Positions 1 to 64,000 of a stretch of 64,000 bases of DNA are shown piece after piece. The position numbers and the translations under genes were made by a program. The notes under the pieces were generated by a model, which was given only the letters and a program-made list of their open reading frames with translations, searched no databases and was not told the DNA's origin. Origin of the DNA: Fusibacillus kribbianus (GTDB taxonomy: Bacteria; Bacillota; Clostridia; Lachnospirales; Lachnospiraceae); assembly GCF_030053595.1 (NCBI RefSeq), contig NZ_JASGBQ010000004.1, forward strand, positions 62,001-126,000, written 5' to 3'. Each line of letters starts with the position of its first letter. Position 1 is the first letter of the stretch.

Positions 1-541
1 TCTGATGAAGCTCTGTCACACAGGTTTCCAAATCGTCGTTGACCAGAAGATAATCATACTCTTCCATGCCCCGGGATTCCTCCACGGCCCGTTTGAGCCG
101 TTCGGCAATGACCTCCTCAGTCTCCGTGCCGCGTCCTGTCAGCCGGTCCTTCAGGACCCTGGCGCTGGGCGGAACCACAAAAACAAGGATCGCCTCCGGG
201 TACTTCTTTTTGATCTGGAGAGCGCCCTGGATCTCGATCTCCAGGATCATGTCCTTTCCTTCTTCCAGGCGTCCCATTACATAATCTCTGGGCGTACCGT
301 AATGGTGTCCCACATAGCCGGCTCCCTCCAGAAGCCCGCCGTCTGCCTCCAAAGCAGCAAACTCTTCCTCGGTAATAAAGAAATACTCCCTTCCGTTTAC
401 TTCTCCCTCTCTTGGTTTTCTGGTCGTAACCGAAACGGAAAGAGCATAATTATCGTATTTCTCCATGAGACGTCTGACCACAGTTCCTTTTCCCACGCCG
501 GAAAATCCGGAAATCACGAGGATCAGTCCCTTTTTACTCAT
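1..541 (-). CDS. gmk: Guanylate kinase (partial, C-terminus off the left edge)
   Basis: Phosphorylates GMP to GDP with ATP in the cytoplasm, feeding GTP, dGTP and (p)ppGpp pools. Reading the minus strand from the ATG at 541 gives MSKKGLILVISGFSGVGKG, which contains the P-loop GFSGVGKGT. The GMP-binding region follows (TTRKPREGEVNGREYFF), then the lid with the HHYGTP block. The frame is open to the window edge, so only about 180 N-terminal residues are present. The start overlaps the remA stop by a few bases. That yicC-remA-gmk order is conserved in Firmicutes and implies one transcript. Family identity is certain; only the 3' end is missing. Confidence 0.95.
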   Translation of the reverse strand, partial: MSKKGLILVISGFSGVGKGTVVRRLMEKYDNYALSVSVTTRKPREGEVNGREYFFITEEEFAALEADGGLLEGAGYVGHHYGTPRDYVMGRLEEGKDMILEIEIQGALQIKKKYPEAILVFVVPPSARVLKDRLTGRGTETEEVIAERLKRAVEESRGMEEYDYLLVNDDLETCVTELHQ

Positions 542-824
542 CGTCTCCCTCCTTGTCCGAAGTCCGTTCCGGACTTCCTGATTCATTGAATCTGCCGGCA
601 ATGGTCTCCGGCAGCAGTGCCGAAAGCACCACATATCCATTGTCCATGACAATGAGCCCCTTGGTTTTTCTGCCCTGGGTGGCGTCCACACTGCGTCCTT
701 CGTCTCTGGCAGACTGAATGAGACGCTTTCCGGGTGCCGAATCGGGACTCACCACCGCCAGCACCTTGTCCGTATGAACCACATTGCCATATCCGATATT
801 AATCAGTTTTCCCACTGTACTCAC
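534..824 (-). CDS. remA: RemA/DUF370 family DNA-binding regulator
   Basis: Small protein of the RemA (YlzA, DUF370) family. In Bacillus it is a DNA-binding activator of biofilm-matrix and osmoprotection genes; in clostridia its targets are less clear. The core KLINIGYGNVV near the N-terminus and the DATQGRKTKGLIVMDNGYVVLSA block are family hallmarks. The longest frame starts at a GTG at 824. Family members usually begin close to KLINIG, so a GTG three codons later (815) is an equally good start. The C-terminus has an acidic tail (DKEGDDE) that overlaps the gmk start. Lies between yicC and gmk, as in other Firmicutes. Confidence 0.88.
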   Translation of the reverse strand: MSTVGKLINIGYGNVVHTDKVLAVVSPDSAPGKRLIQSARDEGRSVDATQGRKTKGLIVMDNGYVVLSALLPETIAGRFNESGSPERTSDKEGDDE

Positions 825-830
825 CGTTTT

Positions 831-1709
831 CTACTCAATATTCTGAATCTGCTCTCTGACCTTTTCGATTTCCGTCTTGAGTTCAATGGCCGTACCGGAA
901 ATTTCCAGATCGTTGGCCTTGGAAAGGATCGTATTTGCCTCCCGGTTCATTTCCTGGGCAATAAAATCCAGCTTTCTTCCGACGGCACCGCCCTTTAAGA
1001 GCGCATCCTTCATGGTCCTTATGTGGCTTGTGAGACGCACCGTCTCCTCATCCACACAGATCTTGTCGGCGAAAAGAGTCACTTCAGCGGCGATCCGGTT
1101 CTCATCGATGCCGCTTCCCTCGAGAAGCTCCTTCACCTTGTCCTCCACCTTTGCCCGATATTCCTTCAGGATCTGAGGAGAACGAAGCTCGATGGCTGCA
1201 ACCCAGTCCAGCATGGCATCCAGCTTGCCAACGAGATCCCGGCAAAGATGCTCCCCTTCCTTTGTTCTCTGAGCCACAAACTTTTCCAGCGCGCCTGTCA
1301 GTGCTTCTTTAAGAAGGCTCCACAGCTCCTCCTCATCCTCTTCGTTCTGTCCGGTGACAATCACCTCCGGATAACGAGAAAGGGCAGAAACCTTCACATC
1401 ATTCTCAATGGAGAACTGCTCGCTCATTCTGGCAAAAATATCCATATACTCTCTGGCAAGCGCCTCGTTATAATTGAGGCTCACCGCCTTATCGGAAAAG
1501 GTCTCACAGGTGACATAAATGTCAACCTTTCCTCTCTGAATGCCGCTTTTCAGCAGATTTCTGATATCCGCCTCAAAGGCATTGAATTTCTTCGGCATCT
1601 TGATTCCCAGATCCAGATACCGGTGGTTCACCGATTTCATTTCCACGGATATTTTATAATCCTCATTGGAAACCTCACACCTGCCGAAGCCTGTCATGCT
1701 CTTAACCAT
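831..1709 (-). CDS. yicC: YicC family endoribonuclease
   Basis: 292-residue YicC/YloC protein, first gene of the yicC-remA-gmk unit. The N-terminus MVKSMTGFGRCE is the canonical start of the family (YicC_N domain), and the C-terminal 80 or so residues form the DUF1732 domain (RKLDFIAQEMNREANTILSKAND). Characterised homologues are divalent-metal-dependent endoribonucleases that cut structured RNA. That role is known from the family, not shown here. A good sigma-A promoter sits just upstream, and the gene is divergent from rqcH. Length matches the family norm and nothing looks broken. Confidence 0.93.
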   Translation of the reverse strand: MVKSMTGFGRCEVSNEDYKISVEMKSVNHRYLDLGIKMPKKFNAFEADIRNLLKSGIQRGKVDIYVTCETFSDKAVSLNYNEALAREYMDIFARMSEQFSIENDVKVSALSRYPEVIVTGQNEEDEEELWSLLKEALTGALEKFVAQRTKEGEHLCRDLVGKLDAMLDWVAAIELRSPQILKEYRAKVEDKVKELLEGSGIDENRIAAEVTLFADKICVDEETVRLTSHIRTMKDALLKGGAVGRKLDFIAQEMNREANTILSKANDLEISGTAIELKTEIEKVREQIQNIE

Positions 1710-1740
1710 TTTCTTTTTTTCCTTCCACGTAATCTAACTT

Positions 1741-1769
1741 ATTATAATTCATTCAAAGTTACAAGTCAA
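1741..1769 (-). promoter_or_regulatory. Sigma-A promoter of yicC-remA-gmk
   Basis: On the minus strand TTGACT (1769-1764) and TATAAT (1746-1741) are separated by exactly 17 bp, about 30 bp upstream of the yicC start. It points away from rqcH. Confidence 0.85.
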
Positions 1770-1837
1770 TGATTATGCCAATTTTCTGTGGCAGACAATC
1801 CTCACTTATGTTAGAATAGAGCCGGAGGTAATGAAAA

Positions 1838-3586
1838 ATGGCACTTGACGGAATTGTTATTGCCTGTATGGCAAAAGAAATGAAAGAGCGCATTGAGGGC
1901 GGGCGCATCGCAAAGATCGCACAGCCGGAAGCCGATGCCCTGATGCTCACCATAAAAAACCAGAAAGACACGTCCAGACTTTTTCTCTCGGCGGGAGCCA
2001 GCCTGCCTCTTGTTTATTTTACGGAGCAGAACAAGGCAAATCCCATGACCGCCCCTAATTTCTGTATGCTTCTCAGAAAGCACATCGGCGGCGGCCGGAT
2101 CCTTTCCGTAACACAGCCGGGCCTGGAACGGATTCTTGTACTGGAGATCGAGCATCTGGACGAAATGGGTGATCTGTGCAGGAAAAAGCTGATCGCCGAA
2201 TTTATGGGCAAGCACAGCAATCTGATCTTCTGCGATGATCAGAACACCATCATCGACAGCATCAAGCACATCCCTCTGTCCGTAAGCTCCGTCCGGGAGG
2301 TGCTTCCCGGACGCCCTTATTTTATCCCTGATACGATGCAGAAGCAGGATCCGCTGACGGTCACAGAAGAAAATTTCTGCAGGATCCTTTCCGAAAAGCC
2401 CATGCCCCTGGGAAAAGCGCTTTATTCCAGCTTTACCGGCCTTTCTCCCGTCATGGCGGAGGAGATCTGTTATACTGCCTCTCTGGACAGCACGGTTTCA
2501 GCAGGGGACCTTGGAAAACTGGAACAGCTGCATCTGTTCGGAACCTTCCGACGGCTTATGGATGATGTGAAAAGCGGAAGCTTTATCCCCTGCATTGCAT
2601 ATGACAGATCAGTTCCCGTGGAATTCTCCGCTCTTCCCCTCTCCCATCTGTCAGCCTATGAACAGAAGCGCTTTGATTCCATGAGTCAGGTTCTGGAAGG
2701 GTATTATGCTTCCCGGGAAGCAGTCACCAGAATCCGCCAGAAATCTGCTGAGCTTCGCCACACCGTGCAGACTGCTCTGGAACGGAACAGAAAAAAATAT
2801 GATCTGCAGCAAAGGCAGCTTAAGGACACAGAAAAGCGGGACAAATTCCGCGTCTACGGCGAACTGATCAATACCTACGGCTATGGTCTGGAGCCCGGTG
2901 CAAAAGAGCTTACTGCTCTCAATTATTATACCGGTGAAACTGTAAAGATCCCTCTGGACGACACCATGACACCCCAGGAAAACGCCAAAAAATACTTTGA
3001 CCGCTACGGAAAGCTGAAGCGCACCTTTGAGGCCCTTACGGAACTCACAAAAGAAACCAGGGAGGAGATCGAATATCTGGATTCGGTCATGACTGCCCTC
3101 GACATTGCAGTCTCGGAGGAGGACCTGACCCAGATCAAGGAGGAACTGCGGGAATCCGGCTTTGTAAAAAAGCGCGGTCCCAAGGACAAACGAGCAAAGA
3201 TCACCAGTACTCCCTTCCACTACCTTTCCTCTGACGGCTATCATATATATGTAGGCAAAAATAATCTGCAGAATGAAGAACTGACCTTCCGGTTTGCCTC
3301 AGGAAATGACCTTTGGTTCCATGCCAAAGGGATCCCCGGCTCCCATGTCATTGTGAAGAGCGAGGGTAAGAGCAAGGAAGAGCTTCCCGACCGGCTTTTT
3401 GAGGAAGCCGCCGCTCTGGCCGCCTACTATTCAAAAGGCAGAGGCAATGACAAGGTGGAAATCGACTATGTGGAAAAAAAGCAGGTAAAAAAAGTGAACG
3501 GTGCCAAGCCCGGCTTTGTCATCTATCACACCAATTATTCCATGGTTGCTGCACCGTGCCTTTCGGGAATGACCGAGCTCAGGTAA
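1838..3586 (+). CDS. rqcH: RqcH / NFACT ribosome quality-control factor
   Basis: 582-residue NFACT protein, the bacterial Rqc2/NEMF homologue, formerly annotated as fibronectin-binding protein. It binds obstructed 50S subunits carrying peptidyl-tRNA and recruits tRNA-Ala to add C-terminal alanine tails as a degradation signal (family knowledge). Layout seen: NFACT-N from MALDGIVI, a helical coiled-coil middle (about 280-430), and the NFACT-R domain near 450-560 with FHAKGIPGSHVIVKSEG. Chosen start: ATG at 1838, 9 nt after GGAGG; an earlier ATG lies too close to that site. A weak TAGAAT -10 is visible upstream. Transcribed alone and ended by the hairpin at 3611. Confidence 0.93.
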   Translation: MALDGIVIACMAKEMKERIEGGRIAKIAQPEADALMLTIKNQKDTSRLFLSAGASLPLVYFTEQNKANPMTAPNFCMLLRKHIGGGRILSVTQPGLERILVLEIEHLDEMGDLCRKKLIAEFMGKHSNLIFCDDQNTIIDSIKHIPLSVSSVREVLPGRPYFIPDTMQKQDPLTVTEENFCRILSEKPMPLGKALYSSFTGLSPVMAEEICYTASLDSTVSAGDLGKLEQLHLFGTFRRLMDDVKSGSFIPCIAYDRSVPVEFSALPLSHLSAYEQKRFDSMSQVLEGYYASREAVTRIRQKSAELRHTVQTALERNRKKYDLQQRQLKDTEKRDKFRVYGELINTYGYGLEPGAKELTALNYYTGETVKIPLDDTMTPQENAKKYFDRYGKLKRTFEALTELTKETREEIEYLDSVMTALDIAVSEEDLTQIKEELRESGFVKKRGPKDKRAKITSTPFHYLSSDGYHIYVGKNNLQNEELTFRFASGNDLWFHAKGIPGSHVIVKSEGKSKEELPDRLFEEAAALAAYYSKGRGNDKVEIDYVEKKQVKKVNGAKPGFVIYHTNYSMVAAPCLSGMTELR

Positions 3587-3610
3587 ACACAGACGTATTC
3601 CGAATATAAA

Positions 3611-3639
3611 ATCCCTCCTGACATCCTGACAGGAGGGAT
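3611..3639. terminator. Bidirectional intrinsic terminator between rqcH and hflC
   Basis: Perfect 10-bp stem ATCCCTCCTG/CAGGAGGGAT around a 9-nt loop between two convergent genes. A T-rich run follows on the minus-strand reading (TTTTATAT) and CCTTTC on the plus reading, so it can serve both rqcH and hflC. Confidence 0.8.
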
Positions 3640-3661
3640 CCTTTCATTTAAACAGTTGGTT

Positions 3662-4525
3662 TTACTGTCCCATAAAGATTTCCGCTATAGGTGAATCCTT
3701 GGGCAGGATCAGCGTATTGTTCCCGCCGGTCAGAGAAGCTTTGGCAGCTTCCAGGGAGCGAGTAAAGGAATAAAACTCTGCCTTGCCTGCATCGGAGTAT
3801 GCCTCCGCCAGAATCCGCATGTATTCGGCCTCGCCCTCAGCGATAATGCCGGCTGCCTGAGCCTTGGCATCGGAAAGCATGATCTCCACTTCCTTGTCTG
3901 TGGTATTTCGAATCTTCTGAGCCTCAGAATCGCCCTCCGCCTTATAGGTGGCGGCGATCTTTCCGCGCTCGGAGATCATTCGCTCATAAACAGCTTCCTT
4001 ATTGTCCTCGGGCAGATCCAGCTGTTTGATATCAACGGTTTTCAGCTCGATACCGTAGGATCCCATGGCAGCTCCCACACCTTCCATAATGGCAGCCTGA
4101 AGCTCACCGTCCCGGGCCGCAATCACATCATTCTGAGTCATATTGCTGATAATATTCTTAGTGGCGTTGTAAACTGCCGCATCGATTCTCTGCTCTGCAC
4201 TCGTCTGAGAAGAATTCAGGGTCTTTGCATACTTCAGAGGATCTGATACCCGCCACAGCACAAAGCTGTCGGCAATCATGGTCTTTTTGTCCATGGTGAT
4301 CACATCCGATTCCGGAAGGTCATAGAGGAGTATCTGTCCCGGAAGCGCATCCACAGTCTCCATGAAAGGGATCTTGAAGGTGATGCCCGGATTGTCAATG
4401 ATTCTGTCCACCTTACCGAACCGGCGGATCAGGCTGTATTCATTTTCCTTAGTAATGACGACTGAGGAGGCAAGAAGCACCACCGCCAGAATCGACAGAA
4501 AAATACCGATAATTTTTTTCTTCAT
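3662..4525 (-). CDS. hflC: SPFH/Band 7 membrane protein, HflC type
   Basis: 287 residues. N-terminal signal-anchor (MKKKIIGIFLSILAVVLLASSVVI), then an SPFH domain starting at YSLIRRFGKVDRIIDNPG, and a helical C-terminal region rich in EAEYMRILAEA-type segments typical of HflC. In the HflKC complex it forms a membrane cage around the FtsH protease; that partnership is known for proteobacteria and assumed here. Start: ATG at 4525 preceded by GGGGAGG. A longer upstream frame would run into the hflK end and is rejected. Lies 16 bp after hflK and ends at a bidirectional terminator. No ftsH is in the window. Confidence 0.88.
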   Translation of the reverse strand: MKKKIIGIFLSILAVVLLASSVVITKENEYSLIRRFGKVDRIIDNPGITFKIPFMETVDALPGQILLYDLPESDVITMDKKTMIADSFVLWRVSDPLKYAKTLNSSQTSAEQRIDAAVYNATKNIISNMTQNDVIAARDGELQAAIMEGVGAAMGSYGIELKTVDIKQLDLPEDNKEAVYERMISERGKIAATYKAEGDSEAQKIRNTTDKEVEIMLSDAKAQAAGIIAEGEAEYMRILAEAYSDAGKAEFYSFTRSLEAAKASLTGGNNTLILPKDSPIAEIFMGQ

Positions 4526-4541
4526 GATCGTTCCTCCCCTT

Positions 4542-5687
4542 CTAGTTTCCGCTGGTTCCGGCTGAAGCTCCGGATGTACTGTTTCCGGCTGCGCCGCTTC
4601 CCGATGCACTGTCCGTTCCCGAACCGTTTCCTGCTGCAGAAGCTGCCGCACCTGCCGCCTGATCGGAAAGCTGATCCATCAGCATGGTGCTGGTGCTGTC
4701 TGTACCGTCAATGATGACCTTCAGATTGGGAAGCACCGCCTCCATGGTTTCATAAAACATTCTCTGCTTTGTCACCAGAGGGTTCTTTATGTATTCCTCA
4801 TACTGGGCATTGAACATGGCCACATCGGCATACGCTTCGTTGATACGCTTTGTCTTTGAGGACTCTGCCTCCTGAAGGATCTGATCCACATCAGCCTCCG
4901 CCTTGGGAAGCTTCTCATTTCTGTATTTGTTGGCGTTGTTGATTGCTGTTTCCTTCCCCTGCTTGGCCGTCTCCACATCCTTAAAGGCTTCCAGCACCTC
5001 CATGGTGGGCGGCGTGGAATCCTGAATAGTGATATTCACAAGCTGAAGTCCGATGTCCTGTTCCTCCAGCTGGGAAAGCAGCATTTCTCTGATATTGGAC
5101 TGGATCTCATTTTTTCCGGTGGTGAGAACGCTGTCCACATCGTAATTGCTGACCACCGTACGGATACAGCTCTGCGCCAGATTCCGTAAAATGTCCTCCG
5201 GCTGCCTGGACGCAAACACAGCCTTCACCGGATCGGATACCCGGTATTCCACGTAGAAATCAATGCCTACAAAATTAAAATCCGAAGTGATCATAATCGC
5301 TTCATTGGGTACCGTCTGCCCTTCACTGTCATAACCTACCTTGAAGCCCTGAATGGTGGTATCCACCTTCTTTACCTGCTGCACAAAAGGAATCTTGAAA
5401 TGAAGTCCCGATTCCTTGACTGCCTTCGGCACGCCGAAGGTAGTGACAACGGCTTGCTCCTGCTCGCCGATGGTATAGGTGGCATTCATGGCGAGAATGG
5501 CGATCACTGCAACGAGAATCACAATCCCGACCACTCTGCCGCCGTTTTTCAAAACCTTTTTCCCTCCGCCGGATTTTTTCGCTTTCTTCGGCTTGTCCTT
5601 CTCCGGTTCCGGATCCGGATCCACTACTTTCGGACCGCTTCCTCCGCCGGCAAGATTTTTCATGATGTCATAAAAAATATTCCCCAT
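4542..5687 (-). CDS. hflK: SPFH/Band 7 membrane protein, HflK type, riboswitch-controlled
   Basis: 381 residues. A charged N-terminus (PDPEPEKDKPKKAKK) precedes one transmembrane segment (about 50-70, VVGIVILVAVIAILAM). An SPFH domain follows, opening with YTIGEQEQAVVTTFG, then a coiled C-terminal half with a YRNEKLPKAEADVDQI segment. The last 45 residues are a Gly/Ala/Ser low-complexity tail, also common in HflK. First gene of the hflK-hflC pair. Upstream, in transcription order, are a consensus promoter, a yybP-ykoY riboswitch and a terminator, so the pair is probably induced by manganese. That control is unusual for this family. Confidence 0.88.
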   Translation of the reverse strand: MGNIFYDIMKNLAGGGSGPKVVDPDPEPEKDKPKKAKKSGGGKKVLKNGGRVVGIVILVAVIAILAMNATYTIGEQEQAVVTTFGVPKAVKESGLHFKIPFVQQVKKVDTTIQGFKVGYDSEGQTVPNEAIMITSDFNFVGIDFYVEYRVSDPVKAVFASRQPEDILRNLAQSCIRTVVSNYDVDSVLTTGKNEIQSNIREMLLSQLEEQDIGLQLVNITIQDSTPPTMEVLEAFKDVETAKQGKETAINNANKYRNEKLPKAEADVDQILQEAESSKTKRINEAYADVAMFNAQYEEYIKNPLVTKQRMFYETMEAVLPNLKVIIDGTDSTSTMLMDQLSDQAAGAAASAAGNGSGTDSASGSGAAGNSTSGASAGTSGN

Positions 5688-5706
5688 TTTCTTCCTCCTT
5701 TGATTT

Positions 5707-5751
5707 TAAAAAAAGACTTTTACCGCAGCCTTCCGGCTGCAATAAAAGTCT
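5707..5751 (-). terminator. Riboswitch expression platform: intrinsic terminator before hflK
   Basis: On the minus strand a long stem (AGACTTTTATTGCAGCC pairing with GGCTGCGGTAAAAGTCT, small GGAA-type loop) is followed by seven T. Its 5' arm (5748-5741) is the same segment that forms the 3' strand of aptamer helix P1. Aptamer and terminator folds therefore exclude each other, and ligand binding would prevent termination. Confidence 0.85.
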
Positions 5752-5833
5752 TGCTATAAAACTATCTGCGGGTTACAAACCGTCATGACGCAGGATAGAA
5801 CATCATCCGATGTTAGCTACTCCCTTCTATTTA
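5741..5833 (-). ncRNA. yybP-ykoY manganese riboswitch aptamer
   Basis: Reading the minus strand from 5833: P1 5' strand AATAGAAG, conserved loop GGGAGTAGC, P2 hairpin AACATC/GATGTT, P3 stem CTATCCTGCG/CCGCAGATAG containing CGTCATGACGG, then the conserved TAGCAAGACTTT whose CTTTTATT closes P1. The GGGAGTAG...AGCAAGAC pair of loops is the diagnostic signature of the yybP-ykoY class, which senses Mn2+ as a transcriptional ON switch. It sits directly between a promoter and hflK. The class call rests on motif recognition by eye, not a covariance-model search. Confidence 0.83.
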
Positions 5834-5841
5834 TGGAACTC

Positions 5842-5870
5842 AGTATACTCCACCGGAGCGATATTGTCAA
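5842..5870 (-). promoter_or_regulatory. Sigma-A promoter of the riboswitch-hflKC transcript
   Basis: TTGACA (5870-5865), 17-bp spacer, TATACT (5847-5842) on the minus strand. The expected start lies a few bases before the aptamer, so the leader RNA begins with P1. The -35 box abuts the terminator of ilvA. Confidence 0.9.
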
Positions 5871-5871
5871 G

Positions 5872-5905
5872 AAAAAAACAATTTCATTTTTATGAATAAA
5901 TTGTT
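5872..5905 (-). terminator. Intrinsic terminator of ilvA
   Basis: Minus strand AACAATTT/AAATTGTT stem, extended inside by CAT/ATG, followed by a T run. It isolates the riboswitch-hflKC unit from upstream transcription. Confidence 0.75.
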
Positions 5906-5917
5906 ACACTGCAATCA

Positions 5918-7144
5918 TCAGGCTCCCTGGTAAATTCCCTTCTGCTTGACGACCTTGGGACGATAGCCGCTCTCCTCCAGCGCCTTTACGATCTCATTTT
6001 TGTGATCGGTTCCAAAGGCCTCCATGGTGATCCGAAGCTCCACTGCATCGTTTCTGTTGATGCTGACAAACTGGTTATGCTCCAGCTTGATGACATTGCC
6101 CTGCATCTTTGCAATGATCGTGGAAACATTGACCAGCGCACCCGGCTTGTCCGGAAGGAGCACCGATACGGTAAAGATCCTGTCTCTCTGGATGAGGCCG
6201 TGCTGTACTACGGAGGACATGGTGATCACGTCCATGTTTCCGCCGCTGATGATGGACACCACCTTTTTATTTTTCACATCGAGATGCTTGAGGGCAGCCA
6301 CAGTCAAAAGGCCGGAATTTTCCGCCACCATCTTGTGATTCTCCACCAGATCCAGAAAAGCCACGATCAGCTCCGTATCCTCCACGGTGATGATCTCATC
6401 CACATTTGCCTGAATATAGGGAAGAAGAAGATCTCCCGGTGTCTTGACCGCCGTACCGTCTGCAATGGTATTGACCCTGGGAAGAGTCACCACATGGCCC
6501 TGACGGACGGACTCCTGCATGCAGTTGGCCCCCGCCGGCTCCACACCGATGACCTTGATGTTGGGATTCAGAAGCTTTGCCAGAGTGGAAACACCGGTAC
6601 AAAGCCCGCCTCCGCCGATGGGACAGAGAATATAGTCTACAGTGGGAAGCTCCTTGACGATCTCCATGGCGATGGTTCCCTGTCCGGTAGCCACCGTCAG
6701 ATCATTGAAGGGATGAATAAAGGTATATCCGTGCTCCTCGGCCAGCTTGTAAGCATATTCACAGGCTTCGTCATAGACATCACCGTAAAGCACCACCTCA
6801 GCACCGTAGCTCTTTGTCCTGTTTACCTTCATGAGCGGCGTTGTCGTAGGCATGACCACAACTGCCTTTGCGCCGAATTTCTTCGCTGCATAGGCAACTC
6901 CCTGGGCATGGTTTCCGGCAGAAGCAGTGATCAGTCCTTTTGCCCGCTCCTCCTCGGAAAGGGTGCTGATCTTGTAATATGCGCCGCGAACCTTGTAGGC
7001 TCCTGTATACTGCATGTTTTCCGGCTTCAGATAAACCTTATTGCCGGTCTGGTCGCTGAAATATTCACTGTATACCAGCTTTGTCTCCGATGTCACTTTG
7101 CTGACGGCCTCAGCCGCCTCCTCAAATTTCTCCAGTGTCAGCAT
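5918..7144 (-). CDS. ilvA: Threonine ammonia-lyase with C-terminal ACT domain
   Basis: PLP enzyme that deaminates L-threonine to 2-oxobutanoate and ammonia, feeding isoleucine synthesis or threonine catabolism. 408 residues. The PLP lysine is K51 in YTGAYKVRGA, the phosphate-binding loop is GGGGLCTG near 178, and SGGN comes near 310. A single ACT domain starts at about 330 (FTVSVLLPDKPGALVNVSTI), which suggests amino-acid regulation. This shorter one-ACT form is the usual Clostridia type and is also called TdcB. The gene follows ftsY after 29 bp and has its own terminator. Confidence 0.93.
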   Translation of the reverse strand: MLTLEKFEEAAEAVSKVTSETKLVYSEYFSDQTGNKVYLKPENMQYTGAYKVRGAYYKISTLSEEERAKGLITASAGNHAQGVAYAAKKFGAKAVVVMPTTTPLMKVNRTKSYGAEVVLYGDVYDEACEYAYKLAEEHGYTFIHPFNDLTVATGQGTIAMEIVKELPTVDYILCPIGGGGLCTGVSTLAKLLNPNIKVIGVEPAGANCMQESVRQGHVVTLPRVNTIADGTAVKTPGDLLLPYIQANVDEIITVEDTELIVAFLDLVENHKMVAENSGLLTVAALKHLDVKNKKVVSIISGGNMDVITMSSVVQHGLIQRDRIFTVSVLLPDKPGALVNVSTIIAKMQGNVIKLEHNQFVSINRNDAVELRITMEAFGTDHKNEIVKALEESGYRPKVVKQKGIYQGA

Positions 7145-7173
7145 TTTTTCTCCCTCGCTTTATGATTTCCCGA

Positions 7174-8112
7174 TTACTGCTGTTCCGCTGTCTGGAACAG
7201 GGCATTTACAAATTCCTCCGGGTTAAATTTCTGCATATCATCCATCTGCTCACCGACCCCGATGTACTTCACCGGGATGCCGAGCTCCGCCTGAATGGCT
7301 ACAGCGATACCACCCTTGGCTGTGCCGTCCAGCTTCGTCAGAATAATGCCTGTAATATCAGCCACCTCACGGAACTGTCTTGCCTGCTCAAGGGCATTCT
7401 GCCCGGTAGTCCCATCCAGAACTACCAGAGTCTCCTTATAGGCCTCCGGATACTCCTTATCGATGATCCTGTGGATCTTCCGAAGCTCTTCCATCAGGTT
7501 TTTCTTATTGTGAAGCCGCCCCGCTGTGTCGCAGAGAAGCACATCCGTATTTCTTGCCTTGGCAGCCGAAACCGCATCAAAGACCACCGCTGCCGGATCG
7601 GATCCCTCCTGTTGGGCAATGATATCCACTCCTGCCCGGTTGGCCCACTCGGTCAGCTGTTCAATGGCGGCTGCACGGAAGGTATCCGCCGCTGCTAAAA
7701 GCACCTTATTCCCCTTGTCCTTAAGCTGGCCGGCCAGCTTTCCCACAGAGGTGGTCTTTCCCACACCATTGACACCGATGACCAGCACGACCGATTTCCG
7801 GTTTTCAAATTCATAGGCATTTGGCCCAAGATCCATCTGTTTTTTAATGGTATCGATGAGAAGCGCCTTGCATTCGGAAGGTTCCTTGATCTTTTGCTCC
7901 TTCACCTTCGCCTTCAGATCCTCGATGATGGCCTCTGTCGTGTGAATGCCGATGTCACCCATGATCAGAGTCTCCTCGATTTCCTCATAGAAATCATCAT
8001 CAATGGCGGAAAACCCGTTGAAAATGGAATCAATCCCGGCAACGATGTTGTCCCTGGTCTTGCTTAAGCCCGCCACAAGTCGGCCAAAAAATCCTTTTTT
8101 CTCCTGGCTCAT
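7174..8112 (-). CDS. ftsY: Signal recognition particle receptor FtsY
   Basis: SRP receptor GTPase that docks Ffh-bound ribosomes at the membrane. 312 residues: a short A region followed by the NG domain. G1 is GVNGVGKTTSVGKLAG, G3 is LLCDTAGRLH, G4 is TKLDGTAKGG. The short A domain is normal for Firmicutes. Start: ATG at 8112, 7 nt after AGGAGG; an in-frame GTG two codons earlier is possible. Lies 85 bp after smc, with a possible weak promoter in the gap (TTGACA, 18 bp, TACATT). Its partner ffh is in this window at 49.6 kb. Confidence 0.95.
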   Translation of the reverse strand: MSQEKKGFFGRLVAGLSKTRDNIVAGIDSIFNGFSAIDDDFYEEIEETLIMGDIGIHTTEAIIEDLKAKVKEQKIKEPSECKALLIDTIKKQMDLGPNAYEFENRKSVVLVIGVNGVGKTTSVGKLAGQLKDKGNKVLLAAADTFRAAAIEQLTEWANRAGVDIIAQQEGSDPAAVVFDAVSAAKARNTDVLLCDTAGRLHNKKNLMEELRKIHRIIDKEYPEAYKETLVVLDGTTGQNALEQARQFREVADITGIILTKLDGTAKGGIAVAIQAELGIPVKYIGVGEQMDDMQKFNPEEFVNALFQTAEQQ

Positions 8113-8197
8113 ACACACGCCTCCTTAATATATTAATGTACACCTGCTGTCGCTATTCTGTCAAATAACTATAAACTAGGTCTGTCATAAGTTCCGG

Positions 8198-11100
8198 TTA
8201 TGCCGTCTGTTCCGTCAGATCCACGGACACCAGGGTGGATACGCCCTTTTCCTGCATGGTGATTCCGTAGAGACGATCCGCCACCAGCATGGTCCCCCTT
8301 CTGTGAGTAATGACAATAAACTGGGTATTCTTTTTCAGCTTCTCCAGATAAGCCGCATAGCGGCCCACGTTGCTGTCGTCCAGAGCTGCCTCGATCTCAT
8401 CCAGCAGACAGAAGGGAGACGGTTTCAGATTCTGGATGGCAAAAAGAACACTGATGGCTGTCAGAGCCTTTTCTCCACCGGAAAGCTGCATCATATTCTG
8501 GAGCTTTTTGCCCGGCGGCTGAGCGATGATCTGGATTCCTGCCTCCAGAATATCCTCTCCGTCCACCAGCTCCAGCGTACCCTGTCCTCCTCCGAAAAGC
8601 TCCTTGAATACCCGGTCAAATTCTGTCCTGATATCACGGAATTTTTCTTCAAACTGCCGCCGCATGCCTGCGTCCAGCTCCTCTATGATCCTGATCAGGC
8701 TCTCCTCCGCCTTCTTCAGATCGTCGTGCTGCCCTTTCATGAAGAAGTATCGCTCAGAAACCTCTTTATAATCCTCAATGGCATTGACATTCACGGCACC
8801 CAGCGCCTTCACTGCCTGCCTTAAGGCTGTCACCTGCTTTCGGATTGCCGATGCGCTCAGTTCCTCCTCAAATATCATTTCCGCCACCGCTGACGGCGTC
8901 AGCTCGTATTCTTCCCACAGATACCGGATCTGCTGTTCAATGAGCTCCTCACATTTTTCCTTCTGGCTTTCCAGGCGGTAATTCTCCTTATCCAGCCGGG
9001 CCAGCTCACCGGACATGGCCTCCTGCTTTTCAAACAGGCCCCTTTGTTTTTTGACACAGTCTTCACGGCTGGCCGTATCTTCTTTGATAAGATCCTGAAG
9101 CCTTGCAGCCTCCTGCGTCGTTTCTGTTATTTTTTGCCGGATGGAAAGGATCTCCGTCTTTTTCTTCCCGGATGCCTGCCGGCACTGCCTCATGCCGTCC
9201 CTGAGAGAGGCAGCTTCTCCCTCCAGTCTCTCCATTTCCCCGGAAATACGTAGAATGTTTTCCAAAATGAAGCTGTCCTTCTGAGACAAAGAAGAAAATT
9301 CCAGCTGGACGGAGCGAAGCTCCTCCCTCCGTTTCTCCCGTTTTTCCCGTTCCCGTATGGCCTTTGTCTCAAGCTTCTTTATTTCCTTTTCATATTCCTT
9401 ATTTCTGATTTCCAGATCCTTTGACTCTGCCTTTAAAGCTGCCTTCCCGTCCTCAATTTCCTTTAACTGGTCAGAAAGCTGCTTTCCTTCCGCTGTGATC
9501 CCCTCGTATCCGGCCGCGATCTCCTCCGCCTTTTCCCGGGCTGCGGTGTGCCCTGTCTCCAAAGAGGAAAGTGCTACTCTGGCAGCCTGGGAAGATTCTC
9601 TGTTCTTTTCCAGGCTGCCTTTCAGCTCCTTTAACTTCTTTTCAATGGCAGATACCCGGGCCTGCACCTGATCATACTGAGCCAGAGTTTTGTTCATGGC
9701 CTGTTCCAGCTCCTCAAGCTCCCTTTTCCGGCCAAGAAGGTTGCTGCTGTTCCGGAAAGCACCTCCGGTCATGGAACCGCCGGCTGCCAGAAGCTCTCCC
9801 TCCAGCGTGACGATCCGCAGAGAATACTGGTATTTCCTTGCAATGACAATGGCATGATCGATATTGTCCACCACGAGGATCCTTCCGAGCAGGTATTCCG
9901 CCAGATTATCATAGCCTCCTTTGACCTTCACAAGGGTATGAGCAAGGCCGATAATACCCGGCTCATGAAGTGCCTCCTTCTTCTGGAAACCGCCTCTTGC
10001 CGTAATGCTGGAAAGGGGAAGGAAGGTAGCCCGTCCGAATTTATTTTTTTTCAGATAGGCGATGAGATTTTTTGCCGTTGCCTCCGAGTCGGTCACGATA
10101 TTCTGTATGGAACCGCCGAGAGCCGTCTCAATGGCTGTTTCATATTCCTTCGGCGTCTCCAGAAGGTCTGCCACGACGCCGATAATGCCCGGTGTGGAGG
10201 CCTTCACCTCCATGACCTTTTTAATGCTGTTGCCATAGCCGTCGTAGCGCTCCGCCAGATTTCTCAAAGACTCCAGCCTTGTCCGCAGAGTATGATATTC
10301 CTGCTGCTTCTGATTTAAATTCTTGTTTTCCCGGTAGGAATCCTCCTCTGCCTTTTTCCAGGCTTCCGTCGTCTCTGCGTACGCCTTGGAAAGGGAGGCC
10401 AGCTCCTCCTTCTTTGCTTTGATCTCCTGTTCGATCTGAAGAACGATCTGCGCCTGTGCCTCCTCCTCGCTTTTGATTCGAAGAAGTCTGTTCTGCAGCT
10501 CACTTTTCCTCACCTGGTTCTGTTCCAGCAGCGTCTCAAACCGCTGATTCCTGGCTCCCAGAGAGGCCTTGTCATTCATGGCATTCAGGACGCTGTTCTT
10601 TTTACTTTCGAGCTCAAAATCCAGGGCACGGATCCGCTCTTCATCCTCCGCAAGCTTTTCCTGAAGCTCACTCTGTCTGTCATCCAGTTCATCCAGACTC
10701 TCGTTGATCTCACCCTTCTGCCCGGTAAATTCGCTCTTCTGAGCCTTTTTCTCTGTGAGCTCCTCCTCAATGGCCGCCATACGGTTCTTCAAATGCTCCT
10801 CATCGACCTCATCGGTGTGGATCTGTTCCTCCAGAACTTTGATCTGTCCTTCCATGGACTCTGCTGACAGGTGGCTCTCACTTAAAAGACTTCTGTTCTC
10901 CTCAAGCCTTGTATCCAGTCCGGAAATCTGCTCCGTCAGTTCATCGTAGTTTGCCTTAAGGGCCGCAGCCTCCTGCCGCTTTTCCTCCAGCCCGGCAGAT
11001 ACGGTCTCTATATTTTCCGCGATTTCCGAAAGCTTCTGTTTCTGCGCTGCATTTTCCAGCCGGAAGCTCTGCATATCAAGACTCTTTAACTGCTCCTTAA

Positions 11101-11752
11101 GCTTCAGATATTCCCTGGCCTTCTTTGACTGCTCCTCGAGAGGCCCCACCTGCTTTTCCAGCTCGGAAAGAATATCTGTGACACGCACCAGGTTCTGCTG
11201 CTCATTTTCCAGCTTCTTCTGAGCGATATTCTTTCGTTTCTTGAATTTGACGATTCCGGCAGCCTCATCAAACAGCTCCCGCCGGTCCTCCGGCTTTCCG
11301 CTTAAGATCTTATCGATCTGTCCCTGACCGATGATCGAATACCCTTCCTTTCCGATACCGGTATCGTAAAAGAGCTCGTTGATATCCCGGAGCCGGCAGG
11401 CCGTTCCGTTCAGCAGATATTCACTCTCACCGGATCGGTAAACCCGCCTGGAAACCGTGACCTCATCGTACTCAATGGGCAGGGAATGATCGGAATTATC
11501 CAGGGTAATGGCCACATAAGCATAGCCCTGGGGCTTTCTGTTCTGGGTTCCCGCAAAAATGACATCCTGCATGCTGGCGCCTCTTAACTGCCTGGCACTC
11601 TGCTCTCCCAAAACCCAGCGGACCGCATCGGCCACATTGCTCTTTCCGCTGCCGTTGGGACCCACGATCCCGGTGATGCCGTCATTAAATTCAAAGAGTA
11701 TCTTATTGGCAAATGATTTAAAGCCCTGTACCTCTATACTTTTTAAAAACAT
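8198..11752 (-). CDS. smc: Chromosome segregation ATPase SMC
   Basis: 1184-residue SMC protein that, with ScpAB, condenses and arms the chromosome. Walker A is GPNGSGKSNVADAVRW near residue 32. Two long coiled coils (about 170-500 and 670-1010) flank a hinge near 515-665 with GIIGVVADLLETPKEYETAI. The C-terminal head carries the signature LSGGEKALTAISVLFA and Walker B CLLDEIEAALDD. Full length and intact. Only 6 bp separate it from rnc. The rnc-smc-ftsY order is the conserved Firmicutes arrangement. Confidence 0.97.
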   Translation of the reverse strand: MFLKSIEVQGFKSFANKILFEFNDGITGIVGPNGSGKSNVADAVRWVLGEQSARQLRGASMQDVIFAGTQNRKPQGYAYVAITLDNSDHSLPIEYDEVTVSRRVYRSGESEYLLNGTACRLRDINELFYDTGIGKEGYSIIGQGQIDKILSGKPEDRRELFDEAAGIVKFKKRKNIAQKKLENEQQNLVRVTDILSELEKQVGPLEEQSKKAREYLKLKEQLKSLDMQSFRLENAAQKQKLSEIAENIETVSAGLEEKRQEAAALKANYDELTEQISGLDTRLEENRSLLSESHLSAESMEGQIKVLEEQIHTDEVDEEHLKNRMAAIEEELTEKKAQKSEFTGQKGEINESLDELDDRQSELQEKLAEDEERIRALDFELESKKNSVLNAMNDKASLGARNQRFETLLEQNQVRKSELQNRLLRIKSEEEAQAQIVLQIEQEIKAKKEELASLSKAYAETTEAWKKAEEDSYRENKNLNQKQQEYHTLRTRLESLRNLAERYDGYGNSIKKVMEVKASTPGIIGVVADLLETPKEYETAIETALGGSIQNIVTDSEATAKNLIAYLKKNKFGRATFLPLSSITARGGFQKKEALHEPGIIGLAHTLVKVKGGYDNLAEYLLGRILVVDNIDHAIVIARKYQYSLRIVTLEGELLAAGGSMTGGAFRNSSNLLGRKRELEELEQAMNKTLAQYDQVQARVSAIEKKLKELKGSLEKNRESSQAARVALSSLETGHTAAREKAEEIAAGYEGITAEGKQLSDQLKEIEDGKAALKAESKDLEIRNKEYEKEIKKLETKAIREREKREKRREELRSVQLEFSSLSQKDSFILENILRISGEMERLEGEAASLRDGMRQCRQASGKKKTEILSIRQKITETTQEAARLQDLIKEDTASREDCVKKQRGLFEKQEAMSGELARLDKENYRLESQKEKCEELIEQQIRYLWEEYELTPSAVAEMIFEEELSASAIRKQVTALRQAVKALGAVNVNAIEDYKEVSERYFFMKGQHDDLKKAEESLIRIIEELDAGMRRQFEEKFRDIRTEFDRVFKELFGGGQGTLELVDGEDILEAGIQIIAQPPGKKLQNMMQLSGGEKALTAISVLFAIQNLKPSPFCLLDEIEAALDDSNVGRYAAYLEKLKKNTQFIVITHRRGTMLVADRLYGITMQEKGVSTLVSVDLTEQTA

Positions 11753-11758
11753 AAATTT

Positions 11759-12457
11759 TTATTCCTTTTCCTGCAGCATTAAAATGGTTTTATACGCAGC
11801 CATCTGCTCCGCAGCCTTTTTCGTCCGTCCCTGTCCCAGTCCTGCCGGCTTTTCTCCGATCCATGCCCGGACATGGAAGGTTTTCGCATGATCCGGTCCT
11901 TCCTCTCCCACAAGCTCATAGGTCAGACTTCCCTCCATGCGGCTTTGAATCATTTCCTGAAGAATAGTCTTGCTATCATAAAAGAGCTTTTTATGCTCCA
12001 GATCATTCATGACAAACCGAAACACAAACTCTTTTGCATTAGCAAAACCACCGTCTAAATAAATGGCCCCGATGAGTGCCTCCAGGGCATCAGAAAGGAT
12101 AGAATCCCGTTCTCTTCCGCCTTCCGCGTCCTCACCCTTTCCCAGGAAGAGATATTCTCCCAGTCCCAGTTCTCTCGCACAGTGTGCAAGAGTCGGCTCA
12201 CACACGATGCTTGCCCGGAATTTTGTCAGTTCCCCCTCCGGCCGCTCCGGATATTCCCGATAAAGGAAATCACTGCTGGAAAGCTCCAATACTGCGTCTC
12301 CCAAAAACTCCAGACGTTCGTTGTTGTCAGAACGGCTCATTCGATGTTCATTGGTATAGGAGCTGTGAATCATGGCATGAAAAAGAAGGGACTTGTCCTT
12401 AAAGACATAGCCGGCCCGCTTTTCCAGCTTCGAAAGCTTTTCATATTCCTGTTTCAT
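11759..12457 (-). CDS. rnc: Ribonuclease III
   Basis: Double-strand-specific endoribonuclease that processes rRNA precursors and structured mRNAs. 232 residues: an RNase III domain with the signature NNERLEFLGDAVLEL (catalytic Glu/Asp) near 45-60 and a second acidic pair in ILSDALEALIGAIYLDGG, then a C-terminal dsRNA-binding domain ending in GQGRTKKAAEQMAAY. Start ATG at 12457. Sits between acpP and smc in a probable plsX-acpP-rnc-smc-ftsY transcript, with a stable hairpin between acpP and rnc. Confidence 0.96.
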   Translation of the reverse strand: MKQEYEKLSKLEKRAGYVFKDKSLLFHAMIHSSYTNEHRMSRSDNNERLEFLGDAVLELSSSDFLYREYPERPEGELTKFRASIVCEPTLAHCARELGLGEYLFLGKGEDAEGGRERDSILSDALEALIGAIYLDGGFANAKEFVFRFVMNDLEHKKLFYDSKTILQEMIQSRMEGSLTYELVGEEGPDHAKTFHVRAWIGEKPAGLGQGRTKKAAEQMAAYKTILMLQEKE

Positions 12458-12495
12458 AACCGTTTTCCTTCCAAGATAGTGCCCCGCAGCACAGC

Positions 12496-12524
12496 AAAGC
12501 CCCGCCCGAATCCGGCAGGGCTTT
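12496..12524. terminator. GC-rich hairpin between acpP and rnc
   Basis: AAAGCCC...GGGCTTT stem with a GC-rich interior. A T-rich tail follows only on the plus-strand reading, so on the transcribed (minus) strand it is more likely a partial attenuator or RNA-processing/stability element than a full terminator. Confidence 0.5.
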
Positions 12525-12558
12525 CATTTTATTCCCGATTTTTATCAAAACGCCAGCC

Positions 12559-12798
12559 TTAATTACGGGCATTTTTGATCTGCTCAACAGCATCGCCCAC
12601 GGTAACGATCTGCTCTGCAGCTTCAGTGGGGATCTCAATATCAAACTCCTCTTCGATTCCCATAATGATCTGGAAAATATCGAGAGAATCCGCTCCCAGA
12701 TCATCCACAAAGGTGGTGTCCATGGTAATCTCATCCTCGTCAACGTTCATTACCTCTGCAATAATCCCCTGTAATTTTTCAAATTCCATAACTGTCAC
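12559..12798 (-). CDS. acpP: Acyl carrier protein
   Basis: 79-residue ACP, carrier of acyl chains in fatty-acid synthesis. The phosphopantetheine attachment site is Ser38 in DDLGADSLD, inside the usual four-helix acidic sequence. It follows plsX by 8 bp and precedes rnc by about 100 bp. The plsX-acpP coupling fits PlsX using acyl-ACP as substrate. Confidence 0.97.
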
Positions 12799-12806
12799 CC
12801 TTTCTG

Positions 12807-13823
12807 TTATTTTTCAGGCTTTTCTGCAAAAAGCGCTTTGATTTTTTCATTGATCTTCTGCTCCTTGAAGGTCACGCACTGGAAAATGGTATTTTTTACC
12901 TCCTTGGAGCTTGCATTTCCATGAGTCTTCACCACAAGGCCATTGAGTCCCAGCATGGGCGCACCTCCATATTCGGTGGCGTCAAAGGTCTTTAAGGTTT
13001 CCTTGAGGGCCGGCTTCACAAGAAGCGCTCCCATCTTGGAACGGAAGGTGGACATCATCCCTCCCTTGATCTTGCTGATCAGTGCAGAGCCCAGTCCCTC
13101 ATAGAGCTTCAGGATCACATTTCCGGTAAAGCCCTCAGCCACGATCACATCAGCACCGCCGTGAGGAATCTCTCTTGCTTCAATACTGCCGGTGAAATTG
13201 ATATCCTCACATTCCTTCAGCAGAGGAAAGGTCTCCTTCACAAGGGCGTTGCCCTTTTCCTCCTCCACCCCCACATTGACAATGGCGACTCTCGGTTTCT
13301 TAATGCCTATGACATGCTCCATATAAATAGAACCCATTTTTGCAAACTGTACCAGATGGCTGGCACGGGCATCCACATTGGCACCGCTGTCCACCAAAAG
13401 AGCCACACCGTTCACTGTAGGGATCAGTGTCGCAAGAGGAGGTCTCTCCACGCCGTGGATCCTGCCCACGACCAGCTGGCCTCCCACCAGGATCGCTCCG
13501 GTACTGCCTGCAGAGATAAAGGCATCTGCCTCACCGTTTTTCACCAGTTTCTGTCCCACCACGATGGAAGAATCCTTCTTCCGCCGGATGGCCATAACAG
13601 GCGCTTCCTCTGTGGTAATCACCTCCGATGCATTTACCACTTCAATTCTGTCCAGTGGATATGTGTACTTGGAAAGCTCGCCCTTCACTGCTTCCTCTTT
13701 TCCAACCAGGAATACCTTGATGTTTTCCTTCGCGTTCACCGCTTCCACCGCGCCCTTGACCACCTCACCCGGGGCATTGTCCCCGCCCATGGCATCCAGT
13801 GCGACTCTCACTGTTTCCTGCAT
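12807..13823 (-). CDS. plsX: Phosphate acyltransferase PlsX
   Basis: Converts acyl-ACP plus phosphate to acyl-phosphate, the donor used by PlsY at the start of phospholipid synthesis; a peripheral membrane enzyme. 338 residues with the N-terminal signature [20 protein letters not shown] and the substrate-pocket block [14 protein letters not shown] near 105. It has its own promoter (13854-13882), downstream of a terminator that ends ylbN-rpmF, so it begins the plsX-acpP-rnc-smc unit. Start ATG at 13823 with a good GGAGGA site. Confidence 0.95.
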
Positions 13824-13853
13824 CCTGCTTCCTCCATCTCTAATCTAAGAATT

Positions 13854-13882
13854 AATATACACAATATCAATCTATAAATCAA
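13854..13882 (-). promoter_or_regulatory. Promoter of plsX
   Basis: TTGATT (13882-13877), 17-bp spacer, TATATT (13859-13854) on the minus strand, about 30 bp before plsX and downstream of the rpmF terminator. No clear FapR-type palindrome was seen beside it. Confidence 0.7.
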
Positions 13883-13919
13883 TGACTTTTCTATTTTTTT
13901 AAAGCAGATTCGTAAAATG

Positions 13920-13956
13920 AAAAAACTGCAGTTTTCTTTTTACGGAAAACTGCAGT
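13920..13956 (-). terminator. Intrinsic terminator of ylbN-rpmF
   Basis: Twelve-bp stem ACTGCAGTTTTC/GAAAACTGCAGT followed by a T run on the minus strand, 20 bp after the rpmF stop. Confidence 0.88.
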
Positions 13957-13976
13957 CTCCTAATTTCCTGCTATTC

Positions 13977-14156
13977 TCAGTCAACGCTTACGATCTCTTT
14001 CTTGTTGTAGCATCCGCAAGCCTTGCAAACTCTGTGAGGCATGGTCAGCGCGCCGCACTTGCTGCACTTTACTAAATTGACCTCGCCCATTTTCCAGTTT
14101 GCTCTGTGGCTGTCTCTTCTAGCTTTGGAATGTTTATTCTTGGGACAGATAGACAT
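13977..14156 (-). CDS. rpmF: 50S ribosomal protein L32
   Basis: 59-residue L32, read directly from the minus strand as MSICPKNKHSKARRDSHR and so on. The zinc ribbon is intact: CSKCG followed by CKACG, four cysteines. An AGGAGGTGTG ribosome-binding region precedes the ATG. Directly downstream of the DUF177 gene, as in most bacteria, and closed by a strong terminator. Confidence 0.96.
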   Translation of the reverse strand: MSICPKNKHSKARRDSHRANWKMGEVNLVKCSKCGALTMPHRVCKACGCYNKKEIVSVD

Positions 14157-14197
14157 GGTTACACACCTCCTTAACCAATGATTTTCTTTTTCAAATT

Positions 14198-14719
14198 CTA
14201 CTGATTCGCGTTTCTGAAGATATCACGGATAACCGCCATCCTGGGGTCAAGCTCCGTGACATCGCAGCCGCAAACCCCATGATTGAGATTTGCACCACAT
14301 CTATTACAGATTCCCCTGCAGTCTTCACTGCACAGAACTTTCATAGGCAAATGCACGAACAGCTCGTCGCGGACCAACGTATCCACATCCAGGGTATACC
14401 CTTCGATATACGCCTGTTCCTCCGACTCCTCCGTATCCGCCTTCTCCTCATTGAAATCTGCCATCCGGCTGACCGTATAGGAAAAAGGGACTGTCACCTC
14501 CTCCAGGCACCTGTCGCAGGGCATCTGAAGGGAAAAGGCTGCCTCCGCCTCGATCAGAAGCTTTTTGTCTCCCGTATTTGTGACGCGGACCTTCACCGGT
14601 TTTTTATCGACAACCGGATAAGCGCTCACACCATTGTCAAACACGTCAAATTCAAGCTCTGCTTCATAAGCTTTGGTCTCCTGTTCATGGGCCAGGGAGT
14701 CCGATAAATGAATGTGCAT
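14198..14719 (-). CDS. ylbN: YceD/YlbN DUF177 family protein
   Basis: 173-residue DUF177 protein. Homologues are linked to 23S rRNA maturation and 50S assembly and are nearly always next to rpmF. The central region holds CDRCLEEV, and the C-terminus holds a zinc-binding-like cluster CSEDCRGICNRCG...CGC. The middle acidic stretch (EEKADTEESEEQ) is variable in the family. It starts a two-gene ylbN-rpmF unit behind a consensus promoter overlapped by a palindrome. Confidence 0.88.
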   Translation of the reverse strand: MHIHLSDSLAHEQETKAYEAELEFDVFDNGVSAYPVVDKKPVKVRVTNTGDKKLLIEAEAAFSLQMPCDRCLEEVTVPFSYTVSRMADFNEEKADTEESEEQAYIEGYTLDVDTLVRDELFVHLPMKVLCSEDCRGICNRCGANLNHGVCGCDVTELDPRMAVIRDIFRNANQ

Positions 14720-14736
14720 AGTATTCTCCTAATACA

Positions 14737-14775
14737 CACCTGTACTATTATACACAGGTGATTTTGATTTGTCAA
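14737..14775 (-). promoter_or_regulatory. Consensus promoter of ylbN-rpmF with a palindrome over the -10
   Basis: TTGACA (14775-14770), 17 bp, TATAAT (14752-14747) on the minus strand. The -10 lies in the 10-bp spacer of a perfect inverted repeat CACCTGT/ACAGGTG (14737-14760). A protein bound there would occlude RNA polymerase, so it is a candidate operator; the regulator is unknown. Confidence 0.82.
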
Positions 14776-14783
14776 TAACTATC

Positions 14784-15779
14784 TTATCTTCCCTGTGCCT
14801 GTACTGCAGTGATGGCAACAACGCCGACGATATCCTCAGCAAAGCAGCCTCTGGACAGATCGTTTACAGGGAGAGACAGACCCTGAAGCACGGGGCCGTA
14901 AGCGCCGGCCTTTGCAAGTCTCTGAACCAGCTTGTATCCGATATTTCCAGCTTCCAGGGAAGGGAATACCAGGGTGTTGGCATGTCCTGCAACAGGGCTT
15001 CCGGGAGCCTTGGAAGCACCTACGCTGGGAACGAGAGCTGCGTCAAGCTGAAGCTCGCCGTCCAGAGCCAGATCCGGGAATTTCTCCTTTGCGATCTTAA
15101 CAGCCTCGGCAACCTTGGTCACATCGTCATGTTTTGCGCTGCCCTTGGAGGAATAGGAAAGCATAGCGACCTTCGGCTCTGCGCCTGTCAGCATCCGGAA
15201 GGATTCTGCAGAAAGTCCGGCAATCTCTGCCAGCTTAGCGGAATCCAGATCAGTATTTACTGCACAGTCAGCAAACACAAACAGGCCGTTCTCGCCCAGT
15301 TCACAGTTAGGAACTTCCATTAAGAAGAAACCGGAAACGCTGCTGATGCCGGGCTTTGTCTTTAACAGCTGAAGAGCGGGACGGATGGTGTTGCCTGTGG
15401 AATGGCAGGCGCCGGATACTGCACCGTCAGCGTCTCCGCATTTGCACATTAAGCAGGCATAGTACATATAATCCTTTTCCATCTGCTCCTTGGCCATTTC
15501 CGGAGTAACGCCTTTTTTGCTTCTGAGCTCAACGAACTTGTCTATGTATTTCTGTTTATTGGGGTCGTTGAAAGGATCCACGATGGTAGCGCCGCTGATG
15601 TCATAGCCCTTGCTGTTCTCAGCGATCTCTTCGGGAGTACCGATGATAATAAGATTTGCGATTCCCTCTTTTAAAATCTTCTCCGCCGCCTCAAAGGTTC
15701 TCTTGTCCATGGACTCGGGAAGGACGATCGTCTTTTTGTCCGCCTTTGCGCGTGCATAAACTTCATCAATGAATGCCAT
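14784..15779 (-). CDS. pta: Phosphate acetyltransferase
   Basis: Interconverts acetyl-CoA and acetyl-phosphate, the first step of acetate formation with ATP gain through acetate kinase. 331 residues, the short Pta type without the DRTGG/DUF domains. Family blocks: IVLPESMDKRTFEAA at the N-terminus, GDADGAVSGACHSTGNTIRPALQ near 118-140, and a VFPSLEAGNIGYKLVQRL C-terminal motif. A sigma-A promoter lies upstream. In many relatives ackA follows pta; here ylbN follows directly and no ackA is in the window. Confidence 0.95.
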   Translation of the reverse strand: MAFIDEVYARAKADKKTIVLPESMDKRTFEAAEKILKEGIANLIIIGTPEEIAENSKGYDISGATIVDPFNDPNKQKYIDKFVELRSKKGVTPEMAKEQMEKDYMYYACLMCKCGDADGAVSGACHSTGNTIRPALQLLKTKPGISSVSGFFLMEVPNCELGENGLFVFADCAVNTDLDSAKLAEIAGLSAESFRMLTGAEPKVAMLSYSSKGSAKHDDVTKVAEAVKIAKEKFPDLALDGELQLDAALVPSVGASKAPGSPVAGHANTLVFPSLEAGNIGYKLVQRLAKAGAYGPVLQGLSLPVNDLSRGCFAEDIVGVVAITAVQAQGR

Positions 15780-15829
15780 AATAAATAGCTCCTTTCGTAT
15801 TTATAAATTGCATATTAATCTAATTAATT

Positions 15830-15858
15830 ATTATAGCGCATCCTCTCCCAGTTCTCAA
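15830..15858 (-). promoter_or_regulatory. Promoter of pta
   Basis: TTGAGA (15858-15853), 17 bp, TATAAT (15835-15830) on the minus strand, about 50 bp before the start codon with an AAAGGAG site in the leader. Confidence 0.8.
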
Positions 15859-15908
15859 GCAGATTTCTGTACTTTTCGAGGTGCAAATTACCATCTTGCA
15901 GTGCATGC

Positions 15909-15937
15909 TTGCCTTTTTTTTCGTTCTGTTTTAAGAT
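15909..15937 (+). promoter_or_regulatory. Probable promoter of tmcAL
   Basis: TTGCCT (15909-15914), 17 bp, TAAGAT (15932-15937), divergent from the pta promoter. A good GAGGAAG ribosome site precedes the ATG at 15973. Confidence 0.55.
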
Positions 15938-15972
15938 GAAAGAAAAGATCCGGAAAGGAAGCGAGGAAGTAC

Positions 15973-17259
15973 ATGAAGGTCGTCGGTTTAATTACAGAAT
16001 ATAATCCGTTTCACAACGGTCACCTGTACCACATGGAGCAGGCCCGGAAGCTCACCGGAGCCGATTACTGCATTGCCGTCATGAGCGGGCATTATGTCCA
16101 GCGGGGAGAGCCTGCATGTATGGATAAATATCTCCGGACCCAGATGGCCCTTTCCTCCGGCGCCGATCTGATTCTCGAGCTTCCCGTTGCCTTTGCCACC
16201 GGAAGCGCCGAATATTTCGCCGCGGGGGCCGTTTCCATTCTGGATAAGCTGGGTGTCGTGGACTGCCTCTGTTTCGGGAGTGAGTGTGGCGATCTTCCCC
16301 TTCTTTCCTCCGTGGCTTCCATTCTTTCCGATGAACCGGAAGACTTCTCTGCCCTTATCAAAGCTAATCTTTCCAACGGAGACAGCTATCCTGCCGCAAG
16401 GAGCCGTGCACTCACCACCTGGCTTTCCCAGGGTAAAGAGGGCCGTACACTCCCTTCGGAACAGGTTTCCGCTCTTCTCTCCTCTCCGAACAATATTCTG
16501 GGTATTGAATATATAAAAGCTCTGTCGCGGAGAAGCTCCTCCATAGAACCGGTAACCATAAAACGGACTTCCAATTACCTGTCCAAAGCGCTGTCTTCTC
16601 CCTTCTGCTCCGCATCGGCCATCCGGCATGTGTTTGAATCCAGAATCGATGAGTCCGCACCGCCTACCGCGCAGGCTTTGAAATCCATCCGCTCCTGTGT
16701 GCCGGAAGACACCTATCAACTAATGGCAGAAAACTTCTGTACCAGACTTCCGATCCTTGCCGACGATTTCTCTTCCATGCTGCTTTATAAGCTTCTGGCT
16801 TCCAGAAATGCCGATCTGACCGATTACGTGGATATCTCCGAGGATCTGGAGCGCCGCATTCGTAGCCGCCTGACCGGATTTACCAGCTTCAGCGATTTCA
16901 TCGATGCGGTCAAATGCCGTCAGTATACAAGGACCAGGATCAGCCGGGCGCTTCTGCACCTTCTTTTAGACATCAAGACCACGGACATGGCTGCCTACCG
17001 GGCCGACGACTTTGTATCCTACGCAAGGATCCTTGGGTTTAGGAAATCCGCGGAACCACTGCTGAAACAGATCAAAGCAAACAGCCGGATCCCTCTGATC
17101 ACCAAGGTAGCCGACGCAGAAAAAAGGCTGGGAGCTACCGCCTTTGATATGTTAAATCAGGAGGTCTTCGCTTCCAACCTTTATCAGTCTGTTGTCTATC
17201 AGAAATATGGCTGCCGGATAAAAAATGAATATACGTACGGAATTATCATAAAACCGTAA
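15973..17259 (+). CDS. tmcAL: tRNA(Met) cytidine acetate ligase TmcAL
   Basis: 428-residue TmcAL (YlbM). It makes N4-acetylcytidine at the wobble base of elongator tRNA-Met, using acetate and ATP via an acetyl-adenylate (known for B. subtilis). The nucleotidyltransferase motif NPFHNGHLYH lies at the N-terminus, with a SGHYVQRGEPACMDKY block near 40. The divergent neighbour pta belongs to acetate metabolism, which is the enzyme's substrate; that pairing is common in Firmicutes. Intact, with a 33-bp gap to the convergent AraC gene. Confidence 0.92.
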   Translation: MKVVGLITEYNPFHNGHLYHMEQARKLTGADYCIAVMSGHYVQRGEPACMDKYLRTQMALSSGADLILELPVAFATGSAEYFAAGAVSILDKLGVVDCLCFGSECGDLPLLSSVASILSDEPEDFSALIKANLSNGDSYPAARSRALTTWLSQGKEGRTLPSEQVSALLSSPNNILGIEYIKALSRRSSSIEPVTIKRTSNYLSKALSSPFCSASAIRHVFESRIDESAPPTAQALKSIRSCVPEDTYQLMAENFCTRLPILADDFSSMLLYKLLASRNADLTDYVDISEDLERRIRSRLTGFTSFSDFIDAVKCRQYTRTRISRALLHLLLDIKTTDMAAYRADDFVSYARILGFRKSAEPLLKQIKANSRIPLITKVADAEKRLGATAFDMLNQEVFASNLYQSVVYQKYGCRIKNEYTYGIIIKP

Positions 17260-17291
17260 GCCAGGCATCCGCAGGTTTTCAGAGTTCCGGC

Positions 17292-18185
17292 TCATTCCTC
17301 CGTTTTTCTGATCACCTTGGGAATCCCCGCACCCCGGTCCTGCTTATAGGTTTTTCTGTACTCGGTGGGAGACATGCCGGTATTCTTCTTAAACAGGGCG
17401 CTGAAATACAGCGGATTGTCATAGCCGATCTGCTTGGCCACCTCTGCCACCGGATAGTGAGTATTCACCAGCAGATAGCGGGCGATCTCGATCCGTTTCT
17501 TGATCAGATAGTCAATGGGCGACATCCCCATATCCTTCTTAAACTGATGGCTGATATAGGATTTGCTGATAAAGGATGCCTCCGACAGAGTATCCAGATT
17601 GATGGCCTGATGGTAATTTTTGTCAATATATTCCTTAATAAAATGGCTGTAACTTCTGGCATCGGACTTATTCTTTTCCATCTGAGAATTGAACTGCCAG
17701 ATGCGGAGCACCTGAATGGCGATCACATTGGCCAGAGCCGATACTGCAGGCATATAAAGGACTTCCGGGTTTGCAGTCTCCCGCATCAGCTCCTGAAAAT
17801 AAAACTGAAGCTGCTTTTTATAAGGACCGGAAGAAAAAACCGGCGTATTATCCGGCATCAGCGTATTCAGCGGGAAGGGCGGATAGGAAAAATCTGTGAT
17901 TCCCAGAAAGAAGAATTCAAAATCCTCCCCGTTGTGATGCCTGGTAGCATTGGACACAAAAGGATTAAATATAGCAATATCACCCTCTCTCATTTCGTAT
18001 TCCTGATCCTCAACCAGGACACTCCCGCACCCATCAATACAAAAAAGAATCTCCGCGCATTCATGAAAATGAGAGGCACATCCCCAATCCTTTTCCTTTC
18101 TCATATGACCGTTATATGTCACAGTAGGACCGCAGTTAAATGCAGCCCCATTGTTCTCATCAAAGATATTCTTTTTAAATGCCAT
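17292..18185 (-). CDS. AraC-family regulator with cupin sensor domain
   Basis: 297 residues. The N-terminal half is a cupin-like sensor (FHECAEILFCIDGCGSVLVEDQEYEMREGDIAIFNP near 40-75). The C-terminal 100 residues form two helix-turn-helix motifs, ending in the AraC signature VAKQIGYDNPLYFSALFKKNTGMSPTEYRK. Such proteins usually sense a small sugar or metabolite. It lies immediately downstream (in the same orientation) of the liv-type ABC operon but behind a terminator, so it is separately expressed. The target could be that operon; this is inference. Confidence 0.88.
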   Translation of the reverse strand: MAFKKNIFDENNGAAFNCGPTVTYNGHMRKEKDWGCASHFHECAEILFCIDGCGSVLVEDQEYEMREGDIAIFNPFVSNATRHHNGEDFEFFFLGITDFSYPPFPLNTLMPDNTPVFSSGPYKKQLQFYFQELMRETANPEVLYMPAVSALANVIAIQVLRIWQFNSQMEKNKSDARSYSHFIKEYIDKNYHQAINLDTLSEASFISKSYISHQFKKDMGMSPIDYLIKKRIEIARYLLVNTHYPVAEVAKQIGYDNPLYFSALFKKNTGMSPTEYRKTYKQDRGAGIPKVIRKTEE

Positions 18186-18378
18186 ACTTTCCCTCCCTGG
18201 TCACCAAATAACACTAGAGTTACATTTTTTGCATGACTTTCACTCTGATTTTATACACTTTTCACAAATATCTTTATCTAATCATATCAGTCTCCTCATT
18301 TTTTGTCAAGTCTGGACGAAAAAAGTCTTACCCAGGCTTTTATCAGTAGAACTCCACAGACGCTTATCCTTTCTGTAC

Positions 18379-18414
18379 AAAAAACGAGACACAGGAACGA
18401 ATTCCCATGTCTCG
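18379..18414 (-). terminator. Terminator of the liv-type ABC operon
   Basis: CGAGACA/TGTCTCG stem (18385-18414) followed on the minus strand by six T. It lies 40 bp after the last gene of the operon and upstream of the AraC gene. Confidence 0.85.
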
Positions 18415-18453
18415 CATAAAATCTTTCTGTAACTCCTGAAAAAGAGTCAAAAA

Positions 18454-18957
18454 TTATTTCTTTCTGGTGAAGCAAAGGTCGCAGCAGTCATCGCCTTCTG
18501 CAATCTTCTTGGTCAGAGCGAATTCGCAATCCATATCTCTTGCGAACTGTCTGTCACCTTCCATTGCAATGTCACAGAATAAAGCGCAGTCTTCATCAGA
18601 GAAGCCCAGCTTTCTCCATGCATTGAGAAGAGGACAGTAATGCATTTCAACGTGCATTACATCATCGGTGATCTCCACAGTCTTATTCTCGAAGGTGATG
18701 GGCTCTGCAACGAACTGAGCGCCGAATTCCTTCATGCTCATGGGATCGGTCATCTTGTCCTTGAAGTTCTCATTGATCTGGAAGCATCCGCAGCGATTGA
18801 TGGCAGCGCGGCCAACCTTCTCCATGTCTCCGCCGGCCTTTCTTACTTCGTCAAGAATAAGAGCCATCCAGTATGCGCGGTGCTCAATGCAGGCACGCTT
18901 TGCTTCTACTACGGGATCACCAGTGTGTACAGGTTTGTTTTCATTGTACTTTGCCAT
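18454..18957 (-). CDS. L-2-amino-thiazoline-4-carboxylate hydrolase family protein
   Basis: 167-residue protein resembling the ATC-hydrolase family (Pfam PF14196), whose named member opens 2-aminothiazoline-4-carboxylate on the way to L-cysteine. Conserved-looking features: NRCGCFQINENF near 54-65, EMHYCPLLNAWRKLGFSDEDC near 104-124, and a C-terminal CCDLC cluster. Eight cysteines in 167 residues suggest metal or Fe-S binding. It is the last gene of the livKHMGF operon, 30 bp after livF, so the imported solute may be its substrate. Most family members are uncharacterised, so the reaction is uncertain. Confidence 0.7.
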   Translation of the reverse strand: MAKYNENKPVHTGDPVVEAKRACIEHRAYWMALILDEVRKAGGDMEKVGRAAINRCGCFQINENFKDKMTDPMSMKEFGAQFVAEPITFENKTVEITDDVMHVEMHYCPLLNAWRKLGFSDEDCALFCDIAMEGDRQFARDMDCEFALTKKIAEGDDCCDLCFTRKK

Positions 18958-18987
18958 GATACGTTACTCCTTTTTCTAATACCTTTA

Positions 18988-19684
<697 letters not shown>

Positions 19685-19698
<14 letters not shown>

Positions 19699-20461
19699 CG
19701 TCTTCACTCTTTCCTAAATAAGCTTCGATTACCGTCTGGTTATTGGCAATTTCCTCAGGCAGGCCGTCTGCAATCATTCTGCCGTGGTCGAGAACATAGA
19801 TCCTGTCGGAAATGTTCATAACCACGCTCATATCATGCTCGATCAGAATGATCGTAAAGCCCTTTGCCTGGAGGCCTTTGATAAATTCCAGAAGTTCTGC
19901 GGACTCCTGAGGATTCATACCTGCTGCAGGCTCATCGAGAAGAAGGAGCTTTGCACCTGTTGCGATGGCACGGGCAATCTCCAGCTTTCTCTGCTCGCCG
20001 TAAGGCAGGTTTCCGGCATAGGTATGAATATACTTGCCGAAGCCCAGGGAATCAAGAACCTCAAGGGCCTTCTCATGGGCCGCCTTCTCATATTTTCTGA
20101 ACCGGGGAGTACGGAAAATCAGGTCAAAGGTGTTGTACTTGGTATTCTGATGGAAACCGATCATAACATTCTCAATGGTCCGCATGTTCTTGAACAGACG
20201 AATGTTCTGGAAGGTTCTCGCGATACCTGCATTTACAATGTGCTGTACCTTCTTATTCTGAATTTCCTCTCCGTTGAATACAATCTTACCCTCTGTAACC
20301 GTATATACACCGGTAAGGAGGTTGAAAATCGTTGTTTTACCTGCACCGTTGGGGCCGATGATGCTGACAATCTCGCCCTCTTCCACATGGAAGTCGACAT
20401 TGCTTACAGCTGCCAGGCCGCCGAACTGCTTCGATACATTACTTACTTCCAGCAGCGCCAT
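19685..20461 (-). CDS. livG: Branched-chain-type ABC transporter ATPase LivG
   Basis: 258-residue ATPase. Walker A GPNGAGKTT, signature LPYGEQRKLEIARAIA, Walker B LLLLDEPAAGMNP. The signature has PYGEQ instead of SGGEQ, normal for LivG. Start ATG at 20461, 8 nt after GGAGG and inside the livM 3' end, so translation is coupled. The C-terminal YLG motif (VIEAYLGKSED) is typical. Confidence 0.92.
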
Positions 20462-21437
20462 CCGGCTCACCTCCCCCTTCTTTGTTAACCTTTACATACC
20501 TGGGAAATACATAAGGCCGCTTGCTGTGGCCGCCCAGGAGACCATCGGTACGGAATACCATCATTACGATCAGAATCAGACCGTATACGATGAATCGATA
20601 CTCTGCCAGGAAACGGAACACCTCCGGGAAGGCTACCAGGATTCCGGCACCGACAACCATCCCCTTGATGGAACCTCTTCCGCCGAAGATCACGATACTT
20701 AAGATCATCATTGACACATCGGAATGGAAGGAGTTTGCATCCACATAGCCGGACAGATGAGCATATAAAGCGCCGCAGCAGCCTGCCAGTGCAGTTGAGA
20801 TGGTAAATGCCAGTCTCTTGTAATGGCTCAGCTCGATTCCCATTAAGGAAGATGCAAGCGGGTCATCCTGAATTGCCCGGAGCGTACGTCCCAGCTTGGA
20901 ACGCTCGATGGCCACACAGAGAAGAACCATCAGCACCAGGAAAGCCAGACAGAGATAATACATACCATTGTTTGTGGTCTTTAAGGTCATACCGAATAAT
21001 TCCGGCTTTGCAATATTCTGCAGGCCGTATGTACCATGGGTCAGGGATTCCCAGTTGACGATGAGAACCTTGACGATCTCACCAAAACCCATGGTAATGA
21101 TCGCCAGATAGGTACCGGAAAGCTTCATAGTCGGCAAACTGAAGATCCAGCCGATGAAACCGGTAAATACGATGGCACAAAGGCAGGTCAGCAGGAAGTT
21201 CCATCCGAAGTGCTCGGACAGAAGGCCGGAAGTATAGGCACCAATGGCATAAAATGCTGCATGGCCCAGGGAAACCTGTCCCATATAACCTGTAACAATG
21301 TTCAGGCTCAGGGCCAGCATGGAATAAATGAAAATCAGGCTGATAATCCTCTGCATATATCTGCTGAGTCCAACCGCCGGAAGAGCGAGCAGGGCAACAA
21401 GGAGAACAAGCCAGAAAATTTTATCTCTCTTATCCAT
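20439..21437 (-). CDS. livM: Branched-chain-type ABC permease LivM
   Basis: 332-residue inner-membrane permease with about eight to nine hydrophobic segments and the family block SLNIVTGYMGQVSLGHAAFYAIGAYTSGLL near 44-73. Pairs with LivH to form the channel. 15 bp after livH and overlapping livG by about 20 bp. Confidence 0.92.
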   Translation of the reverse strand: MDKRDKIFWLVLLVALLALPAVGLSRYMQRIISLIFIYSMLALSLNIVTGYMGQVSLGHAAFYAIGAYTSGLLSEHFGWNFLLTCLCAIVFTGFIGWIFSLPTMKLSGTYLAIITMGFGEIVKVLIVNWESLTHGTYGLQNIAKPELFGMTLKTTNNGMYYLCLAFLVLMVLLCVAIERSKLGRTLRAIQDDPLASSLMGIELSHYKRLAFTISTALAGCCGALYAHLSGYVDANSFHSDVSMMILSIVIFGGRGSIKGMVVGAGILVAFPEVFRFLAEYRFIVYGLILIVMMVFRTDGLLGGHSKRPYVFPRYVKVNKEGGGEPDGAAGSK

Positions 21438-21452
21438 GTTTCACTCCTCCAA

Positions 21453-22328
21453 TTATACTTTAGAAATCTTCGCTTTACCGAACAAACCGTTGGGCCTGAT
21501 GATCAGGATGATGAACAGCAGGATAAATGCAACGGCATCACGGTAAGCGCCAGATAAAAATGCTACAGTCAAGCTCTCGGCCAGGCCAAGGATAATGCCG
21601 CCGATCGCAGCACCAAAAAGGGAACCGATACCGCCAAGCACGGATGCGGAGAAGCCCTTCAGACCGATCATGGCACCCATGGTAGGGTAAACCGTCTGAT
21701 AGTAGCTTGCAAGCAGCAGAGCTGCAATTACTGCAGACATACCGCTTAAGAAGAAAGTAACACTGATAACGCCCTTCGCATTGATACCCATAAGGTCTGC
21801 AGCTCTGGAGTTCTGCTCTACTGCTCTCATGGCAAGACCTACTTTTGTCTTATTGATCAGAAGTGTCAGGCCAAGGAGAAGGATAACCGATACTACCAGA
21901 ATATAAACCTGTGAAAACTGGAATTTTACATTGCCGATCTGGATCATCTTGTTTCCGAACAGTGCCGGGAAGGATTTGATCTCAGTACCGAAAATGATCT
22001 GAAGAGCATTGGTGAGGATCTGGGAAAAACCGATGGTGGTAACCAGGGCGGCAATCCCTGGCGCCTTCTTCTTTCGAAGAGTCGCCAGGATTGACCTGTC
22101 ATATACTACCAGCAGCCCGCCGGTGAAAACAATACTCAAAATAACCGCAGGGAGCGTTCCCAGATTCCAGGTAACAAACATCAGAATCATATGGGCACCA
22201 ACGGCGTAGATTGCACCGTGGGCCATGTTAATCATTTTTAAGATACCGAACACAAGGGAATAACCTACAGCAATCAGTGCATAAATCAATCCCATGGTCA
22301 GGCCGTTGACTAAGTATTGGACAGTCAT
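21453..22328 (-). CDS. livH: Branched-chain-type ABC permease LivH
   Basis: 291-residue permease. MTVQYLVNGLTMGLIYALIAVGYSLVFGILKMINMAHGAIYAVGA is the canonical LivH N-terminus, and the EAA-like GLKGFSASVLGGIGSLFGAAIGG block lies near 225. Second gene of the operon, 22 bp after the binding-protein gene. Confidence 0.93.
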   Translation of the reverse strand: MTVQYLVNGLTMGLIYALIAVGYSLVFGILKMINMAHGAIYAVGAHMILMFVTWNLGTLPAVILSIVFTGGLLVVYDRSILATLRKKKAPGIAALVTTIGFSQILTNALQIIFGTEIKSFPALFGNKMIQIGNVKFQFSQVYILVVSVILLLGLTLLINKTKVGLAMRAVEQNSRAADLMGINAKGVISVTFFLSGMSAVIAALLLASYYQTVYPTMGAMIGLKGFSASVLGGIGSLFGAAIGGIILGLAESLTVAFLSGAYRDAVAFILLFIILIIRPNGLFGKAKISKV

Positions 22329-22350
22329 TTCTTGCCTCCCGTCCTTTTTT

Positions 22351-23595
22351 TTACAGACCAGCTACAAAGTCATCCCAAATCTGAAGCTTCTGATCAGATT
22401 CAACGAACTTGCCGTCCTTAACAACATACCAAACCTGAGTCTTAACAGCATCGCCGATCTCATCGTATTTGATGGTACCGGTAACGCCTTCGAAGGTCAT
22501 GTTGTAAAGCTCATCCTTGATTGCTTCTCTGTCAGCGCTGCCGACATTCTCGATAGCCTGGATAACCATCTTTACGTTCTCATAGGTCTGAGCGGACATG
22601 TTCTCGGGAACCTTGCCGTCTGCATATTCCTTGTAAGCATCTACATAAGCCTTAACAACGGGATCGGTGCTGTCTGCGTTCATACCGCCGGGGAACTGGA
22701 TACCCTCTGCAGCCTCACCTGCCAGATTAATCAGCTCGGTGGTGTAAGAAGAACCTACGGAGATCAGAAGACCATCCTGGTTGATCTGACGATACTGCTT
22801 AGCGAAGGGCCCTAAAGAACCATACATACCAAGAACAACAACACAGTCACAGCCTGCCTCTTCAAACTTGGTGATGTTGGAGCTGTAGTCGGTGGTGCCG
22901 TCTACGAATTCCTCTGTAGCAACCAGCTCTGCATCAACCTTATCCTTGATCTGCTCCCAGCCAAGCATAAAGTTCTTCTCAGCACTCTCGCCCCAGTCTG
23001 TCTTTAACTTAAGAACACCGATCTTCTTAGCGCCGCTTCTAATAGCAATCTGCAGGCAGTTGGTAGCCTCAACCTTCTGAGTTACGTTGTTTCTGAAGAT
23101 GTAGTCACCGATGGAGGAGTAGTCTACATGAGAGGCAGAAGCACTCATCAGAACAACACCCGTCTCCTGGTAAATCGGAGCTGCGGTCATAGCAACACCG
23201 CTGGCGAAGTGACCAAATACAGCAACGATGTCATCATCACCTACGATCTTCTCTGCGATGGAACCTGCTTCCTCTGCGGAGTTCTTATCATCGAACTCTA
23301 CATACTCAATCTGGCGTCCAAGTACACCGCCGGACTCGTTGCACTCTTTGATAGCGAGCTCGAAAGCATTCTTGAATAACAGACCATACTCTGCATTGTC
23401 ACCGGTAAGAGGGCCGGAATAAGCGAATTTGATGGGGTCGCCGCTGTCTTCCTTCTTGTCGCCGCCATCATCCTTCTTAGCCTCGGTAGCTTCGGCCTTT
23501 TTGGTCTCGCCGCCATCCTCTTTCTTGCTGCCGCATCCTGCCAGGCAGGACATGGTCAGCACCAGTGCCAACAGTACTGCAATCCATTTCTTCAT
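22351..23595 (-). CDS. livK: ABC transporter substrate-binding lipoprotein, LivK type
   Basis: 414 residues. Signal peptide with lipobox LAGC (Cys21), then an acidic/lysine linker (EDGGETKKAEATEAKKDDGG) that tethers the domain to the membrane, then a type-I periplasmic-binding fold (KFAYSGPLTGDNAEYG; FGHFASGVAMTAAPIYQETGV). Sequence class is branched-chain amino acid/amide binding, but such proteins also bind ureas, amides and aromatic compounds. The ATC-hydrolase gene at the end of the operon argues for a non-BCAA ligand. An extended -10 promoter and a long hairpin lie upstream. Confidence 0.9.
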   Translation of the reverse strand: MKKWIAVLLALVLTMSCLAGCGSKKEDGGETKKAEATEAKKDDGGDKKEDSGDPIKFAYSGPLTGDNAEYGLLFKNAFELAIKECNESGGVLGRQIEYVEFDDKNSAEEAGSIAEKIVGDDDIVAVFGHFASGVAMTAAPIYQETGVVLMSASASHVDYSSIGDYIFRNNVTQKVEATNCLQIAIRSGAKKIGVLKLKTDWGESAEKNFMLGWEQIKDKVDAELVATEEFVDGTTDYSSNITKFEEAGCDCVVVLGMYGSLGPFAKQYRQINQDGLLISVGSSYTTELINLAGEAAEGIQFPGGMNADSTDPVVKAYVDAYKEYADGKVPENMSAQTYENVKMVIQAIENVGSADREAIKDELYNMTFEGVTGTIKYDEIGDAVKTQVWYVVKDGKFVESDQKLQIWDDFVAGL

Positions 23596-23625
23596 ACTTT
23601 TTTCTCCTTTCCCTTATTAGAGCTT

Positions 23626-23674
23626 GTCTTTATTTTTTCGAATTTTAGTGACATTGCACAAAATTCGATAAGAC
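23626..23674 (-). promoter_or_regulatory. Leader hairpin / operator candidate upstream of livK
   Basis: Inner stem CGAATTTT/AAAATTCG (23639-23667) continues inward with GTG/CAC and outward with GTCTT/AAGAC across a bulge. It begins within a few bases of the predicted start site. No T run follows on the minus strand, so it is not a terminator; it may stabilise the mRNA 5' end or be a repressor site. Confidence 0.55.
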
Positions 23675-23684
23675 ACTTTATTAT

Positions 23685-23693
23685 TTTATACCA
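23685..23693 (-). promoter_or_regulatory. Extended -10 promoter of the livKHMGF operon
   Basis: TGGTATAAA on the minus strand, an extended -10 (TGn then TATAAA). No recognisable -35 lies 16-18 bp upstream, which would fit activator dependence. Confidence 0.5.
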
Positions 23694-23757
23694 TTTTCAC
23701 ATCATCTTCCATATACTATCCTGCATAATATATGTAATATTTTCTGTTTTTCCGGTT

Positions 23758-23799
23758 AAAAAAGACGCATTTTGTCGCTTTTAACGATGCCATGCGTCT
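23758..23799 (-). terminator. Terminator of the SDR gene at 23927
   Basis: AGACGCAT/ATGCGTCT stem followed by six T on the minus strand, about 130 bp after the SDR stop. Confidence 0.75.
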
Positions 23800-23926
23800 C
23801 TGCTGTCATTTCTGTACTGTCACATTATTTGCCGTAAACTTTTTTCTCTTAGGAAAGATAATACCATTGATTTCCTGCACTTTCAATAGAAATTTGAGCA
23901 GTTTTTATTCAATATTCTGCATCGTT

Positions 23927-24718
23927 TCAGGAATTCCAGGGCTTTACCCACGGAAGATCCGAGTCCTCCACCGTGTTCTTTCCTCCGTCCACGCTTACCA
24001 CCGCTCCCGTCATATAACCGAACCGGTCACTGCACATGCAGACGATCACATCACCGATCTCCTCCGGCTTTCCGGCTCTGTGAAGGGGAATCATGGACAT
24101 GGTATAATCGGTCTGTTCATAAATCGCCTTGGCAGAAAGCACCGTATCGATGATGCCCGGAGCAACCGCATTGACCCGGATCCCGTAAGGAGCCAGCTCC
24201 GATGCCGCTCCGATGGTCAGAAGATTCACACCGGCCTTGGCCGCTCCATAGGTCACCCGGTAGTCCACCGGCACCTTGGAAGAGAGAGAGGAAATACTCA
24301 CGATCGCTCCGCTCTTCTGTGGGATCATATACTTGGAAGCCGCCTTGATTCCAAAGAAAACCGACGTCAGATTCTGATCCACGATAAAACGGAAGGTTTC
24401 CTCCGGCAGGGTGTGCAGAGGGCCATGTATGTTCCCTCCGGCACAGTTGACCCAGATATCGATCCTTCCGAACCGTTCCGCCACCCGGTCTGCAAAAGCC
24501 TCTGTCTGTGCGTATTCCATGCCATTCACCGACTCTGCCATCACATCGTCATATCCAGCCTCGGAAGCCCTTTTTACAAAAGCCTCCACCTTCTCCTCAG
24601 AGCGGCTGCAGACTGCGACCCTGCAGCCCTCTTCCAGAAAACGAAGTGCAGCAGCAGCACCGATTCCTGTTGTTCCACCAAATACAACCGCTACCTTGCC
24701 TTTGAGTCCTAAATCCAT
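23927..24718 (-). CDS. SDR family NAD(P)-dependent oxidoreductase
   Basis: 263-residue classical short-chain dehydrogenase. Cofactor motif GGTTGIG (residues 15-21), NCAG motif at about 93, catalytic YGAAK near 155, and a C-terminal VVSVDGGKNT. Related to FabG-like 3-oxoacyl or secondary-alcohol dehydrogenases; substrate not predictable. It sits 80 bp after the PFL gene and has its own terminator, so it may be the last gene of the ACT-PFL transcript. Confidence 0.85.
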   Translation of the reverse strand: MDLGLKGKVAVVFGGTTGIGAAAALRFLEEGCRVAVCSRSEEKVEAFVKRASEAGYDDVMAESVNGMEYAQTEAFADRVAERFGRIDIWVNCAGGNIHGPLHTLPEETFRFIVDQNLTSVFFGIKAASKYMIPQKSGAIVSISSLSSKVPVDYRVTYGAAKAGVNLLTIGAASELAPYGIRVNAVAPGIIDTVLSAKAIYEQTDYTMSMIPLHRAGKPEEIGDVIVCMCSDRFGYMTGAVVSVDGGKNTVEDSDLPWVKPWNS

Positions 24719-24798
24719 TGTTTACCTCCCCTGTTTCTTGTTTATAAAAAATTATCATGAAAGCCTGACGCTTCCTGCCGCCAGACTCACGAATCCGA

Positions 24799-26163
24799 TC
24801 AGTTTTTGAAGCTGTGGATCGGCGCCGGGATCCGGCCGCCTCTCTCCACAAAGGCCGCGCAGGAATAGGGATTCACTGGCATAATCGGTGCATAGCCGAG
24901 AAGGCCGCCAAATTCCACCGTATCCCCCGCCGACTTGCCCACTGCCGGAATCAGACGGACAGCCGTGGTCTTCTGATTAACCATTCCAATGGCCGCCTCA
25001 TCGGCGATAATGCCCGAAATCGTCTCGGCAGAGGTGTCTCCCGGTATGGCGATCATGTCGAGTCCCACAGAGCAGACACAGGTCATAGCTTCCAGTTTTT
25101 CAAGGGTCAGTGCGTTTCTGTTGACCGCATCGATCATGCCCTGGTCTTCACTGACCGGTATAAAGGCACCGGAAAGGCCTCCCACATAGGAGGATGCCAT
25201 GACTCCCCCTTTCTTAACCTGATCATTCAGCAGTGCTAAAGCTGCAGTGGTTCCGGGTGCGCCTACGCTCTCAAGGCCGATCTCTTCCAGTATCTCCGCC
25301 ACGCTGTCTCCCACCGCCGGAGTGGGCGCCAGAGACAGATCCACGATCCCGAAAGGAACGCCGAGACGCTCAGAAGCCTCCTGGGCCACCAGCTGTCCCA
25401 CACGGGTCACCTTGAAGGCAGTTTTCTTTATGGTTTCACAGAGGATCTCAAAATTCTTTCCGCGCACCTTTTCCAGAGCTGTTTTCACAACGCCAGGTCC
25501 GCTGACCCCCACATTGATGATGGCATCAGCCTCCGTTACGCCGTGAAAAGCACCGGCCATAAACGGATTGTCATCGGGAGCATTGCAGAACACCACCAGC
25601 TTGGCGCAGCCCAGAGAATCTCTCTCCTTTGTCTCCTCCGCTGTTTCCTTGATCACCTGTCCCATGAGACGCACCGCATCCATGTTGATGCCGGTTTTTG
25701 TAGAGCCCACATTGACGGAGCTGCATACCCGCTCCGTGCAGGCCAGTGCTTTTGGAATGGAACGGATCAGCATCTCCTCTGCAGGAGTCATACCCTTGCT
25801 GACAAGCGCAGAATAACCGCCGATAAAATTGACACGTACCTCTTTGGCAGCCCGGTCCAGGGTCTTCGCCAGAGTCACAAAATCCTCGGGGCATTTGCAG
25901 GCAGCGCTCCCCACCAGAGAAATGGGTGTCACGGAAATCCGTTTATTTACAATGGGGATCCCGTATTTTACCTCGATCTCATGGCCCACATCCACCAGAT
26001 CCTTTGCATAGGAGGTGATCTTTTCATAAACCTTCTCATTTACCCTGGAAAGATCGGAATCAATACAATCGAGAAGACTGATACCCATCGTAATCGTGCG
26101 GACATCCAGCTTCTCCTGCTCGATCATTTTATTTGTCTCATCTACTTCAAATCTGTTTATCAT
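24799..26163 (-). CDS. PFL family protein (UPF0210/DUF711)
   Basis: 454-residue member of the DUF711 'PFL' family, named for distant similarity to pyruvate formate-lyase. Typical blocks: [16 protein letters not shown] at the N-terminus, [18 protein letters not shown] near 135, and [31 protein letters not shown] near 270. No glycyl-radical motif was seen at the C-terminus, so it is not an active pyruvate formate-lyase. Function unknown. It is 11 bp after an ACT-domain gene, the conserved partner of this family. Confidence 0.88.
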
Positions 26164-26174
26164 GGCCGGCCCTC

Positions 26175-26447
26175 TTAAATTCTGTGCATTTTATTGAAAA
26201 TATCCTCATGCTGACAACGGATCTTCACACCGATCTCTTCTCCGATCTGATCCAGCTCCTCCACGATCTCTCCGAAGGGCTTATGCGACTGGCTGGCATC
26301 CACGATCATCATCATATTGAAATACCCCTGAAGAATCGTCTGGGAAATATCCTCGATGTTGATGCGGTTATTGGCCAGGTATGTACACACCTTTGCAATA
26401 ATACCGACCGTATCCTTACCTACTACTGTGATAATCGTCTTTTTCAT
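26175..26447 (-). CDS. ACT domain protein (UPF0237)
   Basis: 90-residue stand-alone ACT domain ([34 protein letters not shown]). ACT domains bind amino acids or other small ligands and often regulate a partner enzyme. This UPF0237 type is almost always encoded with the PFL protein found next to it, so it is probably its regulatory subunit. Ligand unknown. Confidence 0.9.
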
Positions 26448-26469
26448 GTTCTTTCTCCTCGTCTTTATG

Positions 26470-27267
26470 TTAAATATAAATTATCTCCGACATAGTGCTT
26501 CTATCTGCCACAGCAATATCAAAATCATCTCCGCAGTAAGCATTCTCTCCCATTGTAACCTCCAGCCGTACAGTCTCATAGGCCAGATCCGCATAGTTGT
26601 TTTCCTTGGAAAGATGCCCGAGAAGCGCCTTTTTAAAGCCGTCATAGAGCAGTTCTCCCAGAAGTCTTCCTGCACATTCGTTGGAAAGATGACCTCTGTT
26701 TCCCATGATCCGCCGTTTCAGATAATAGGGATACGGCCCGGTCTCCAGCATGCGGATATCGTGATTGGCCTCCAGAAGAAGTGCGTCAAGCCCCAGAAGA
26801 TGATTGATGGTATACTGACTGTAATTCCCCAGATCCGTCACCACCGCTGCCGATCCTCTGCTGCAGCCCACACGATAGGCACAGGGATTGGCCGCGTCAT
26901 GGTCGATGGAAAAGGGAGAGATTCTCATATCCCCTATCTCAAATTCCACATCCGGAAAAATCTCCCTGTGAAGTCCTTCCGGCATATCACCGATATTTTT
27001 TGCGGACAGAATGCCCTCGTAGGTCTCCCTTGTAGTATAAACCGGTATTTCGTTTTTTCTTGAAAAAACGCCAAGGCCTCCGATATGATCCGAATGCTCA
27101 TGGGTGATCAGAATACCGGAAAGCTCGTTTCCCCTGATTCCCAGTTGAGAAAGGCCCTGTTCGATCCGTTTGGCGGAAATCCCCGCATCGATCAGAAGAT
27201 GGGTGGTCTCCGTACCTATATATATGCAGTTTCCGCTGCTTCCGCTGGCAATACTGACAAGCCGCAT
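26470..27267 (-). CDS. MBL-fold metallohydrolase, WalJ/YycJ-like
   Basis: 265-residue metallo-beta-lactamase-fold protein starting MRLVSIASGSSGNCIYIGT. The metal motif THEHSDHIGG lies near 55-64, with further ligands in FSIDHDAANP near 118 and LEANHD near 164. This is the YycJ/WalJ type linked in Bacillus to cell-wall and DNA-repair phenotypes; the biochemical substrate is unresolved. It lies downstream of coaE with its own promoter in the coaE 3' end. Confidence 0.85.
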   Translation of the reverse strand: MRLVSIASGSSGNCIYIGTETTHLLIDAGISAKRIEQGLSQLGIRGNELSGILITHEHSDHIGGLGVFSRKNEIPVYTTRETYEGILSAKNIGDMPEGLHREIFPDVEFEIGDMRISPFSIDHDAANPCAYRVGCSRGSAAVVTDLGNYSQYTINHLLGLDALLLEANHDIRMLETGPYPYYLKRRIMGNRGHLSNECAGRLLGELLYDGFKKALLGHLSKENNYADLAYETVRLEVTMGENAYCGDDFDIAVADRSTMSEIIYI

Positions 27268-27377
27268 GTTCTCAGATCCTTACTTTTCCTTCTTCTCACA
27301 GTATAATACGCAGTCACACACGCTGACGCAGGCGCCAGTGCTCTGGTGACAGCATGGTTTCTCTGCATCCAGACGCT

Positions 27378-27406
27378 ATTTTATCATAAGGCCATCAAAG
27401 ATGCAA
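27378..27406 (-). promoter_or_regulatory. Promoter of the WalJ-like gene inside the 3' end of coaE
   Basis: TTGCAT (27406-27401), 17 bp, TAAAAT (27383-27378) on the minus strand. It gives a leader of about 100 nt with no recognised element. Confidence 0.6.
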
Positions 27407-27974
27407 TCTGCTCTTTCGTAGATGTCCTGCTGCCTCCGTTGTTGATGACAGCCGTAGCTCTGGCAAGAAGCTCTTCATCTGCCATCTGATTGGCCATGAC
27501 CTCCAGACATTTTTCCCTGCTGTAACCCCGGCTCTCCATAAGACGTCCGATCCTCGTCTCCTTGTCGGCACGGACATACCAGATTTCAGGACATATTTCT
27601 TCATATCCCGCTTCGATCAGGATTGCAGACTCTATAACCGCTGTTTTTTCCGGTTCCGTCATCCTGAGGAGTGAAAGTCTTCTCTCAATTTCCCGGCGGA
27701 CCGCCGGGTGAATGATCCCATTGAGCTTCTTCAGCGCTTCCGGATCCTTAAATACGGCTTCTGCGATTTTCCCCCGGTTCAGGCGTCCGTCCTCCCCGAT
27801 CACCGTTTCTCCAAAAACCTCGATCACCGGGCGAAAGCAGGCCGCTCCAGGCTCCATCAGTTCCCTTCCGATCTCATCGGCCATGAGAAGCTCTGCTCCA
27901 TATTCTTCTTTCAGGACCTTCAGCACCGTACTTTTCCCTGCTCCCACGCCTCCGGTCACTCCTATGATCCTCAT
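27384..27974 (-). CDS. coaE: Dephospho-CoA kinase
   Basis: Last step of coenzyme A synthesis: phosphorylates the 3'-OH of dephospho-CoA. 196 residues, P-loop GGVGAGKSTVL at residue 7, family block GIIHPAVRREIERR near 85, and lid region RLMESRGYSREKCLEVMANQ. It follows polA by 21 bp, an arrangement common in Clostridia. Other CoA genes (coaBC, coaX) are at 56.7-58.8 kb. Confidence 0.95.
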   Translation of the reverse strand: MRIIGVTGGVGAGKSTVLKVLKEEYGAELLMADEIGRELMEPGAACFRPVIEVFGETVIGEDGRLNRGKIAEAVFKDPEALKKLNGIIHPAVRREIERRLSLLRMTEPEKTAVIESAILIEAGYEEICPEIWYVRADKETRIGRLMESRGYSREKCLEVMANQMADEELLARATAVINNGGSRTSTKEQIASLMAL

Positions 27975-27995
27975 TCCAGACTGCTCCCGCCTTCC

Positions 27996-30638
27996 TTATT
28001 TTGTCTCAAACCAGCTGTTTCCCACCTTCATATCAATCTCCAGCGGCACGGAAAGACTGGCGGCACCATACATTTCCTCCTGAAGAATGGTCTTTACCTG
28101 CTCTGTTTCACCGGGAGCTGCCTCCACCAGAAGCTCATCATGGATCTGAAGGATCAGCCTGGATTTCAGTCCCTCTCTTCTCAGGCGGCGGTCCACACCA
28201 ACCATAGCGATTTTTATGATATCTGCTGCTGTACCCTGGATGGGACTGTTCATAGCAACCCTCTCCCCAAAGCTTCTCTGCATAAAATTGGAGGAGGAAA
28301 GCTCCGGAACCGGCCGTCTGCGGCCATACAGAGTAGAAACATAGCCTTCCTCTCTGGCCGAGGATACCAGATGATCCAGAAAGCTCTTCACACCCGGATA
28401 GGTTTCAAAATACTGATTGATATAGTCCAATGCTTCCTTTCTGGTAATACTGAGATCCTCCGAAAGTCCAAAGGCACTGATTCCATAAACGATACCGAAA
28501 TTGACTGCCTTGGCATTCCTCCGCTGGAGAGGAGTGACCTCCTCAAAGGGCGTATGAAACACCTGGGAGGCTGTGATTCGATGAATATCCTGTGCCTGGT
28601 GATAAGCCTCGATAAGCCGTTTGTCTCCGGACATATGGGCAAGGATCCGAAGCTCGATCTGAGAATAATCGGCATCCACAAACACATAGCCTTCCCTCGG
28701 TACAAACACCTTTCGTATTTCCCGTCCGAGAGCCATCCGCACCGGAATATTCTGAAGATTAGGCTCTGTACTACTCAAACGGCCTGTGGCCGTGATGGTC
28801 TGATTGAATTTTCCGTGAATCCGCCCATCCTCACAGATATAAGCCGCCAGCCCGTCCGCATAGGTGGATTTTAACTTTGTAAGCTGCCGGTATTCCAGGA
28901 TCTTTGCCACCAGCGGCTGCTCCGGAGCCAGCTTTTCCAGAATATCTGCCGAGGTGGAATAACCGGTTTTTGTCTTTTTCCCATAGGGAAGCTTCAGCTT
29001 TTCAAACAGGATCACACCCAGCTGCTTCGGCGAATTGATATTGAAGGTTTCCCCTGAAAGCTCATAGATCTCTGCCTCCAGCTTCTCGATCTGTACCTTC
29101 AGCGTATCTCCGTAAGCCCGGAGGGCCTCCCGCTCCACCTGAATACCCTCCTTCTCCATATGGGAAAGGCTGTAGATTAACGGCATCTCAATTTCAAGGA
29201 ACAGCTTTTCCATTCCATACTTCCGAAGTCTGTCCATAAGCTCCGGTCCGACGGCAAAAGCCGTGTACGCCATATAACAAAAGCAGCCTGCGCAGGCCTC
29301 CTTTTTCTCAGAAAGGGCTTCCCTATAGGAATGCTTCCCCAGAAAATCGTTTCTTGAGGGTACCGTAAGTCCCAGATATTCCGCGGAAAGCTCATCATAT
29401 AAATAACTGCTTTTTAACGGATTCAGAAGATAGGCTGCCACGCCGGCATCCAGAACTCCCTCTGTCTCCTCGATCCCGAGGAACGGAAGCATCTCCTTTA
29501 AATCGAGGACCCAGGTGGTTTTTCCCCGAAGGCAAAGTTCTGCCGTCCGTCCTGCCAGATATTCTCCTGTCAAAAAGCCTCCCGCCTCTATGAAATAGAT
29601 CTCTCCCTTACCAAAAGAAAGAGCCAGTCCCAGTATCTCCCCCTTTTCCGAGATCAGCTGAAGCCCTGCCCGCTCTGCCTTCATGGCTCTGGCAAAAATG
29701 TCCTCCGCTCCGGAAAAATCATCCACCAGCAGGAAGTCTTTCTCTATCGAATTGGTGGTCCGGCTTCCCGCCTCAAATCGTTTTAAAAGACTCTTAAGCT
29801 CCAGACGCTTCATGATCTCATAAGCCTCCGGAGTGAACAGCGCTCCCACTCTGGCTTCCTCCAGTGAAAACTCCACCGGACAGTCCCGGTCAATGGCAGC
29901 AAGAGTTTTGGAAAGCTCCGCCATTTCCCTGCCTCCCATGAGAGCCTTTTTCGCCCGTTCCGGCTTCACTGATTCCAGATTCTCATAGACCGCCTCCAGG
30001 CTGTGATAAGTCTGAATCAGGGCATAGGCTGTCTTTTCTCCGATTCCAGGCACCCCCGGAATATTGTCGGAGGAATCTCCCATGAGCGCCTTCACATCGA
30101 TAAACTCCAGAGGAGTGACCCCCAGCCGTTCCTTCACATCCGTATCATAATAATCCTCAACTGTCGTGGTACCCGCCTTCGTCCGCGGAATGCGGATCTT
30201 TGTCTTCTGACTGGCAAGCTGCAGAAGATCCCGATCCCCCGAAACAAGGACCACAGCCAGATTCTGTTTTTCACATCTGGCAGCCAGCGTGCCAAGAATA
30301 TCATCGGCTTCATAACCGGGAAGCTCCACGGTAGGAATTTCCATGGCACGAAGCACTTCCTTTGTCACAGGTACCTGCTCATGCAGTTCATCCGGCATTC
30401 CCTTTCTGGTTCCTTTATAGGCATCGTAAAGCCTGTGCCGGAAGGTAGGCGCCTTCACATCAAAGGCTACCGCCAGATAATCCGGCTTCTCCTCATCGAG
30501 AATCTTCAGAAGTATATTCAAAAAGCCGTATACCGCATTGGTATGGAGCCCTTCAAAGTTCGTCATTCCCGCATGAATCCCGTAAAAGGCCCTGTTTAAA
30601 ATGCTGTAACCGTCAATTAGCACGATTTTTTCGTCCAT
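27996..30638 (-). CDS. polA: DNA polymerase I
   Basis: 880 residues: N-terminal 5'-3' exonuclease (1-290, LIDGYSILNRAFYG; GYEADDILGTLA), a middle 3'-5' exonuclease-like domain, and the C-terminal polymerase (motif A VDADYSQIELRILAHMSGD, motif C LQIHDELLVEA). The middle domain lacks the usual DxE proofreading residues (it reads LQLISEKGEI), so it is probably exonuclease-inactive, as in several other Gram-positive PolA proteins. Repairs gaps and removes RNA primers. Transcribed with coaE. Confidence 0.96.
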   Translation of the reverse strand: MDEKIVLIDGYSILNRAFYGIHAGMTNFEGLHTNAVYGFLNILLKILDEEKPDYLAVAFDVKAPTFRHRLYDAYKGTRKGMPDELHEQVPVTKEVLRAMEIPTVELPGYEADDILGTLAARCEKQNLAVVLVSGDRDLLQLASQKTKIRIPRTKAGTTTVEDYYDTDVKERLGVTPLEFIDVKALMGDSSDNIPGVPGIGEKTAYALIQTYHSLEAVYENLESVKPERAKKALMGGREMAELSKTLAAIDRDCPVEFSLEEARVGALFTPEAYEIMKRLELKSLLKRFEAGSRTTNSIEKDFLLVDDFSGAEDIFARAMKAERAGLQLISEKGEILGLALSFGKGEIYFIEAGGFLTGEYLAGRTAELCLRGKTTWVLDLKEMLPFLGIEETEGVLDAGVAAYLLNPLKSSYLYDELSAEYLGLTVPSRNDFLGKHSYREALSEKKEACAGCFCYMAYTAFAVGPELMDRLRKYGMEKLFLEIEMPLIYSLSHMEKEGIQVEREALRAYGDTLKVQIEKLEAEIYELSGETFNINSPKQLGVILFEKLKLPYGKKTKTGYSTSADILEKLAPEQPLVAKILEYRQLTKLKSTYADGLAAYICEDGRIHGKFNQTITATGRLSSTEPNLQNIPVRMALGREIRKVFVPREGYVFVDADYSQIELRILAHMSGDKRLIEAYHQAQDIHRITASQVFHTPFEEVTPLQRRNAKAVNFGIVYGISAFGLSEDLSITRKEALDYINQYFETYPGVKSFLDHLVSSAREEGYVSTLYGRRRPVPELSSSNFMQRSFGERVAMNSPIQGTAADIIKIAMVGVDRRLRREGLKSRLILQIHDELLVEAAPGETEQVKTILQEEMYGAASLSVPLEIDMKVGNSWFETK

Positions 30639-30664
30639 ACCTGTTTCCTTTTCCTTCTATTTTT

Positions 30665-31027
30665 TTATATGATACCCATTTCTGCGAAAAACCGAAACTG
30701 AAAAAGTACGGTTGCCACAATACACCAGAAAGCAACCGTATAGACCACATAACGGAACCCCTGAAAAAAGTGGCGGCGGCGGATCAGCATCTCCGAATGC
30801 TCCAGCTCCTCTGCCAGAGCCCCGTCCAGATCATTAAGCTCCTTCACCTCTTCATCCTCATGCTCCAGCTGCAGTATTCCAAGATACAGGGTATAATAAA
30901 TATTCAGTTCCTCCCGACACTCTTCGCAGGAATTGATATGGGAAATAAACTCCTCAAGCTTATCCGGTGCAAGATTTCCTTCTATGTAATCCGTAATCTG
31001 CGACTGAATTTCCATGCAGCGGTTCAT
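30665..31027 (-). CDS. Zinc-finger (zf-HC2/ZAS-like) membrane protein, orphan anti-sigma-like
   Basis: 120 residues. N-terminal anti-sigma zinc motif HINSCEEC (H-x3-C-x2-C) at about 30, preceded by CMEIQSQITDYIEGNL, an acidic linker, and one transmembrane helix near 92-112 (VVYTVAFWCIVATVLF). This is the architecture of ECF anti-sigma factors, yet no sigma-factor gene is beside it. It lies between the DUF3783 gene (17 bp) and polA (26 bp). It may sense redox or envelope state; function not assigned. Confidence 0.72.
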   Translation of the reverse strand: MNRCMEIQSQITDYIEGNLAPDKLEEFISHINSCEECREELNIYYTLYLGILQLEHEDEEVKELNDLDGALAEELEHSEMLIRRRHFFQGFRYVVYTVAFWCIVATVLFQFRFFAEMGII

Positions 31028-31043
31028 AAATACGCACCTCCGT

Positions 31044-31436
31044 TTATTCTTCCTGCCTCCGCCTTTCCGTCATGGCCTCATGCTCTTTTTTCAGCTCTTC
31101 ATAAAGCATCAGCGAATTCCAGTGCTGATTGAAGTCGGTAAGCACCGCCTTCAAAGGAATTTTTCCAACTCCCTGTTTTCTCATCTGAAACAGGAGGATA
31201 TCAAGAAGCTCTCCTGTAAACCCACACATGACCATCATCTGTTCTGAAAAACCCGGCCCCTCATACTTTTGTCCGGAGACTTTGGCATCCTTAAGCCCTG
31301 CCAGATGGCCGATGGGCTCCAGATAGCTCTCCGGCTCCACCAGGCGAATACGGACACGCATTTTCAGAAGAATGTTTTTCATTTTTTTTCCGGCCTCTGT
31401 GCCGGAAAGATTATAAAGAAGTACTGTTGCAGTCAT
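31044..31436 (-). CDS. DUF3783 domain protein, copy 1
   Basis: 130 residues beginning MTATVLLYNLSGTEAGKKMK. It resembles DUF3783 proteins, which are small, cytoplasmic and uncharacterised. The MMVMCGFTGELLD block in the middle and IPLKAVLT near 92 are shared with a second copy at 39710. I count 83 identical residues of 130 by eye with no gaps. Own consensus promoter. Followed by the zinc-finger gene. No catalytic motif recognised. Confidence 0.75.
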   Translation of the reverse strand: MTATVLLYNLSGTEAGKKMKNILLKMRVRIRLVEPESYLEPIGHLAGLKDAKVSGQKYEGPGFSEQMMVMCGFTGELLDILLFQMRKQGVGKIPLKAVLTDFNQHWNSLMLYEELKKEHEAMTERRRQEE

Positions 31437-31480
31437 AATCTGATCCCTTCTGTCTATCGGAATTGTTCCGGATTATCCCT

Positions 31481-31509
31481 ATTCTACCCTTCTTTTTCCT
31501 TCAAGTCAA
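31481..31509 (-). promoter_or_regulatory. Promoter of DUF3783 copy 1
   Basis: TTGACT (31509-31504), 17 bp, TAGAAT (31486-31481) on the minus strand. The paralogue at 39710 has the same -35 and spacing. Confidence 0.8.
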
Positions 31510-31534
31510 CGTAGCTTCGGAAATAAAAAAGCGC

Positions 31535-31563
31535 TTGCATATTGACAGGGGATATGATACAAT
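31535..31563 (+). promoter_or_regulatory. Promoter of tRNA-Leu
   Basis: TTGCAT (31535-31540), 17 bp, TACAAT (31558-31563), 25 bp before the tRNA. A TTGACA at 31542 is only 10 bp from the -10 and is probably fortuitous. Confidence 0.6.
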
Positions 31564-31587
31564 TAAGTTCGGTTTTGGAAGCGTCCA

Positions 31588-31670
31588 GCGGATGTGGCGG
31601 AATGGCAGACGCATCAGACTCAAAATCTGACGGGGGAGACCTCGTGTGGGTTCAAGTCCCACCATCCGCA
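31588..31670 (+). tRNA. tRNA-Leu (anticodon CAA)
   Basis: 83-nt class II tRNA: acceptor stem GCGGATG/CATCCGC with discriminator A, D-arm TGGCGGAATGGCAGACGC, anticodon stem CAGA/TCTG with loop CTCAAAA (anticodon CAA, reads UUG), long variable arm, T-arm GGGTTCAAGTCCC. CCA is not encoded. A promoter and a terminator flank it, so it is a single-gene unit. It stands at the edge of the sugar-acid accessory region. Confidence 0.96.
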
Positions 31671-31673
31671 TGA

Positions 31674-31720
31674 AAAACGGCTCAGAGCAGAAAAACGAAA
31701 TCCTGCTCCGGGCCGTTTTT
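31674..31720 (+). terminator. Terminator of tRNA-Leu
   Basis: AAACGGC...GAGCAG pairs with CTGCTC...GCCGTTT across a small internal loop, ending in a T run, immediately after the tRNA. Confidence 0.82.
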
Positions 31721-31733
31721 GCGCGTAGTGAAA

Positions 31734-31770
31734 AAAGAGTTTCTGCAGAAAAAATCCGCAGAAACTCTTT
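31734..31770. terminator. Terminator of the sugar-acid operon (bidirectional)
   Basis: Perfect 13-bp stem AAAGAGTTTCTGC/GCAGAAACTCTTT with T-rich tracts on both sides, just past the end of the decayed kinase fragment. It closes the minus-strand operon. Confidence 0.8.
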
Positions 31771-31774
31771 TCTA

Positions 31775-32137
31775 TCACTTATAACCTGTAAGCTCTGCCA
31801 GCTGTGGATAACAATCCCTGAGCTGCTCATAAAGCTTCAGATATAACGGGAACATTTTATCATAAACGGCTTTATTCTCCATATTGGGCGTATGATTTGC
31901 ACCTACTTTGGCCCAATCCTTGGCCACCTGATAATCCTTGAACACACCAACCCCTACGCCTGCGGAAATGGCATCGCCGAAGGGACTCTTCGCTCCTCCC
32001 TCACACAGCAACAGCGGAGGGGTCATTTTGCAGCCGCTGCCCTTAACCAGCTCATAGTTATGGCGAAGAGCAAGGACTGCGCCTTCGGAGCAATTGTGCT
32101 GTGATAAATAGATTTTATGGGTTTTGACCATATGCAC
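31775..32137 (-). pseudogene. Remnant of an FGGY carbohydrate kinase (C-terminal fragment)
   Basis: The 120-codon frame matches only the C-terminal half of xylulokinase-like FGGY kinases. EGAVLALRHNYELV is the helix before the GGGAKS motif, EGGAKSP is that motif, and GDAISAGVGVGVFKDY followed by NKAVYDKMFPLYLKLYEQLRD is the family's C-terminus. The whole FGGY_N ATPase domain is absent. About 25 residues normally found between GGAKS and GDA also appear deleted in frame. The 5' end overlaps the lactonase stop. It differs in type from the intact kinase at 36383. No catalytic activity is expected. Confidence 0.75.
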
Positions 32138-33152
32138 AGACGCAGCAGGGCATCACATGGGACTTCCGTTCCCCGGTCAGGGAAAGTTCTCCCGTTTCCC
32201 GGTCAATTTTAAGGACAGTCAGGCAATCCGAATCCTGGTTGGCCGCCACCAGATAATCTCCGAATATTTCTATATCCCTGGGAGTCTTTCCGCCGGAAAG
32301 ATAAATTCCCATACGTTCCAGAGTGCCATTTTCCTTCAAGTTAAAAACAGCAATGCTGTCATGTCCTCTGTTGCTGGCAAAAAGAAGATTTCCTGAGATC
32401 TTTACTGCGGCTGAGATATTCCCACCGGAAAAACCTTCCGGAAGCGTATCCAGAAGCTGAACCAGCCGGTAATCCCTGTTTCCGTCATTATCCCGGAAGA
32501 CAGCCACCTGCCCGGCCAGTTCACAGAGCACATAGACCATATCCGGATGAGCCGGATGGAAGGCCAGATGGCGCGGGCCGTTTCCCAGCGGCAGAGAAAG
32601 TCTCTTTCCTGTATCATTCAACATTCCCGTTTCCGTATCCAGCTCATAAAGGAATACCTTATCCAGTCCCAGATCACAGACATAAAGAATGCCTTCATGT
32701 TCCGTAGAAAAATGAACATGGGCACATTCCTGTCTGACCGGATTGGGTCCTTTTCCGTCATGCTGCTTAAAATCAGTCATGGAAACCGGAAGACCGTCCT
32801 GTGACAACCGATAAGCAGCCAGAGAACCGCTGGTATAATTGGCGGCATACAACATATTCCCATCTTCGGACAATGACAAATGACAGGGATCCGCACCGCC
32901 GGAGGATAGAGAAACACAGGGTACAAGTTCCTTTCCGATAATTTTCAAAGCATGGATTTTCCCCTCCGGCACCTGCTCCTGCACCGCATAAAGCAGTCCC
33001 TTTTCCTCCTGAAGGCAGAGATAGGAAGGATGGTAAAGGAGCGCATGACCGTCCAGCCTTGTCAGCCTTCCGTTTTCTGTATCGATCTGATATCTGGTAA
33101 TACCCTCTTCTGTTTCTTTTCCATAAGATCCCACATAAAATTCACAAATCAT
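32115..33152 (-). CDS. Lactonase family beta-propeller protein (6-phosphogluconolactonase type)
   Basis: 345-residue seven-bladed beta-propeller of the YbhE/Pgl lactonase family. Repeating blade motifs include CHLSLSEDGNMLYAANYTSG, CAHVHFSTEHEGILYVCDLG, GPRHLAFHPAHPDMVYVLCE and a C-terminal PRDIEIFGDYLVAANQDSD. Members hydrolyse 6-phosphogluconolactone or other sugar lactones. Start: ATG at 33152 after GGAGGG; an upstream frame extension overlaps the SDR gene and is rejected. In this operon it would open an aldonolactone made by the adjacent SDR. No signal peptide, so cytoplasmic. Confidence 0.85.
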   Translation of the reverse strand: MICEFYVGSYGKETEEGITRYQIDTENGRLTRLDGHALLYHPSYLCLQEEKGLLYAVQEQVPEGKIHALKIIGKELVPCVSLSSGGADPCHLSLSEDGNMLYAANYTSGSLAAYRLSQDGLPVSMTDFKQHDGKGPNPVRQECAHVHFSTEHEGILYVCDLGLDKVFLYELDTETGMLNDTGKRLSLPLGNGPRHLAFHPAHPDMVYVLCELAGQVAVFRDNDGNRDYRLVQLLDTLPEGFSGGNISAAVKISGNLLFASNRGHDSIAVFNLKENGTLERMGIYLSGGKTPRDIEIFGDYLVAANQDSDCLTVLKIDRETGELSLTGERKSHVMPCCVCAYGQNP

Positions 33153-33172
33153 ACTGCTCCCTCCGCTCCATT

Positions 33173-34060
33173 TTATTCTTCCACAGCAGGGCGTCCCCAT
33201 CCGGAGGTTCCTGCACTGTCTTGTCCGGCAAACCCTTCCGGCATGCCGGGCAGGATCAGGCCGCCGTCTACTCGGATTGTCTCTCCCGTAATATAAGCTG
33301 CTTTATCAGACGCAAGAAATACTACTGTATTGGCGATATCCTGGGGTGTCCCTGCCCTGCCCAGAGGAATCAGCTCTCCCAGATCATCCCAGAAATCGGA
33401 AGTTATCTCCTTTGTCTTATCCTCGTATTCCTTTCTCCAGAAATAATCGCTGGCATCTCCCGTCTTCATCGCCGCCATTTCGGCTTTAGTGCGGATCCTG
33501 GTGGCACCGGGAGCTACGTTGTTGATCCGGATGCCATAAGCGGAAACGTCCAGGGCAAAGGCCCGTACTGCATGAATAAGGCCTGCTTTTAATCCGCAGT
33601 AAACGCCGCACTCAGGATATGCCCTCTGTCCTCTGGAGGATGTAATATTAATTATATTGCCTTTTATCTTATGGTCGATCATATACCTGGACGCATCCCG
33701 CATGAGGATCACAAAAGTGCGAAAATCCAGATTCAGAAGATGATCCAGATTTTCCTCTGTAATATTCTGAATAGACTCACAGATGGTAAGACCTGCGTTG
33801 TTGACCAGCAAGTCCAGTCCGCCCAGGGCTGCAGTCGCTTTTTCAAACATTTTATGAGCAATGCCCGGCACCTCCAGGGAAGCCTGGAAAATATACGCTT
33901 CTCTGCCGTATTCCTTCCGAACAGTCTCTGCCAATTTCTCTGCCGCCTCCTTCTTGGAGGCATATGTAAAGGCTACATCATATCCCTCTGCCGCAAGAGC
34001 CAGGACAATCCCCTTTCCGATTCCTCTGCTTCCCCCTGTTACGATTGCTTTCTTTGCCAT
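33173..34060 (-). CDS. SDR family oxidoreductase (sugar/aldonate dehydrogenase-like)
   Basis: 295-residue classical SDR. Cofactor motif GGSRGIG (8-14), NNAG near 90, catalytic YCGLK near 157, GETIRVDGG near the C-terminus. Within the SDR class it resembles glucose 1-dehydrogenase and gluconate 5-dehydrogenase types. Start: ATG at 34060, preceded by GGAGAAAC; longer frames are rejected. Its operon context with lactonase, LarA-like enzyme and gluconokinase-like kinase points to a sugar or sugar-acid substrate. The tail after GGLILPGM is unusually long and lies over the next gene's upstream region. Confidence 0.82.
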   Translation of the reverse strand: MAKKAIVTGGSRGIGKGIVLALAAEGYDVAFTYASKKEAAEKLAETVRKEYGREAYIFQASLEVPGIAHKMFEKATAALGGLDLLVNNAGLTICESIQNITEENLDHLLNLDFRTFVILMRDASRYMIDHKIKGNIINITSSRGQRAYPECGVYCGLKAGLIHAVRAFALDVSAYGIRINNVAPGATRIRTKAEMAAMKTGDASDYFWRKEYEDKTKEITSDFWDDLGELIPLGRAGTPQDIANTVVFLASDKAAYITGETIRVDGGLILPGMPEGFAGQDSAGTSGWGRPAVEE

Positions 34061-34142
34061 ATGTTTCTCCTTTTCTCCGCCGCTTCGGTCCGTCAAAGTC
34101 CCTCCGGCGGTCAAATATCTCAAACCATTCCCTGCAAAATTG

Positions 34143-35423
34143 TTAAAACCGATTCCTATCGATCCAAAGCCCAATGGCCGGATTAGGAACATAAAAGATT
34201 TCTTCTCCATCCTCCATCACATTCCAACCATAGTGCAACTTTTCCGGATCATATCGTTTTACAGCTTCTTCATAATCGGCAGACCGATAGCCAACCGCCT
34301 CGATTTCTTCTCTGGCTATATCCCTGACCGCATAAGTCACTGTAAACCGACCGTCGCTGGAACCGTGGATCAGATGAGCCGACACCGCCATATTTTCTCT
34401 CAGATCCGATTCTTTCCGATAAAGCTCCAGCATCCGTAATCTGCCGCAGTACCCATATTTTCGAATCAACTCGTCACATCTGTCGTCCTCCCCAAATCTG
34501 CGGACACCGGGAGCCAGGATCAGAAGTTCTCCGCCATCGGCCATTGCCATCCTGGTCCGGTACACGGCCTTATTACCCAGCCAGGTACTGTGAAACTCCG
34601 AAGGATCCAGATAAACTACGCACTTTTTCATTCCCTTTTCCACAAAATCAATATTTTTTTTCTGGGACAGAGCCACAGCACGCTCCAGCCCATCTCTCTT
34701 TTCTCCGATGAAAAGACCGTGGGTCTGTATCTTTCCCATAGGCGCTGTGGTCACAGTCAGGACAAATACCAGAGGAAGTTCCTTCAGGAAATGCTCCAGG
34801 GCATAATCAAAGGCCTTCCGCACCGGCGTATAATCCTTCCCCATCATCCTCTCCATACCGTAGACAGCCCCCACCATATGGGACTTATTGATCATATCGC
34901 TGCCGCCGGTTCCTACAAAGATATTTTTAGAATGATTGGACATTCCCACCACCTCATGGGGAACTACCTGTCCGATGGACAGGATCAGATCATATCCTGG
35001 ATCTAAGAGCAGCCGGCTGACCTCTGCCTTTAACGGCTCCTCCCACAGGCCCTCTGTGATCTCCTTCATATAGGAGGCCGGAACTTCTCCTATGGCTGTT
35101 ACATCCTTCCTCCAGTGATGAACCAGCATTTTTTCATAGGGGATATCCCCATACATGATTGAAAACTGCTCCCTTGTCATGGGCTCATGGCTTCCCAATG
35201 CCGGCAGGATATCCACCTGACAGCCTTTTTCTATAAACGCATGGTAATATTCCTTTGTAATCTGTCCGGCATTGGAATAAAACCTGGTAAAATCCGGTGG
35301 GATAATAAGCACACGCTCAAGCTCTCTGTCCCGGAGAAAAGTCTCTGACGATCTTTGCACAGCTCCCTTTATCTCTTCCTCTGTCAGTCCGGATTCCCGT
35401 TCCGCTTCTAAATATAATTCCAT
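34143..35423 (-). CDS. LarA-family nickel-pincer racemase/epimerase
   Basis: 426-residue DUF2088/LarA-family protein. LarA enzymes use a covalently bound nickel-pincer nucleotide to invert alpha-hydroxyacids. Key residues by spacing match to LarA: D44 and R47 in PPDFTRF, H79 in GSHEP, H156 in PHEVVGMSNHSK, K166 (cofactor-linking lysine, ten residues after H156) and H182 (nickel ligand, 16 residues after K166). So it looks catalytically competent. The family includes lactate, malate and other hydroxyacid racemases and a gluconate 2-epimerase. The gluconokinase-like and KDPG-aldolase neighbours favour a sugar acid. The cofactor genes larB, larC and larE are not in this window. Confidence 0.85.
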   Translation of the reverse strand: MELYLEAERESGLTEEEIKGAVQRSSETFLRDRELERVLIIPPDFTRFYSNAGQITKEYYHAFIEKGCQVDILPALGSHEPMTREQFSIMYGDIPYEKMLVHHWRKDVTAIGEVPASYMKEITEGLWEEPLKAEVSRLLLDPGYDLILSIGQVVPHEVVGMSNHSKNIFVGTGGSDMINKSHMVGAVYGMERMMGKDYTPVRKAFDYALEHFLKELPLVFVLTVTTAPMGKIQTHGLFIGEKRDGLERAVALSQKKNIDFVEKGMKKCVVYLDPSEFHSTWLGNKAVYRTRMAMADGGELLILAPGVRRFGEDDRCDELIRKYGYCGRLRMLELYRKESDLRENMAVSAHLIHGSSDGRFTVTYAVRDIAREEIEAVGYRSADYEEAVKRYDPEKLHYGWNVMEDGEEIFYVPNPAIGLWIDRNRF

Positions 35424-35432
35424 AAGCCCTCC

Positions 35433-36386
35433 TTATCTGTTGAGGATATAGGGACAATCCTGCCCACTCAGCATGGCAATCAGGTTATCCACCGCCATAT
35501 TGGCCATATTTTCAGTGGCTTCCATGGTATGAGCGCCTGTATGAGGCGTTGCAAGTACATTGTCAAATGCAAAGAGAGGACTTCCTGCAGGCGGTTCCTC
35601 CTCAAAAGCGTCCAGACCAAGGCCGCCCAGCTTTCCGCTTATTAATGCATCCAAGGCCGCATCCTCATCCACGATCCCCCCCCGGGAGGCATTGATCAGG
35701 ATAGCCCCATCCTTCATAGAAGCGAAGACGTTCCTGTCCACCAGATGTCTGGTAGATTCCAGAAGCGGCAGATGGAGAGTCACAAAATCCGCCCGGCTCA
35801 TGACATCGTCAAAGGCCATACTTTCAATTTCTTTTTGCTTACAGTACTCTTCGTCGATAAAGGGGTCATAAGCGATGACGTGCATTCCAAAACCGCCTGC
35901 ACAGCGTGCCACCACCCTGCCGATGGCGCCCAGTCCGACGATCCCTAAAGTCTTTCCGTAAAGCTCTGTCCCTGTCGAGCGAACCCAGCCGCCCGCCTTT
36001 GTGGTCCGATCTAAAGGCACTAGCCGTCTGGCCAAAGTCATCATCATGCCAAAGGCAAGTTCCCCCACCGCTTCCGCATTGGCACCAGGTGTGTTGGAAA
36101 CGAAGATCCCGCAGTCCTTTGCCGCCTGCAGATCGACCCGGTCATAACCTGCACCGTATCGTGATATCGCCTTTAACCTGTGACAGGACTTCAGAACCTT
36201 CTCCGTCACAAAATCCAATCCGGCCAGATAACCGTCACAGTCCTCCAGAAGCCGGCAGAGAGCGTCTTCCTCCAGAGGTTTTCCCGTGGGATTATATACA
36301 AGCTCATCTGCAAATTCTTTCAGACGGTCAAGAGCAGGATTTTCCTTTTCCGGCTGCATGGATGTAGGTGTTACAAGAATTTTCAC
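35433..36386 (-). CDS. D-isomer-specific 2-hydroxyacid dehydrogenase
   Basis: 317 residues in the phosphoglycerate dehydrogenase-like family. Rossmann motif GLGAIGRVVAR near 150, catalytic Arg in NASRGGIVDEDAAL, Glu nearby in EEEPPAGSPL, His in TPHTGAHT. It interconverts 2-oxo and D-2-hydroxy acids with NAD(P)H. It begins with GTG, 7 nt after AAGGAGG, and the GTGA overlaps the kinase stop. In this operon it may oxidise or reduce the C2 position of an aldonate, possibly the product of the LarA-like enzyme. Too short to be a full serine-pathway SerA with an ACT domain. Confidence 0.88.
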   Translation of the reverse strand: MKILVTPTSMQPEKENPALDRLKEFADELVYNPTGKPLEEDALCRLLEDCDGYLAGLDFVTEKVLKSCHRLKAISRYGAGYDRVDLQAAKDCGIFVSNTPGANAEAVGELAFGMMMTLARRLVPLDRTTKAGGWVRSTGTELYGKTLGIVGLGAIGRVVARCAGGFGMHVIAYDPFIDEEYCKQKEIESMAFDDVMSRADFVTLHLPLLESTRHLVDRNVFASMKDGAILINASRGGIVDEDAALDALISGKLGGLGLDAFEEEPPAGSPLFAFDNVLATPHTGAHTMEATENMANMAVDNLIAMLSGQDCPYILNR

Positions 36387-37804
36387 TGCTTATCCTCCTT
36401 ATATGCTGTCAGATACCGTTCATAATGTTCCAAATAATACATCCGGTTTTCCTGTCTGCAGTTCACCGGCCGGGCAGACTCGTAATCCGCTTTGAACTCA
36501 TCAATATTTTTCAAAACACCTGCCGCATGAAGAGCCAGGGCTGCAGCACCCATACAGGACGCGGAAGGGAAATCCGCCACCAGAATATCGTGGCCAAAAA
36601 TATCCGCCGCCATCTGTATCCATCTGGCAGAGTTTCCGATTCCTCCGGAAACTAAGATCTCCTCCGGCGCTCCATTTTCCCGGCAGAGAGTCTCATAACA
36701 CTGGTACAGATTGAATAAGACTCCCATCTGCACTGCCCGGTAAAAATCAAAAACTGTGTGGGTTCCGTCTACATATCGGAAACCGCCTCTCCGTTCTCCT
36801 CTCCATCCGGGACACCGTTCTCCAAGGATAAACGGCAGAAATACCGGTACCTTTTTTCCGGGAATCTGTCCCGCCTCCAGCGTATCATAATCTGCCTTTC
36901 CTCCCAGGAATTTTTTCACAAACCAGTCAATGCAACTGCAGGCCCCTGCCACGGCAGCACCGGAAATGTAATGATCAACGCCCCGATAACACCACAGCTG
37001 ATGGCCCTTCGGCAGAACAGGCCTTTCTGCCGTCATGCGGATAGCTCCGCTGGTTCCAACAGACATAGTCATTACTCCCTTTCGGTTCGCATAGCTCCCC
37101 ACCTGATTCAAGGCTCCGTCCGCATGAGCCGGTACAACAGGAATCCCCGGCCGAATCCCTAACATCTCCGCACCTTCTTTTGTCAAAGGACGTACATCCT
37201 TGTAAGAACAGAGTGTTCCCAGCTGTTCACGCCGGATTCCCAGATAATCCAGGACGAAATCATCATAATCCAGTTTTTGCAGATTCAGAAGACCTGATCC
37301 GCTCTGAGTACAGCATGTCTCCAGGAATTCTCCTGTCAGCCTGAAAAAATTGTAACCGCCCTGAGTAGCCATCCTCTTTCCCGCCAGAGGAAACCCCTGA
37401 TTTTTCAAATAGGTCAACACATGACGCGGATATGTATTATGAGGCATACAGCCGGTATTTTCATAAAACCGTTCCGTCATTTGACCATCCTTCAGAATTT
37501 CATCGCAAACAGGGGCTGTATCCGTAAAATTCCAGGAAAAGGTGGGCGTCACCGGAAGCATATTTTCACTTAAGACCGACAGTCCGTGCCAGGTGCCGCA
37601 CAAGGCAACAGCTGCGATCTCCCTTCCCCGGGCCAGCTGCTTTCCCAGCGCTGCCGTCAGTTCATAAACGCCTTCCGTATCCGTTCTTCCCTCCTGATTC
37701 AAGGCTCCATACGTTTTCTGCACCGCTCCGACAATACCCTTCTCATTATCGTATAACAGGGCCTTCGCTGAGCTGGTGCTGGATTCCAGTGCAAGTACCA
37801 GCAT
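36383..37804 (-). CDS. FGGY family carbohydrate kinase, gluconokinase-like
   Basis: 473-residue FGGY kinase with both domains. N-terminal LALESSTSSAKALLYD phosphate loop, GTWHGLSV substrate region near 70, middle VPAHADGALNQVG and MSVGTSGAIRM, and C-terminal GGIGNSARWIQMAADIFG. The FILGERCPGWRGERRGGF segment near 330 resembles the GERAPGW region of FGGY gluconokinases. It probably phosphorylates gluconate or a related aldonate. Coupled to the dehydrogenase by a GTGA overlap and one base from the aldolase. A different FGGY fragment lies at the operon's end. Confidence 0.85.
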   Translation of the reverse strand: MLVLALESSTSSAKALLYDNEKGIVGAVQKTYGALNQEGRTDTEGVYELTAALGKQLARGREIAAVALCGTWHGLSVLSENMLPVTPTFSWNFTDTAPVCDEILKDGQMTERFYENTGCMPHNTYPRHVLTYLKNQGFPLAGKRMATQGGYNFFRLTGEFLETCCTQSGSGLLNLQKLDYDDFVLDYLGIRREQLGTLCSYKDVRPLTKEGAEMLGIRPGIPVVPAHADGALNQVGSYANRKGVMTMSVGTSGAIRMTAERPVLPKGHQLWCYRGVDHYISGAAVAGACSCIDWFVKKFLGGKADYDTLEAGQIPGKKVPVFLPFILGERCPGWRGERRGGFRYVDGTHTVFDFYRAVQMGVLFNLYQCYETLCRENGAPEEILVSGGIGNSARWIQMAADIFGHDILVADFPSASCMGAAALALHAAGVLKNIDEFKADYESARPVNCRQENRMYYLEHYERYLTAYKEDKQ

Positions 37805-37805
37805 C

Positions 37806-38459
37806 TCATTCCCCCTTTGCGATAGCCGCAGCTTCCCTTGTCAGCATTTCGATCTGATCAAATTTTCCTTCTTTTATCAGGGCATCTTTCACCATCCAGC
37901 TTCCGCCGCAGGCAAAGATTTTTGGATAGTCCAGGTACTCACGCAAATTGGCGGCACTGATACCTCCTGTGGGCATAAAACGCACCTGAGGAAAAGGTCC
38001 TGACAAAGCCTGGATAGTTTTCAGGCCTCCGTACTGAGCCGCCGGAAAAAATTTGACCACGTCAAGGCCGTATGATACAGCCGTCATGATCTCTGTAGGC
38101 GTACAGGTGCCGGGGAAAATAGGGATTCCCTCCTTAACCGCATACCGGATTATTTCCTCACTGATACCCGGAGACACCAAAAACCTGGCTCCCGCAGCTA
38201 CAGCACGCCTGGCCTGTTCTGTATTTATCACCGTTCCTGCTCCCACCAGAAGCTCCGGGCAGGAAGCAGATATCCTTCGGATAGATTCTTCTGCTGCCTC
38301 TGTCCTGAAAGTCACCTCCGCCACCGGGAGACCTCCTGCACACAAGGATTTCGCCAGAGGCAGGGCATCCTCAGCCCTGTCCAGCTTGACCACCGGTACA
38401 ACCCTGAGGTCTTTGATCCTCTCTCTTACCTCCCATTGTTCTGCTCCATTGACTCCCAT
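37806..38459 (-). CDS. eda: KDPG/KHG aldolase
   Basis: 217-residue class I aldolase that splits 2-keto-3-deoxy-6-phosphogluconate to pyruvate and glyceraldehyde 3-phosphate. Motifs: VVPVVKLDRAEDALPLAKSL, EVTFRTEAAEESI (catalytic Glu), GAGTVINTEQARRAVAAGARFLVSPG, and Schiff-base Lys in VVKFFPAAQYGG. Start: ATG at 38459, 8 nt after AGGAGG. First gene of the sugar-acid operon. No phosphogluconate dehydratase (edd) or KDG kinase of the PfkB type is in the cluster. Confidence 0.92.
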   Translation of the reverse strand: MGVNGAEQWEVRERIKDLRVVPVVKLDRAEDALPLAKSLCAGGLPVAEVTFRTEAAEESIRRISASCPELLVGAGTVINTEQARRAVAAGARFLVSPGISEEIIRYAVKEGIPIFPGTCTPTEIMTAVSYGLDVVKFFPAAQYGGLKTIQALSGPFPQVRFMPTGGISAANLREYLDYPKIFACGGSWMVKDALIKEGKFDQIEMLTREAAAIAKGE

Positions 38460-38526
38460 TTCATGTTCCTCCTTGTTTTTTTCTGTCACTGCACTCAAAC
38501 ACACTTCCCGGGACTTTACCATTTTC

Positions 38527-38555
38527 TTGCATTCCAGAAGGAAATCAGCTATAAT
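38527..38555 (+). promoter_or_regulatory. Promoter of iclR with operator-like sequence
   Basis: TTGCAT (38527-38532), 17 bp, TATAAT (38550-38555). The spacer carries TTCC-AGAA-GGAA (38532-38543) and GGAAATCAGCT, the latter nearly repeated as GGAATCAGCT in the palindrome at 39402-39436. This suggests autoregulation by the IclR protein. Confidence 0.72.
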
Positions 38556-38587
38556 TTCTTTAATCTGAAACAGAAAGGTGATGCGCC

Positions 38588-39358
38588 ATGTCTGAAAACC
38601 CGATTCAATCCGCCGAACGTCTTTTTGGCGTGCTGGAAGCCCTGGCCCAGGAAGATTCCATGTCTCTTACAGAATTATCAGAAACTCTCAGGCTCCATAA
38701 AAGCACTGTCCACAGACTGTTAAAGTCTCTCCTCTGCATGGGATACGCAGAGCAGGATCCCCAGACCAGCCACTACCGCCTGACCTATAAAATCCTGGCT
38801 CTTTCCAGTGCCTGCTATTCTAAAAACCGACTCATCAACCGGGTTCATCCCTATCTTGAATCCCTCAGTGCCCAATGTCATGAGACTGTCCACTTCGTCA
38901 AAAAATCCGGTCACAGGCTTCTCTATCTGGACAAAGTTGAATCCCATGAATACGTTTACCAGATGTATTCCCGCATCGGCATTTTCAACGAACTCTACTG
39001 CTGCGCCTCAGGAAAAGCACTTCTTGCAGTCCTGTCCGATGAGCAGATCCGGGAACTTTGGCCTTCTCTCCATGCAGAAGCAAGGACACCTTACACCATC
39101 ACATCCCTTGACGCCTTTCTTGCGGAGCTACAGACAGTGCGTGAGAACGGGTATGCCCACGATCGCCAGGAAAGCGAAATGGGTCTCTATTCCATCGGCG
39201 CCGCCATCCCAGACTTCACCGGAGGGACAAACTACGCCGTCAGCATCACCGCCCACATCTCCAGAATCACTGATATCACTCTTACCCGAAATATCCAGCT
39301 GCTGAAAGAAACTACTTCCGCCCTCTCCCAGGAGCTGGGCTACCAGTCTCTCCGCTGA
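38588..39358 (+). CDS. IclR family transcriptional regulator
   Basis: 256 residues. Winged helix-turn-helix at 10-70 (AERLFGVLEALAQEDSMSLTELSETLRLHKSTVHRLLKSL), then the GAF-like IclR effector domain (CHETVHFVKKSGHRLLYLDKVES; CCASGKALLAVLSDEQIREL; GLYSIGAAIPDFTGG). Such regulators commonly control aromatic or sugar-acid catabolism (for example KdgR). It is divergent from eda, with a gap of about 130 bp. The probable operon promoter reads antisense through the whole gene from beyond its 3' end. Confidence 0.92.
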   Translation: MSENPIQSAERLFGVLEALAQEDSMSLTELSETLRLHKSTVHRLLKSLLCMGYAEQDPQTSHYRLTYKILALSSACYSKNRLINRVHPYLESLSAQCHETVHFVKKSGHRLLYLDKVESHEYVYQMYSRIGIFNELYCCASGKALLAVLSDEQIRELWPSLHAEARTPYTITSLDAFLAELQTVRENGYAHDRQESEMGLYSIGAAIPDFTGGTNYAVSITAHISRITDITLTRNIQLLKETTSALSQELGYQSLR

Positions 39359-39401
39359 AACCGGCTCATGTCACTGGAGAAAAGTGAGTTTTTCTTTTTA
39401 G

Positions 39402-39436
39402 TTTCATAATGTGGAATCAGCTTTCATATTATGAAA
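39402..39436. promoter_or_regulatory. 35-bp operator-like palindrome with an IclR-type core
   Basis: Two 15-bp arms (TTTCATAATGTGGAA and TTTCATATTATGAAA) separated by 5 bp match as an inverted repeat at 13 of 15 positions. The core TGGAA-N5-TTTCA differs by one base from the IclR consensus TGGAA-N5-TTCCA. It lies just downstream of the start expected for the minus-strand promoter at 39447-39475, a position suited to repression. Confidence 0.7.
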
Positions 39437-39446
39437 TCACAAGATT

Positions 39447-39475
39447 ATCATAACATCGGAAAACTTTCTTGTCAA
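39447..39475 (-). promoter_or_regulatory. Strong minus-strand promoter, probably of the sugar-acid operon
   Basis: TTGACA (39475-39470), 17 bp, TATGAT (39452-39447). It points at the 3' end of iclR. The next minus-strand gene is eda, about 980 nt downstream, so the transcript would be antisense to all of iclR. Confidence 0.72.
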
Positions 39476-39549
39476 TGAATCCGGGCTGTCAGACTAATTC
39501 CTTCTGTAACTCCCGGCTCAAAATAAACCGACACTAAAAATGAAAAAGC

Positions 39550-39570
39550 CGGCATTTCTGCCGTTTTTTT
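39550..39570 (+). terminator. Small intrinsic terminator downstream of iclR
   Basis: CGGCA-TTTC-TGCCG followed by seven T. An upstream A run lets it act on both strands. Short stem, so strength is uncertain. Confidence 0.6.
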
Positions 39571-39645
39571 ATGTTTTTTAAGATCCTGCATCCCCATGCC
39601 CCGGTTATCTCTGCTATCGAAAATGTAATCATTATGCTGCTAGCG

Positions 39646-39674
39646 TTGACTTCACTTCCTTCTAAAGCTAAAAT
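39646..39674 (+). promoter_or_regulatory. Promoter of DUF3783 copy 2
   Basis: TTGACT (39646-39651), 17 bp, TAAAAT (39669-39674), about 35 bp before the gene, with AAAGGAA as ribosome site. Confidence 0.75.
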
Positions 39675-39709
39675 ACAATTAGAATCTGTAAAGAAAGGAA
39701 CCCACATCA

Positions 39710-40102
39710 ATGACACCAACCGTACTTCTCTATAATCTTTCCGGCACTGACGCCGGAAGAAAATTAAAACCCGTGCTTCTGAAGCTGCGGATCCGCATCC
39801 GTATCGTAGAACGGGAAAGTTATCTGGAGACCATCGGACATCTGGCCGGCATCGAAGGGATGGAGGCCTCCGGACAAGAATATAAGGAGGAAGGCTTTTC
39901 TGATCCCATGATGATCATGTGCGGCTTCAGCGGAGAGCTTCTGGATCTGCTTCTTGCCCAGATGAGAAAATCCGCCGTTCCGCTGATTCCCTTAAAAGCA
40001 ATGCTTACGCCTCATAACATGTTCTGGAATTCTCTGGCGCTCCATGATGAGCTCACAAAAGAACATGAGGCCATGAAAACAGCCCGCCAAAACAAAAAAT
40101 GA
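39710..40102 (+). CDS. DUF3783 domain protein, copy 2
   Basis: 130 residues, MTPTVLLYNLSGTDAGRKLK. It is the same length as the copy at 31044 and colinear with it, 83 of 130 residues identical by eye. Differences cluster at the C-terminus. It is on the opposite strand, so the two copies face outward in inverted orientation around the tRNA-Leu/sugar-acid region. Monocistronic, with its own promoter and terminator. Function unknown. Confidence 0.75.
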   Translation: MTPTVLLYNLSGTDAGRKLKPVLLKLRIRIRIVERESYLETIGHLAGIEGMEASGQEYKEEGFSDPMMIMCGFSGELLDLLLAQMRKSAVPLIPLKAMLTPHNMFWNSLALHDELTKEHEAMKTARQNKK

Positions 40103-40110
40103 TCACAACA

Positions 40111-40158
40111 AAAGAGGGTGCCCCCGGTCATTTCACATGACCTTGGGACACCCTCTTT
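40111..40158. terminator. Terminator of DUF3783 copy 2 (and probably cstA)
   Basis: AAAGAGGGTG/CACCCTCTTT outer stem with inner GGTCAT/ATGACC stem, between convergent genes. T-rich on the plus side and A-rich upstream, so it can act in both directions. Confidence 0.8.
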
Positions 40159-40233
40159 ATCATATCACAGGATATTCTTCAAAAATCCATTATGACGAAA
40201 ACGTGATGTACATTTTATGTACTTTTTCAGCAA

Positions 40234-41955
40234 TTAAGCCTTCTCACCCTGCTTCTTGAAGGTACCAATACCCTCAACTACCAGGAAGATAGCCAGGATT
40301 GCCATAGCGGCAGCGAAGAGAAGCTGGAACCAGTCGCCCCATGCTGCAGCAGCGCCTTCTACCATACCGCCGATCAGCTTGATCTTGTTGATAACGGTCA
40401 GTACCAGGCTGGTCAGGGTAGCAGCCAGCATGAATACCATAGGTATGTAGAACATCTTGTTGTTCTTGCCTGCATTGCCGAGCCATGCAGCTACAGCCAT
40501 CAGAGCGATACCTGCAAGCAGCTGGTTTGCAGCACCGAACAGACCCCAGATCTGAGACAGACTCAAAGCACCAAGGATACTTCCGATCAGTACCATGGAA
40601 ACGGTACCGAACAGAGGATGTGCAAGCACCTTGCGGATTCCGCTTGCATCCTTCCAGGTTGCCTCATCCTTCTTAAGAACCAGCTCAGAGAACATGAAAC
40701 GGCTCAGACGGGTACCAGTATCCAGAGAGGTCAGTGCGAATACGGAAACAGCCAGAGTAAGCAGTGCGTAGATGGTTCCGTACACGCCGGTTCCCTCACC
40801 GCTGAACATGCTGGCAATACCTGCTGCAAATGCTGCAGAGGGAGAACCAAAACCACCCTCGGTGAACTTATTAAATACCATACCTACTGCGATCAGGGCA
40901 ACGATACCAAGCGCAGACTCGATCAGCATGGAGCCGTAACCGATAACCTTTGCATCCTTCTCGCTGGAAAGCTGCTTGGAAGAGGTACCGGTTGCGATCA
41001 GGCTGTGGAAACCGGAGCAGGCACCGCAGGCTACGGTGATGAACAGGGTCGGGAACAGATAGCTTCCGGCCTTGGGAGACCAACCGGTAAATGCGGGAAT
41101 GCTGAAGGTAACGCTTCCGGTAAATGCGGAAACAATGATACCAATAACTGCCAGGATCATCATTGCGTAAAGCAGGAAACTGGACAGATAGTCACGGGGC
41201 TGAAGCAGGATCCATACCGGGATCAGGGAAGCGATACACAGATATACACCGATAAATACGATCCATGCGGTACGGCTCATGGCAAAGCCAAAGTTCAGAC
41301 CAAGTGCAACGATAACAACAATGCCGATGACACCGATGATGGTAGCAGGCACAGTCTTAACACCAAAGCGATGGGTCAGAATACCGTAAATGATAGCCAA
41401 CAGGATGAACAGTACAGAAATCATGGCTGTTGTCTGGTTTCCGGTAGGATTGCTGGTGATACCGAAGGTCACATCTGCGTCAGCAGCGGTAAAGAAGGTA
41501 CCTGCCACTACGTTTACAAAAGATGCGATAACCAGGATCAAAACCAGCAGGGCGAAGATGATAAACAGCTTCTGTGCTCTGCGGCCCATGGAATCCTTAA
41601 TGATCTCACCTACAGATTTGCCCTCATGGCGAATGGAAGCAAACAGAGAACCGAAGTCCTGCAGACCGCCGAAGAAGATACCACCGATTACACACCAGAG
41701 GAATACGGGAACCCATCCGAAGATAGATGCCTGGATCGGTCCGTTAATGGGACCGGCACCTGCGATGGAGGAAAAATGGTGGCCCATCAGTACAGCTGCG
41801 GGAGCTGCAACGTAGTCAACGCCATCTTCCATCTCAATTGCGGGAGTTTTTCTCTTAGGGTCAATGCCCCACTGTTTGCACAGCCAGTTACCATAGAAAA
41901 TGTAACCGATAACCAGCAGTACGATTGCAACGAGAATGATAAGTAATGCTGTCAT
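40234..41955 (-). CDS. cstA: CstA family carbon-starvation peptide/pyruvate transporter
   Basis: 573-residue polytopic membrane protein. N-terminal helix and GVDYVAAPAAVLMGHHFSSIAGAGPINGPI (about 45-75) are the CstA signature; many hydrophobic segments follow. Homologues import peptides or pyruvate during carbon limitation. This is the short CstA form common in Clostridia. It is 27 bp after an unknown gene, so it probably belongs to a three-gene unit started at 42.9 kb. No BtsS/BtsR-like two-component genes are nearby. Confidence 0.92.
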   Translation of the reverse strand: MTALLIILVAIVLLVIGYIFYGNWLCKQWGIDPKRKTPAIEMEDGVDYVAAPAAVLMGHHFSSIAGAGPINGPIQASIFGWVPVFLWCVIGGIFFGGLQDFGSLFASIRHEGKSVGEIIKDSMGRRAQKLFIIFALLVLILVIASFVNVVAGTFFTAADADVTFGITSNPTGNQTTAMISVLFILLAIIYGILTHRFGVKTVPATIIGVIGIVVIVALGLNFGFAMSRTAWIVFIGVYLCIASLIPVWILLQPRDYLSSFLLYAMMILAVIGIIVSAFTGSVTFSIPAFTGWSPKAGSYLFPTLFITVACGACSGFHSLIATGTSSKQLSSEKDAKVIGYGSMLIESALGIVALIAVGMVFNKFTEGGFGSPSAAFAAGIASMFSGEGTGVYGTIYALLTLAVSVFALTSLDTGTRLSRFMFSELVLKKDEATWKDASGIRKVLAHPLFGTVSMVLIGSILGALSLSQIWGLFGAANQLLAGIALMAVAAWLGNAGKNNKMFYIPMVFMLAATLTSLVLTVINKIKLIGGMVEGAAAAWGDWFQLLFAAAMAILAIFLVVEGIGTFKKQGEKA

Positions 41956-41982
41956 TGTCTTTTTCTCCTTTTTCTAAGAATA

Positions 41983-42480
41983 TTACTGCTTGAATATATT
42001 GCTGAAAAGCTTCTTCAGGTTCTGTCCCTGGCGGTTGTGGGCGATCCTTCCTGTTGAAAGCTCTATGGCAATCAGACGATACTGGCTCCAGCCGTAAAGG
42101 CTGAGGCGATAGCTTTTATAATGCCGCTGCTTTTTGATAACCGGAAACAGGCTTTCCTCGATCTTATCTGCGAGAATGATCAGGAGCACATCCGTGCTTT
42201 TATGTCCCTCTCCCGGCTGTACCCGGGACAATCCCTCTGTCCATGCCCTTTCATCCAGCTCCTCAAAGCGTTTCCTGTCAAGACTGTCCTCAACTGCAAA
42301 AAAGGCATATTCCTTTGATTCCGACTCAAAAAGCTTGGCACTCTTCACCAGAAAATAATGCTCATCATGGGTTCGGAATTCGGCTTCCGCCGCGAAGGGT
42401 TCTGTGACATCCTCCTGTTTAATGTTGTAGTATCGCTTAAAAGAAAGAAGAACCTTTTCCAGGGCTTCCGATTTGGTCAT
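41983..42480 (-). CDS. Hypothetical protein upstream of cstA
   Basis: 165 residues from ATG at 42480 (MTKSEALEKVLLSFKRYYNI). Mixed alpha/beta character with no transmembrane segment and no motif I recognise. A basic, aromatic C-terminal part (KKQRHYKSYRLSLYGWSQYRLIAIE) ends in LKKLFSNIFKQ. It is one base after the 42482 gene and 27 bp before cstA, so it may be functionally tied to them. An N-terminal extension of 16 residues in the same frame overlaps the upstream gene and is less likely. Confidence 0.6.
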   Translation of the reverse strand: MTKSEALEKVLLSFKRYYNIKQEDVTEPFAAEAEFRTHDEHYFLVKSAKLFESESKEYAFFAVEDSLDRKRFEELDERAWTEGLSRVQPGEGHKSTDVLLIILADKIEESLFPVIKKQRHYKSYRLSLYGWSQYRLIAIELSTGRIAHNRQGQNLKKLFSNIFKQ

Positions 42481-42481
42481 C

Positions 42482-42862
42482 TCAGTCCTCCTGTTTCTCT
42501 TCCGATTTTGCCGGCAGACTGAAATCAACCTCCGGAAGCTTCTCCTTCAGCACATCGATCAGCACCTTGGCTGCCTTTGTACCGGGAAGCTGTACCTGAG
42601 CGATCTCACCGGCGTCGCCGCAGATCACCAGATTCTCAACAGGCAGATCTCCCTTGCCGCAGCAAAGCTTGGCAGGAACAAGGAGAACCCTGCGGAAACA
42701 CCGTCGGATATCCCCGTAGGGAATATAATAATTTTTCAGCTTGCGTCTGATAAACAGACAGCTTTCCCCTACTTTCAAAACACCAATTTCCCGTGCGGCC
42801 GCATAATCAGCTTCAAGCGCAGCCTTATCCGTCAATTCCGTAGTAAGCGCATAAAATTTCAT
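42482..42862 (-). CDS. Hypothetical protein, possible PH-like fold
   Basis: 126 residues, MKFYALTTELTDKAALEADYAAAREIG. Beta-rich middle (GESCLFIRRKLKNYYIPYGDIRRCFRRVLLVPAKLCCGKG) has the pattern of small bacterial PH-like domains, but I cannot confirm a family. It ends with an acidic tail (AKSEEKQED). First gene of the probable three-gene unit with cstA, behind a promoter at 42921-42949 and a good AAGGAGGAG site. Confidence 0.6.
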   Translation of the reverse strand: MKFYALTTELTDKAALEADYAAAREIGVLKVGESCLFIRRKLKNYYIPYGDIRRCFRRVLLVPAKLCCGKGDLPVENLVICGDAGEIAQVQLPGTKAAKVLIDVLKEKLPEVDFSLPAKSEEKQED

Positions 42863-42920
42863 GGGCTCCTCCTTGTCGATATTTGGTTAATTCTTAAATC
42901 TTTCTAAAAAAATCATAATT

Positions 42921-42949
42921 ATTTTATCACTACCATACCTAAAACACAA
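42921..42949 (-). promoter_or_regulatory. Promoter of the 42482-41983-cstA unit
   Basis: TTGTGT (42949-42944), 17 bp, TAAAAT (42926-42921) on the minus strand in an AT-rich gap. Confidence 0.6.
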
Positions 42950-42978
42950 GAGTAATTATACCTTTTTAGTATCATTTA

Positions 42979-43025
42979 AAAAAAAAAATTTCATGGCGCC
43001 CTTCTTTGAGGAAGCGCCATGAAAT
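42979..43025 (-). terminator. Strong terminator of the pgeF operon
   Basis: Perfect 12-bp stem ATTTCATGGCGC/GCGCCATGAAAT followed by about ten T on the minus strand, 70 bp after pgeF. Confidence 0.9.
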
Positions 43026-43095
43026 ACTTATTTTTCTTTCGTCTTTTTTCTGCTTTATTTTCGATTCTTCACTTTATCAGGCAGCAGGCTCCGAC

Positions 43096-43953
43096 TCAAC
43101 CGGAACACAAACAGAGAAAAGCCGCCAGATTTCCTCTTTTACCTCCGGATGCCCTGTGGGAAAACAGCAGGGTCGGATTGCAGCAGGTGCAAAGATCCGT
43201 TACCGCCAGATGCTCCTCCCTCACTCCCGCCTCCAGAAGGATCTGGCGGTTGGCTTGCCACAGATCCAATTGAAATTTCCCATTGGGTTTTTCATCAAGA
43301 AGCAGCTCTGCCTTTTCTCCAAAGGCCTGACGAAACTCCAGCGCCACGTCAAGGCTCACCTCATAGCAGTCCCGGCAGATGCTTGGTCCCACACAGGCAA
43401 GAACCTGATCCGGCTTCGTTCCATACTCTTCTGCCATCCGGTTCAGGGTATGTAGCCCCATCCGGTTCACTGTCCCTCTCCATCCGGAATGGGAAAGTCC
43501 GATGGCCCTGTTGACCGGATCCACAAAATACAGCGGCACACAGTCAGCATAAAAGGTCACCAGAGGAAGATTTTCCACGTTTGTCACAAGACCGTCCACA
43601 TCCGTATACGGCAGAGGACGCACAATTCCGTTTCCCGCGTCAGCCTCCGTCACCACTCTCACATTGGTGGTATGGGTCTGCTTCGACAGGACCATTCGTT
43701 CCATGGGCATGTCAAGAGCCGCCGCCATCCGCCGGTAATTTTCCATGACCCGTTCCCTCTCATCTCCTCTGGAAAAGCCCAGATTCATGGAAGCACAGTC
43801 ACCTTCACTGACTCCTCCCATACGGGTGGAAAAGCCCTGCTTCACAAAATCGCATGCTTCCAGCAGTCCAAAGCTCAAAAAAGGAACTCCGTTTTTCTCC
43901 CGGCAGACAAGCCCGTCTCTTGTCTTTCCTCTCCGTTTCCATAAAATATCCAT
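43096..43953 (-). CDS. pgeF: Peptidoglycan editing factor PgeF / laccase-domain protein
   Basis: 285-residue YfiH/YlmD family protein. Motifs: VLSKQTHTTNVRVV near 92-105 (first His), VTFYADCVPLYFVDP (Cys), and GLSHSGWRGTVNRM (second His), the metal-binding C/H set of the family. Described activities include removal of misincorporated amino acids from peptidoglycan precursors and purine-nucleoside reactions; which applies here is unknown. Last gene of the lepB-rbgA-lepB-rnhB-yraN-pgeF run, followed by a strong terminator. Confidence 0.88.
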   Translation of the reverse strand: MDILWKRRGKTRDGLVCREKNGVPFLSFGLLEACDFVKQGFSTRMGGVSEGDCASMNLGFSRGDERERVMENYRRMAAALDMPMERMVLSKQTHTTNVRVVTEADAGNGIVRPLPYTDVDGLVTNVENLPLVTFYADCVPLYFVDPVNRAIGLSHSGWRGTVNRMGLHTLNRMAEEYGTKPDQVLACVGPSICRDCYEVSLDVALEFRQAFGEKAELLLDEKPNGKFQLDLWQANRQILLEAGVREEHLAVTDLCTCCNPTLLFSHRASGGKRGNLAAFLCLCSG

Positions 43954-43965
43954 GATTTCTCCCGT

Positions 43966-44361
43966 TTATCTGATAAAGTCAAAGGCGTTCTCCACATGTC
44001 TCAGAGTGCCGTCTCCATAGACAGCAATCACGTCAAAGCGGCAGGGCCGGTCTGCTCCGTATCGGTTCTTCATGTAATAATACAGGGCGGCGCGGCATAT
44101 CTTTTTTTGCTTCTGGATATCCACCGCCTCAGCCGGATCCCCGTACCGCTCTGTGCTCCGGTACTTCACCTCGCACATCACAAGCATTCCGTCCCGCTCA
44201 GCGATCAGATCGATCTCACTGCTGGGTGCCCGGAAATTCTGCTCCCGTATGACATATCCTTTGTTTCTGAGGTATCCGGCAGCCAGTTCCTCATATTTTC
44301 TTCCGGCTTCCCGATTATTTCTTTTTTCCGCCACCTGTTTCGTGTACTCCTTATCTGCCAA
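43966..44361 (-). CDS. YraN family protein (UPF0102)
   Basis: 131 residues of the YraN/UPF0102 nuclease-like fold: REAGRKYEELAAGYLRNKGY near 17-37, SEIDLIAERDGMLVMCEVKYR near 48-68, a PD-(D/E)xK-type core. Biochemical function unproven. The longest frame begins with TTG at 44361 and has no clear ribosome site. A GTG nine codons in (44334) follows AAGGAG at a longer distance, so the true start is uncertain. Conserved neighbour of rnhB. Confidence 0.82.
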   Translation of the reverse strand: MADKEYTKQVAEKRNNREAGRKYEELAAGYLRNKGYVIREQNFRAPSSEIDLIAERDGMLVMCEVKYRSTERYGDPAEAVDIQKQKKICRAALYYYMKNRYGADRPCRFDVIAVYGDGTLRHVENAFDFIR

Positions 44362-44379
44362 AAGATTTGTCCATTTTTC

Positions 44380-45138
44380 TCAAAGAAGATTCTTCAGAAA
44401 AGTCCTTCTGTGGATGGGTGATATCCCATGCTTCCGGATCGCTGCGATATGGTCGGCCGAACCGTAGCCCTTGTGGCCGGCAAAGCCGTACTCCGGATAA
44501 AGCCTGTCATATTCTCTCATCATTCTGTCCCTGGTCACCTTGGCCACAATGCTGGCTGCTGCGATGGAAAGGCTCTTTGCATCTCCTTTGATAATCGGCA
44601 CCTGACGAATGGTGCCTGGAAGTCCCGGTATGGTCACCGCATCATTGAGGCAGACATCAGGAACAGCTGAAAGCTTTGACACAGCCTCCCTCATGGCCTC
44701 GTAGGTAGCCTGGAGGATATTGATCTCGTCAATGCGTCCGGGGCCCACAATGCCCACTCCTACGCTGACAGCCTGATCCATGATCTCATCGTAAAGCTCC
44801 TCCCTTTTTTTCTCGGAGAGCTTTTTGGAATCATTGACATAGAGGATGCGGCAGTCCTCCGGCAAAATCACTGCGGCGGCTGCCACAGGTCCCGCCAGCG
44901 GTCCCCGTCCGGCCTCATCGATCCCGCAGATCACGCCAAAGGCCCTGTTTTCCTTTTCGTAAGAGGTCATTGCCTCCAGACGGGCATATTCCGCCTCCAG
45001 AGCTTTCTGTTTCTTCTCAAAGGCTTCCAGTATCTTTTTCACGCCTGCACGGCTGTCATTTCTATATAATTCAAGCAATGCGGGTAATTCCGCATTGCCT
45101 GCCTGACTGAGCTTATATTTTATCTCCTGTACTGTCAT
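44380..45138 (-). CDS. rnhB: Ribonuclease HII
   Basis: 252-residue RNase HII that cleaves RNA in RNA-DNA hybrids and single ribonucleotides in DNA. Active-site motif GVICGIDEAGRGPLAGPV near 69-86. The N-terminal extension of about 65 residues before the catalytic core (KYKLSQAGNAELPALLELY) is typical of Gram-positive RnhB. C-terminal motif YPEYGFAGHKGYGSADHIAAIRKHG. Nine bp after lepB. Confidence 0.95.
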   Translation of the reverse strand: MTVQEIKYKLSQAGNAELPALLELYRNDSRAGVKKILEAFEKKQKALEAEYARLEAMTSYEKENRAFGVICGIDEAGRGPLAGPVAAAAVILPEDCRILYVNDSKKLSEKKREELYDEIMDQAVSVGVGIVGPGRIDEINILQATYEAMREAVSKLSAVPDVCLNDAVTIPGLPGTIRQVPIIKGDAKSLSIAAASIVAKVTRDRMMREYDRLYPEYGFAGHKGYGSADHIAAIRKHGISPIHRRTFLKNLL

Positions 45139-45147
45139 GATATCTCC

Positions 45148-45792
45148 TTACCGGTGATTGATCAGTCCAAACTGATTAAGCGGCCAGAATCGGAGCCACG
45201 CCCGGCCAACAATGTCGCTTCTCTTTATGTTGCCCACCTGCGGATCTCGGCTGTCTGAGCTGTTGTTTCTGTTGTCCCCCATCACAAAATACTCATCCTC
45301 CCCGAGGACGACGGGCTCTGCCGCCCTTTTGGCATTTTGAATGGGCTCCAGTCCATAATCTTCCTCCAGAATGCTGCCGTTGATATAGATATCATCTCCC
45401 ACGATCTGAACGGTCTCGCCCGGCAGACCGATCACACGCTTGATATAGAATTTTTTCCCATACCGGAACACTACAATATCAAACCGCTCCGGGTCATGAA
45501 ACCGATAGCTGATCTTTTCCAGGATCAGCTGATCCCCGTCATGAAGGGTATTATTCATGGAAGGACCAGATACCCTCGTCCGCTGTCCCACAAAGGTAAT
45601 GATCAGGAAGGTACAGCCGAAAACAATGGCCGCATAGACAAGAAGGCTCACAATTTCCCGGAGAATATTTTTCTCCTCCGGTTTCTCCTTCTCCTCCATC
45701 TCCTGATTTCCCTCCGGCTCAAGCTCCGCCAGCAGCTTTTCCGGAATCGAATTTTTCATTTCAACTTTTTCCTGTTTTGTCAGTTTTCTCAT
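45148..45792 (-). CDS. lepB: Signal peptidase I (copy A)
   Basis: 214-residue type I signal peptidase. A charged cytoplasmic N-terminus (about 50 residues, EKEKPEEKNI) precedes one membrane anchor near 53-72. Catalytic Ser in VSGPSMNNTLHDGDQ and Lys in FYIKRVIGLPGE follow, then VMGDNRNNSSDSR (box E). The ATG at 45792 shares its A with the rbgA stop; a GTG one codon earlier is possible. A second signal peptidase lies on the other side of rbgA. Confidence 0.93.
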   Translation of the reverse strand: MRKLTKQEKVEMKNSIPEKLLAELEPEGNQEMEEKEKPEEKNILREIVSLLVYAAIVFGCTFLIITFVGQRTRVSGPSMNNTLHDGDQLILEKISYRFHDPERFDIVVFRYGKKFYIKRVIGLPGETVQIVGDDIYINGSILEEDYGLEPIQNAKRAAEPVVLGEDEYFVMGDNRNNSSDSRDPQVGNIKRSDIVGRAWLRFWPLNQFGLINHR

Positions 45793-46667
45793 CACTGTAC
45801 CTGCTCCGGAAGCTCCAGGGTAATGCGCCCCAGCCTTCCGCTCCTAAAATCATCAATGACCAGTCTGGCCGCCTTTGCATAATCCAGTTCATTTCCTTTG
45901 AGAAGACAGCTTCTGAGTCTTGCGATCTCTTCCAGTCCTCTCACCGGCTCCTTTATGAGAAGCCCTTCGGACATCAGCTCCTCCGGAAGCTGATACCTCT
46001 TTGTAAGCTGCTCCGGATACCGGGAGGCAGCCATGGAAAGAAGTTCCAGTGAAAGCTCCTCCACATTGAGAATATCGTCCTTCACCGAGCCCAAAAGAGC
46101 CAGACGAATCCCCACCTGCTCATCCTCAAATTTTGGCCATAAGATCCCCGGAGTATCCAGAAGCTCCACCTCCTTACTGAGGCGGATCCACTGATTTCCC
46201 CTGGTCACTCCCGGCTTGTTTCCCGTCTTTGCACAGGCGCGTCCCGCATAGGAATTGATAAAGGTGGATTTCCCCACATTGGGAATTCCAACCACCATTG
46301 CCCGAACCGGTCTGTTTTTTATTCCTCTTCTTCTGTCCCTCTCGATCTTTTCCCGACAGGCCTCCAGAATGGCTGCCTGTACCGGTCTCAAATCCCCCCG
46401 GCTTCTGGAGTCTGCCCTGACCACAAGGTAACCCTTTTCCCGAAAAAAGAGCTCCCAGGACCGGTTTGCCTCCTCATCTGCCAGATCCGCCTTGTTCAAT
46501 ATGATAAGCCGTGCCTTCTGTCTTCCCAGCTCATCGATATCCGGATTCCTGCTGGATAAGGGAGCCCTGGCGTCCAGAAGCTCGATCACCAGGTCAACCA
46601 GCTTTATGTCCTCTTTCATGGCCCGTCTGGCCTTTGTCATATGCCCGGGATACCACTGCACCTGCAT
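45792..46667 (-). CDS. rbgA: Ribosome biogenesis GTPase RbgA (YlqF)
   Basis: 291-residue circularly permuted GTPase needed for late 50S assembly. G4 (IILNKADLAD) precedes G1 (GIPNVGKSTFINSYAG) and G3 (LLDTPGILWPK), the diagnostic permuted order, followed by a C-terminal ANTAR-like RNA-binding region. N-terminus MQVQWYPGHMTKARR is canonical. Lies between two signal peptidase genes, 13 bp after one and overlapping the next by a base. Confidence 0.95.
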   Translation of the reverse strand: MQVQWYPGHMTKARRAMKEDIKLVDLVIELLDARAPLSSRNPDIDELGRQKARLIILNKADLADEEANRSWELFFREKGYLVVRADSRSRGDLRPVQAAILEACREKIERDRRRGIKNRPVRAMVVGIPNVGKSTFINSYAGRACAKTGNKPGVTRGNQWIRLSKEVELLDTPGILWPKFEDEQVGIRLALLGSVKDDILNVEELSLELLSMAASRYPEQLTKRYQLPEELMSEGLLIKEPVRGLEEIARLRSCLLKGNELDYAKAARLVIDDFRSGRLGRITLELPEQVQ

Positions 46668-46680
46668 CTTGATCCTCTTT

Positions 46681-47247
46681 CTATTTTACAAATCCCAGTC
46701 TGGCAAAGGGAGCGCTCCGAAACCAGACCTTTCCCTTTATCTGACTGATATGAACATTTCCCACATTGGTAAAACGGCTGTCCTCGCTGGTATCCGGATT
46801 GTCTCCAAGGACAAAATATTCGTCCTCTAAAAGACAGATCTCTCCCTCCGCCAGCCCGGGCAGAACGATCTCCCCCACCGTTTCCGGGAGCTCCGTTCTC
46901 TGTCCGTTGATATAAAGGACGCCGTCCTTAATCTGCACCTGTTCTCCGGGAAGCCCGACGATCCTCTTGATATAGGTCTTGCTTCCCCCTTCCAGGCTCT
47001 CGAATGCCACCACGTCCATACGCTTCGGCTCTGAAAAATTATACCATAATTTATCCAATAAGACAACATCTCCGTTGTCCAGGACCGGCTCCATGGACCG
47101 GCCTGACATCGTAAGCTTTGTGCCAAACATCATAACCACAAAAACAGCCAGCGTAATGACCGCCACAAGGTCAACACCCCAGCCCACAATCCTCACCAGT
47201 TTCCCCCGTCCCTGTCTGGGCTCTTCTTCCTGATAGTATGTTTTCAC
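46681..47247 (-). CDS. Signal peptidase I (copy B)
   Basis: 188-residue type I signal peptidase with a short N-terminus and one membrane segment (DLVAVITLAVFVVMMFG). Catalytic Ser in MSGRSMEPVLDNGD and Lys in TYIKRIVGLPGEQVQIKDG, then VLGDNPDTSEDSR. Starts with GTG after GGAGGG. Differs from copy A in lacking the long charged cytoplasmic tail, so the two may serve different precursors or growth phases. It begins the lepB-rbgA-lepB-rnhB run, behind the rplS terminator. Confidence 0.92.
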   Translation of the reverse strand: MKTYYQEEEPRQGRGKLVRIVGWGVDLVAVITLAVFVVMMFGTKLTMSGRSMEPVLDNGDVVLLDKLWYNFSEPKRMDVVAFESLEGGSKTYIKRIVGLPGEQVQIKDGVLYINGQRTELPETVGEIVLPGLAEGEICLLEDEYFVLGDNPDTSEDSRFTNVGNVHISQIKGKVWFRSAPFARLGFVK

Positions 47248-47287
47248 TTAAAGCACCCTCCGCCTTCCATAAACCTCCAAGGTAAGG

Positions 47288-47318
47288 AAAAGGGACAAGA
47301 TACATAAGTATTTGTCCC
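47288..47318 (-). terminator. Terminator of the rpsP-rplS cluster
   Basis: GGGACAA/TTGTCCC stem around an AT-rich loop followed by TTTTCC on the minus strand, 25 bp after rplS. Confidence 0.75.
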
Positions 47319-47343
47319 CTCAAGTCCCATGCTTCACATTCAA

Positions 47344-47691
47344 TTAACGAACGATTTCCTTTACCTTAGCAGCCTTTCCGACTCTGTCTCTCAGATAGAA
47401 TAACTTCGCTCTTCTGACCTTACCTCTTCTTACGACCTCGATCTTCTCTACGAAAGGAGAATGTACTGGCCAGGTCTTCTCAACACCGATTCCGTTGGAA
47501 TTCTTTCTCACGGTAAAGGTTTCCTTTGCTCCGCCGTTCTGTCTCTTGATAACAGTTCCTTCGAATACCTGGATTCTCTCACGGGCACCCTCTTTGATCT
47601 TGTTGTATACCCTAACGGTATCACCGACGCGGAATGCGTCTACAGACTCTTTCATCTGGCCTGCTTCGATAGCTTTGATAATGTCGTTCAT
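47344..47691 (-). CDS. rplS: 50S ribosomal protein L19
   Basis: 115-residue L19 at the 30S-50S interface. [34 protein letters not shown] and the C-terminal [33 protein letters not shown] are diagnostic. Last gene of the rpsP-khpA-rimM-trmD-rplS cluster, with an AAGGAGG ribosome site and a structured leader. Confidence 0.97.
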
Positions 47692-47707
47692 CTGCGACCT
47701 CCTTATG

Positions 47708-47752
47708 ATTGTTGGACGTTCTTAATGCCTGTGGCAACAGCGGACCATCTCT
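47708..47752 (-). ncRNA. Possible L19 (rplS) mRNA leader element
   Basis: The 86-bp gap before rplS carries GATGGTCCGCTGTTGCC and GAACGTCCAACAATC on the minus strand, resembling the L19 autoregulatory leader reported in Firmicutes. I rely on memory of the conserved GGTCCGCTG and AACGTCCA blocks; a covariance-model search was not possible. Confidence 0.5.
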
Positions 47753-47777
47753 TATCTTTCACAACTTTTATACCTTA

Positions 47778-48518
47778 TCATATTTCTTTCTGAAAATCAA
47801 GTGTTTTCAAAAGTTCTTTTTCTTTCTCGGTGATCTCCGCCTTCGCAAGAAGATCAGGCCTTGCTTTGGCTGTCCGGATCACCGACTGTTCCCTCCGCCA
47901 TTTATCCACATTGCCGTGATGGCCGGAAAGAAGCACCTGGGGCACTTTCTTCCCCATAAACTCCTCAGGTCTGGTATACTGAGGATACTCTAACAGGCTG
48001 TCGTGGAAGGTTTCAAATTCCGCCGACTCGTCATTGTGGAGCACACCGGGAACAAGTCTTGCAATAGAATCAATGACCACCATGGCCGCCAGTTCTCCGC
48101 CGGTGAGTACATAATCTCCAATGGAAATATTGTCCGTCACGATCATTTCAAGAACGCGCTCGTCAATGCCCTCATAATGGCCGCATAAAAAGATCAGATC
48201 CTCTTCTTTGGAAAGCTCCTCCGCCATGGACTGATTAAAGACCCGGCCCTGGGGCGTCAGATAAATAACTCTGGGTTTTTTGGAAAGCTTATCCGCCACA
48301 GACCGATAAGCGCTGTAAACAGGCCCCGGCTGCATGACAAGACCGGCGCCGCCGCCATAGGGAGCATCGTCCACCCGGTTATGCTTATTTTCTGAAAAAT
48401 CACGGATATTGACAGCCTCCAGGGAAAGGATTCCCTTCTCCTCGGCTCTCCCAAGGATGCTGGTACGAAGGCCGTCCAAAACCATCTGGGGAAACAAAGT
48501 CAGGATGTGACAATTCAT
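47778..48518 (-). CDS. trmD: tRNA (guanine37-N1)-methyltransferase
   Basis: 246-residue SPOUT methyltransferase that makes m1G37 and prevents frameshifting. N-terminus MNCHILTLFPQM, PYGGGAGLVMQPGPVY near 52, and the trefoil-knot SAM site IGDYVLTGGELAAMV near 130. Start ATG at 48518, in the rimM-trmD-rplS order. Confidence 0.96.
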   Translation of the reverse strand: MNCHILTLFPQMVLDGLRTSILGRAEEKGILSLEAVNIRDFSENKHNRVDDAPYGGGAGLVMQPGPVYSAYRSVADKLSKKPRVIYLTPQGRVFNQSMAEELSKEEDLIFLCGHYEGIDERVLEMIVTDNISIGDYVLTGGELAAMVVIDSIARLVPGVLHNDESAEFETFHDSLLEYPQYTRPEEFMGKKVPQVLLSGHHGNVDKWRREQSVIRTAKARPDLLAKAEITEKEKELLKTLDFQKEI

Positions 48519-48550
48519 GGGGTTCCTCCTTCATCCTCTCACAAAACCAA

Positions 48551-49063
48551 TTAAAGATCCAGAAGGCCGTCCATCACATGGACCAGCACTTCGCCCTTTT
48601 CCAGATCCACGTCCAGAACACATTCATCGATCACGGGAAGCAGGACGGTTTTGCCGCCGGACATGGCCACCTCGTAGACATCGTTGGCCCCGGTCTGCAG
48701 CACATCCTTCAAAGTACCAAGCTTTTCGCCCTCATCAGTCATCACCGTAAGACCAATGAGGTCCGCAATGAAATACTCGCCCTCCTCCAACGGAACGGCA
48801 TCCTCCCTGGTGACCCAGAGCTCGGCTCCCTTGTACTTTTCCACGTCATTGATATCGTCGATCCCCTTGAATTTCACAATGACAAACTGCTTGAAAAATT
48901 TGACCCGTTCCACAGTAAGCTCCAGCGTCTCCCGCTTAGCTTCCAGAATCACTTTTTTTAAGCTTTTAAAACGGGCCGGGTCATCGGTGGTCGGAAATAC
49001 CTTGACTTCCCCGCGGATCCCGTGGGTGGATGAAATCACGCCTACACGCAGCTTATCTACCAT
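48551..49063 (-). CDS. rimM: Ribosome maturation factor RimM
   Basis: 170 residues: N-terminal RimM domain ([26 protein letters not shown]) and C-terminal PRC-barrel ([28 protein letters not shown]). Assists 30S head maturation with S19. Start ATG at 49063 after GGAGG; a longer frame continuing into khpA is spurious. A hairpin lies just upstream of its ribosome site. Confidence 0.93.
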
Positions 49064-49074
49064 AATTACCTCCA

Positions 49075-49101
49075 AAAAAGAGGCCCCTAGGACCTCTTTT
49101 T
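49075..49101 (-). terminator. Intra-operon terminator-like hairpin between khpA and rimM
   Basis: AAAAAGAGG/CCTCTTTTT stem with the T run of its 3' arm running straight into the rimM GGAGG site on the minus strand. It probably attenuates transcription past khpA. Confidence 0.65.
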
Positions 49102-49103
49102 GC

Positions 49104-49331
49104 TTACTGAATCTCCAGAACTGCTTTTTTGTCCTCTCTGGAAGCCGCCGCCTTGACAACACAGCGGATTGCTTTGGCAATCCTGCCCTGCTTTCCGATG
49201 ACCTTTCCCATATCGGAAGGATCCACGGAAAGTTCAAGAACGGTCTCATTTCCCTCTTCCTTCTCCAAAACGGAGACAGCTTCGGGATGATCAACCAGAG
49301 CCTTTGCAATCACTTCAACTAATTCCTTCAT
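49104..49331 (-). CDS. khpA: KH-domain RNA-binding protein KhpA
   Basis: 75-residue single-KH protein (YlqC) that pairs with KhpB/Jag in Gram-positive bacteria and binds RNA. Core [27 protein letters not shown] holds the GxxG loop (GKQG). Start: ATG at 49331, 7 nt after GGAGG; an ATG two codons earlier lies only one base from that site. It follows rpsP by 20 bp. Confidence 0.92.
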
Positions 49332-49351
49332 CGCCATACCTCCAGTACGGA

Positions 49352-49597
49352 TTATTTCTCAATACCGGCGATTTTCAGAAGCTTTGCAACGGTATCGGTA
49401 GGCTGTGCGCCCTGAGATAACCACTTCTTTGCCAGCTCCTCGTCGATTTTGATAACGCTGGGGTCCTTGGTAGGGTCATAATATCCAACCTCTTCGATGA
49501 ATCTGCCATCTCTGGGGGATCTGGAATCTGCAACGATCACTCTATAAAAAGGAGCCTTCTTCTGACCCATTCTCTTAAGTCTCATCTTTACTGCCAT
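49352..49597 (-). CDS. rpsP: 30S ribosomal protein S16
   Basis: 81-residue S16. [42 protein letters not shown] is diagnostic. First ribosomal gene of the rpsP-khpA-rimM-trmD-rplS cluster, 34 bp after ffh, start ATG at 49597 behind GGAGGTGA. Confidence 0.97.
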
Positions 49598-49631
49598 TTT
49601 GTATTCACCTCCTTGGGATGATTGTAATTTA

Positions 49632-50969
49632 TTAAAAAGGAAGTTTAAACCTGCCTTTTTTTCCTGCCTTGCCCATCATGCCAGACATCTGCTTCATCAT
49701 CTTCCTGCTCTGCTCATGCTGCTTAACCAGACGGTTAACCTCTGAAAGGTCCACACCCGCACCGGCTGCGATTCTCTTTTTTCTGGAAGGATTGATGATG
49801 TCCGGATTGGAACGCTCTGCCGGAGTCATGGAATAAATGATGGATTTCGTCCTGTCCAGAGCCTTCTCATCGATATTTACGTTTTTCATCTTGTTTCCCA
49901 TACCGGGAAGCATACTCAGCATATCACCAAGACCGCCCATTTTCTGGATCTGGTCCATCTGCTCCAGATAATCATTGAAGTCGAACTCGGCCCGCTTCAT
50001 CTTCTGTTCCAGCTTTTTGGCCTGTGTCTCATCAAACTGAGCCTCTGCCTTCTCAATGAGAGTCAGCACATCGCCCATGCCCAGGATCCTGGAGGCCATA
50101 CGATCCGGATAAAACTGCTCCAGATCGGAAAGCTTCTCGCCCATACCCACATAAAGAATGGGCTTTCCGGTCACTGCCCGGATCGAAAGAGCCGCACCGC
50201 CTCTTGTATCGCCATCGAGCTTTGTAACGATGACGCCGTCAATGCCGATCTTGTCATTGAACATGCTGGCTGCATTGACTGCATCCTGTCCTGTCATGGC
50301 GTCCACCACCAGAATCGTCTGGTCAACATGGACATTTTCCTTAATTTCCTGAAGCTCTGCCATCATGTCTTCATCAATGTGAAGACGTCCGGCTGTATCT
50401 AAAATCACCACATTGTTGCCATTTTTTTCTGCATGTTCAATGGCAGCCTTTGCAATGTTGACAGGCTTGTGCTTCTCGCCCATGGAAAACACGGGCACAC
50501 CCTGCTTTTCCCCGTTGACCTGCAGCTGCTTGACAGCCGCCGGACGATATACGTCGCAGGCCACCAGAAGCGGTCTCTTTCCCTTGGCCTTAAATTTCCC
50601 TGCCAGCTTGGCCGTTGTGGTAGTCTTGCCAGCACCCTGGAGACCTGCCATCATGATGACTGTGATGGCATTTCCCGGATTCAGCTTGATCTCCGTAGTC
50701 TCGGAGCCCATCAGGGAAACCATTTCTTCATTTACGATCTTGATCACCATCTGTCCGGGATTCAGACCGTTCAGGACATCCTGTCCGATGGCCCGTTCCT
50801 CCACGGATTTGATGAACTGCTTCACTACCTTGAAGCCTACGTCGGCCTCCAGGAGGGCCATCTTGACCTCCTTTAAGGCTGCCTTCACATCGGCCTCGGA
50901 AAGACGTCCCTTTCCCCGCAGTTTTTTAAATACATTCTGCAATTTATCGGATAAGCTCTCGAAAGCCAC
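49632..50969 (-). CDS. ffh: Signal recognition particle protein Ffh
   Basis: 445-residue SRP54 GTPase that, with 4.5S/6S RNA, captures signal sequences of nascent membrane and secreted proteins. NG domain: G1 [17 protein letters not shown]3 [13 protein letters not shown]4 [11 protein letters not shown]-terminal M domain rich in Met ([12 protein letters not shown]). Starts with GTG after GGAGGGAAACA. Coupled with ylxM upstream and rpsP downstream. Confidence 0.97.
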
Positions 50970-51022
50970 TGTTTCCCTCCGTCATTAACAAAGTGCTCCG
51001 CCCTTACCAGAGCGGCCTGCTG

Positions 51023-51364
51023 CTACAGCCGGCTGATCTGTGCCGAAATCTCTTCTATCTTAAAAACCAGTTCCTTGTCTTCCGTTTTCCGGTACTCCTG
51101 GGTGAGTCTGTGTATCTCCTGCACCTTCTCCTGGGTCTTTACAAACTTCTCCACAAGGCCCAGCTTTTCTTCGTAATCCTGCAGGATCCTGTTGCACCGC
51201 TTGATCATATCGTGGACACCCTGTCTGGAAATCCCACGATCCTCCGCCACCTCACTGAGGGACAGATCGTTGAACACCACATCCTCATATACCTGCTTCT
51301 GATGATCCGTCAGAAGCTCTCCGTAAAAATCATATAACAGTGCCTGTTCCACAATTTTTTCCAC
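51023..51364 (-). CDS. ylxM: YlxM family SRP-associated DNA-binding protein
   Basis: 113-residue UPF0122 protein of helix-turn-helix type (DLSLSEVAEDRGISRQGVHDMIKRCNRIL near 33-61). It is always next to ffh in Firmicutes, and in streptococci it modulates SRP function. Begins with GTG at 51364. Driven by a consensus promoter whose -35 lies in an inverted repeat. Confidence 0.9.
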   Translation of the reverse strand: MEKIVEQALLYDFYGELLTDHQKQVYEDVVFNDLSLSEVAEDRGISRQGVHDMIKRCNRILQDYEEKLGLVEKFVKTQEKVQEIHRLTQEYRKTEDKELVFKIEEISAQISRL

Positions 51365-51385
51365 GGCTTTCTCACCACCTCGTCT

Positions 51386-51436
51386 ATCATACAGGAAAGA
51401 GAAACAGCTGTCAAGTGTTTTTTCTTGACAGCTGTT
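51386..51436 (-). promoter_or_regulatory. ylxM-ffh promoter with -35 inside a long inverted repeat
   Basis: TTGACA (51414-51409), 17 bp, TATGAT (51391-51386) on the minus strand. The -35 belongs to a perfect 13-bp inverted repeat AACAGCTGTCAAG/CTTGACAGCTGTT (51403-51436) with an 8-bp AT spacer. The repeat may be an operator or a terminator for efp-side transcription. Confidence 0.8.
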
Positions 51437-51445
51437 GTTTTCTTT

Positions 51446-51474
51446 TTAAAAGGCGCCCCGGATCCCGGAGCGCC
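51446..51474 (-). terminator. Terminator of efp
   Basis: GGCGC..CGG/CCG..GCGCC stem followed by TTTT on the minus strand, 15 bp after the efp stop. Confidence 0.8.
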
Positions 51475-51488
51475 CTGTCTTTCCAATC

Positions 51489-52046
51489 TTATGCTCTTGA
51501 TAAATACTCACCGGTTCTGGTGTCGATCTTGATCTTATCACCCTGATCTACAAAGAGAGGTACATATACAACTGCACCGGTCTCAACAGTAGCCGGCTTG
51601 GTAGCACCGGTAGCGGTATCGCCCTTGAAGCCGGGCTCCGTCTCCGTGATCTCAAGCTCTACAAACAGAGGAGGCTCAATGGAGAATACCTGTCCCTTGT
51701 GAGAGCAGATCTTAACCATCTCATTCTCCTTCACAAACTTCAGAGCATCACCGACCATCTCCTTGCTGAGGGGAATCTGATCGTAAGTATTGACATCCAT
51801 GAAATAATACAGATCTCCGTCGCTGTACAGATACTGCATATCGACTCTGTCAATATGTGCATTTTCAAACTTCTCAGTGGGACGGAAGGTCTTTTCAACC
51901 ACACCGCCGCTCTTGATATTCTTTAACTTGGTTCTAACAAAAGCTGCGCCTTTGCCGGGCTTTACATGCTGAAATTCAATAATCTGAAATACGTTTCCTT
52001 CGATTTCCACAGTAATACCGTTTCTAAAATCGCCAGCTGATACCAT
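51489..52046 (-). CDS. efp: Elongation factor P
   Basis: 185-residue EF-P that relieves ribosome stalling at proline stretches. N-terminal KOW-like domain ([40 protein letters not shown]) with K32 in PGKGAAF at the modifiable tip, then two OB domains ending [12 protein letters not shown]. Own promoter overlapping the end of yqeG and own terminator. Confidence 0.97.
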
Positions 52047-52087
52047 CTCTGATACTCCTCCTTAAGTTCAACTTGTCCATCTGTTTA

Positions 52088-52116
52088 ATTCTATACTATA
52101 TCCGTTACTTTTTCAA
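52088..52116 (-). promoter_or_regulatory. Promoter of efp
   Basis: TTGAAA (52116-52111), 17 bp, TAGAAT (52093-52088) on the minus strand; the -35 lies in the last codons of yqeG. Confidence 0.72.
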
Positions 52117-52608
52117 GGATTTTTTGTAGAAATGCAGAACAATCCTTTCCAGATACCGTTTCAGTACGATCTGGATCTCCTCCTTTGGATGTATGGGCTT
52201 TACCAGTATGCTGTAAATCCCCGCCCGCCTGGCTCCCCACACATCGGTGAACAGCTGATCTCCGATAAATACGGTAGTCCCGGCATCTGTTCCCATAAGC
52301 TCCATAGCTTTTCCATAGTTTTTTCCGGAAGGCTTATGGGCGTTATAGATATATTTCGTCTTCATAGCATCGGCAAATGGCGTCACCCTGGGCTCCTGGT
52401 TGTTGGAGATGAGACAGGTCTCAAAGCCGATGGCATGGAGCCGTTCGAAAAGAAGGACCGCTTCCTCCGTTGCCGGCTTTCCGTGAGGCACCAGCGTATT
52501 GTCGATATCAAACAGAAGACCGCGGATCCCCATTTCCCAGAGAGCCGGAAAATCGATCCCATAGGTGGAATCCACATACTCGTCGGGATAAAACTGATCA
52601 AATAACAT
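52105..52608 (-). CDS. YqeG family HAD phosphatase
   Basis: 167-residue HAD IIIA-subfamily protein. Nucleophile motif LLFDIDNTLVPHG near 31-43, SNNQEPR (motif II) near 68, and VFIGDQLFTDVWGARRAGI (motif IV). Similar to Gram-positive YqeG and to mitochondrial PGP phosphatase Gep4, so it may dephosphorylate phosphatidylglycerol-phosphate; not proven here. Two bp after nrdR, and cls (which uses phosphatidylglycerol) is 2.5 kb away. Confidence 0.85.
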   Translation of the reverse strand: MLFDQFYPDEYVDSTYGIDFPALWEMGIRGLLFDIDNTLVPHGKPATEEAVLLFERLHAIGFETCLISNNQEPRVTPFADAMKTKYIYNAHKPSGKNYGKAMELMGTDAGTTVFIGDQLFTDVWGARRAGIYSILVKPIHPKEEIQIVLKRYLERIVLHFYKKSLKK

Positions 52609-52610
52609 GA

Positions 52611-53066
52611 TTATTTCCTGCCTTTGTAGAGCTTTTCCAGTTCCTTCAAAAAGGTATTCACATCCTTAAACTCCCGGTATACGGAAGAAAACCGGACATA
52701 GGCCACCTCATCCAGCTCCTTCAGCTTGTCCATGACGAGATTGCCGATCCTTGTGGTGCTCACCTCTTTCTCCGCATTGAACACTTCATTCTCCACCTCG
52801 TCCACCAGATGATTGATATCCTGGGTGGATACCGGCCGCTTATGGCAGGCCAGCAGCACTCCGGCCTCGATCTTGGAACGGTCGTAGGGTTCTCTGGTCT
52901 CATCCTTCTTTACCACCATGAGAGGAATGGTCTCGATCTTCTCATAGGTGGTGAATCTTCTGCCGCAGGCCTCGCACTGACGGCGCCTGCGGATGGCATT
53001 GTTGTCCTCCGCCGGTCTGGAATCAATGACTCTGATATTTTCATTATTGCAAAACGGACACTTCAT
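52611..53066 (-). CDS. nrdR: Transcriptional repressor NrdR
   Basis: 151-residue repressor of ribonucleotide reductase genes. Zinc ribbon MKCPFCNNENIRVIDSR...CEACGRRFTTYEK, then an ATP-cone (YDRSKIEAGVLLACHKRPVS) that senses (d)ATP. Start ATG at 53066 after AGAGGAGG; nine extra in-frame codons upstream overlap the ylmC-like gene. No nrd genes or NrdR boxes were seen in the window. Confidence 0.95.
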   Translation of the reverse strand: MKCPFCNNENIRVIDSRPAEDNNAIRRRRQCEACGRRFTTYEKIETIPLMVVKKDETREPYDRSKIEAGVLLACHKRPVSTQDINHLVDEVENEVFNAEKEVSTTRIGNLVMDKLKELDEVAYVRFSSVYREFKDVNTFLKELEKLYKGRK

Positions 53067-53089
53067 AGTGAACCTCCTCTTCTGCATTT

Positions 53090-53347
53090 TCACTTATATT
53101 TCTTCAAACATTCCTCAGTCACTGCCTTTATGAGGACAAAATCCTCTCCGATCTGCTCCACACAGCCAAAGGGAATCACATATTCCGAATCCCGTCCCAA
53201 AAATCCGCAGATATGGGCAGGTCCCGGTATGATAAACTCCAGAATACAGCCTGTTTTACAGTCAAAGCACGCATCGGTGATAAAACCAAGCCTCTTGCCG
53301 TCACAGATATTGATAACCTCTTTCAGTCTCAGATCGCTCATTCTCAT
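53090..53347 (-). CDS. YlmC/YmxH family PRC-barrel protein
   Basis: 85 residues, MRMSDLRLKEVINICDGKRLGFITDACFDCKTG. PRC-barrel-like protein of the YlmC/YmxH family, associated with sporulation in Bacillus and Clostridia, function unclear. Two ATG candidates (53347 and 53341); the first gives the usual family N-terminus. The longer frame has no support. First gene of ylmC-nrdR-yqeG behind a promoter. Confidence 0.82.
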   Translation of the reverse strand: MRMSDLRLKEVINICDGKRLGFITDACFDCKTGCILEFIIPGPAHICGFLGRDSEYVIPFGCVEQIGEDFVLIKAVTEECLKKYK

Positions 53348-53408
53348 AGGCGTTTCCCGGCACGCTCTTCTTATTCTTATCCTATGCGCCGGGGCCCATC
53401 CCGGTTCC

Positions 53409-53437
53409 ATTTTATCCTGTTACGGAAAAAACATCAA
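53409..53437 (-). promoter_or_regulatory. Promoter of the ylmC-like gene, nrdR and yqeG
   Basis: TTGATG (53437-53432), 17 bp, TAAAAT (53414-53409) on the minus strand, downstream of prfC. Confidence 0.65.
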
Positions 53438-53445
53438 ACGATCCA

Positions 53446-55053
53446 TCAGTTCCTGGAAAATTCTTCCAGAACAAGGCCCGGATTCCTGTCAAGAACCATG
53501 CCGACACTCCAGCTGTTGACGAAGAGGAGCAGCGGATTTCCCTTGAGATCCTTGACTCTCTTCATGTCAGAGGTACCCTGGATCTTCTCCACATTGACCT
53601 CATCCTTGTTGGCGATCCAGCGGATATGCTCGTAGGGCAGCGGATCCAGCTTCACCTCCACGTTGTATTCATTATTCAGACGGAATAACAGCACATCAAA
53701 CTGAAGGACACCCACCACGCCCACGATGATCTCCTCCATACCGGTATTGAATTCCTGAAAGATCTGAATGGCGCCCTCCTGGGCGATCTGATTGACCCCC
53801 TTTAAAAACTGCTTCCGCTTCATGGTATCCATCTGTCTGAGCCTTGCAAAGTGCTCCGGTGCAAAGGTGGGGATCCCCTCATAGGCAAACTTTTTGCCGG
53901 AGGCGGTAAAGGTATCACCGATCGAAAAGAGTCCGGGATCAAACACGCCGATGATATCGCCCGCATAGGCCTCGTCCACGATCTTTCTCTCCTGGGCCAT
54001 CAGCTGCTGAGGCTGGGAAAGTTTTACCTTTCTTCCGCCCTGCACGTGATTGACCTCCATACCGGCCTCAAACTTTCCGGAACAGATTCGCATAAACGCG
54101 ATCCTGTCCCGGTGGGCCTTATTCATATTGGCCTGGATCTTAAACACAAACGCCGAGAAATCCTCTGTCATGGGATCGACGATCCCCGTATCTGCCTTTC
54201 TGGGAAGAGGCGGCGTCGTCATCTTCAGGAAATGCTTTAAGAAGGTCTCCACACCGAAATTGGTAAGGGCGGAACCGAAAAACACCGGCGACAGCTTTCC
54301 CTGTCGTACCAGCTCCATATCCAGATCCTGTCCCGCACCGTCCAGAAGCTCGATATCCTCCAAAAGCTGACTGTGGAAACCTTCTCCGATGAGCCAGTTC
54401 ACCTGAGGATCGTTTAAGGCTACCTCCCTGGCAGCAACCTCCTTCTGACCGTTCATGGCCGCCGTGAAGGTGGTGATGCACTGCCTGTCTCTTTCATATA
54501 CGCCCTTGAACTCCTTACCGGAGCCGATGGGCCAGTTGACCGGGCAGGTGGCGATTCCCAGAACAGACTCGATCTCATCCATCAGTTCAAAGGGATCATT
54601 GGCCTCCCTGTCCATCTTATTGATGAAGGTAAAAATGGGGATCTGTCTCAACAGACAGACCTTGAACAGCTTGATGGTCTGGGCTTCCACACCCTTGCTG
54701 GCGTCGATGACCATAACGGCCGAGTCAGCCGCCATCAGCGTCCGATAGGTATCCTCCGAGAAATCCTGATGGCCGGGTGTGTCCAGAATATTGATGCAGA
54801 AGCCATCGTAATTGAACTGGAGTACCGATGAGGTTACGGAAATACCTCTCTGCTTCTCGATCTCCATCCAGTCGGAAACCGCATGTTTCGCTGTCTTCTT
54901 TCCCTTTACGGAGCCGGCCAGATTGATGGCACCCCCGTAGAGAAGGAACTTTTCCGTAAGGGTCGTCTTACCCGCATCCGGGTGGGAAATGATCGCAAAA
55001 GTCCTCCTCTTCTCTATCTCTTTTCTCATTTTTTCCAGCTCTGATAACGCCAC
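53446..55053 (-). CDS. prfC: Peptide chain release factor 3
   Basis: 535-residue translational GTPase that recycles RF1/RF2. G1 SHPDAGKTTLTEKFL, G3 DTPGHQDFSEDTYR, G4 FINKMDRE, then domain II and a C-terminal domain (GVVGVLQFDVLLFRLNNEYNVEV). Starts with GTG after AGGAGGAAGG. Full length. It lies between cls and the ylmC group, and has a separate promoter from the latter. Confidence 0.95.
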   Translation of the reverse strand: MALSELEKMRKEIEKRRTFAIISHPDAGKTTLTEKFLLYGGAINLAGSVKGKKTAKHAVSDWMEIEKQRGISVTSSVLQFNYDGFCINILDTPGHQDFSEDTYRTLMAADSAVMVIDASKGVEAQTIKLFKVCLLRQIPIFTFINKMDREANDPFELMDEIESVLGIATCPVNWPIGSGKEFKGVYERDRQCITTFTAAMNGQKEVAAREVALNDPQVNWLIGEGFHSQLLEDIELLDGAGQDLDMELVRQGKLSPVFFGSALTNFGVETFLKHFLKMTTPPLPRKADTGIVDPMTEDFSAFVFKIQANMNKAHRDRIAFMRICSGKFEAGMEVNHVQGGRKVKLSQPQQLMAQERKIVDEAYAGDIIGVFDPGLFSIGDTFTASGKKFAYEGIPTFAPEHFARLRQMDTMKRKQFLKGVNQIAQEGAIQIFQEFNTGMEEIIVGVVGVLQFDVLLFRLNNEYNVEVKLDPLPYEHIRWIANKDEVNVEKIQGTSDMKRVKDLKGNPLLLFVNSWSVGMVLDRNPGLVLEEFSRN

Positions 55054-55092
55054 GTATCCTTCCTCCTGAATCCTGTAATGTTTTTCTTTCCG

Positions 55093-56625
55093 TCAGAACA
55101 ACGGGGTAAACAGCCGCATGGCCGACACAAGAAGCTGCTCGTAAACCGGCCGCTTCCGGCAGAACTCCATGGTGATCTCCATGGCCTCCTGCTCCACGGT
55201 TTTGATGAAATCAGCATGAAGCTCCTCCACCGCCGCCGTTTTATAAAGAAGAGCGCCGCACTCAAAATGAAGGTACAGGCTCCTGAAATCCAGATTAATG
55301 CTGCCGATGGCCGCCAGTGTGCCGTCCGCTACAAAGGCCTTTGTGTGAAGAAAGCCCGGCAGATATTCATAGATCCTCACACCGGCATCAAGCAGCTGGG
55401 CATAATAAGAACGGGTCAGCATAAAGATCAGACGCTTGTCCGGAATATGGGGAAGCATGATTTTCACATCGATACCGCTTTTGGCTGCCAGGGTGAGCGA
55501 TGTCATCATCTCATTGTCTATGATCAGATAGGGAGTATAGATGTAAACATACTGTTTTGCATTATGAATCATGTTCAGATACACATTTTCCCCGGTACAC
55601 TCATGATCCAGGGGCGAATCTCCGTAGGGAGCCACAAATCCGCCTTTCCAGGCCGCCTCCTTCCCGGTCTCCCGATAGGCTGCATAATCATAATCCGTAT
55701 GGCTGATGGAATTCCACATGCCGAGAAACATGGACGTATAATTCCAGACGGCCTCTCCCTTTATGGCAACGCCGCCGTCCTTCCAGTGGCCAAACCGTTC
55801 CTTCCGGTTGATATACTCGTCAGCCAGATTGAGCCCTCCGCAAAAGGCCGTACGTCCGTCAATGACCGCGATCTTCCGATGATCCCGGTTGTTGAAAATG
55901 GCAGAAATGACCGGGCGAAACGGATTAAATCTTCGGCAGGCGATTCCCTTTTCCCGGAGAAGCGTCGGATAATTTCTGGGAAGCAGCCAGATACTGCCCA
56001 CATCATCATACAGAAGGCGGACCTCCACGCCTGCTTTCACCCGCTCCTCGAGAATGGACAGGATGGTATCCCACATATATCCCCGCTCGATGATGAAATA
56101 CTCCAGAAATATGAATCGCTCAGCCTTTTTAAGCTCCTCACACAGAGCAGAAAAATATTCCTCTCCATCGGAAAAATAATGACTGAAGCCATCCCTCTCA
56201 ACGGGGAACCCGGCCGTCTCACTGAGGTAACGGAACTGTCTGAACACGGCAGGATCCTCCTGAAGAAGCTCTTCGAAAATTTCTCCCTTCTGGGTCATCA
56301 ATGGCAGCAGCTCATGATCGATCCTCTCGTGGATCCTTCGGTGAGTCACAATGGCGTTGCCCCTGCCAAATAACAGATACAGAATCGTTCCCACAATGGG
56401 AACACTGAGAATCAGAATACTCCAAGCCAGCTTATAAGCTGGATTATTCCATTGACGGACAATATAAATCACCAGCACCAGGCCGACCAGAGACAGAAAG
56501 ATCTGTGCAGTCCAGTAATACCTTCCAAGAAGCAGCACCGAGTCCACGATCCAGGCTACCTGGAGAACGATGACCATGGCGACCCACACCATACGGCTGG
56601 TCAGAAACTTGATGATCCGTCTCAT
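55093..56625 (-). CDS. cls: Cardiolipin synthase
   Basis: 510-residue phospholipase-D-type synthase that joins two phosphatidylglycerols. N-terminal membrane helices (two to three within 1-70), then two HKD motifs: HRKIAVIDGRTAFCGGLNLADEY near 240 and HTKAFVADGTLAAIGSINLDFRS near 420. C-terminus ends VSAMRLFTPLF, the usual cls end. Start ATG at 56625 with GGAGGA. 39 bp before prfC. Confidence 0.93.
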   Translation of the reverse strand: MRRIIKFLTSRMVWVAMVIVLQVAWIVDSVLLLGRYYWTAQIFLSLVGLVLVIYIVRQWNNPAYKLAWSILILSVPIVGTILYLLFGRGNAIVTHRRIHERIDHELLPLMTQKGEIFEELLQEDPAVFRQFRYLSETAGFPVERDGFSHYFSDGEEYFSALCEELKKAERFIFLEYFIIERGYMWDTILSILEERVKAGVEVRLLYDDVGSIWLLPRNYPTLLREKGIACRRFNPFRPVISAIFNNRDHRKIAVIDGRTAFCGGLNLADEYINRKERFGHWKDGGVAIKGEAVWNYTSMFLGMWNSISHTDYDYAAYRETGKEAAWKGGFVAPYGDSPLDHECTGENVYLNMIHNAKQYVYIYTPYLIIDNEMMTSLTLAAKSGIDVKIMLPHIPDKRLIFMLTRSYYAQLLDAGVRIYEYLPGFLHTKAFVADGTLAAIGSINLDFRSLYLHFECGALLYKTAAVEELHADFIKTVEQEAMEITMEFCRKRPVYEQLLVSAMRLFTPLF

Positions 56626-56679
56626 GGTTCCTCCTTTCTCCCGGTTTTCTCATCCATTTCTTCTGCAACATACGATCGG

Positions 56680-57882
56680 TTAAGAGCTCTGTTCCATCCG
56701 CCTCATGATCTCGTCAAGAATCCTTCCTGCCACCTCATCCTTGCTCATGACTGGAAGGGAAAGCTCTCCATCCTTTGTCAGTATCGTGACCACGTTGGTA
56801 TCGGTGCCAAAGCCGGCCCCCTCCACCTTCAGGTTATTGGCCACGATCATATCCAGATTTTTCTTTTCCAGCTTTGCCCGGGAATTTTCCACCATATGCT
56901 CTGTTTCCATGGAAAAGCCGCAGAGAAACTGTCCCTCTCTCTTTTCCATACCGAGTTTCTTCAGGGTATCCTCTGTCCGCTCCAGGGCGATGGACATGAC
57001 ACCGTCCGATTTTTTCACTTTTTCATCGGCCACCACTGCCGGCCGGTAATCGGCCACCGCAGCTGCCTTGATGATAATATCCTGTTCCGGGGCTCTTTCA
57101 CATACTGCCCGATACAGCTCTGCCGCGGAGTTGATCTCCACCACCTTTACAAAATCCGGCTTTTTGATGGAGGTGGGACCTGTCACCAGCGTCACATCCG
57201 CTCCCCGGTACATGGCCGCCTTCGCCAGCGCATAACCCATCTTCCCCGTGGAGTGATTGGTAATGTAACGGACCGGATCAATGGCCTCCCTGGTGGGACC
57301 TGCCGTCACCAGCACCTTTTTCCCCTTCATATCTTTCTCGCAGGCCAGTTCCTTCAATACATAGGAAAGCAGTGTTTCCTCATCGGCCATTTTTCCGTTT
57401 CCGGTATCCCCGTTGGCAAGCATCCCCACCACCGGATCCACAAACTCATAGCCAAACCTTTTCAGCTTCGCAATATTGTCCTGAACAATGGGATTGTTGT
57501 ACATATTGGTATTCATGGCCGGTGCAATCAGCTTCTTGCAGGGGCAGGCCATAATGGTAGTCGTCAGCATATCGTCGGCGATTCCGCCAGCGATCTTGCC
57601 GATCACATTGGCGCTGGCAGGAGCCAGCATCACGAGATCCGCCTGCTTTGCCAAAGCCACATGCTCCACGGAAAATTCAAAATTCCGGTCGAAGGTATCA
57701 ATCAGACACTTCGTACCTGTCAGGGTCTCAAAGGTGGTTGCCGTGATAAAATTAGTCGCATTCTGTGTCATCAGCACATGAACCGTAGCATGCTGCTTTT
57801 TTAAAAGTCTTGCCAGATTGGCAATTTTGTAAGCAGCGATGCTTCCGGAAACGCCGAGGAGCACTGTTTTTCCCTTTAACAT
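56680..57882 (-). CDS. coaBC: Bifunctional phosphopantothenoylcysteine decarboxylase/synthase
   Basis: 400 residues making 4'-phosphopantetheine from phosphopantothenate and cysteine. N-terminal flavoprotein CoaC (GVSGSIAAYKIANLARLL; PAMNTNMYNNPIVQDN near 140; CoaC His in the VEHVALAK region). C-terminal CoaB from about 190 (KVLVTAGPTREAIDPVRYITNHSTGKMGYALA). It is divergent from coaX and so clusters two steps of CoA synthesis. Confidence 0.95.
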   Translation of the reverse strand: MLKGKTVLLGVSGSIAAYKIANLARLLKKQHATVHVLMTQNATNFITATTFETLTGTKCLIDTFDRNFEFSVEHVALAKQADLVMLAPASANVIGKIAGGIADDMLTTTIMACPCKKLIAPAMNTNMYNNPIVQDNIAKLKRFGYEFVDPVVGMLANGDTGNGKMADEETLLSYVLKELACEKDMKGKKVLVTAGPTREAIDPVRYITNHSTGKMGYALAKAAMYRGADVTLVTGPTSIKKPDFVKVVEINSAAELYRAVCERAPEQDIIIKAAAVADYRPAVVADEKVKKSDGVMSIALERTEDTLKKLGMEKREGQFLCGFSMETEHMVENSRAKLEKKNLDMIVANNLKVEGAGFGTDTNVVTILTKDGELSLPVMSKDEVAGRILDEIMRRMEQSS

Positions 57883-57898
57883 AGTTTCTCTCCCTTAC

Positions 57899-57927
57899 TT
57901 GCGCCGCCCGGCGATCCATGCTATAAT
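57899..57927 (+). promoter_or_regulatory. Promoter of coaX
   Basis: TTGCGC (57899-57904), 17 bp, TATAAT (57922-57927). The ~85-nt leader has two small GC stems but no element I recognise. Confidence 0.65.
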
Positions 57928-58018
57928 CGCACCGTAGCCGTTTTGGCACTGAATATGCGGGTTCTGCCGTCGGCAGAGCTCTATATGGCGGTTCTCCGCC
58001 GGAAAGGACTTATCCCTT

Positions 58019-58789
58019 ATGATTCTCGCTATCGACATCGGCAATACCAATATTGTCATTGGCTGTATCGACGCCAAGCAAACGTATTTTGTTGAACGCA
58101 TTTCCACCAATCTGAACCAGACTGCTCTGGAATATGCCATTACCTTCAAAAACATCCTGGAGCTTTACCATATCAATCCCAGGGGTCTGGAGGGAGCCAT
58201 CGTTTCCTCCGTAGTGCCGCCCATTTCCAACACGGTCCGTCTTTCGGTGGAAAAGATCATAGGTAAGCCCTGCCTCTTAGTTGGCCCAGGCCTGAAAACA
58301 GGTCTCAACATCGTCATGGACAATCCTGCCACCGTCGGCAGCGACCTGGTAGTAACGGCAGTCGCCGGCATCAAAGAATATAAAGCACCTTTCCTCGTCA
58401 TTGACATGGGCACCGCCACCACCATCACCTGTGTGGACAAAAATCACAATTACATCGGCGGAGCCATCATGCCCGGTGTGCGGGTCTCCCTGGAATCTCT
58501 GGCCCAGCGGGCCTCCCAGCTCCATAACATCAGCCTGGAATCTCCCAGACATGCCATCGGAAAAAATACCATCGAATGCATGCGCAGCGGCATTGTTCTG
58601 GGCAGCGCCTCCATGCTGGACGGCATGATCGACCGGTTTGCCGATGAGCTGGGCGAGGAACCCACTGTCATCGCCACCGGCGGCCTTTCCAAGATCATCA
58701 TCCCTCACTGCCGCCATACGATCATCATCGATGACGGTCTTCTCCTCAAAGGGCTCTGGATCATCTACAGCAAAAACCAGCAATGCTGA
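58019..58789 (+). CDS. coaX: Type III pantothenate kinase
   Basis: 256 residues, first step of CoA synthesis. MILAIDIGNTNIVIGCID holds the phosphate motif, PATVGSDLVVTAVAG near 103, FLVIDMGTATTITCVD near 124, and GVRVSLESLAQRASQLHNI near 155. CoaX is feedback-insensitive and needs a monovalent cation (family knowledge). Divergent from coaBC with its own promoter; terminator at 58867. Confidence 0.95.
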   Translation: MILAIDIGNTNIVIGCIDAKQTYFVERISTNLNQTALEYAITFKNILELYHINPRGLEGAIVSSVVPPISNTVRLSVEKIIGKPCLLVGPGLKTGLNIVMDNPATVGSDLVVTAVAGIKEYKAPFLVIDMGTATTITCVDKNHNYIGGAIMPGVRVSLESLAQRASQLHNISLESPRHAIGKNTIECMRSGIVLGSASMLDGMIDRFADELGEEPTVIATGGLSKIIIPHCRHTIIIDDGLLLKGLWIIYSKNQQC

Positions 58790-58866
58790 TAATTCCAGGG
58801 TATTTTACCATAAAGCAGAAAAAAATTCAATGGAACCAGGGCAAATATGGCCTGTAAAACCCTTAG

Positions 58867-58898
58867 AGAAAGGAGCTGCAGTTAACAGCTCCCTTTCT
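58867..58898. terminator. Terminator between coaX and the ChW protein gene
   Basis: AGAAAGG-AGCTG/CAGCT-CCCTTTCT stem with TTTAT after it on the plus strand, so it mainly ends coaX transcription. Confidence 0.65.
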
Positions 58899-60512
58899 TT
58901 ATGGCAGATATACATATCCCAGAAACGTTCCCACTCCATTTCTTCCATGGGTCACTCCGTATTCTGTGGTTTCCCGGATGATGGTGCAGCCATGGGCTGC
59001 CATTCCGCTTCCACTGTACCCGCCTTCACTTACATACACCTTATTACCTACTACCTTTTCTACAACAGCCACATGGTTGGTATAGCAGGCCAGTGCTCTT
59101 CCGCGAAGGGCAGTTCCCGTCGAAAAACCGTATCTTCCCTGTCCGCCGTTCCACCAGTTTCTTCCGCTCCAGATCGTCGTTCCCACACCGGTAAGCTCAT
59201 GAACCCTGGATGCCGCGAACCAGGCGCAGCCTTCAGAAGAATAGGCGTACTGTCCGTAAGCATAAGACGCAAAGGTCGTATACGGCGCCGAATGGATGTC
59301 AATATAGATACCTCCTGTACCGTTGCCGTAAATGCCGTTGGGATCATTGATTCCATTCTGATTTCCGGAGGAAACCGTTTCCTTTTCGATAAACGCCGGT
59401 GTTCCGGAGGAAAAGCCTTCCGTCCCCTTAGGCACCACCTGTATTTCCATTGCCTCCATCCGGAGCGAACGGCCCTCAGTCCCGGCCTTTTCCCCGTTTT
59501 TCGCCCAGCCAAGCCAACCGTAGTTCTGAACATGGACACGGTAATACACGTCAAATGCATTGGAAAGACCGTCCGTCAGTCTGATCTGGACAGCCTCCAT
59601 GCGCTTTGCCTCTCCCGTTGTTCCTGCCATGTCCCCGTCTGAAGCCCAGTCCATCCAGCCATAGCTCTGGACATGGGCACGGTACTGAATTGCTCCATCC
59701 AGGCCGGAATCGGAAAGAAGAAGCTTCAGAGCTTCCATCCGTTTGCTCTCCCCCGTCACTCCTGCTGCTTTTCCAGTCACCTGCTCCATCCAGCCATAGC
59801 TCTGCATATGAACCTGGCAGGTTACGGAAGGAAGGATCACACAGGGATTTGAAACTGCGCCGGGAGCCGGATCTCCTTTCTTCACAAGTCTGATCTCAAT
59901 GGCCTCCAGGCGCTTGGAAAGTCCCGTTGTTCCGGCCGTCTCCCCGTCCTTTGCCCAGTCCAGCCAGCCAAAGCTCTGCACGTGGACCCGGTAATACACC
60001 TCATACGCATCAGCTATCTCCCCGGAAAGGCGGATCCGGATAGCCTCCAGACGCTTGCTCTCTCCCGTCGTGCCCGCCACAGCATTGTCTGACCTCCAGT
60101 CCATCCATCCATAGCTCTGTACATGGACCTGATACTGAATGCTTCCTTCATAATCCGAATCATTCAACGCAATCTTAACAGCTTCCAGCCGTTTCGACAG
60201 GCCGGTGGTTCCTGCCACGTTCCCTTCAGAAACAGGCTCCTGCCAGCCATAGCTCTGGACATGGGTCTGATAGGAGACAGCGGGCAGAACAGGCTCATCA
60301 GAAAGCGCTGCAGGTTCATCGGAAAGCGCTGCAGGTTCATCGGAAAGCGCTGCAGGTTCGTCACAAAACGATTCCGGTTCTGCAGCAAACGGTTCTATGT
60401 TCACCGCTTCCTCCTCAGGAATGCTCTCCTGCGCATAAACTGCCATGCCACAACCAAAAGCCAGAATGCAGCCGGTCAATACAGCCAAAACTCTCAATAC
60501 GCGTCTTTTCAT
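58899..60512 (-). CDS. Secreted ChW-repeat protein with C-terminal CHAP-like peptidase domain
   Basis: 537 residues. Signal peptide (VLRVLAVLTGCILAFGCGMAVYA), a short repeated EPAALSD linker, then six ChW (clostridial hydrophobic W) repeats of HVQSYGW...GTTGxSKRLEA type in two sets of three, separated by a linker. A CHAP-like domain follows from about 415 with C429 (EGCAWFAASR) and H480 (TNHVAVVEKV) as probable catalytic pair. ChW repeats are thought to bind cell surface or substrate; the domain likely cuts peptidoglycan peptides. All six repeats are in frame. Confidence 0.87.
   Translation of the reverse strand: MKRRVLRVLAVLTGCILAFGCGMAVYAQESIPEEEAVNIEPFAAEPESFCDEPAALSDEPAALSDEPAALSDEPVLPAVSYQTHVQSYGWQEPVSEGNVAGTTGLSKRLEAVKIALNDSDYEGSIQYQVHVQSYGWMDWRSDNAVAGTTGESKRLEAIRIRLSGEIADAYEVYYRVHVQSFGWLDWAKDGETAGTTGLSKRLEAIEIRLVKKGDPAPGAVSNPCVILPSVTCQVHMQSYGWMEQVTGKAAGVTGESKRMEALKLLLSDSGLDGAIQYRAHVQSYGWMDWASDGDMAGTTGEAKRMEAVQIRLTDGLSNAFDVYYRVHVQNYGWLGWAKNGEKAGTEGRSLRMEAMEIQVVPKGTEGFSSGTPAFIEKETVSSGNQNGINDPNGIYGNGTGGIYIDIHSAPYTTFASYAYGQYAYSSEGCAWFAASRVHELTGVGTTIWSGRNWWNGGQGRYGFSTGTALRGRALACYTNHVAVVEKVVGNKVYVSEGGYSGSGMAAHGCTIIRETTEYGVTHGRNGVGTFLGYVYLP
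60291..60374. repeat. 21-bp tandem repeat in the ChW gene
   Basis: AGGTTCATCGGAAAGCGCTGC type unit, exact in the second and third copies, near-exact in the first, degenerate in a fourth. It encodes the SDEPAAL linker and keeps frame, so unit-number change would alter linker length only. Confidence 0.85.
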
Positions 60513-60544
60513 AGCCCTTATTCCTCCGGGTTTTTTGATTTGAA

Positions 60545-60590
60545 ACAGAGCTGCTCTGCAGACATCACCGAATCTGCAGGGCAGCTCTGT
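60545..60590 (-). terminator. Hairpin between the ECF S-component and ChW genes
   Basis: ACAGAGCTGC-CTGCAG/CTGCAG-GCAGCTCTGT long stem. On the minus strand the tail is TTTC, a weak T run, so termination may be partial and some transcription may reach the ChW gene. Confidence 0.65.
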
Positions 60591-60599
60591 CAGATTTTC

Positions 60600-61223
60600 T
60601 TATCTGTTATAGCTGAAATGCAGAAGCACCTTTCCCAACGCCAGGGTCAGCACCGCTGCCACAATAGCCTCCGGAACACCGTTCGCAACAATAATGCCCA
60701 GAATCACCTGATATACTGCACTGACCGCGATCTCTTTTGCCGCCGCAAACTGATCCACAAAACAGAAATAGATCAGATTCATGACGAGAAGGGTATTGGT
60801 AAACGCTCCTGCCACTCCTGCCACAGGCAGAGCCACATATTCCATCGTTTTCTTTCCTCTGCCCAGCTTCATGAAGCCTTTATAAACAAAATACGGAATC
60901 ACGCCTACCAGGATCCGGGGTACGAAGCAGATCACAATACTCCATAAATTGCCGCCGGAATAAAAAGGCGAAAAGGCAAAGGACAAAAGACTGGGATTGA
61001 AGGTGTTGTTGATAAGACTAGTCAGTCCGAAGATAAATCCAAGGAACGCGCCCTTTTTCGGTCCGAGGATCACGGATCCGATAATGACGGGTACATGGAT
61101 CAGGGTGGCCTTGATCACCACCAGATTGATATAGCCCACATAAGGAACGAAGGCCATCAGGATGATGATGGCTGCAATCACCGCAGTCAGCACCATATTG
61201 CGGGTTTTTGATGATGTATTCAT
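60600..61223 (-). CDS. ECF transporter S-component
   Basis: 207 residues with about six hydrophobic segments, starting VLTAVIAAIIILMAFVPYVGYINLVVIKATLIHVPVIIG and containing GPKKGAFLGFIFGLTSLINN, the pattern of ECF vitamin-uptake S-subunits. The energising EcfA/EcfT genes are not in the window, as expected for group II systems that share one module. Substrate: the nearby coaX-coaBC genes suggest pantothenate (PanT type), but S-component specificity cannot be read from sequence by eye. Confidence 0.8.
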   Translation of the reverse strand: MNTSSKTRNMVLTAVIAAIIILMAFVPYVGYINLVVIKATLIHVPVIIGSVILGPKKGAFLGFIFGLTSLINNTFNPSLLSFAFSPFYSGGNLWSIVICFVPRILVGVIPYFVYKGFMKLGRGKKTMEYVALPVAGVAGAFTNTLLVMNLIYFCFVDQFAAAKEIAVSAVYQVILGIIVANGVPEAIVAAVLTLALGKVLLHFSYNR

Positions 61224-61295
61224 TTTTCTCCTCCTGCTACTGTTCCGTGGCCGTGCTCCCGGTCCACCGGATACAATGCGTTTTCTTTCTTCCCG

Positions 61296-61323
61296 ATTAT
61301 AACAAACCGGGGAAAAAAGTCAA
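61296..61323 (-). promoter_or_regulatory. Promoter of the ECF S-component gene
   Basis: TTGACT (61323-61318), 16 bp, TATAAT (61301-61296) on the minus strand. The ~70-nt leader is GC-rich with a CCGGTGGACCGG stem; no known riboswitch recognised. Confidence 0.7.
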
Positions 61324-61354
61324 GAAATGTACATTTTTATATACAAACAGTCCC

Positions 61355-62080
61355 TTATCTTCCATTTTCAACGTCGACAAGAAATTCCTGCCATTTGTCT
61401 TTGTGCTCCACAAAATATTTGGGACAGTTCTTTCCCGTCACATCATAGTGACGGATAATCTCATCCGTCGTTATCAGATATGTATCGGAAAGCCATGCCG
61501 TCAGCTTCACCAGAGACTCATAAGTGGCTTTTGTAAATTTACCGCTCTCATCTTCGTGACAGCATTCGATGGAAATCGTATCGTGATTCCGGTCATTGGA
61601 GGCATAAGCCACTTCGCTCATGGGAACGCACTGGATGATCGAACCGTCGGTGTCAATAATGAAATGACTGCTGGCATAAGTTCCGGAAGCACCATCGGCC
61701 AGACCTGCAAAATAATCCCGGTTCTGCTTCGCGGTACTCCCCGGATTGGCCGTATAATGGATCACGATCCCCTTCACATCATCCACATAGGTCCCCGGCC
61801 TCGAATACTCATTGACCGGAAGAAGATCCCTGTCGATCCAGTCGGGAACCTGGATCTCCTTCCATCGGATCACTCGTTCCCCTGCCCCATCCAGATACAC
61901 CGGCCGTGCGGCATCATACGCATCCGGCCAGATATCCGTCACTGCTTTTGCTGCATCCTGCGGCTCCTTCTGTCCGTTTCCTGTCCCGAAGCATGCTTTT
62001 ATGAAAAAGACCAGAAGCACTAGTGCCAGAACAGCAGCGCTGCCGATCCAAATATTTTTTCTGCTTTGAATTTTTCTCAA
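61355..62080 (-). CDS. Membrane-anchored N-acetylmuramoyl-L-alanine amidase
   Basis: 241 residues from a TTG at 62080 (preceded by AAAGG). The longer frame (ATG at 62176) overlaps the permease gene by 56 bp. One membrane anchor (WIGSAAVLALVLLVFFIKACF), then an Amidase_2 domain: GIVIHYTANPGSTAKQNRDYF (zinc His), SHFIIDTDGSIIQCVP, and IIRHYDVTGKNCP (second His and Cys). Cleaves the amide between MurNAc and the stem peptide outside the membrane. The start choice is the uncertain point. Confidence 0.85.
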   Translation of the reverse strand: MRKIQSRKNIWIGSAAVLALVLLVFFIKACFGTGNGQKEPQDAAKAVTDIWPDAYDAARPVYLDGAGERVIRWKEIQVPDWIDRDLLPVNEYSRPGTYVDDVKGIVIHYTANPGSTAKQNRDYFAGLADGASGTYASSHFIIDTDGSIIQCVPMSEVAYASNDRNHDTISIECCHEDESGKFTKATYESLVKLTAWLSDTYLITTDEIIRHYDVTGKNCPKYFVEHKDKWQEFLVDVENGR

Positions 62081-62120
62081 GAATTTCGCTGCCTTTCTAT
62101 GATCCTGTTTCTTTCGTCTG

Positions 62121-62963
62121 TCAGAATAGCTGTAGTATGATTCCCGGAACAATGGCACAGACCAGTAAAATCCCAACGATCTTCAGATTCTCACGGAAAT
62201 TTTTATTGATCCTGAAAAGCACTGCAAGTCCCACCCCTGCACCGGAAAGAAGACCGGAGATCACTGCGCCGAAGCTTAATATGCCGCTCAGGTAAAGCTC
62301 CGTCAGAACCACCGACGCCGCACAATTGGGGATCAGACCCACAAAAGCCGCAAGCACCGGCTGAAGAAAGGAATCCTTTAGCAAAAGCTCCGACAGCCGT
62401 TCGATGCCGACTGCTTCCAGAAGCAGATTCAGCAGACAATTGAAAATAAGCAGGTAAAGAAACACCTGAACCGTATGGTGGAGGGCTGCTTTCCAGATCC
62501 CCTCCTCCTCCTCACAGCCGCAGTCATCGCAGATGGCACCCAGACGTTTTTTCTTCATGGGACTTTTCCGGAACAGGAAATCCACGCCATATCCGAACAG
62601 GGTTCCGATCAGAACCTTTACTCCGATCAGACGAAGCACATTCCCCGCCTGGCCCGGATTTCCAAGAAGCAAAAGCACCGCTTCATCGGAAGTCGATAAA
62701 AACACCGCAAGAAGGGTTCCCAGAGTGATCACACCACCCGCATAAAGATTGGCGGCAGCTACAGAAAATCCGCACTGGGGAACACAGCCGAAAACGGCTC
62801 CCACCACCGGCCCGGCTCCTCCCAGCCTGGTAAGGGCGCTGTCCCTGTGCGTTTCCGAATACCGTTCCAATGCCTCCAGAAGAAGAAATGCTACCAGAAG
62901 AAACGGAACCATCTTCAGGGTATCGATCACACCGTCAAGTACTGCATCCAAAACAAAATCCAA
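62121..62963 (-). CDS. Putative arsenic/metal efflux permease (ArsP_2 type)
   Basis: 280-residue polytopic membrane protein of the 'putative 10TM heavy-metal exporter' group. FGCVPQCGFSVAAANLYAGGVITLGTLLAVFLSTSDEA and a second-half GLIPNCAASVVLTELYLSG are pseudo-symmetric repeats with conserved P-x-C motifs. A cytosolic loop reads AICDDCGCEEEEG, a cysteine/acid-rich probable metal site. Starts with TTG, 8 nt after AGGAGG, an unusual but well-supported start. No ArsR regulator is adjacent, so substrate is unproven. Confidence 0.78.
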   Translation of the reverse strand: MDFVLDAVLDGVIDTLKMVPFLLVAFLLLEALERYSETHRDSALTRLGGAGPVVGAVFGCVPQCGFSVAAANLYAGGVITLGTLLAVFLSTSDEAVLLLLGNPGQAGNVLRLIGVKVLIGTLFGYGVDFLFRKSPMKKKRLGAICDDCGCEEEEGIWKAALHHTVQVFLYLLIFNCLLNLLLEAVGIERLSELLLKDSFLQPVLAAFVGLIPNCAASVVLTELYLSGILSFGAVISGLLSGAGVGLAVLFRINKNFRENLKIVGILLVCAIVPGIILQLF

Positions 62964-62975
62964 AATGAAATCCTC

Positions 62976-64000
62976 CTATTGCCTGTCTGAAAATGTCTGC
63001 TTCAGTTCCTCTACAAACCGGCTTCTAGCAGCCGGTTTCCCGTGGCGTTCCTTCACCGAGTAAATGTGAAGCTTCTCCTTTGCCCGCGTCATTGCCACAT
63101 AAAACAAACGTCGTTCCTCTTCCACATCGGCAGCCATTCCGGCCTTTTCATGAGGAATCACCTGTTCGTTGACATCCGGCAGAAATACGGCACGATATTC
63201 CAGTCCCTTGGCTCCGTGCATGGTGGAGACCACGATCCCCTTCCGCTCCTTTGCATTCCTGTCCCGCTGCCGCTTCATTTCCTCCTGATACCGTTCCATA
63301 TGACTGAACCATTCGCCAAAGGTTCTGTATTCCCCCGCATCTGTATGGAGCTCCTCCAGAATCTCGAAAAGCTCTGTCTCCGGAAGATTTTTTTCCTTCG
63401 CATAGGATCTCAGATAGTCGTCATAGCCGACGGAACGCCGAATATGGGTAATGGCCTCATAGGGTGCCCTCCGGCTTATGATATGCAGATCCTCTTTAAG
63501 TTCCCGGACTCTGGCTGCGATCCAGGGTTTTTCTTCATAAATTGCCTCCAGCTCCTCGAGGGATGTGCCGTTCCCGGAAAAGGCGGTCCTTGAAATATAC
63601 CGGCACGGCTTATTGATAATGCGAAGGAGATGGTTACGTCCCGCGTCTCCCAGGGAAATCCGGATGTAAGCCAGGATATCCCCGCAGATCCAGTGGCTGT
63701 AAAGGCTTGGGACAGAATCCTTTGTCTGAAAGGGGATATTGTATTCCATAAGCTTTCCTAAAAGCCCTCTTGCTCCGGTGTTGGTCCTTACAAGAACCGC
63801 CATCTCCCCGTAATCCATCCCTTCCCGGTGATAATTCTGAATATGGGCAAGGATCCTCTCATTTTCCTCCCTCTGGGAAGGGAAGCTTCCCAGTACCACC
63901 GGAGTGCCCGTTTTTCCTGTTCCGGATATTTTCTTTTTAAAACGGATCCGGTTATGGGAGATCAGATTTTCCGCAGCTCCTATGATCTTATCCTGACAGC
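62976..64000 (-). CDS. UvrD/PcrA-like ATP-dependent DNA helicase (N-terminus off the right edge)
   Basis: C-terminal half of a superfamily I helicase. The frame is open to the window edge, beginning QDKIIGAAENLISHNRIRFKKK, which matches the region before motif IV. Motif IV-like MAVLVRTNTGARGL follows, then motif V STMHGAKGLEYRAVFLPDVNEQVIPH and motif VI EEERRLFYVAMTRAKEKLHI. Walker A lies outside the window. Unwinds DNA in repair or recombination. 12 bp before the permease start. A GTG at 63899 would make a truncated protein and is not the real start. Confidence 0.9.
   Translation of the reverse strand, partial: CQDKIIGAAENLISHNRIRFKKKISGTGKTGTPVVLGSFPSQREENERILAHIQNYHREGMDYGEMAVLVRTNTGARGLLGKLMEYNIPFQTKDSVPSLYSHWICGDILAYIRISLGDAGRNHLLRIINKPCRYISRTAFSGNGTSLEELEAIYEEKPWIAARVRELKEDLHIISRRAPYEAITHIRRSVGYDDYLRSYAKEKNLPETELFEILEELHTDAGEYRTFGEWFSHMERYQEEMKRQRDRNAKERKGIVVSTMHGAKGLEYRAVFLPDVNEQVIPHEKAGMAADVEEERRLFYVAMTRAKEKLHIYSVKERHGKPAARSRFVEELKQTFSDRQ

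Follow-up and report, generated by a model that had tools for sequence, protein, structure and literature searches.

Described manganese riboswitches and the FtsH network

Among described RNAs, the closest to the leader reported here are the Mn2+-sensing riboswitches of the yybP-ykoY class (Rfam RF00080), as exemplified by L. lactis yoaB and X. oryzae yebN. The solved structures have a four-way junction including a P4 helix as a class feature. Their L3 sequence is UCA41AUUC for L. lactis and ACA48UACU for X. oryzae (PMC6754395), the MB site for Mn2+ being built from residues G9, U39, C40, A41, U44 and C45 (PMC9190785). Regarding the switch itself, the 3' segment of P1.1 in L. lactis joins the terminator when Mn2+ is lacking, while docking around Mn2+ holds P1.1 (PMC11087558). 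In B. subtilis, MeeY (YkoY) is under the control of a Mn2+ riboswitch, FtsH and flotillins copurify with MeeY and its paralogue MeeF, and FtsH becomes essential once both of these TerC proteins are gone (PMC10550928). HflKC is a partner of FtsH (PMC13220708). As for other ion riboswitches, Na+-I (DUF1646 motif) also occurs before oxaloacetate decarboxylase genes but differs in being described as two substructures, P1 and P2 (PMC9337991).

The leader considered here precedes hflK-hflC in Fusibacillus kribbianus. It is most likely a Mn2+-sensing, transcription-terminating ON riboswitch controlling both genes, and a compact relative of the yybP-ykoY class built on a three-way junction.

Architecture of the leader

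The window, i.e. the whole stretch of DNA analysed, comprises 64,000 nt (assembly GCF_030053595.1, contig NZ_JASGBQ010000004.1, positions 62,001-126,000 of the forward strand). On its minus strand, between a gene which we take to be ilvA and hflK, come in order a promoter, an aptamer-like RNA, a terminator and a Shine-Dalgarno sequence, with hflC following hflK. The sigma-70-type promoter (5842..5870), read from the sequence and by script, consists of TTGACA (5870-5865) and TATACT (5847-5842) separated by a 17-nt spacer. The aptamer (5742..5830) opens with the 5' strand of the switch helix P1.1, AUAGAAG (5824..5830), which pairs with CUUUUAU (5748-5742), as supported by the pair columns in relatives. 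Next come the 5' strand of L1, GGAGUAGC (5816..5823), whose last two letters are paired in P1.2, then the P2 hairpin (5799..5814; stem AACAUC and GAUGUU, loop GGAU), found both in the fold and in the pair columns of relatives, and the P3 stem-loop (5762..5798; CUAUCCUGCG ... CGCAGAUAG), seen in these pair columns and bearing the L3 bulge UCAUGAC (5782..5788). The 3' strand of P1.2 and L1, UAGCAAGA, occupies 5749..5756. Since only 5 nt lie between the end of P3 (5762) and the start of UAGCAAGA (5756), with no P4 filling that room, the junction is three-way, and the four-way arrangement of the solved structures is absent.

The 3' strand of P1.1 (5742..5748) is common to the aptamer and to the 5' arm of an intrinsic terminator (5708..5751) with a 17-bp stem and a U-run, which folds alone at -26.7 kcal/mol and whose layout recurs in most relatives tested. 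Downstream lie the Shine-Dalgarno sequence AGGAGG (5694..5699), hflK (4542..5687; 381 aa, ATG at 5687) and hflC (3662..4525; start set at the methionine of MKKK), both encoding SPFH/Band_7 proteins according to Pfam. The preliminary description, drawn from the DNA letters, had located the promoter, the loops, the P1-P3 helices, the terminator and the SPFH pair, had proposed that the 5' arm of the terminator is the 3' strand of P1, and had named hflK-hflC as target; each of these elements was recovered where it had been placed, on the minus strand, the arm of 5751-5708 does contain the P1.1 strand CUUUUAU, and both target genes are SPFH genes. The leader of 135 nt folds 5.2 SD under its dinucleotide shuffles, none of 200 shuffles being as low, a z-score to which the terminator contributes much.

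Proposed switch mechanism

The inclusion of the 3' strand of P1.1 in the expression platform is a feature of the yybP-ykoY class that is retained here, and it is general among relatives: a terminator overlapping P1.1 in this way turned up in 124 of the 137 leaders located by model and in 119 of the 133 located by pattern, vs. 73 of 810 shuffles. In the ligand-free fold, the terminator form reaches -46.0 kcal/mol vs. -34.5 kcal/mol with P1.1 forced, tertiary contacts and co-transcriptional folding being left out of these values, and such a preference for the terminator without ligand fits what an ON switch needs. The terminator-type ON logic advanced in the preliminary description is supported by computation, the ON polarity itself being inferred. 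At low Mn2+, the 3' strand of P1.1 would enter the terminator stem and RNA polymerase would stop before hflK; at high Mn2+, L1 and L3 would dock around the ion, P1.1 would be held, the terminator blocked and hflK-hflC transcribed.

A compact clade overlooked by RF00080

The Rfam model of the class, RF00080, with a gathering cut-off of 45 bits, gives no match in the window at this cut-off and none in the whole genome at E <= 0.001, and it is absent from the 11 Rfam matches obtained at E <= 10 in the 271-nt leader region. In the 397 genomes examined from the same family, the Lachnospiraceae, RF00080 matches 9 genomes at E <= 0.001 and none over the cut-off. The preliminary description had assigned the leader to this class and had itself named a sub-threshold RF00080 score as evidence to the contrary; the score is indeed below threshold, so that membership of RF00080 falls, while kinship with the class stands on covariance, on the L1 and L3 letters and on a relative before mntP, as detailed below. 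The failure of RF00080 was not taken as absence of the class because the same search matches the positive controls E. coli and B. subtilis as well as, over the cut-off, two proteobacterial records among 44 genomes searched. Because the clade is linked both to RNAs controlling mntP and to four-way RNAs before common targets, we attribute the lack of matches to RF00080 being blind to the compact P4-less form rather than to absence of the class. Compared with 4227 Rfam models, which may or may not include Na+-I (DUF1646), the leader reaches the gathering score of no family; freshwater-2, mir-8196 and SSRC10 appeared as weak matches under their cut-offs and were rejected as identities.

Relatives were gathered with a two-gap pattern of the leader's loop letters, giving the alignments A2 (68 sequences) and A3 (the 56 of these from named genomes only). 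Two covariance models were used: R2, which includes the window itself, and R3, which was built from A3 without the window and without the loci fetched from its genus, though a congener under another name may remain. R2 gives a single match in the 64 kb (81.5 bits), and R3 matches 5834-5736 at 78.4 bits (E 5e-17 in 118,507 bases). Across the family, R2 matches at E <= 0.001 in 210 of the 397 genomes sampled, which gives the extent of the clade overlooked by RF00080, while the loop-letter pattern is found in 19 of the 397; a reversed control pattern has no match in the genomes listed. Among named genomes, the pattern occurs in at least 119 stretches, of which at least 111 belong to Clostridia, at least 1 to other Bacillota and at least 7 to Pseudomonadota, and aptamers identical to those of family members occur in named records of Hungatella and Blautia, which indicates that the family is the Lachnospiraceae.

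P1.1, P1.2, P2 and P3 are common to the aligned members. RNAalifold mis-set P1 and missed the base of P3, so the structure was set instead from column-pair frequencies, and hence on the same alignments whose pairs were then counted. On this basis 85.7% of cells are paired in A2, with a covariation of 0.467 vs. 0.181 in shuffled and at most 0.143 in slid alignments; in A3, the corresponding values are 86.6%, 0.460, 0.179 and at most 0.131. As shuffling ignores relatedness, a comparison with the slid alignments is fairer. Besides, since the pattern used for gathering makes its own letters invariant by construction, conservation was also read on 138 model-found loci (128 by R2, 10 by RF00080), only 8 of which match the pattern; the R2-found loci come from the places listed by the 397-genome scan, its 30 loci and 100 further places. 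The scans of the 397 genomes with R2 and with RF00080 were both run with stricter filters. In these 138 relatives, GGGAG is kept in 137, [AG]AGAC in 135, GUCA in 128, GGAGUAG in 96 and GAGUAGC in 76, and the losses of L1 letters are mostly paired changes in P1.2. Two pairs of P1.2 held constant by the pattern do covary there, as GC/GC (74), AC/GU (38) and GU/AC (13). The leader belongs to a group of compact, covarying, three-way-junction relatives of the yybP-ykoY Mn2+ riboswitch.

Kinship with the Mn2+-sensing RNAs

In L1, GGAGUAGC faces GCAAGA and is closed by P1.1. These are the L1 letters of the class, and the same letters are seen in the RF00080-positive proteobacterial locus L144. The L3 bulge UCAUGAC equals in length the seven-nucleotide Mn2+ site of L. 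lactis, UCAAUUC, and is identical to it at U39, C40, A41 and C45 while differing at 42-44, a comparison of letters only. The leader is thus like the yybP-ykoY riboswitches of L. lactis and X. oryzae in its L1, in a seven-nucleotide L3 containing the Mn2+-contacting A, in the overlap of P1.1 with the terminator and, at the level of the clade, in the export-type genes controlled; it differs from them by the missing P4, by L3 positions 42-44, by the lack of an RF00080 match and by its hflK-hflC target.

Some bridging RNAs are available. R3 scores seven proteobacterial loci at 20.0-30.8 bits, among which L144 and L145 pass the RF00080 cut-off. A fourth R2 match in the F. kribbianus genome (L179, on contig C22; 21.5 bits, E 0.54) lies inside a reading frame that we take to be topoisomerase-like and was treated as chance. 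As this chance match equals some true proteobacterial relatives, scores near 20 bits prove nothing, and the connection which R3 draws to the Mn2+ riboswitches of proteobacteria is weak when taken alone. In Blautia caecimuris, L146 scores 28.3 bits with R3 and 43.1 bits with RF00080, just under the cut-off; it folds as a four-way junction and precedes an OAD-beta gene.

The F. kribbianus genome itself holds three convincing R2 sites. Besides the window, these are a close relative before one of the two OAD-beta genes (L147, G000:C5:2831-2929; 88.6 bits) and a more distant relative before mntP on the minus strand (L178, G000:C1:184271-184381; R2 41.4 bits, R3 38.1 bits). The latter, which RF00080 does not flag, carries the L3 ACAUACU of X. 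oryzae together with a separate terminator; the gene that follows at a distance of 71 nt is called Mntp by Pfam. The preliminary description had opposed hflK-hflC control to that of a metal exporter; this proved too narrow, because in the same genome relatives of the switch precede both mntP and OAD-beta, and transporters dominate the clade. The association with Mn2+ efflux genes is found at the level of the clade, through this mntP, and not at the window's own target.

Target genes and the nature of the ligand

The pattern set (142) and the model set (138) have members in common and include near-copies; merging reduces their 280 entries to 265 distinct 70-nt cores, or 258 after removal of 7 proteobacterial ones, among the matches listed. 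Genes were labelled by the best same-strand tblastn match (E <= 1e-4) at a distance of up to 1.6 kb, using one Pfam-checked reference protein per family. By these labels, the 258 distinct cores listed precede genes for P-type ATPases (77), OAD-beta (72), CaCA exchangers (37), HflK (21), YccF (8), flotillin (7), CitMHS/ArsB-type transporters (7), CNNM (4), MntP (4) and NptA (1), while 20 have none of the reference families downstream. Most of these neighbours are cation transporters.

This range of genes bears on the ligand. The L. lactis-type L3 RNAs of the clade might form a sister class sensing another cation, be it Na+, Ca2+ or other, Mn2+ being sensed by the X. oryzae type only. Entries were sorted by a rule testing the L3 bulge and its flanking stems, with 83 of the 280 fitting neither form, and the two forms do divide mntP from HflK: all four mntP-linked aptamers are of the X. 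oryzae type, vs. 0 of 6 and 0 of 17 HflK-linked entries, 20 of these 23 being of the L. lactis type and 3 fitting neither. Since the form of L3 is linked to the gene, the RNAs before HflK genes could respond to a different ligand. The family names of many targets, moreover, suggest a link to Na+ or Ca2+ (OAD_beta, Na_Ca_ex, Na_Pi_cotrans, Na_Ala_symp), and the position of Na+-I riboswitches before oxaloacetate decarboxylase genes (PMC9337991) points the same way. However, X. oryzae-type RNAs also stand before OAD-beta (L146, L180, L181) and a P-type ATPase (L187), even if most copies before these two families are not of that type; a predicted Mn2+ riboswitch of C. difficile likewise precedes a P-type ATPase (PMC11477304), the L3 of the window agrees with the L. 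lactis Mn2+ site in length and at 4 of 7 positions, and the leader reaches no Rfam family at gathering score. With OAD-beta and P-type ATPase genes under both forms, one ligand shared by the two would explain the pattern of L3 and genes best. The idea of Na+, raised by OAD-beta, lost weight because mntP and X. oryzae-type OAD-beta leaders turned up, and a sister class for another cation is held to be unlikely, while being the most serious competitor of Mn2+ sensing. From these observations, we infer Mn2+ to be the ligand of the leader.

Recurrence before hflK

An hflK orthologue (E <= 1e-40) is present in 128 of the 397 family genomes, and the upstream DNA could be searched for 126 of the 129 matches, the other 3 lying at contig ends; three of the pieces are short, at contig starts (197, 258 and 729 bases), as are two of 30 loci (L291, L318). 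The preliminary description had suggested checking whether the aptamer is conserved upstream of hflK orthologues: it is, before 16 of the 126 examined, always on the hflK strand and in 14 genera, while R2 finds no match upstream of the other 110, the congener G008 among them. When the 30 best-scoring HflK proteins, of which 10 have the leader, are placed on a tree, 6 changes of the trait are required, at least 4 of them forced by well-supported branches; clustering of the labels is mild, 19 of 500 shuffles giving a number of changes as low as this. The leader before hflK has been gained or lost repeatedly. The culturable strains Blautia caecimuris DSM 29492 and Hungatella effluvii DSM 24995 (L043 and L047) also carry the arrangement. 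In the genus of the window, the leader is present in G002, and G008 has ilvA then hflK without it. The G008 locus (L290), set against 5687-5918 of the window, keeps the ilvA-hflK synteny with no R2 match between the genes and offers a natural pair for gain or loss.

Such patchiness, these label changes and the leaderless ilvA-hflK of G008 would also be expected if the aptamer works but reached hflK-hflC by spread of the module, as an accidental or nearly neutral target with no physiological link between Mn2+ and HflKC. Against this, the recurrence in 14 genera and the targeting of a second SPFH protein, flotillin, in 7 distinct cores argue for selection, and promoter, terminator and Shine-Dalgarno sequence are all intact in the window; a neutral target is accordingly considered improbable. 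As for a plain terminator or attenuator that resembles the class by chance and binds no ligand, the great stability of the hairpin alone and the failure of RF00080 would suit it, but the 78.4 bits given by a model made without the window, the covariation and the recurrence before hflK make it very hard to believe.

HflKC, FtsH and manganese

If the leader is indeed the Mn2+-sensing ON switch proposed above, its control of HflKC would tie the metal load of the cell to membrane protein quality control. The HflKC scaffold, as FtsH partner, would be raised together with Mn2+ export through mntP and perhaps OAD-beta. Three M41 (FtsH-type) matches were obtained in the F. kribbianus genome, and TerC gave none at E <= 0.001. 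The MeeY/FtsH network of B. subtilis is alike in tying a membrane protein under a Mn2+ riboswitch to FtsH, but the target of the riboswitch there is a TerC protein and here an SPFH pair. The leader suggests that excess Mn2+ may be coupled to membrane protein quality control in these cells. With Mn2+ as ligand, a modulator of FtsH proteolysis would be under direct metal control in at least 14 genera, which would provide a natural and testable handle on the interaction between Mn2+ status and FtsH; OAD-beta, CaCA exchangers, flotillin and YccF would then be candidate Mn2+-response genes.

A wider picture, put forward tentatively and with clearly less confidence than the switch itself, is that of a Lachnospiraceae Mn2+ regulon run by this Rfam-invisible three-way-junction clade, in which the SPFH cages (HflKC and flotillin) would be dedicated effectors of overload acting with FtsH, and OAD-beta proteins lacking a decarboxylase partner a new family of Mn2+ exporters.

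In the literature surveyed, no paper was found joining yybP-ykoY with HflC, or a manganese riboswitch with Lachnospiraceae, and yybP-ykoY with flotillin leads to the B. subtilis TerC paper alone; the papers retrieved for riboswitch with hflK name neither term in their titles or abstracts. The founding papers on Mn2+ riboswitches lie outside this survey and may already describe the three-way-junction form or such targets.

Regarding the other genes behind the aptamer, OAD-beta, the second commonest target and a candidate Mn2+-response transporter family, mostly comes without a close same-strand partner where the next gene is visible: at 56 scored loci, the next gene is on the opposite strand in 20, on the same strand but more than 150 nt away in 17 and close in 4, the sequence ending first in 15. 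Flotillin-type SPFH genes follow the aptamer at L061, L074, L155, L206, L267, L271 and L283, the label resting on Pfam for L061 and on similarity to L061 for the others. YccF inner-membrane proteins recur behind it as well (L023, L107, L132, L215, L221, L226), and Pfam identifies two targets seen once each, a potassium transporter of the K_trans family at L189 and, at L244, a sodium:alanine symporter (Na_Ala_symp).
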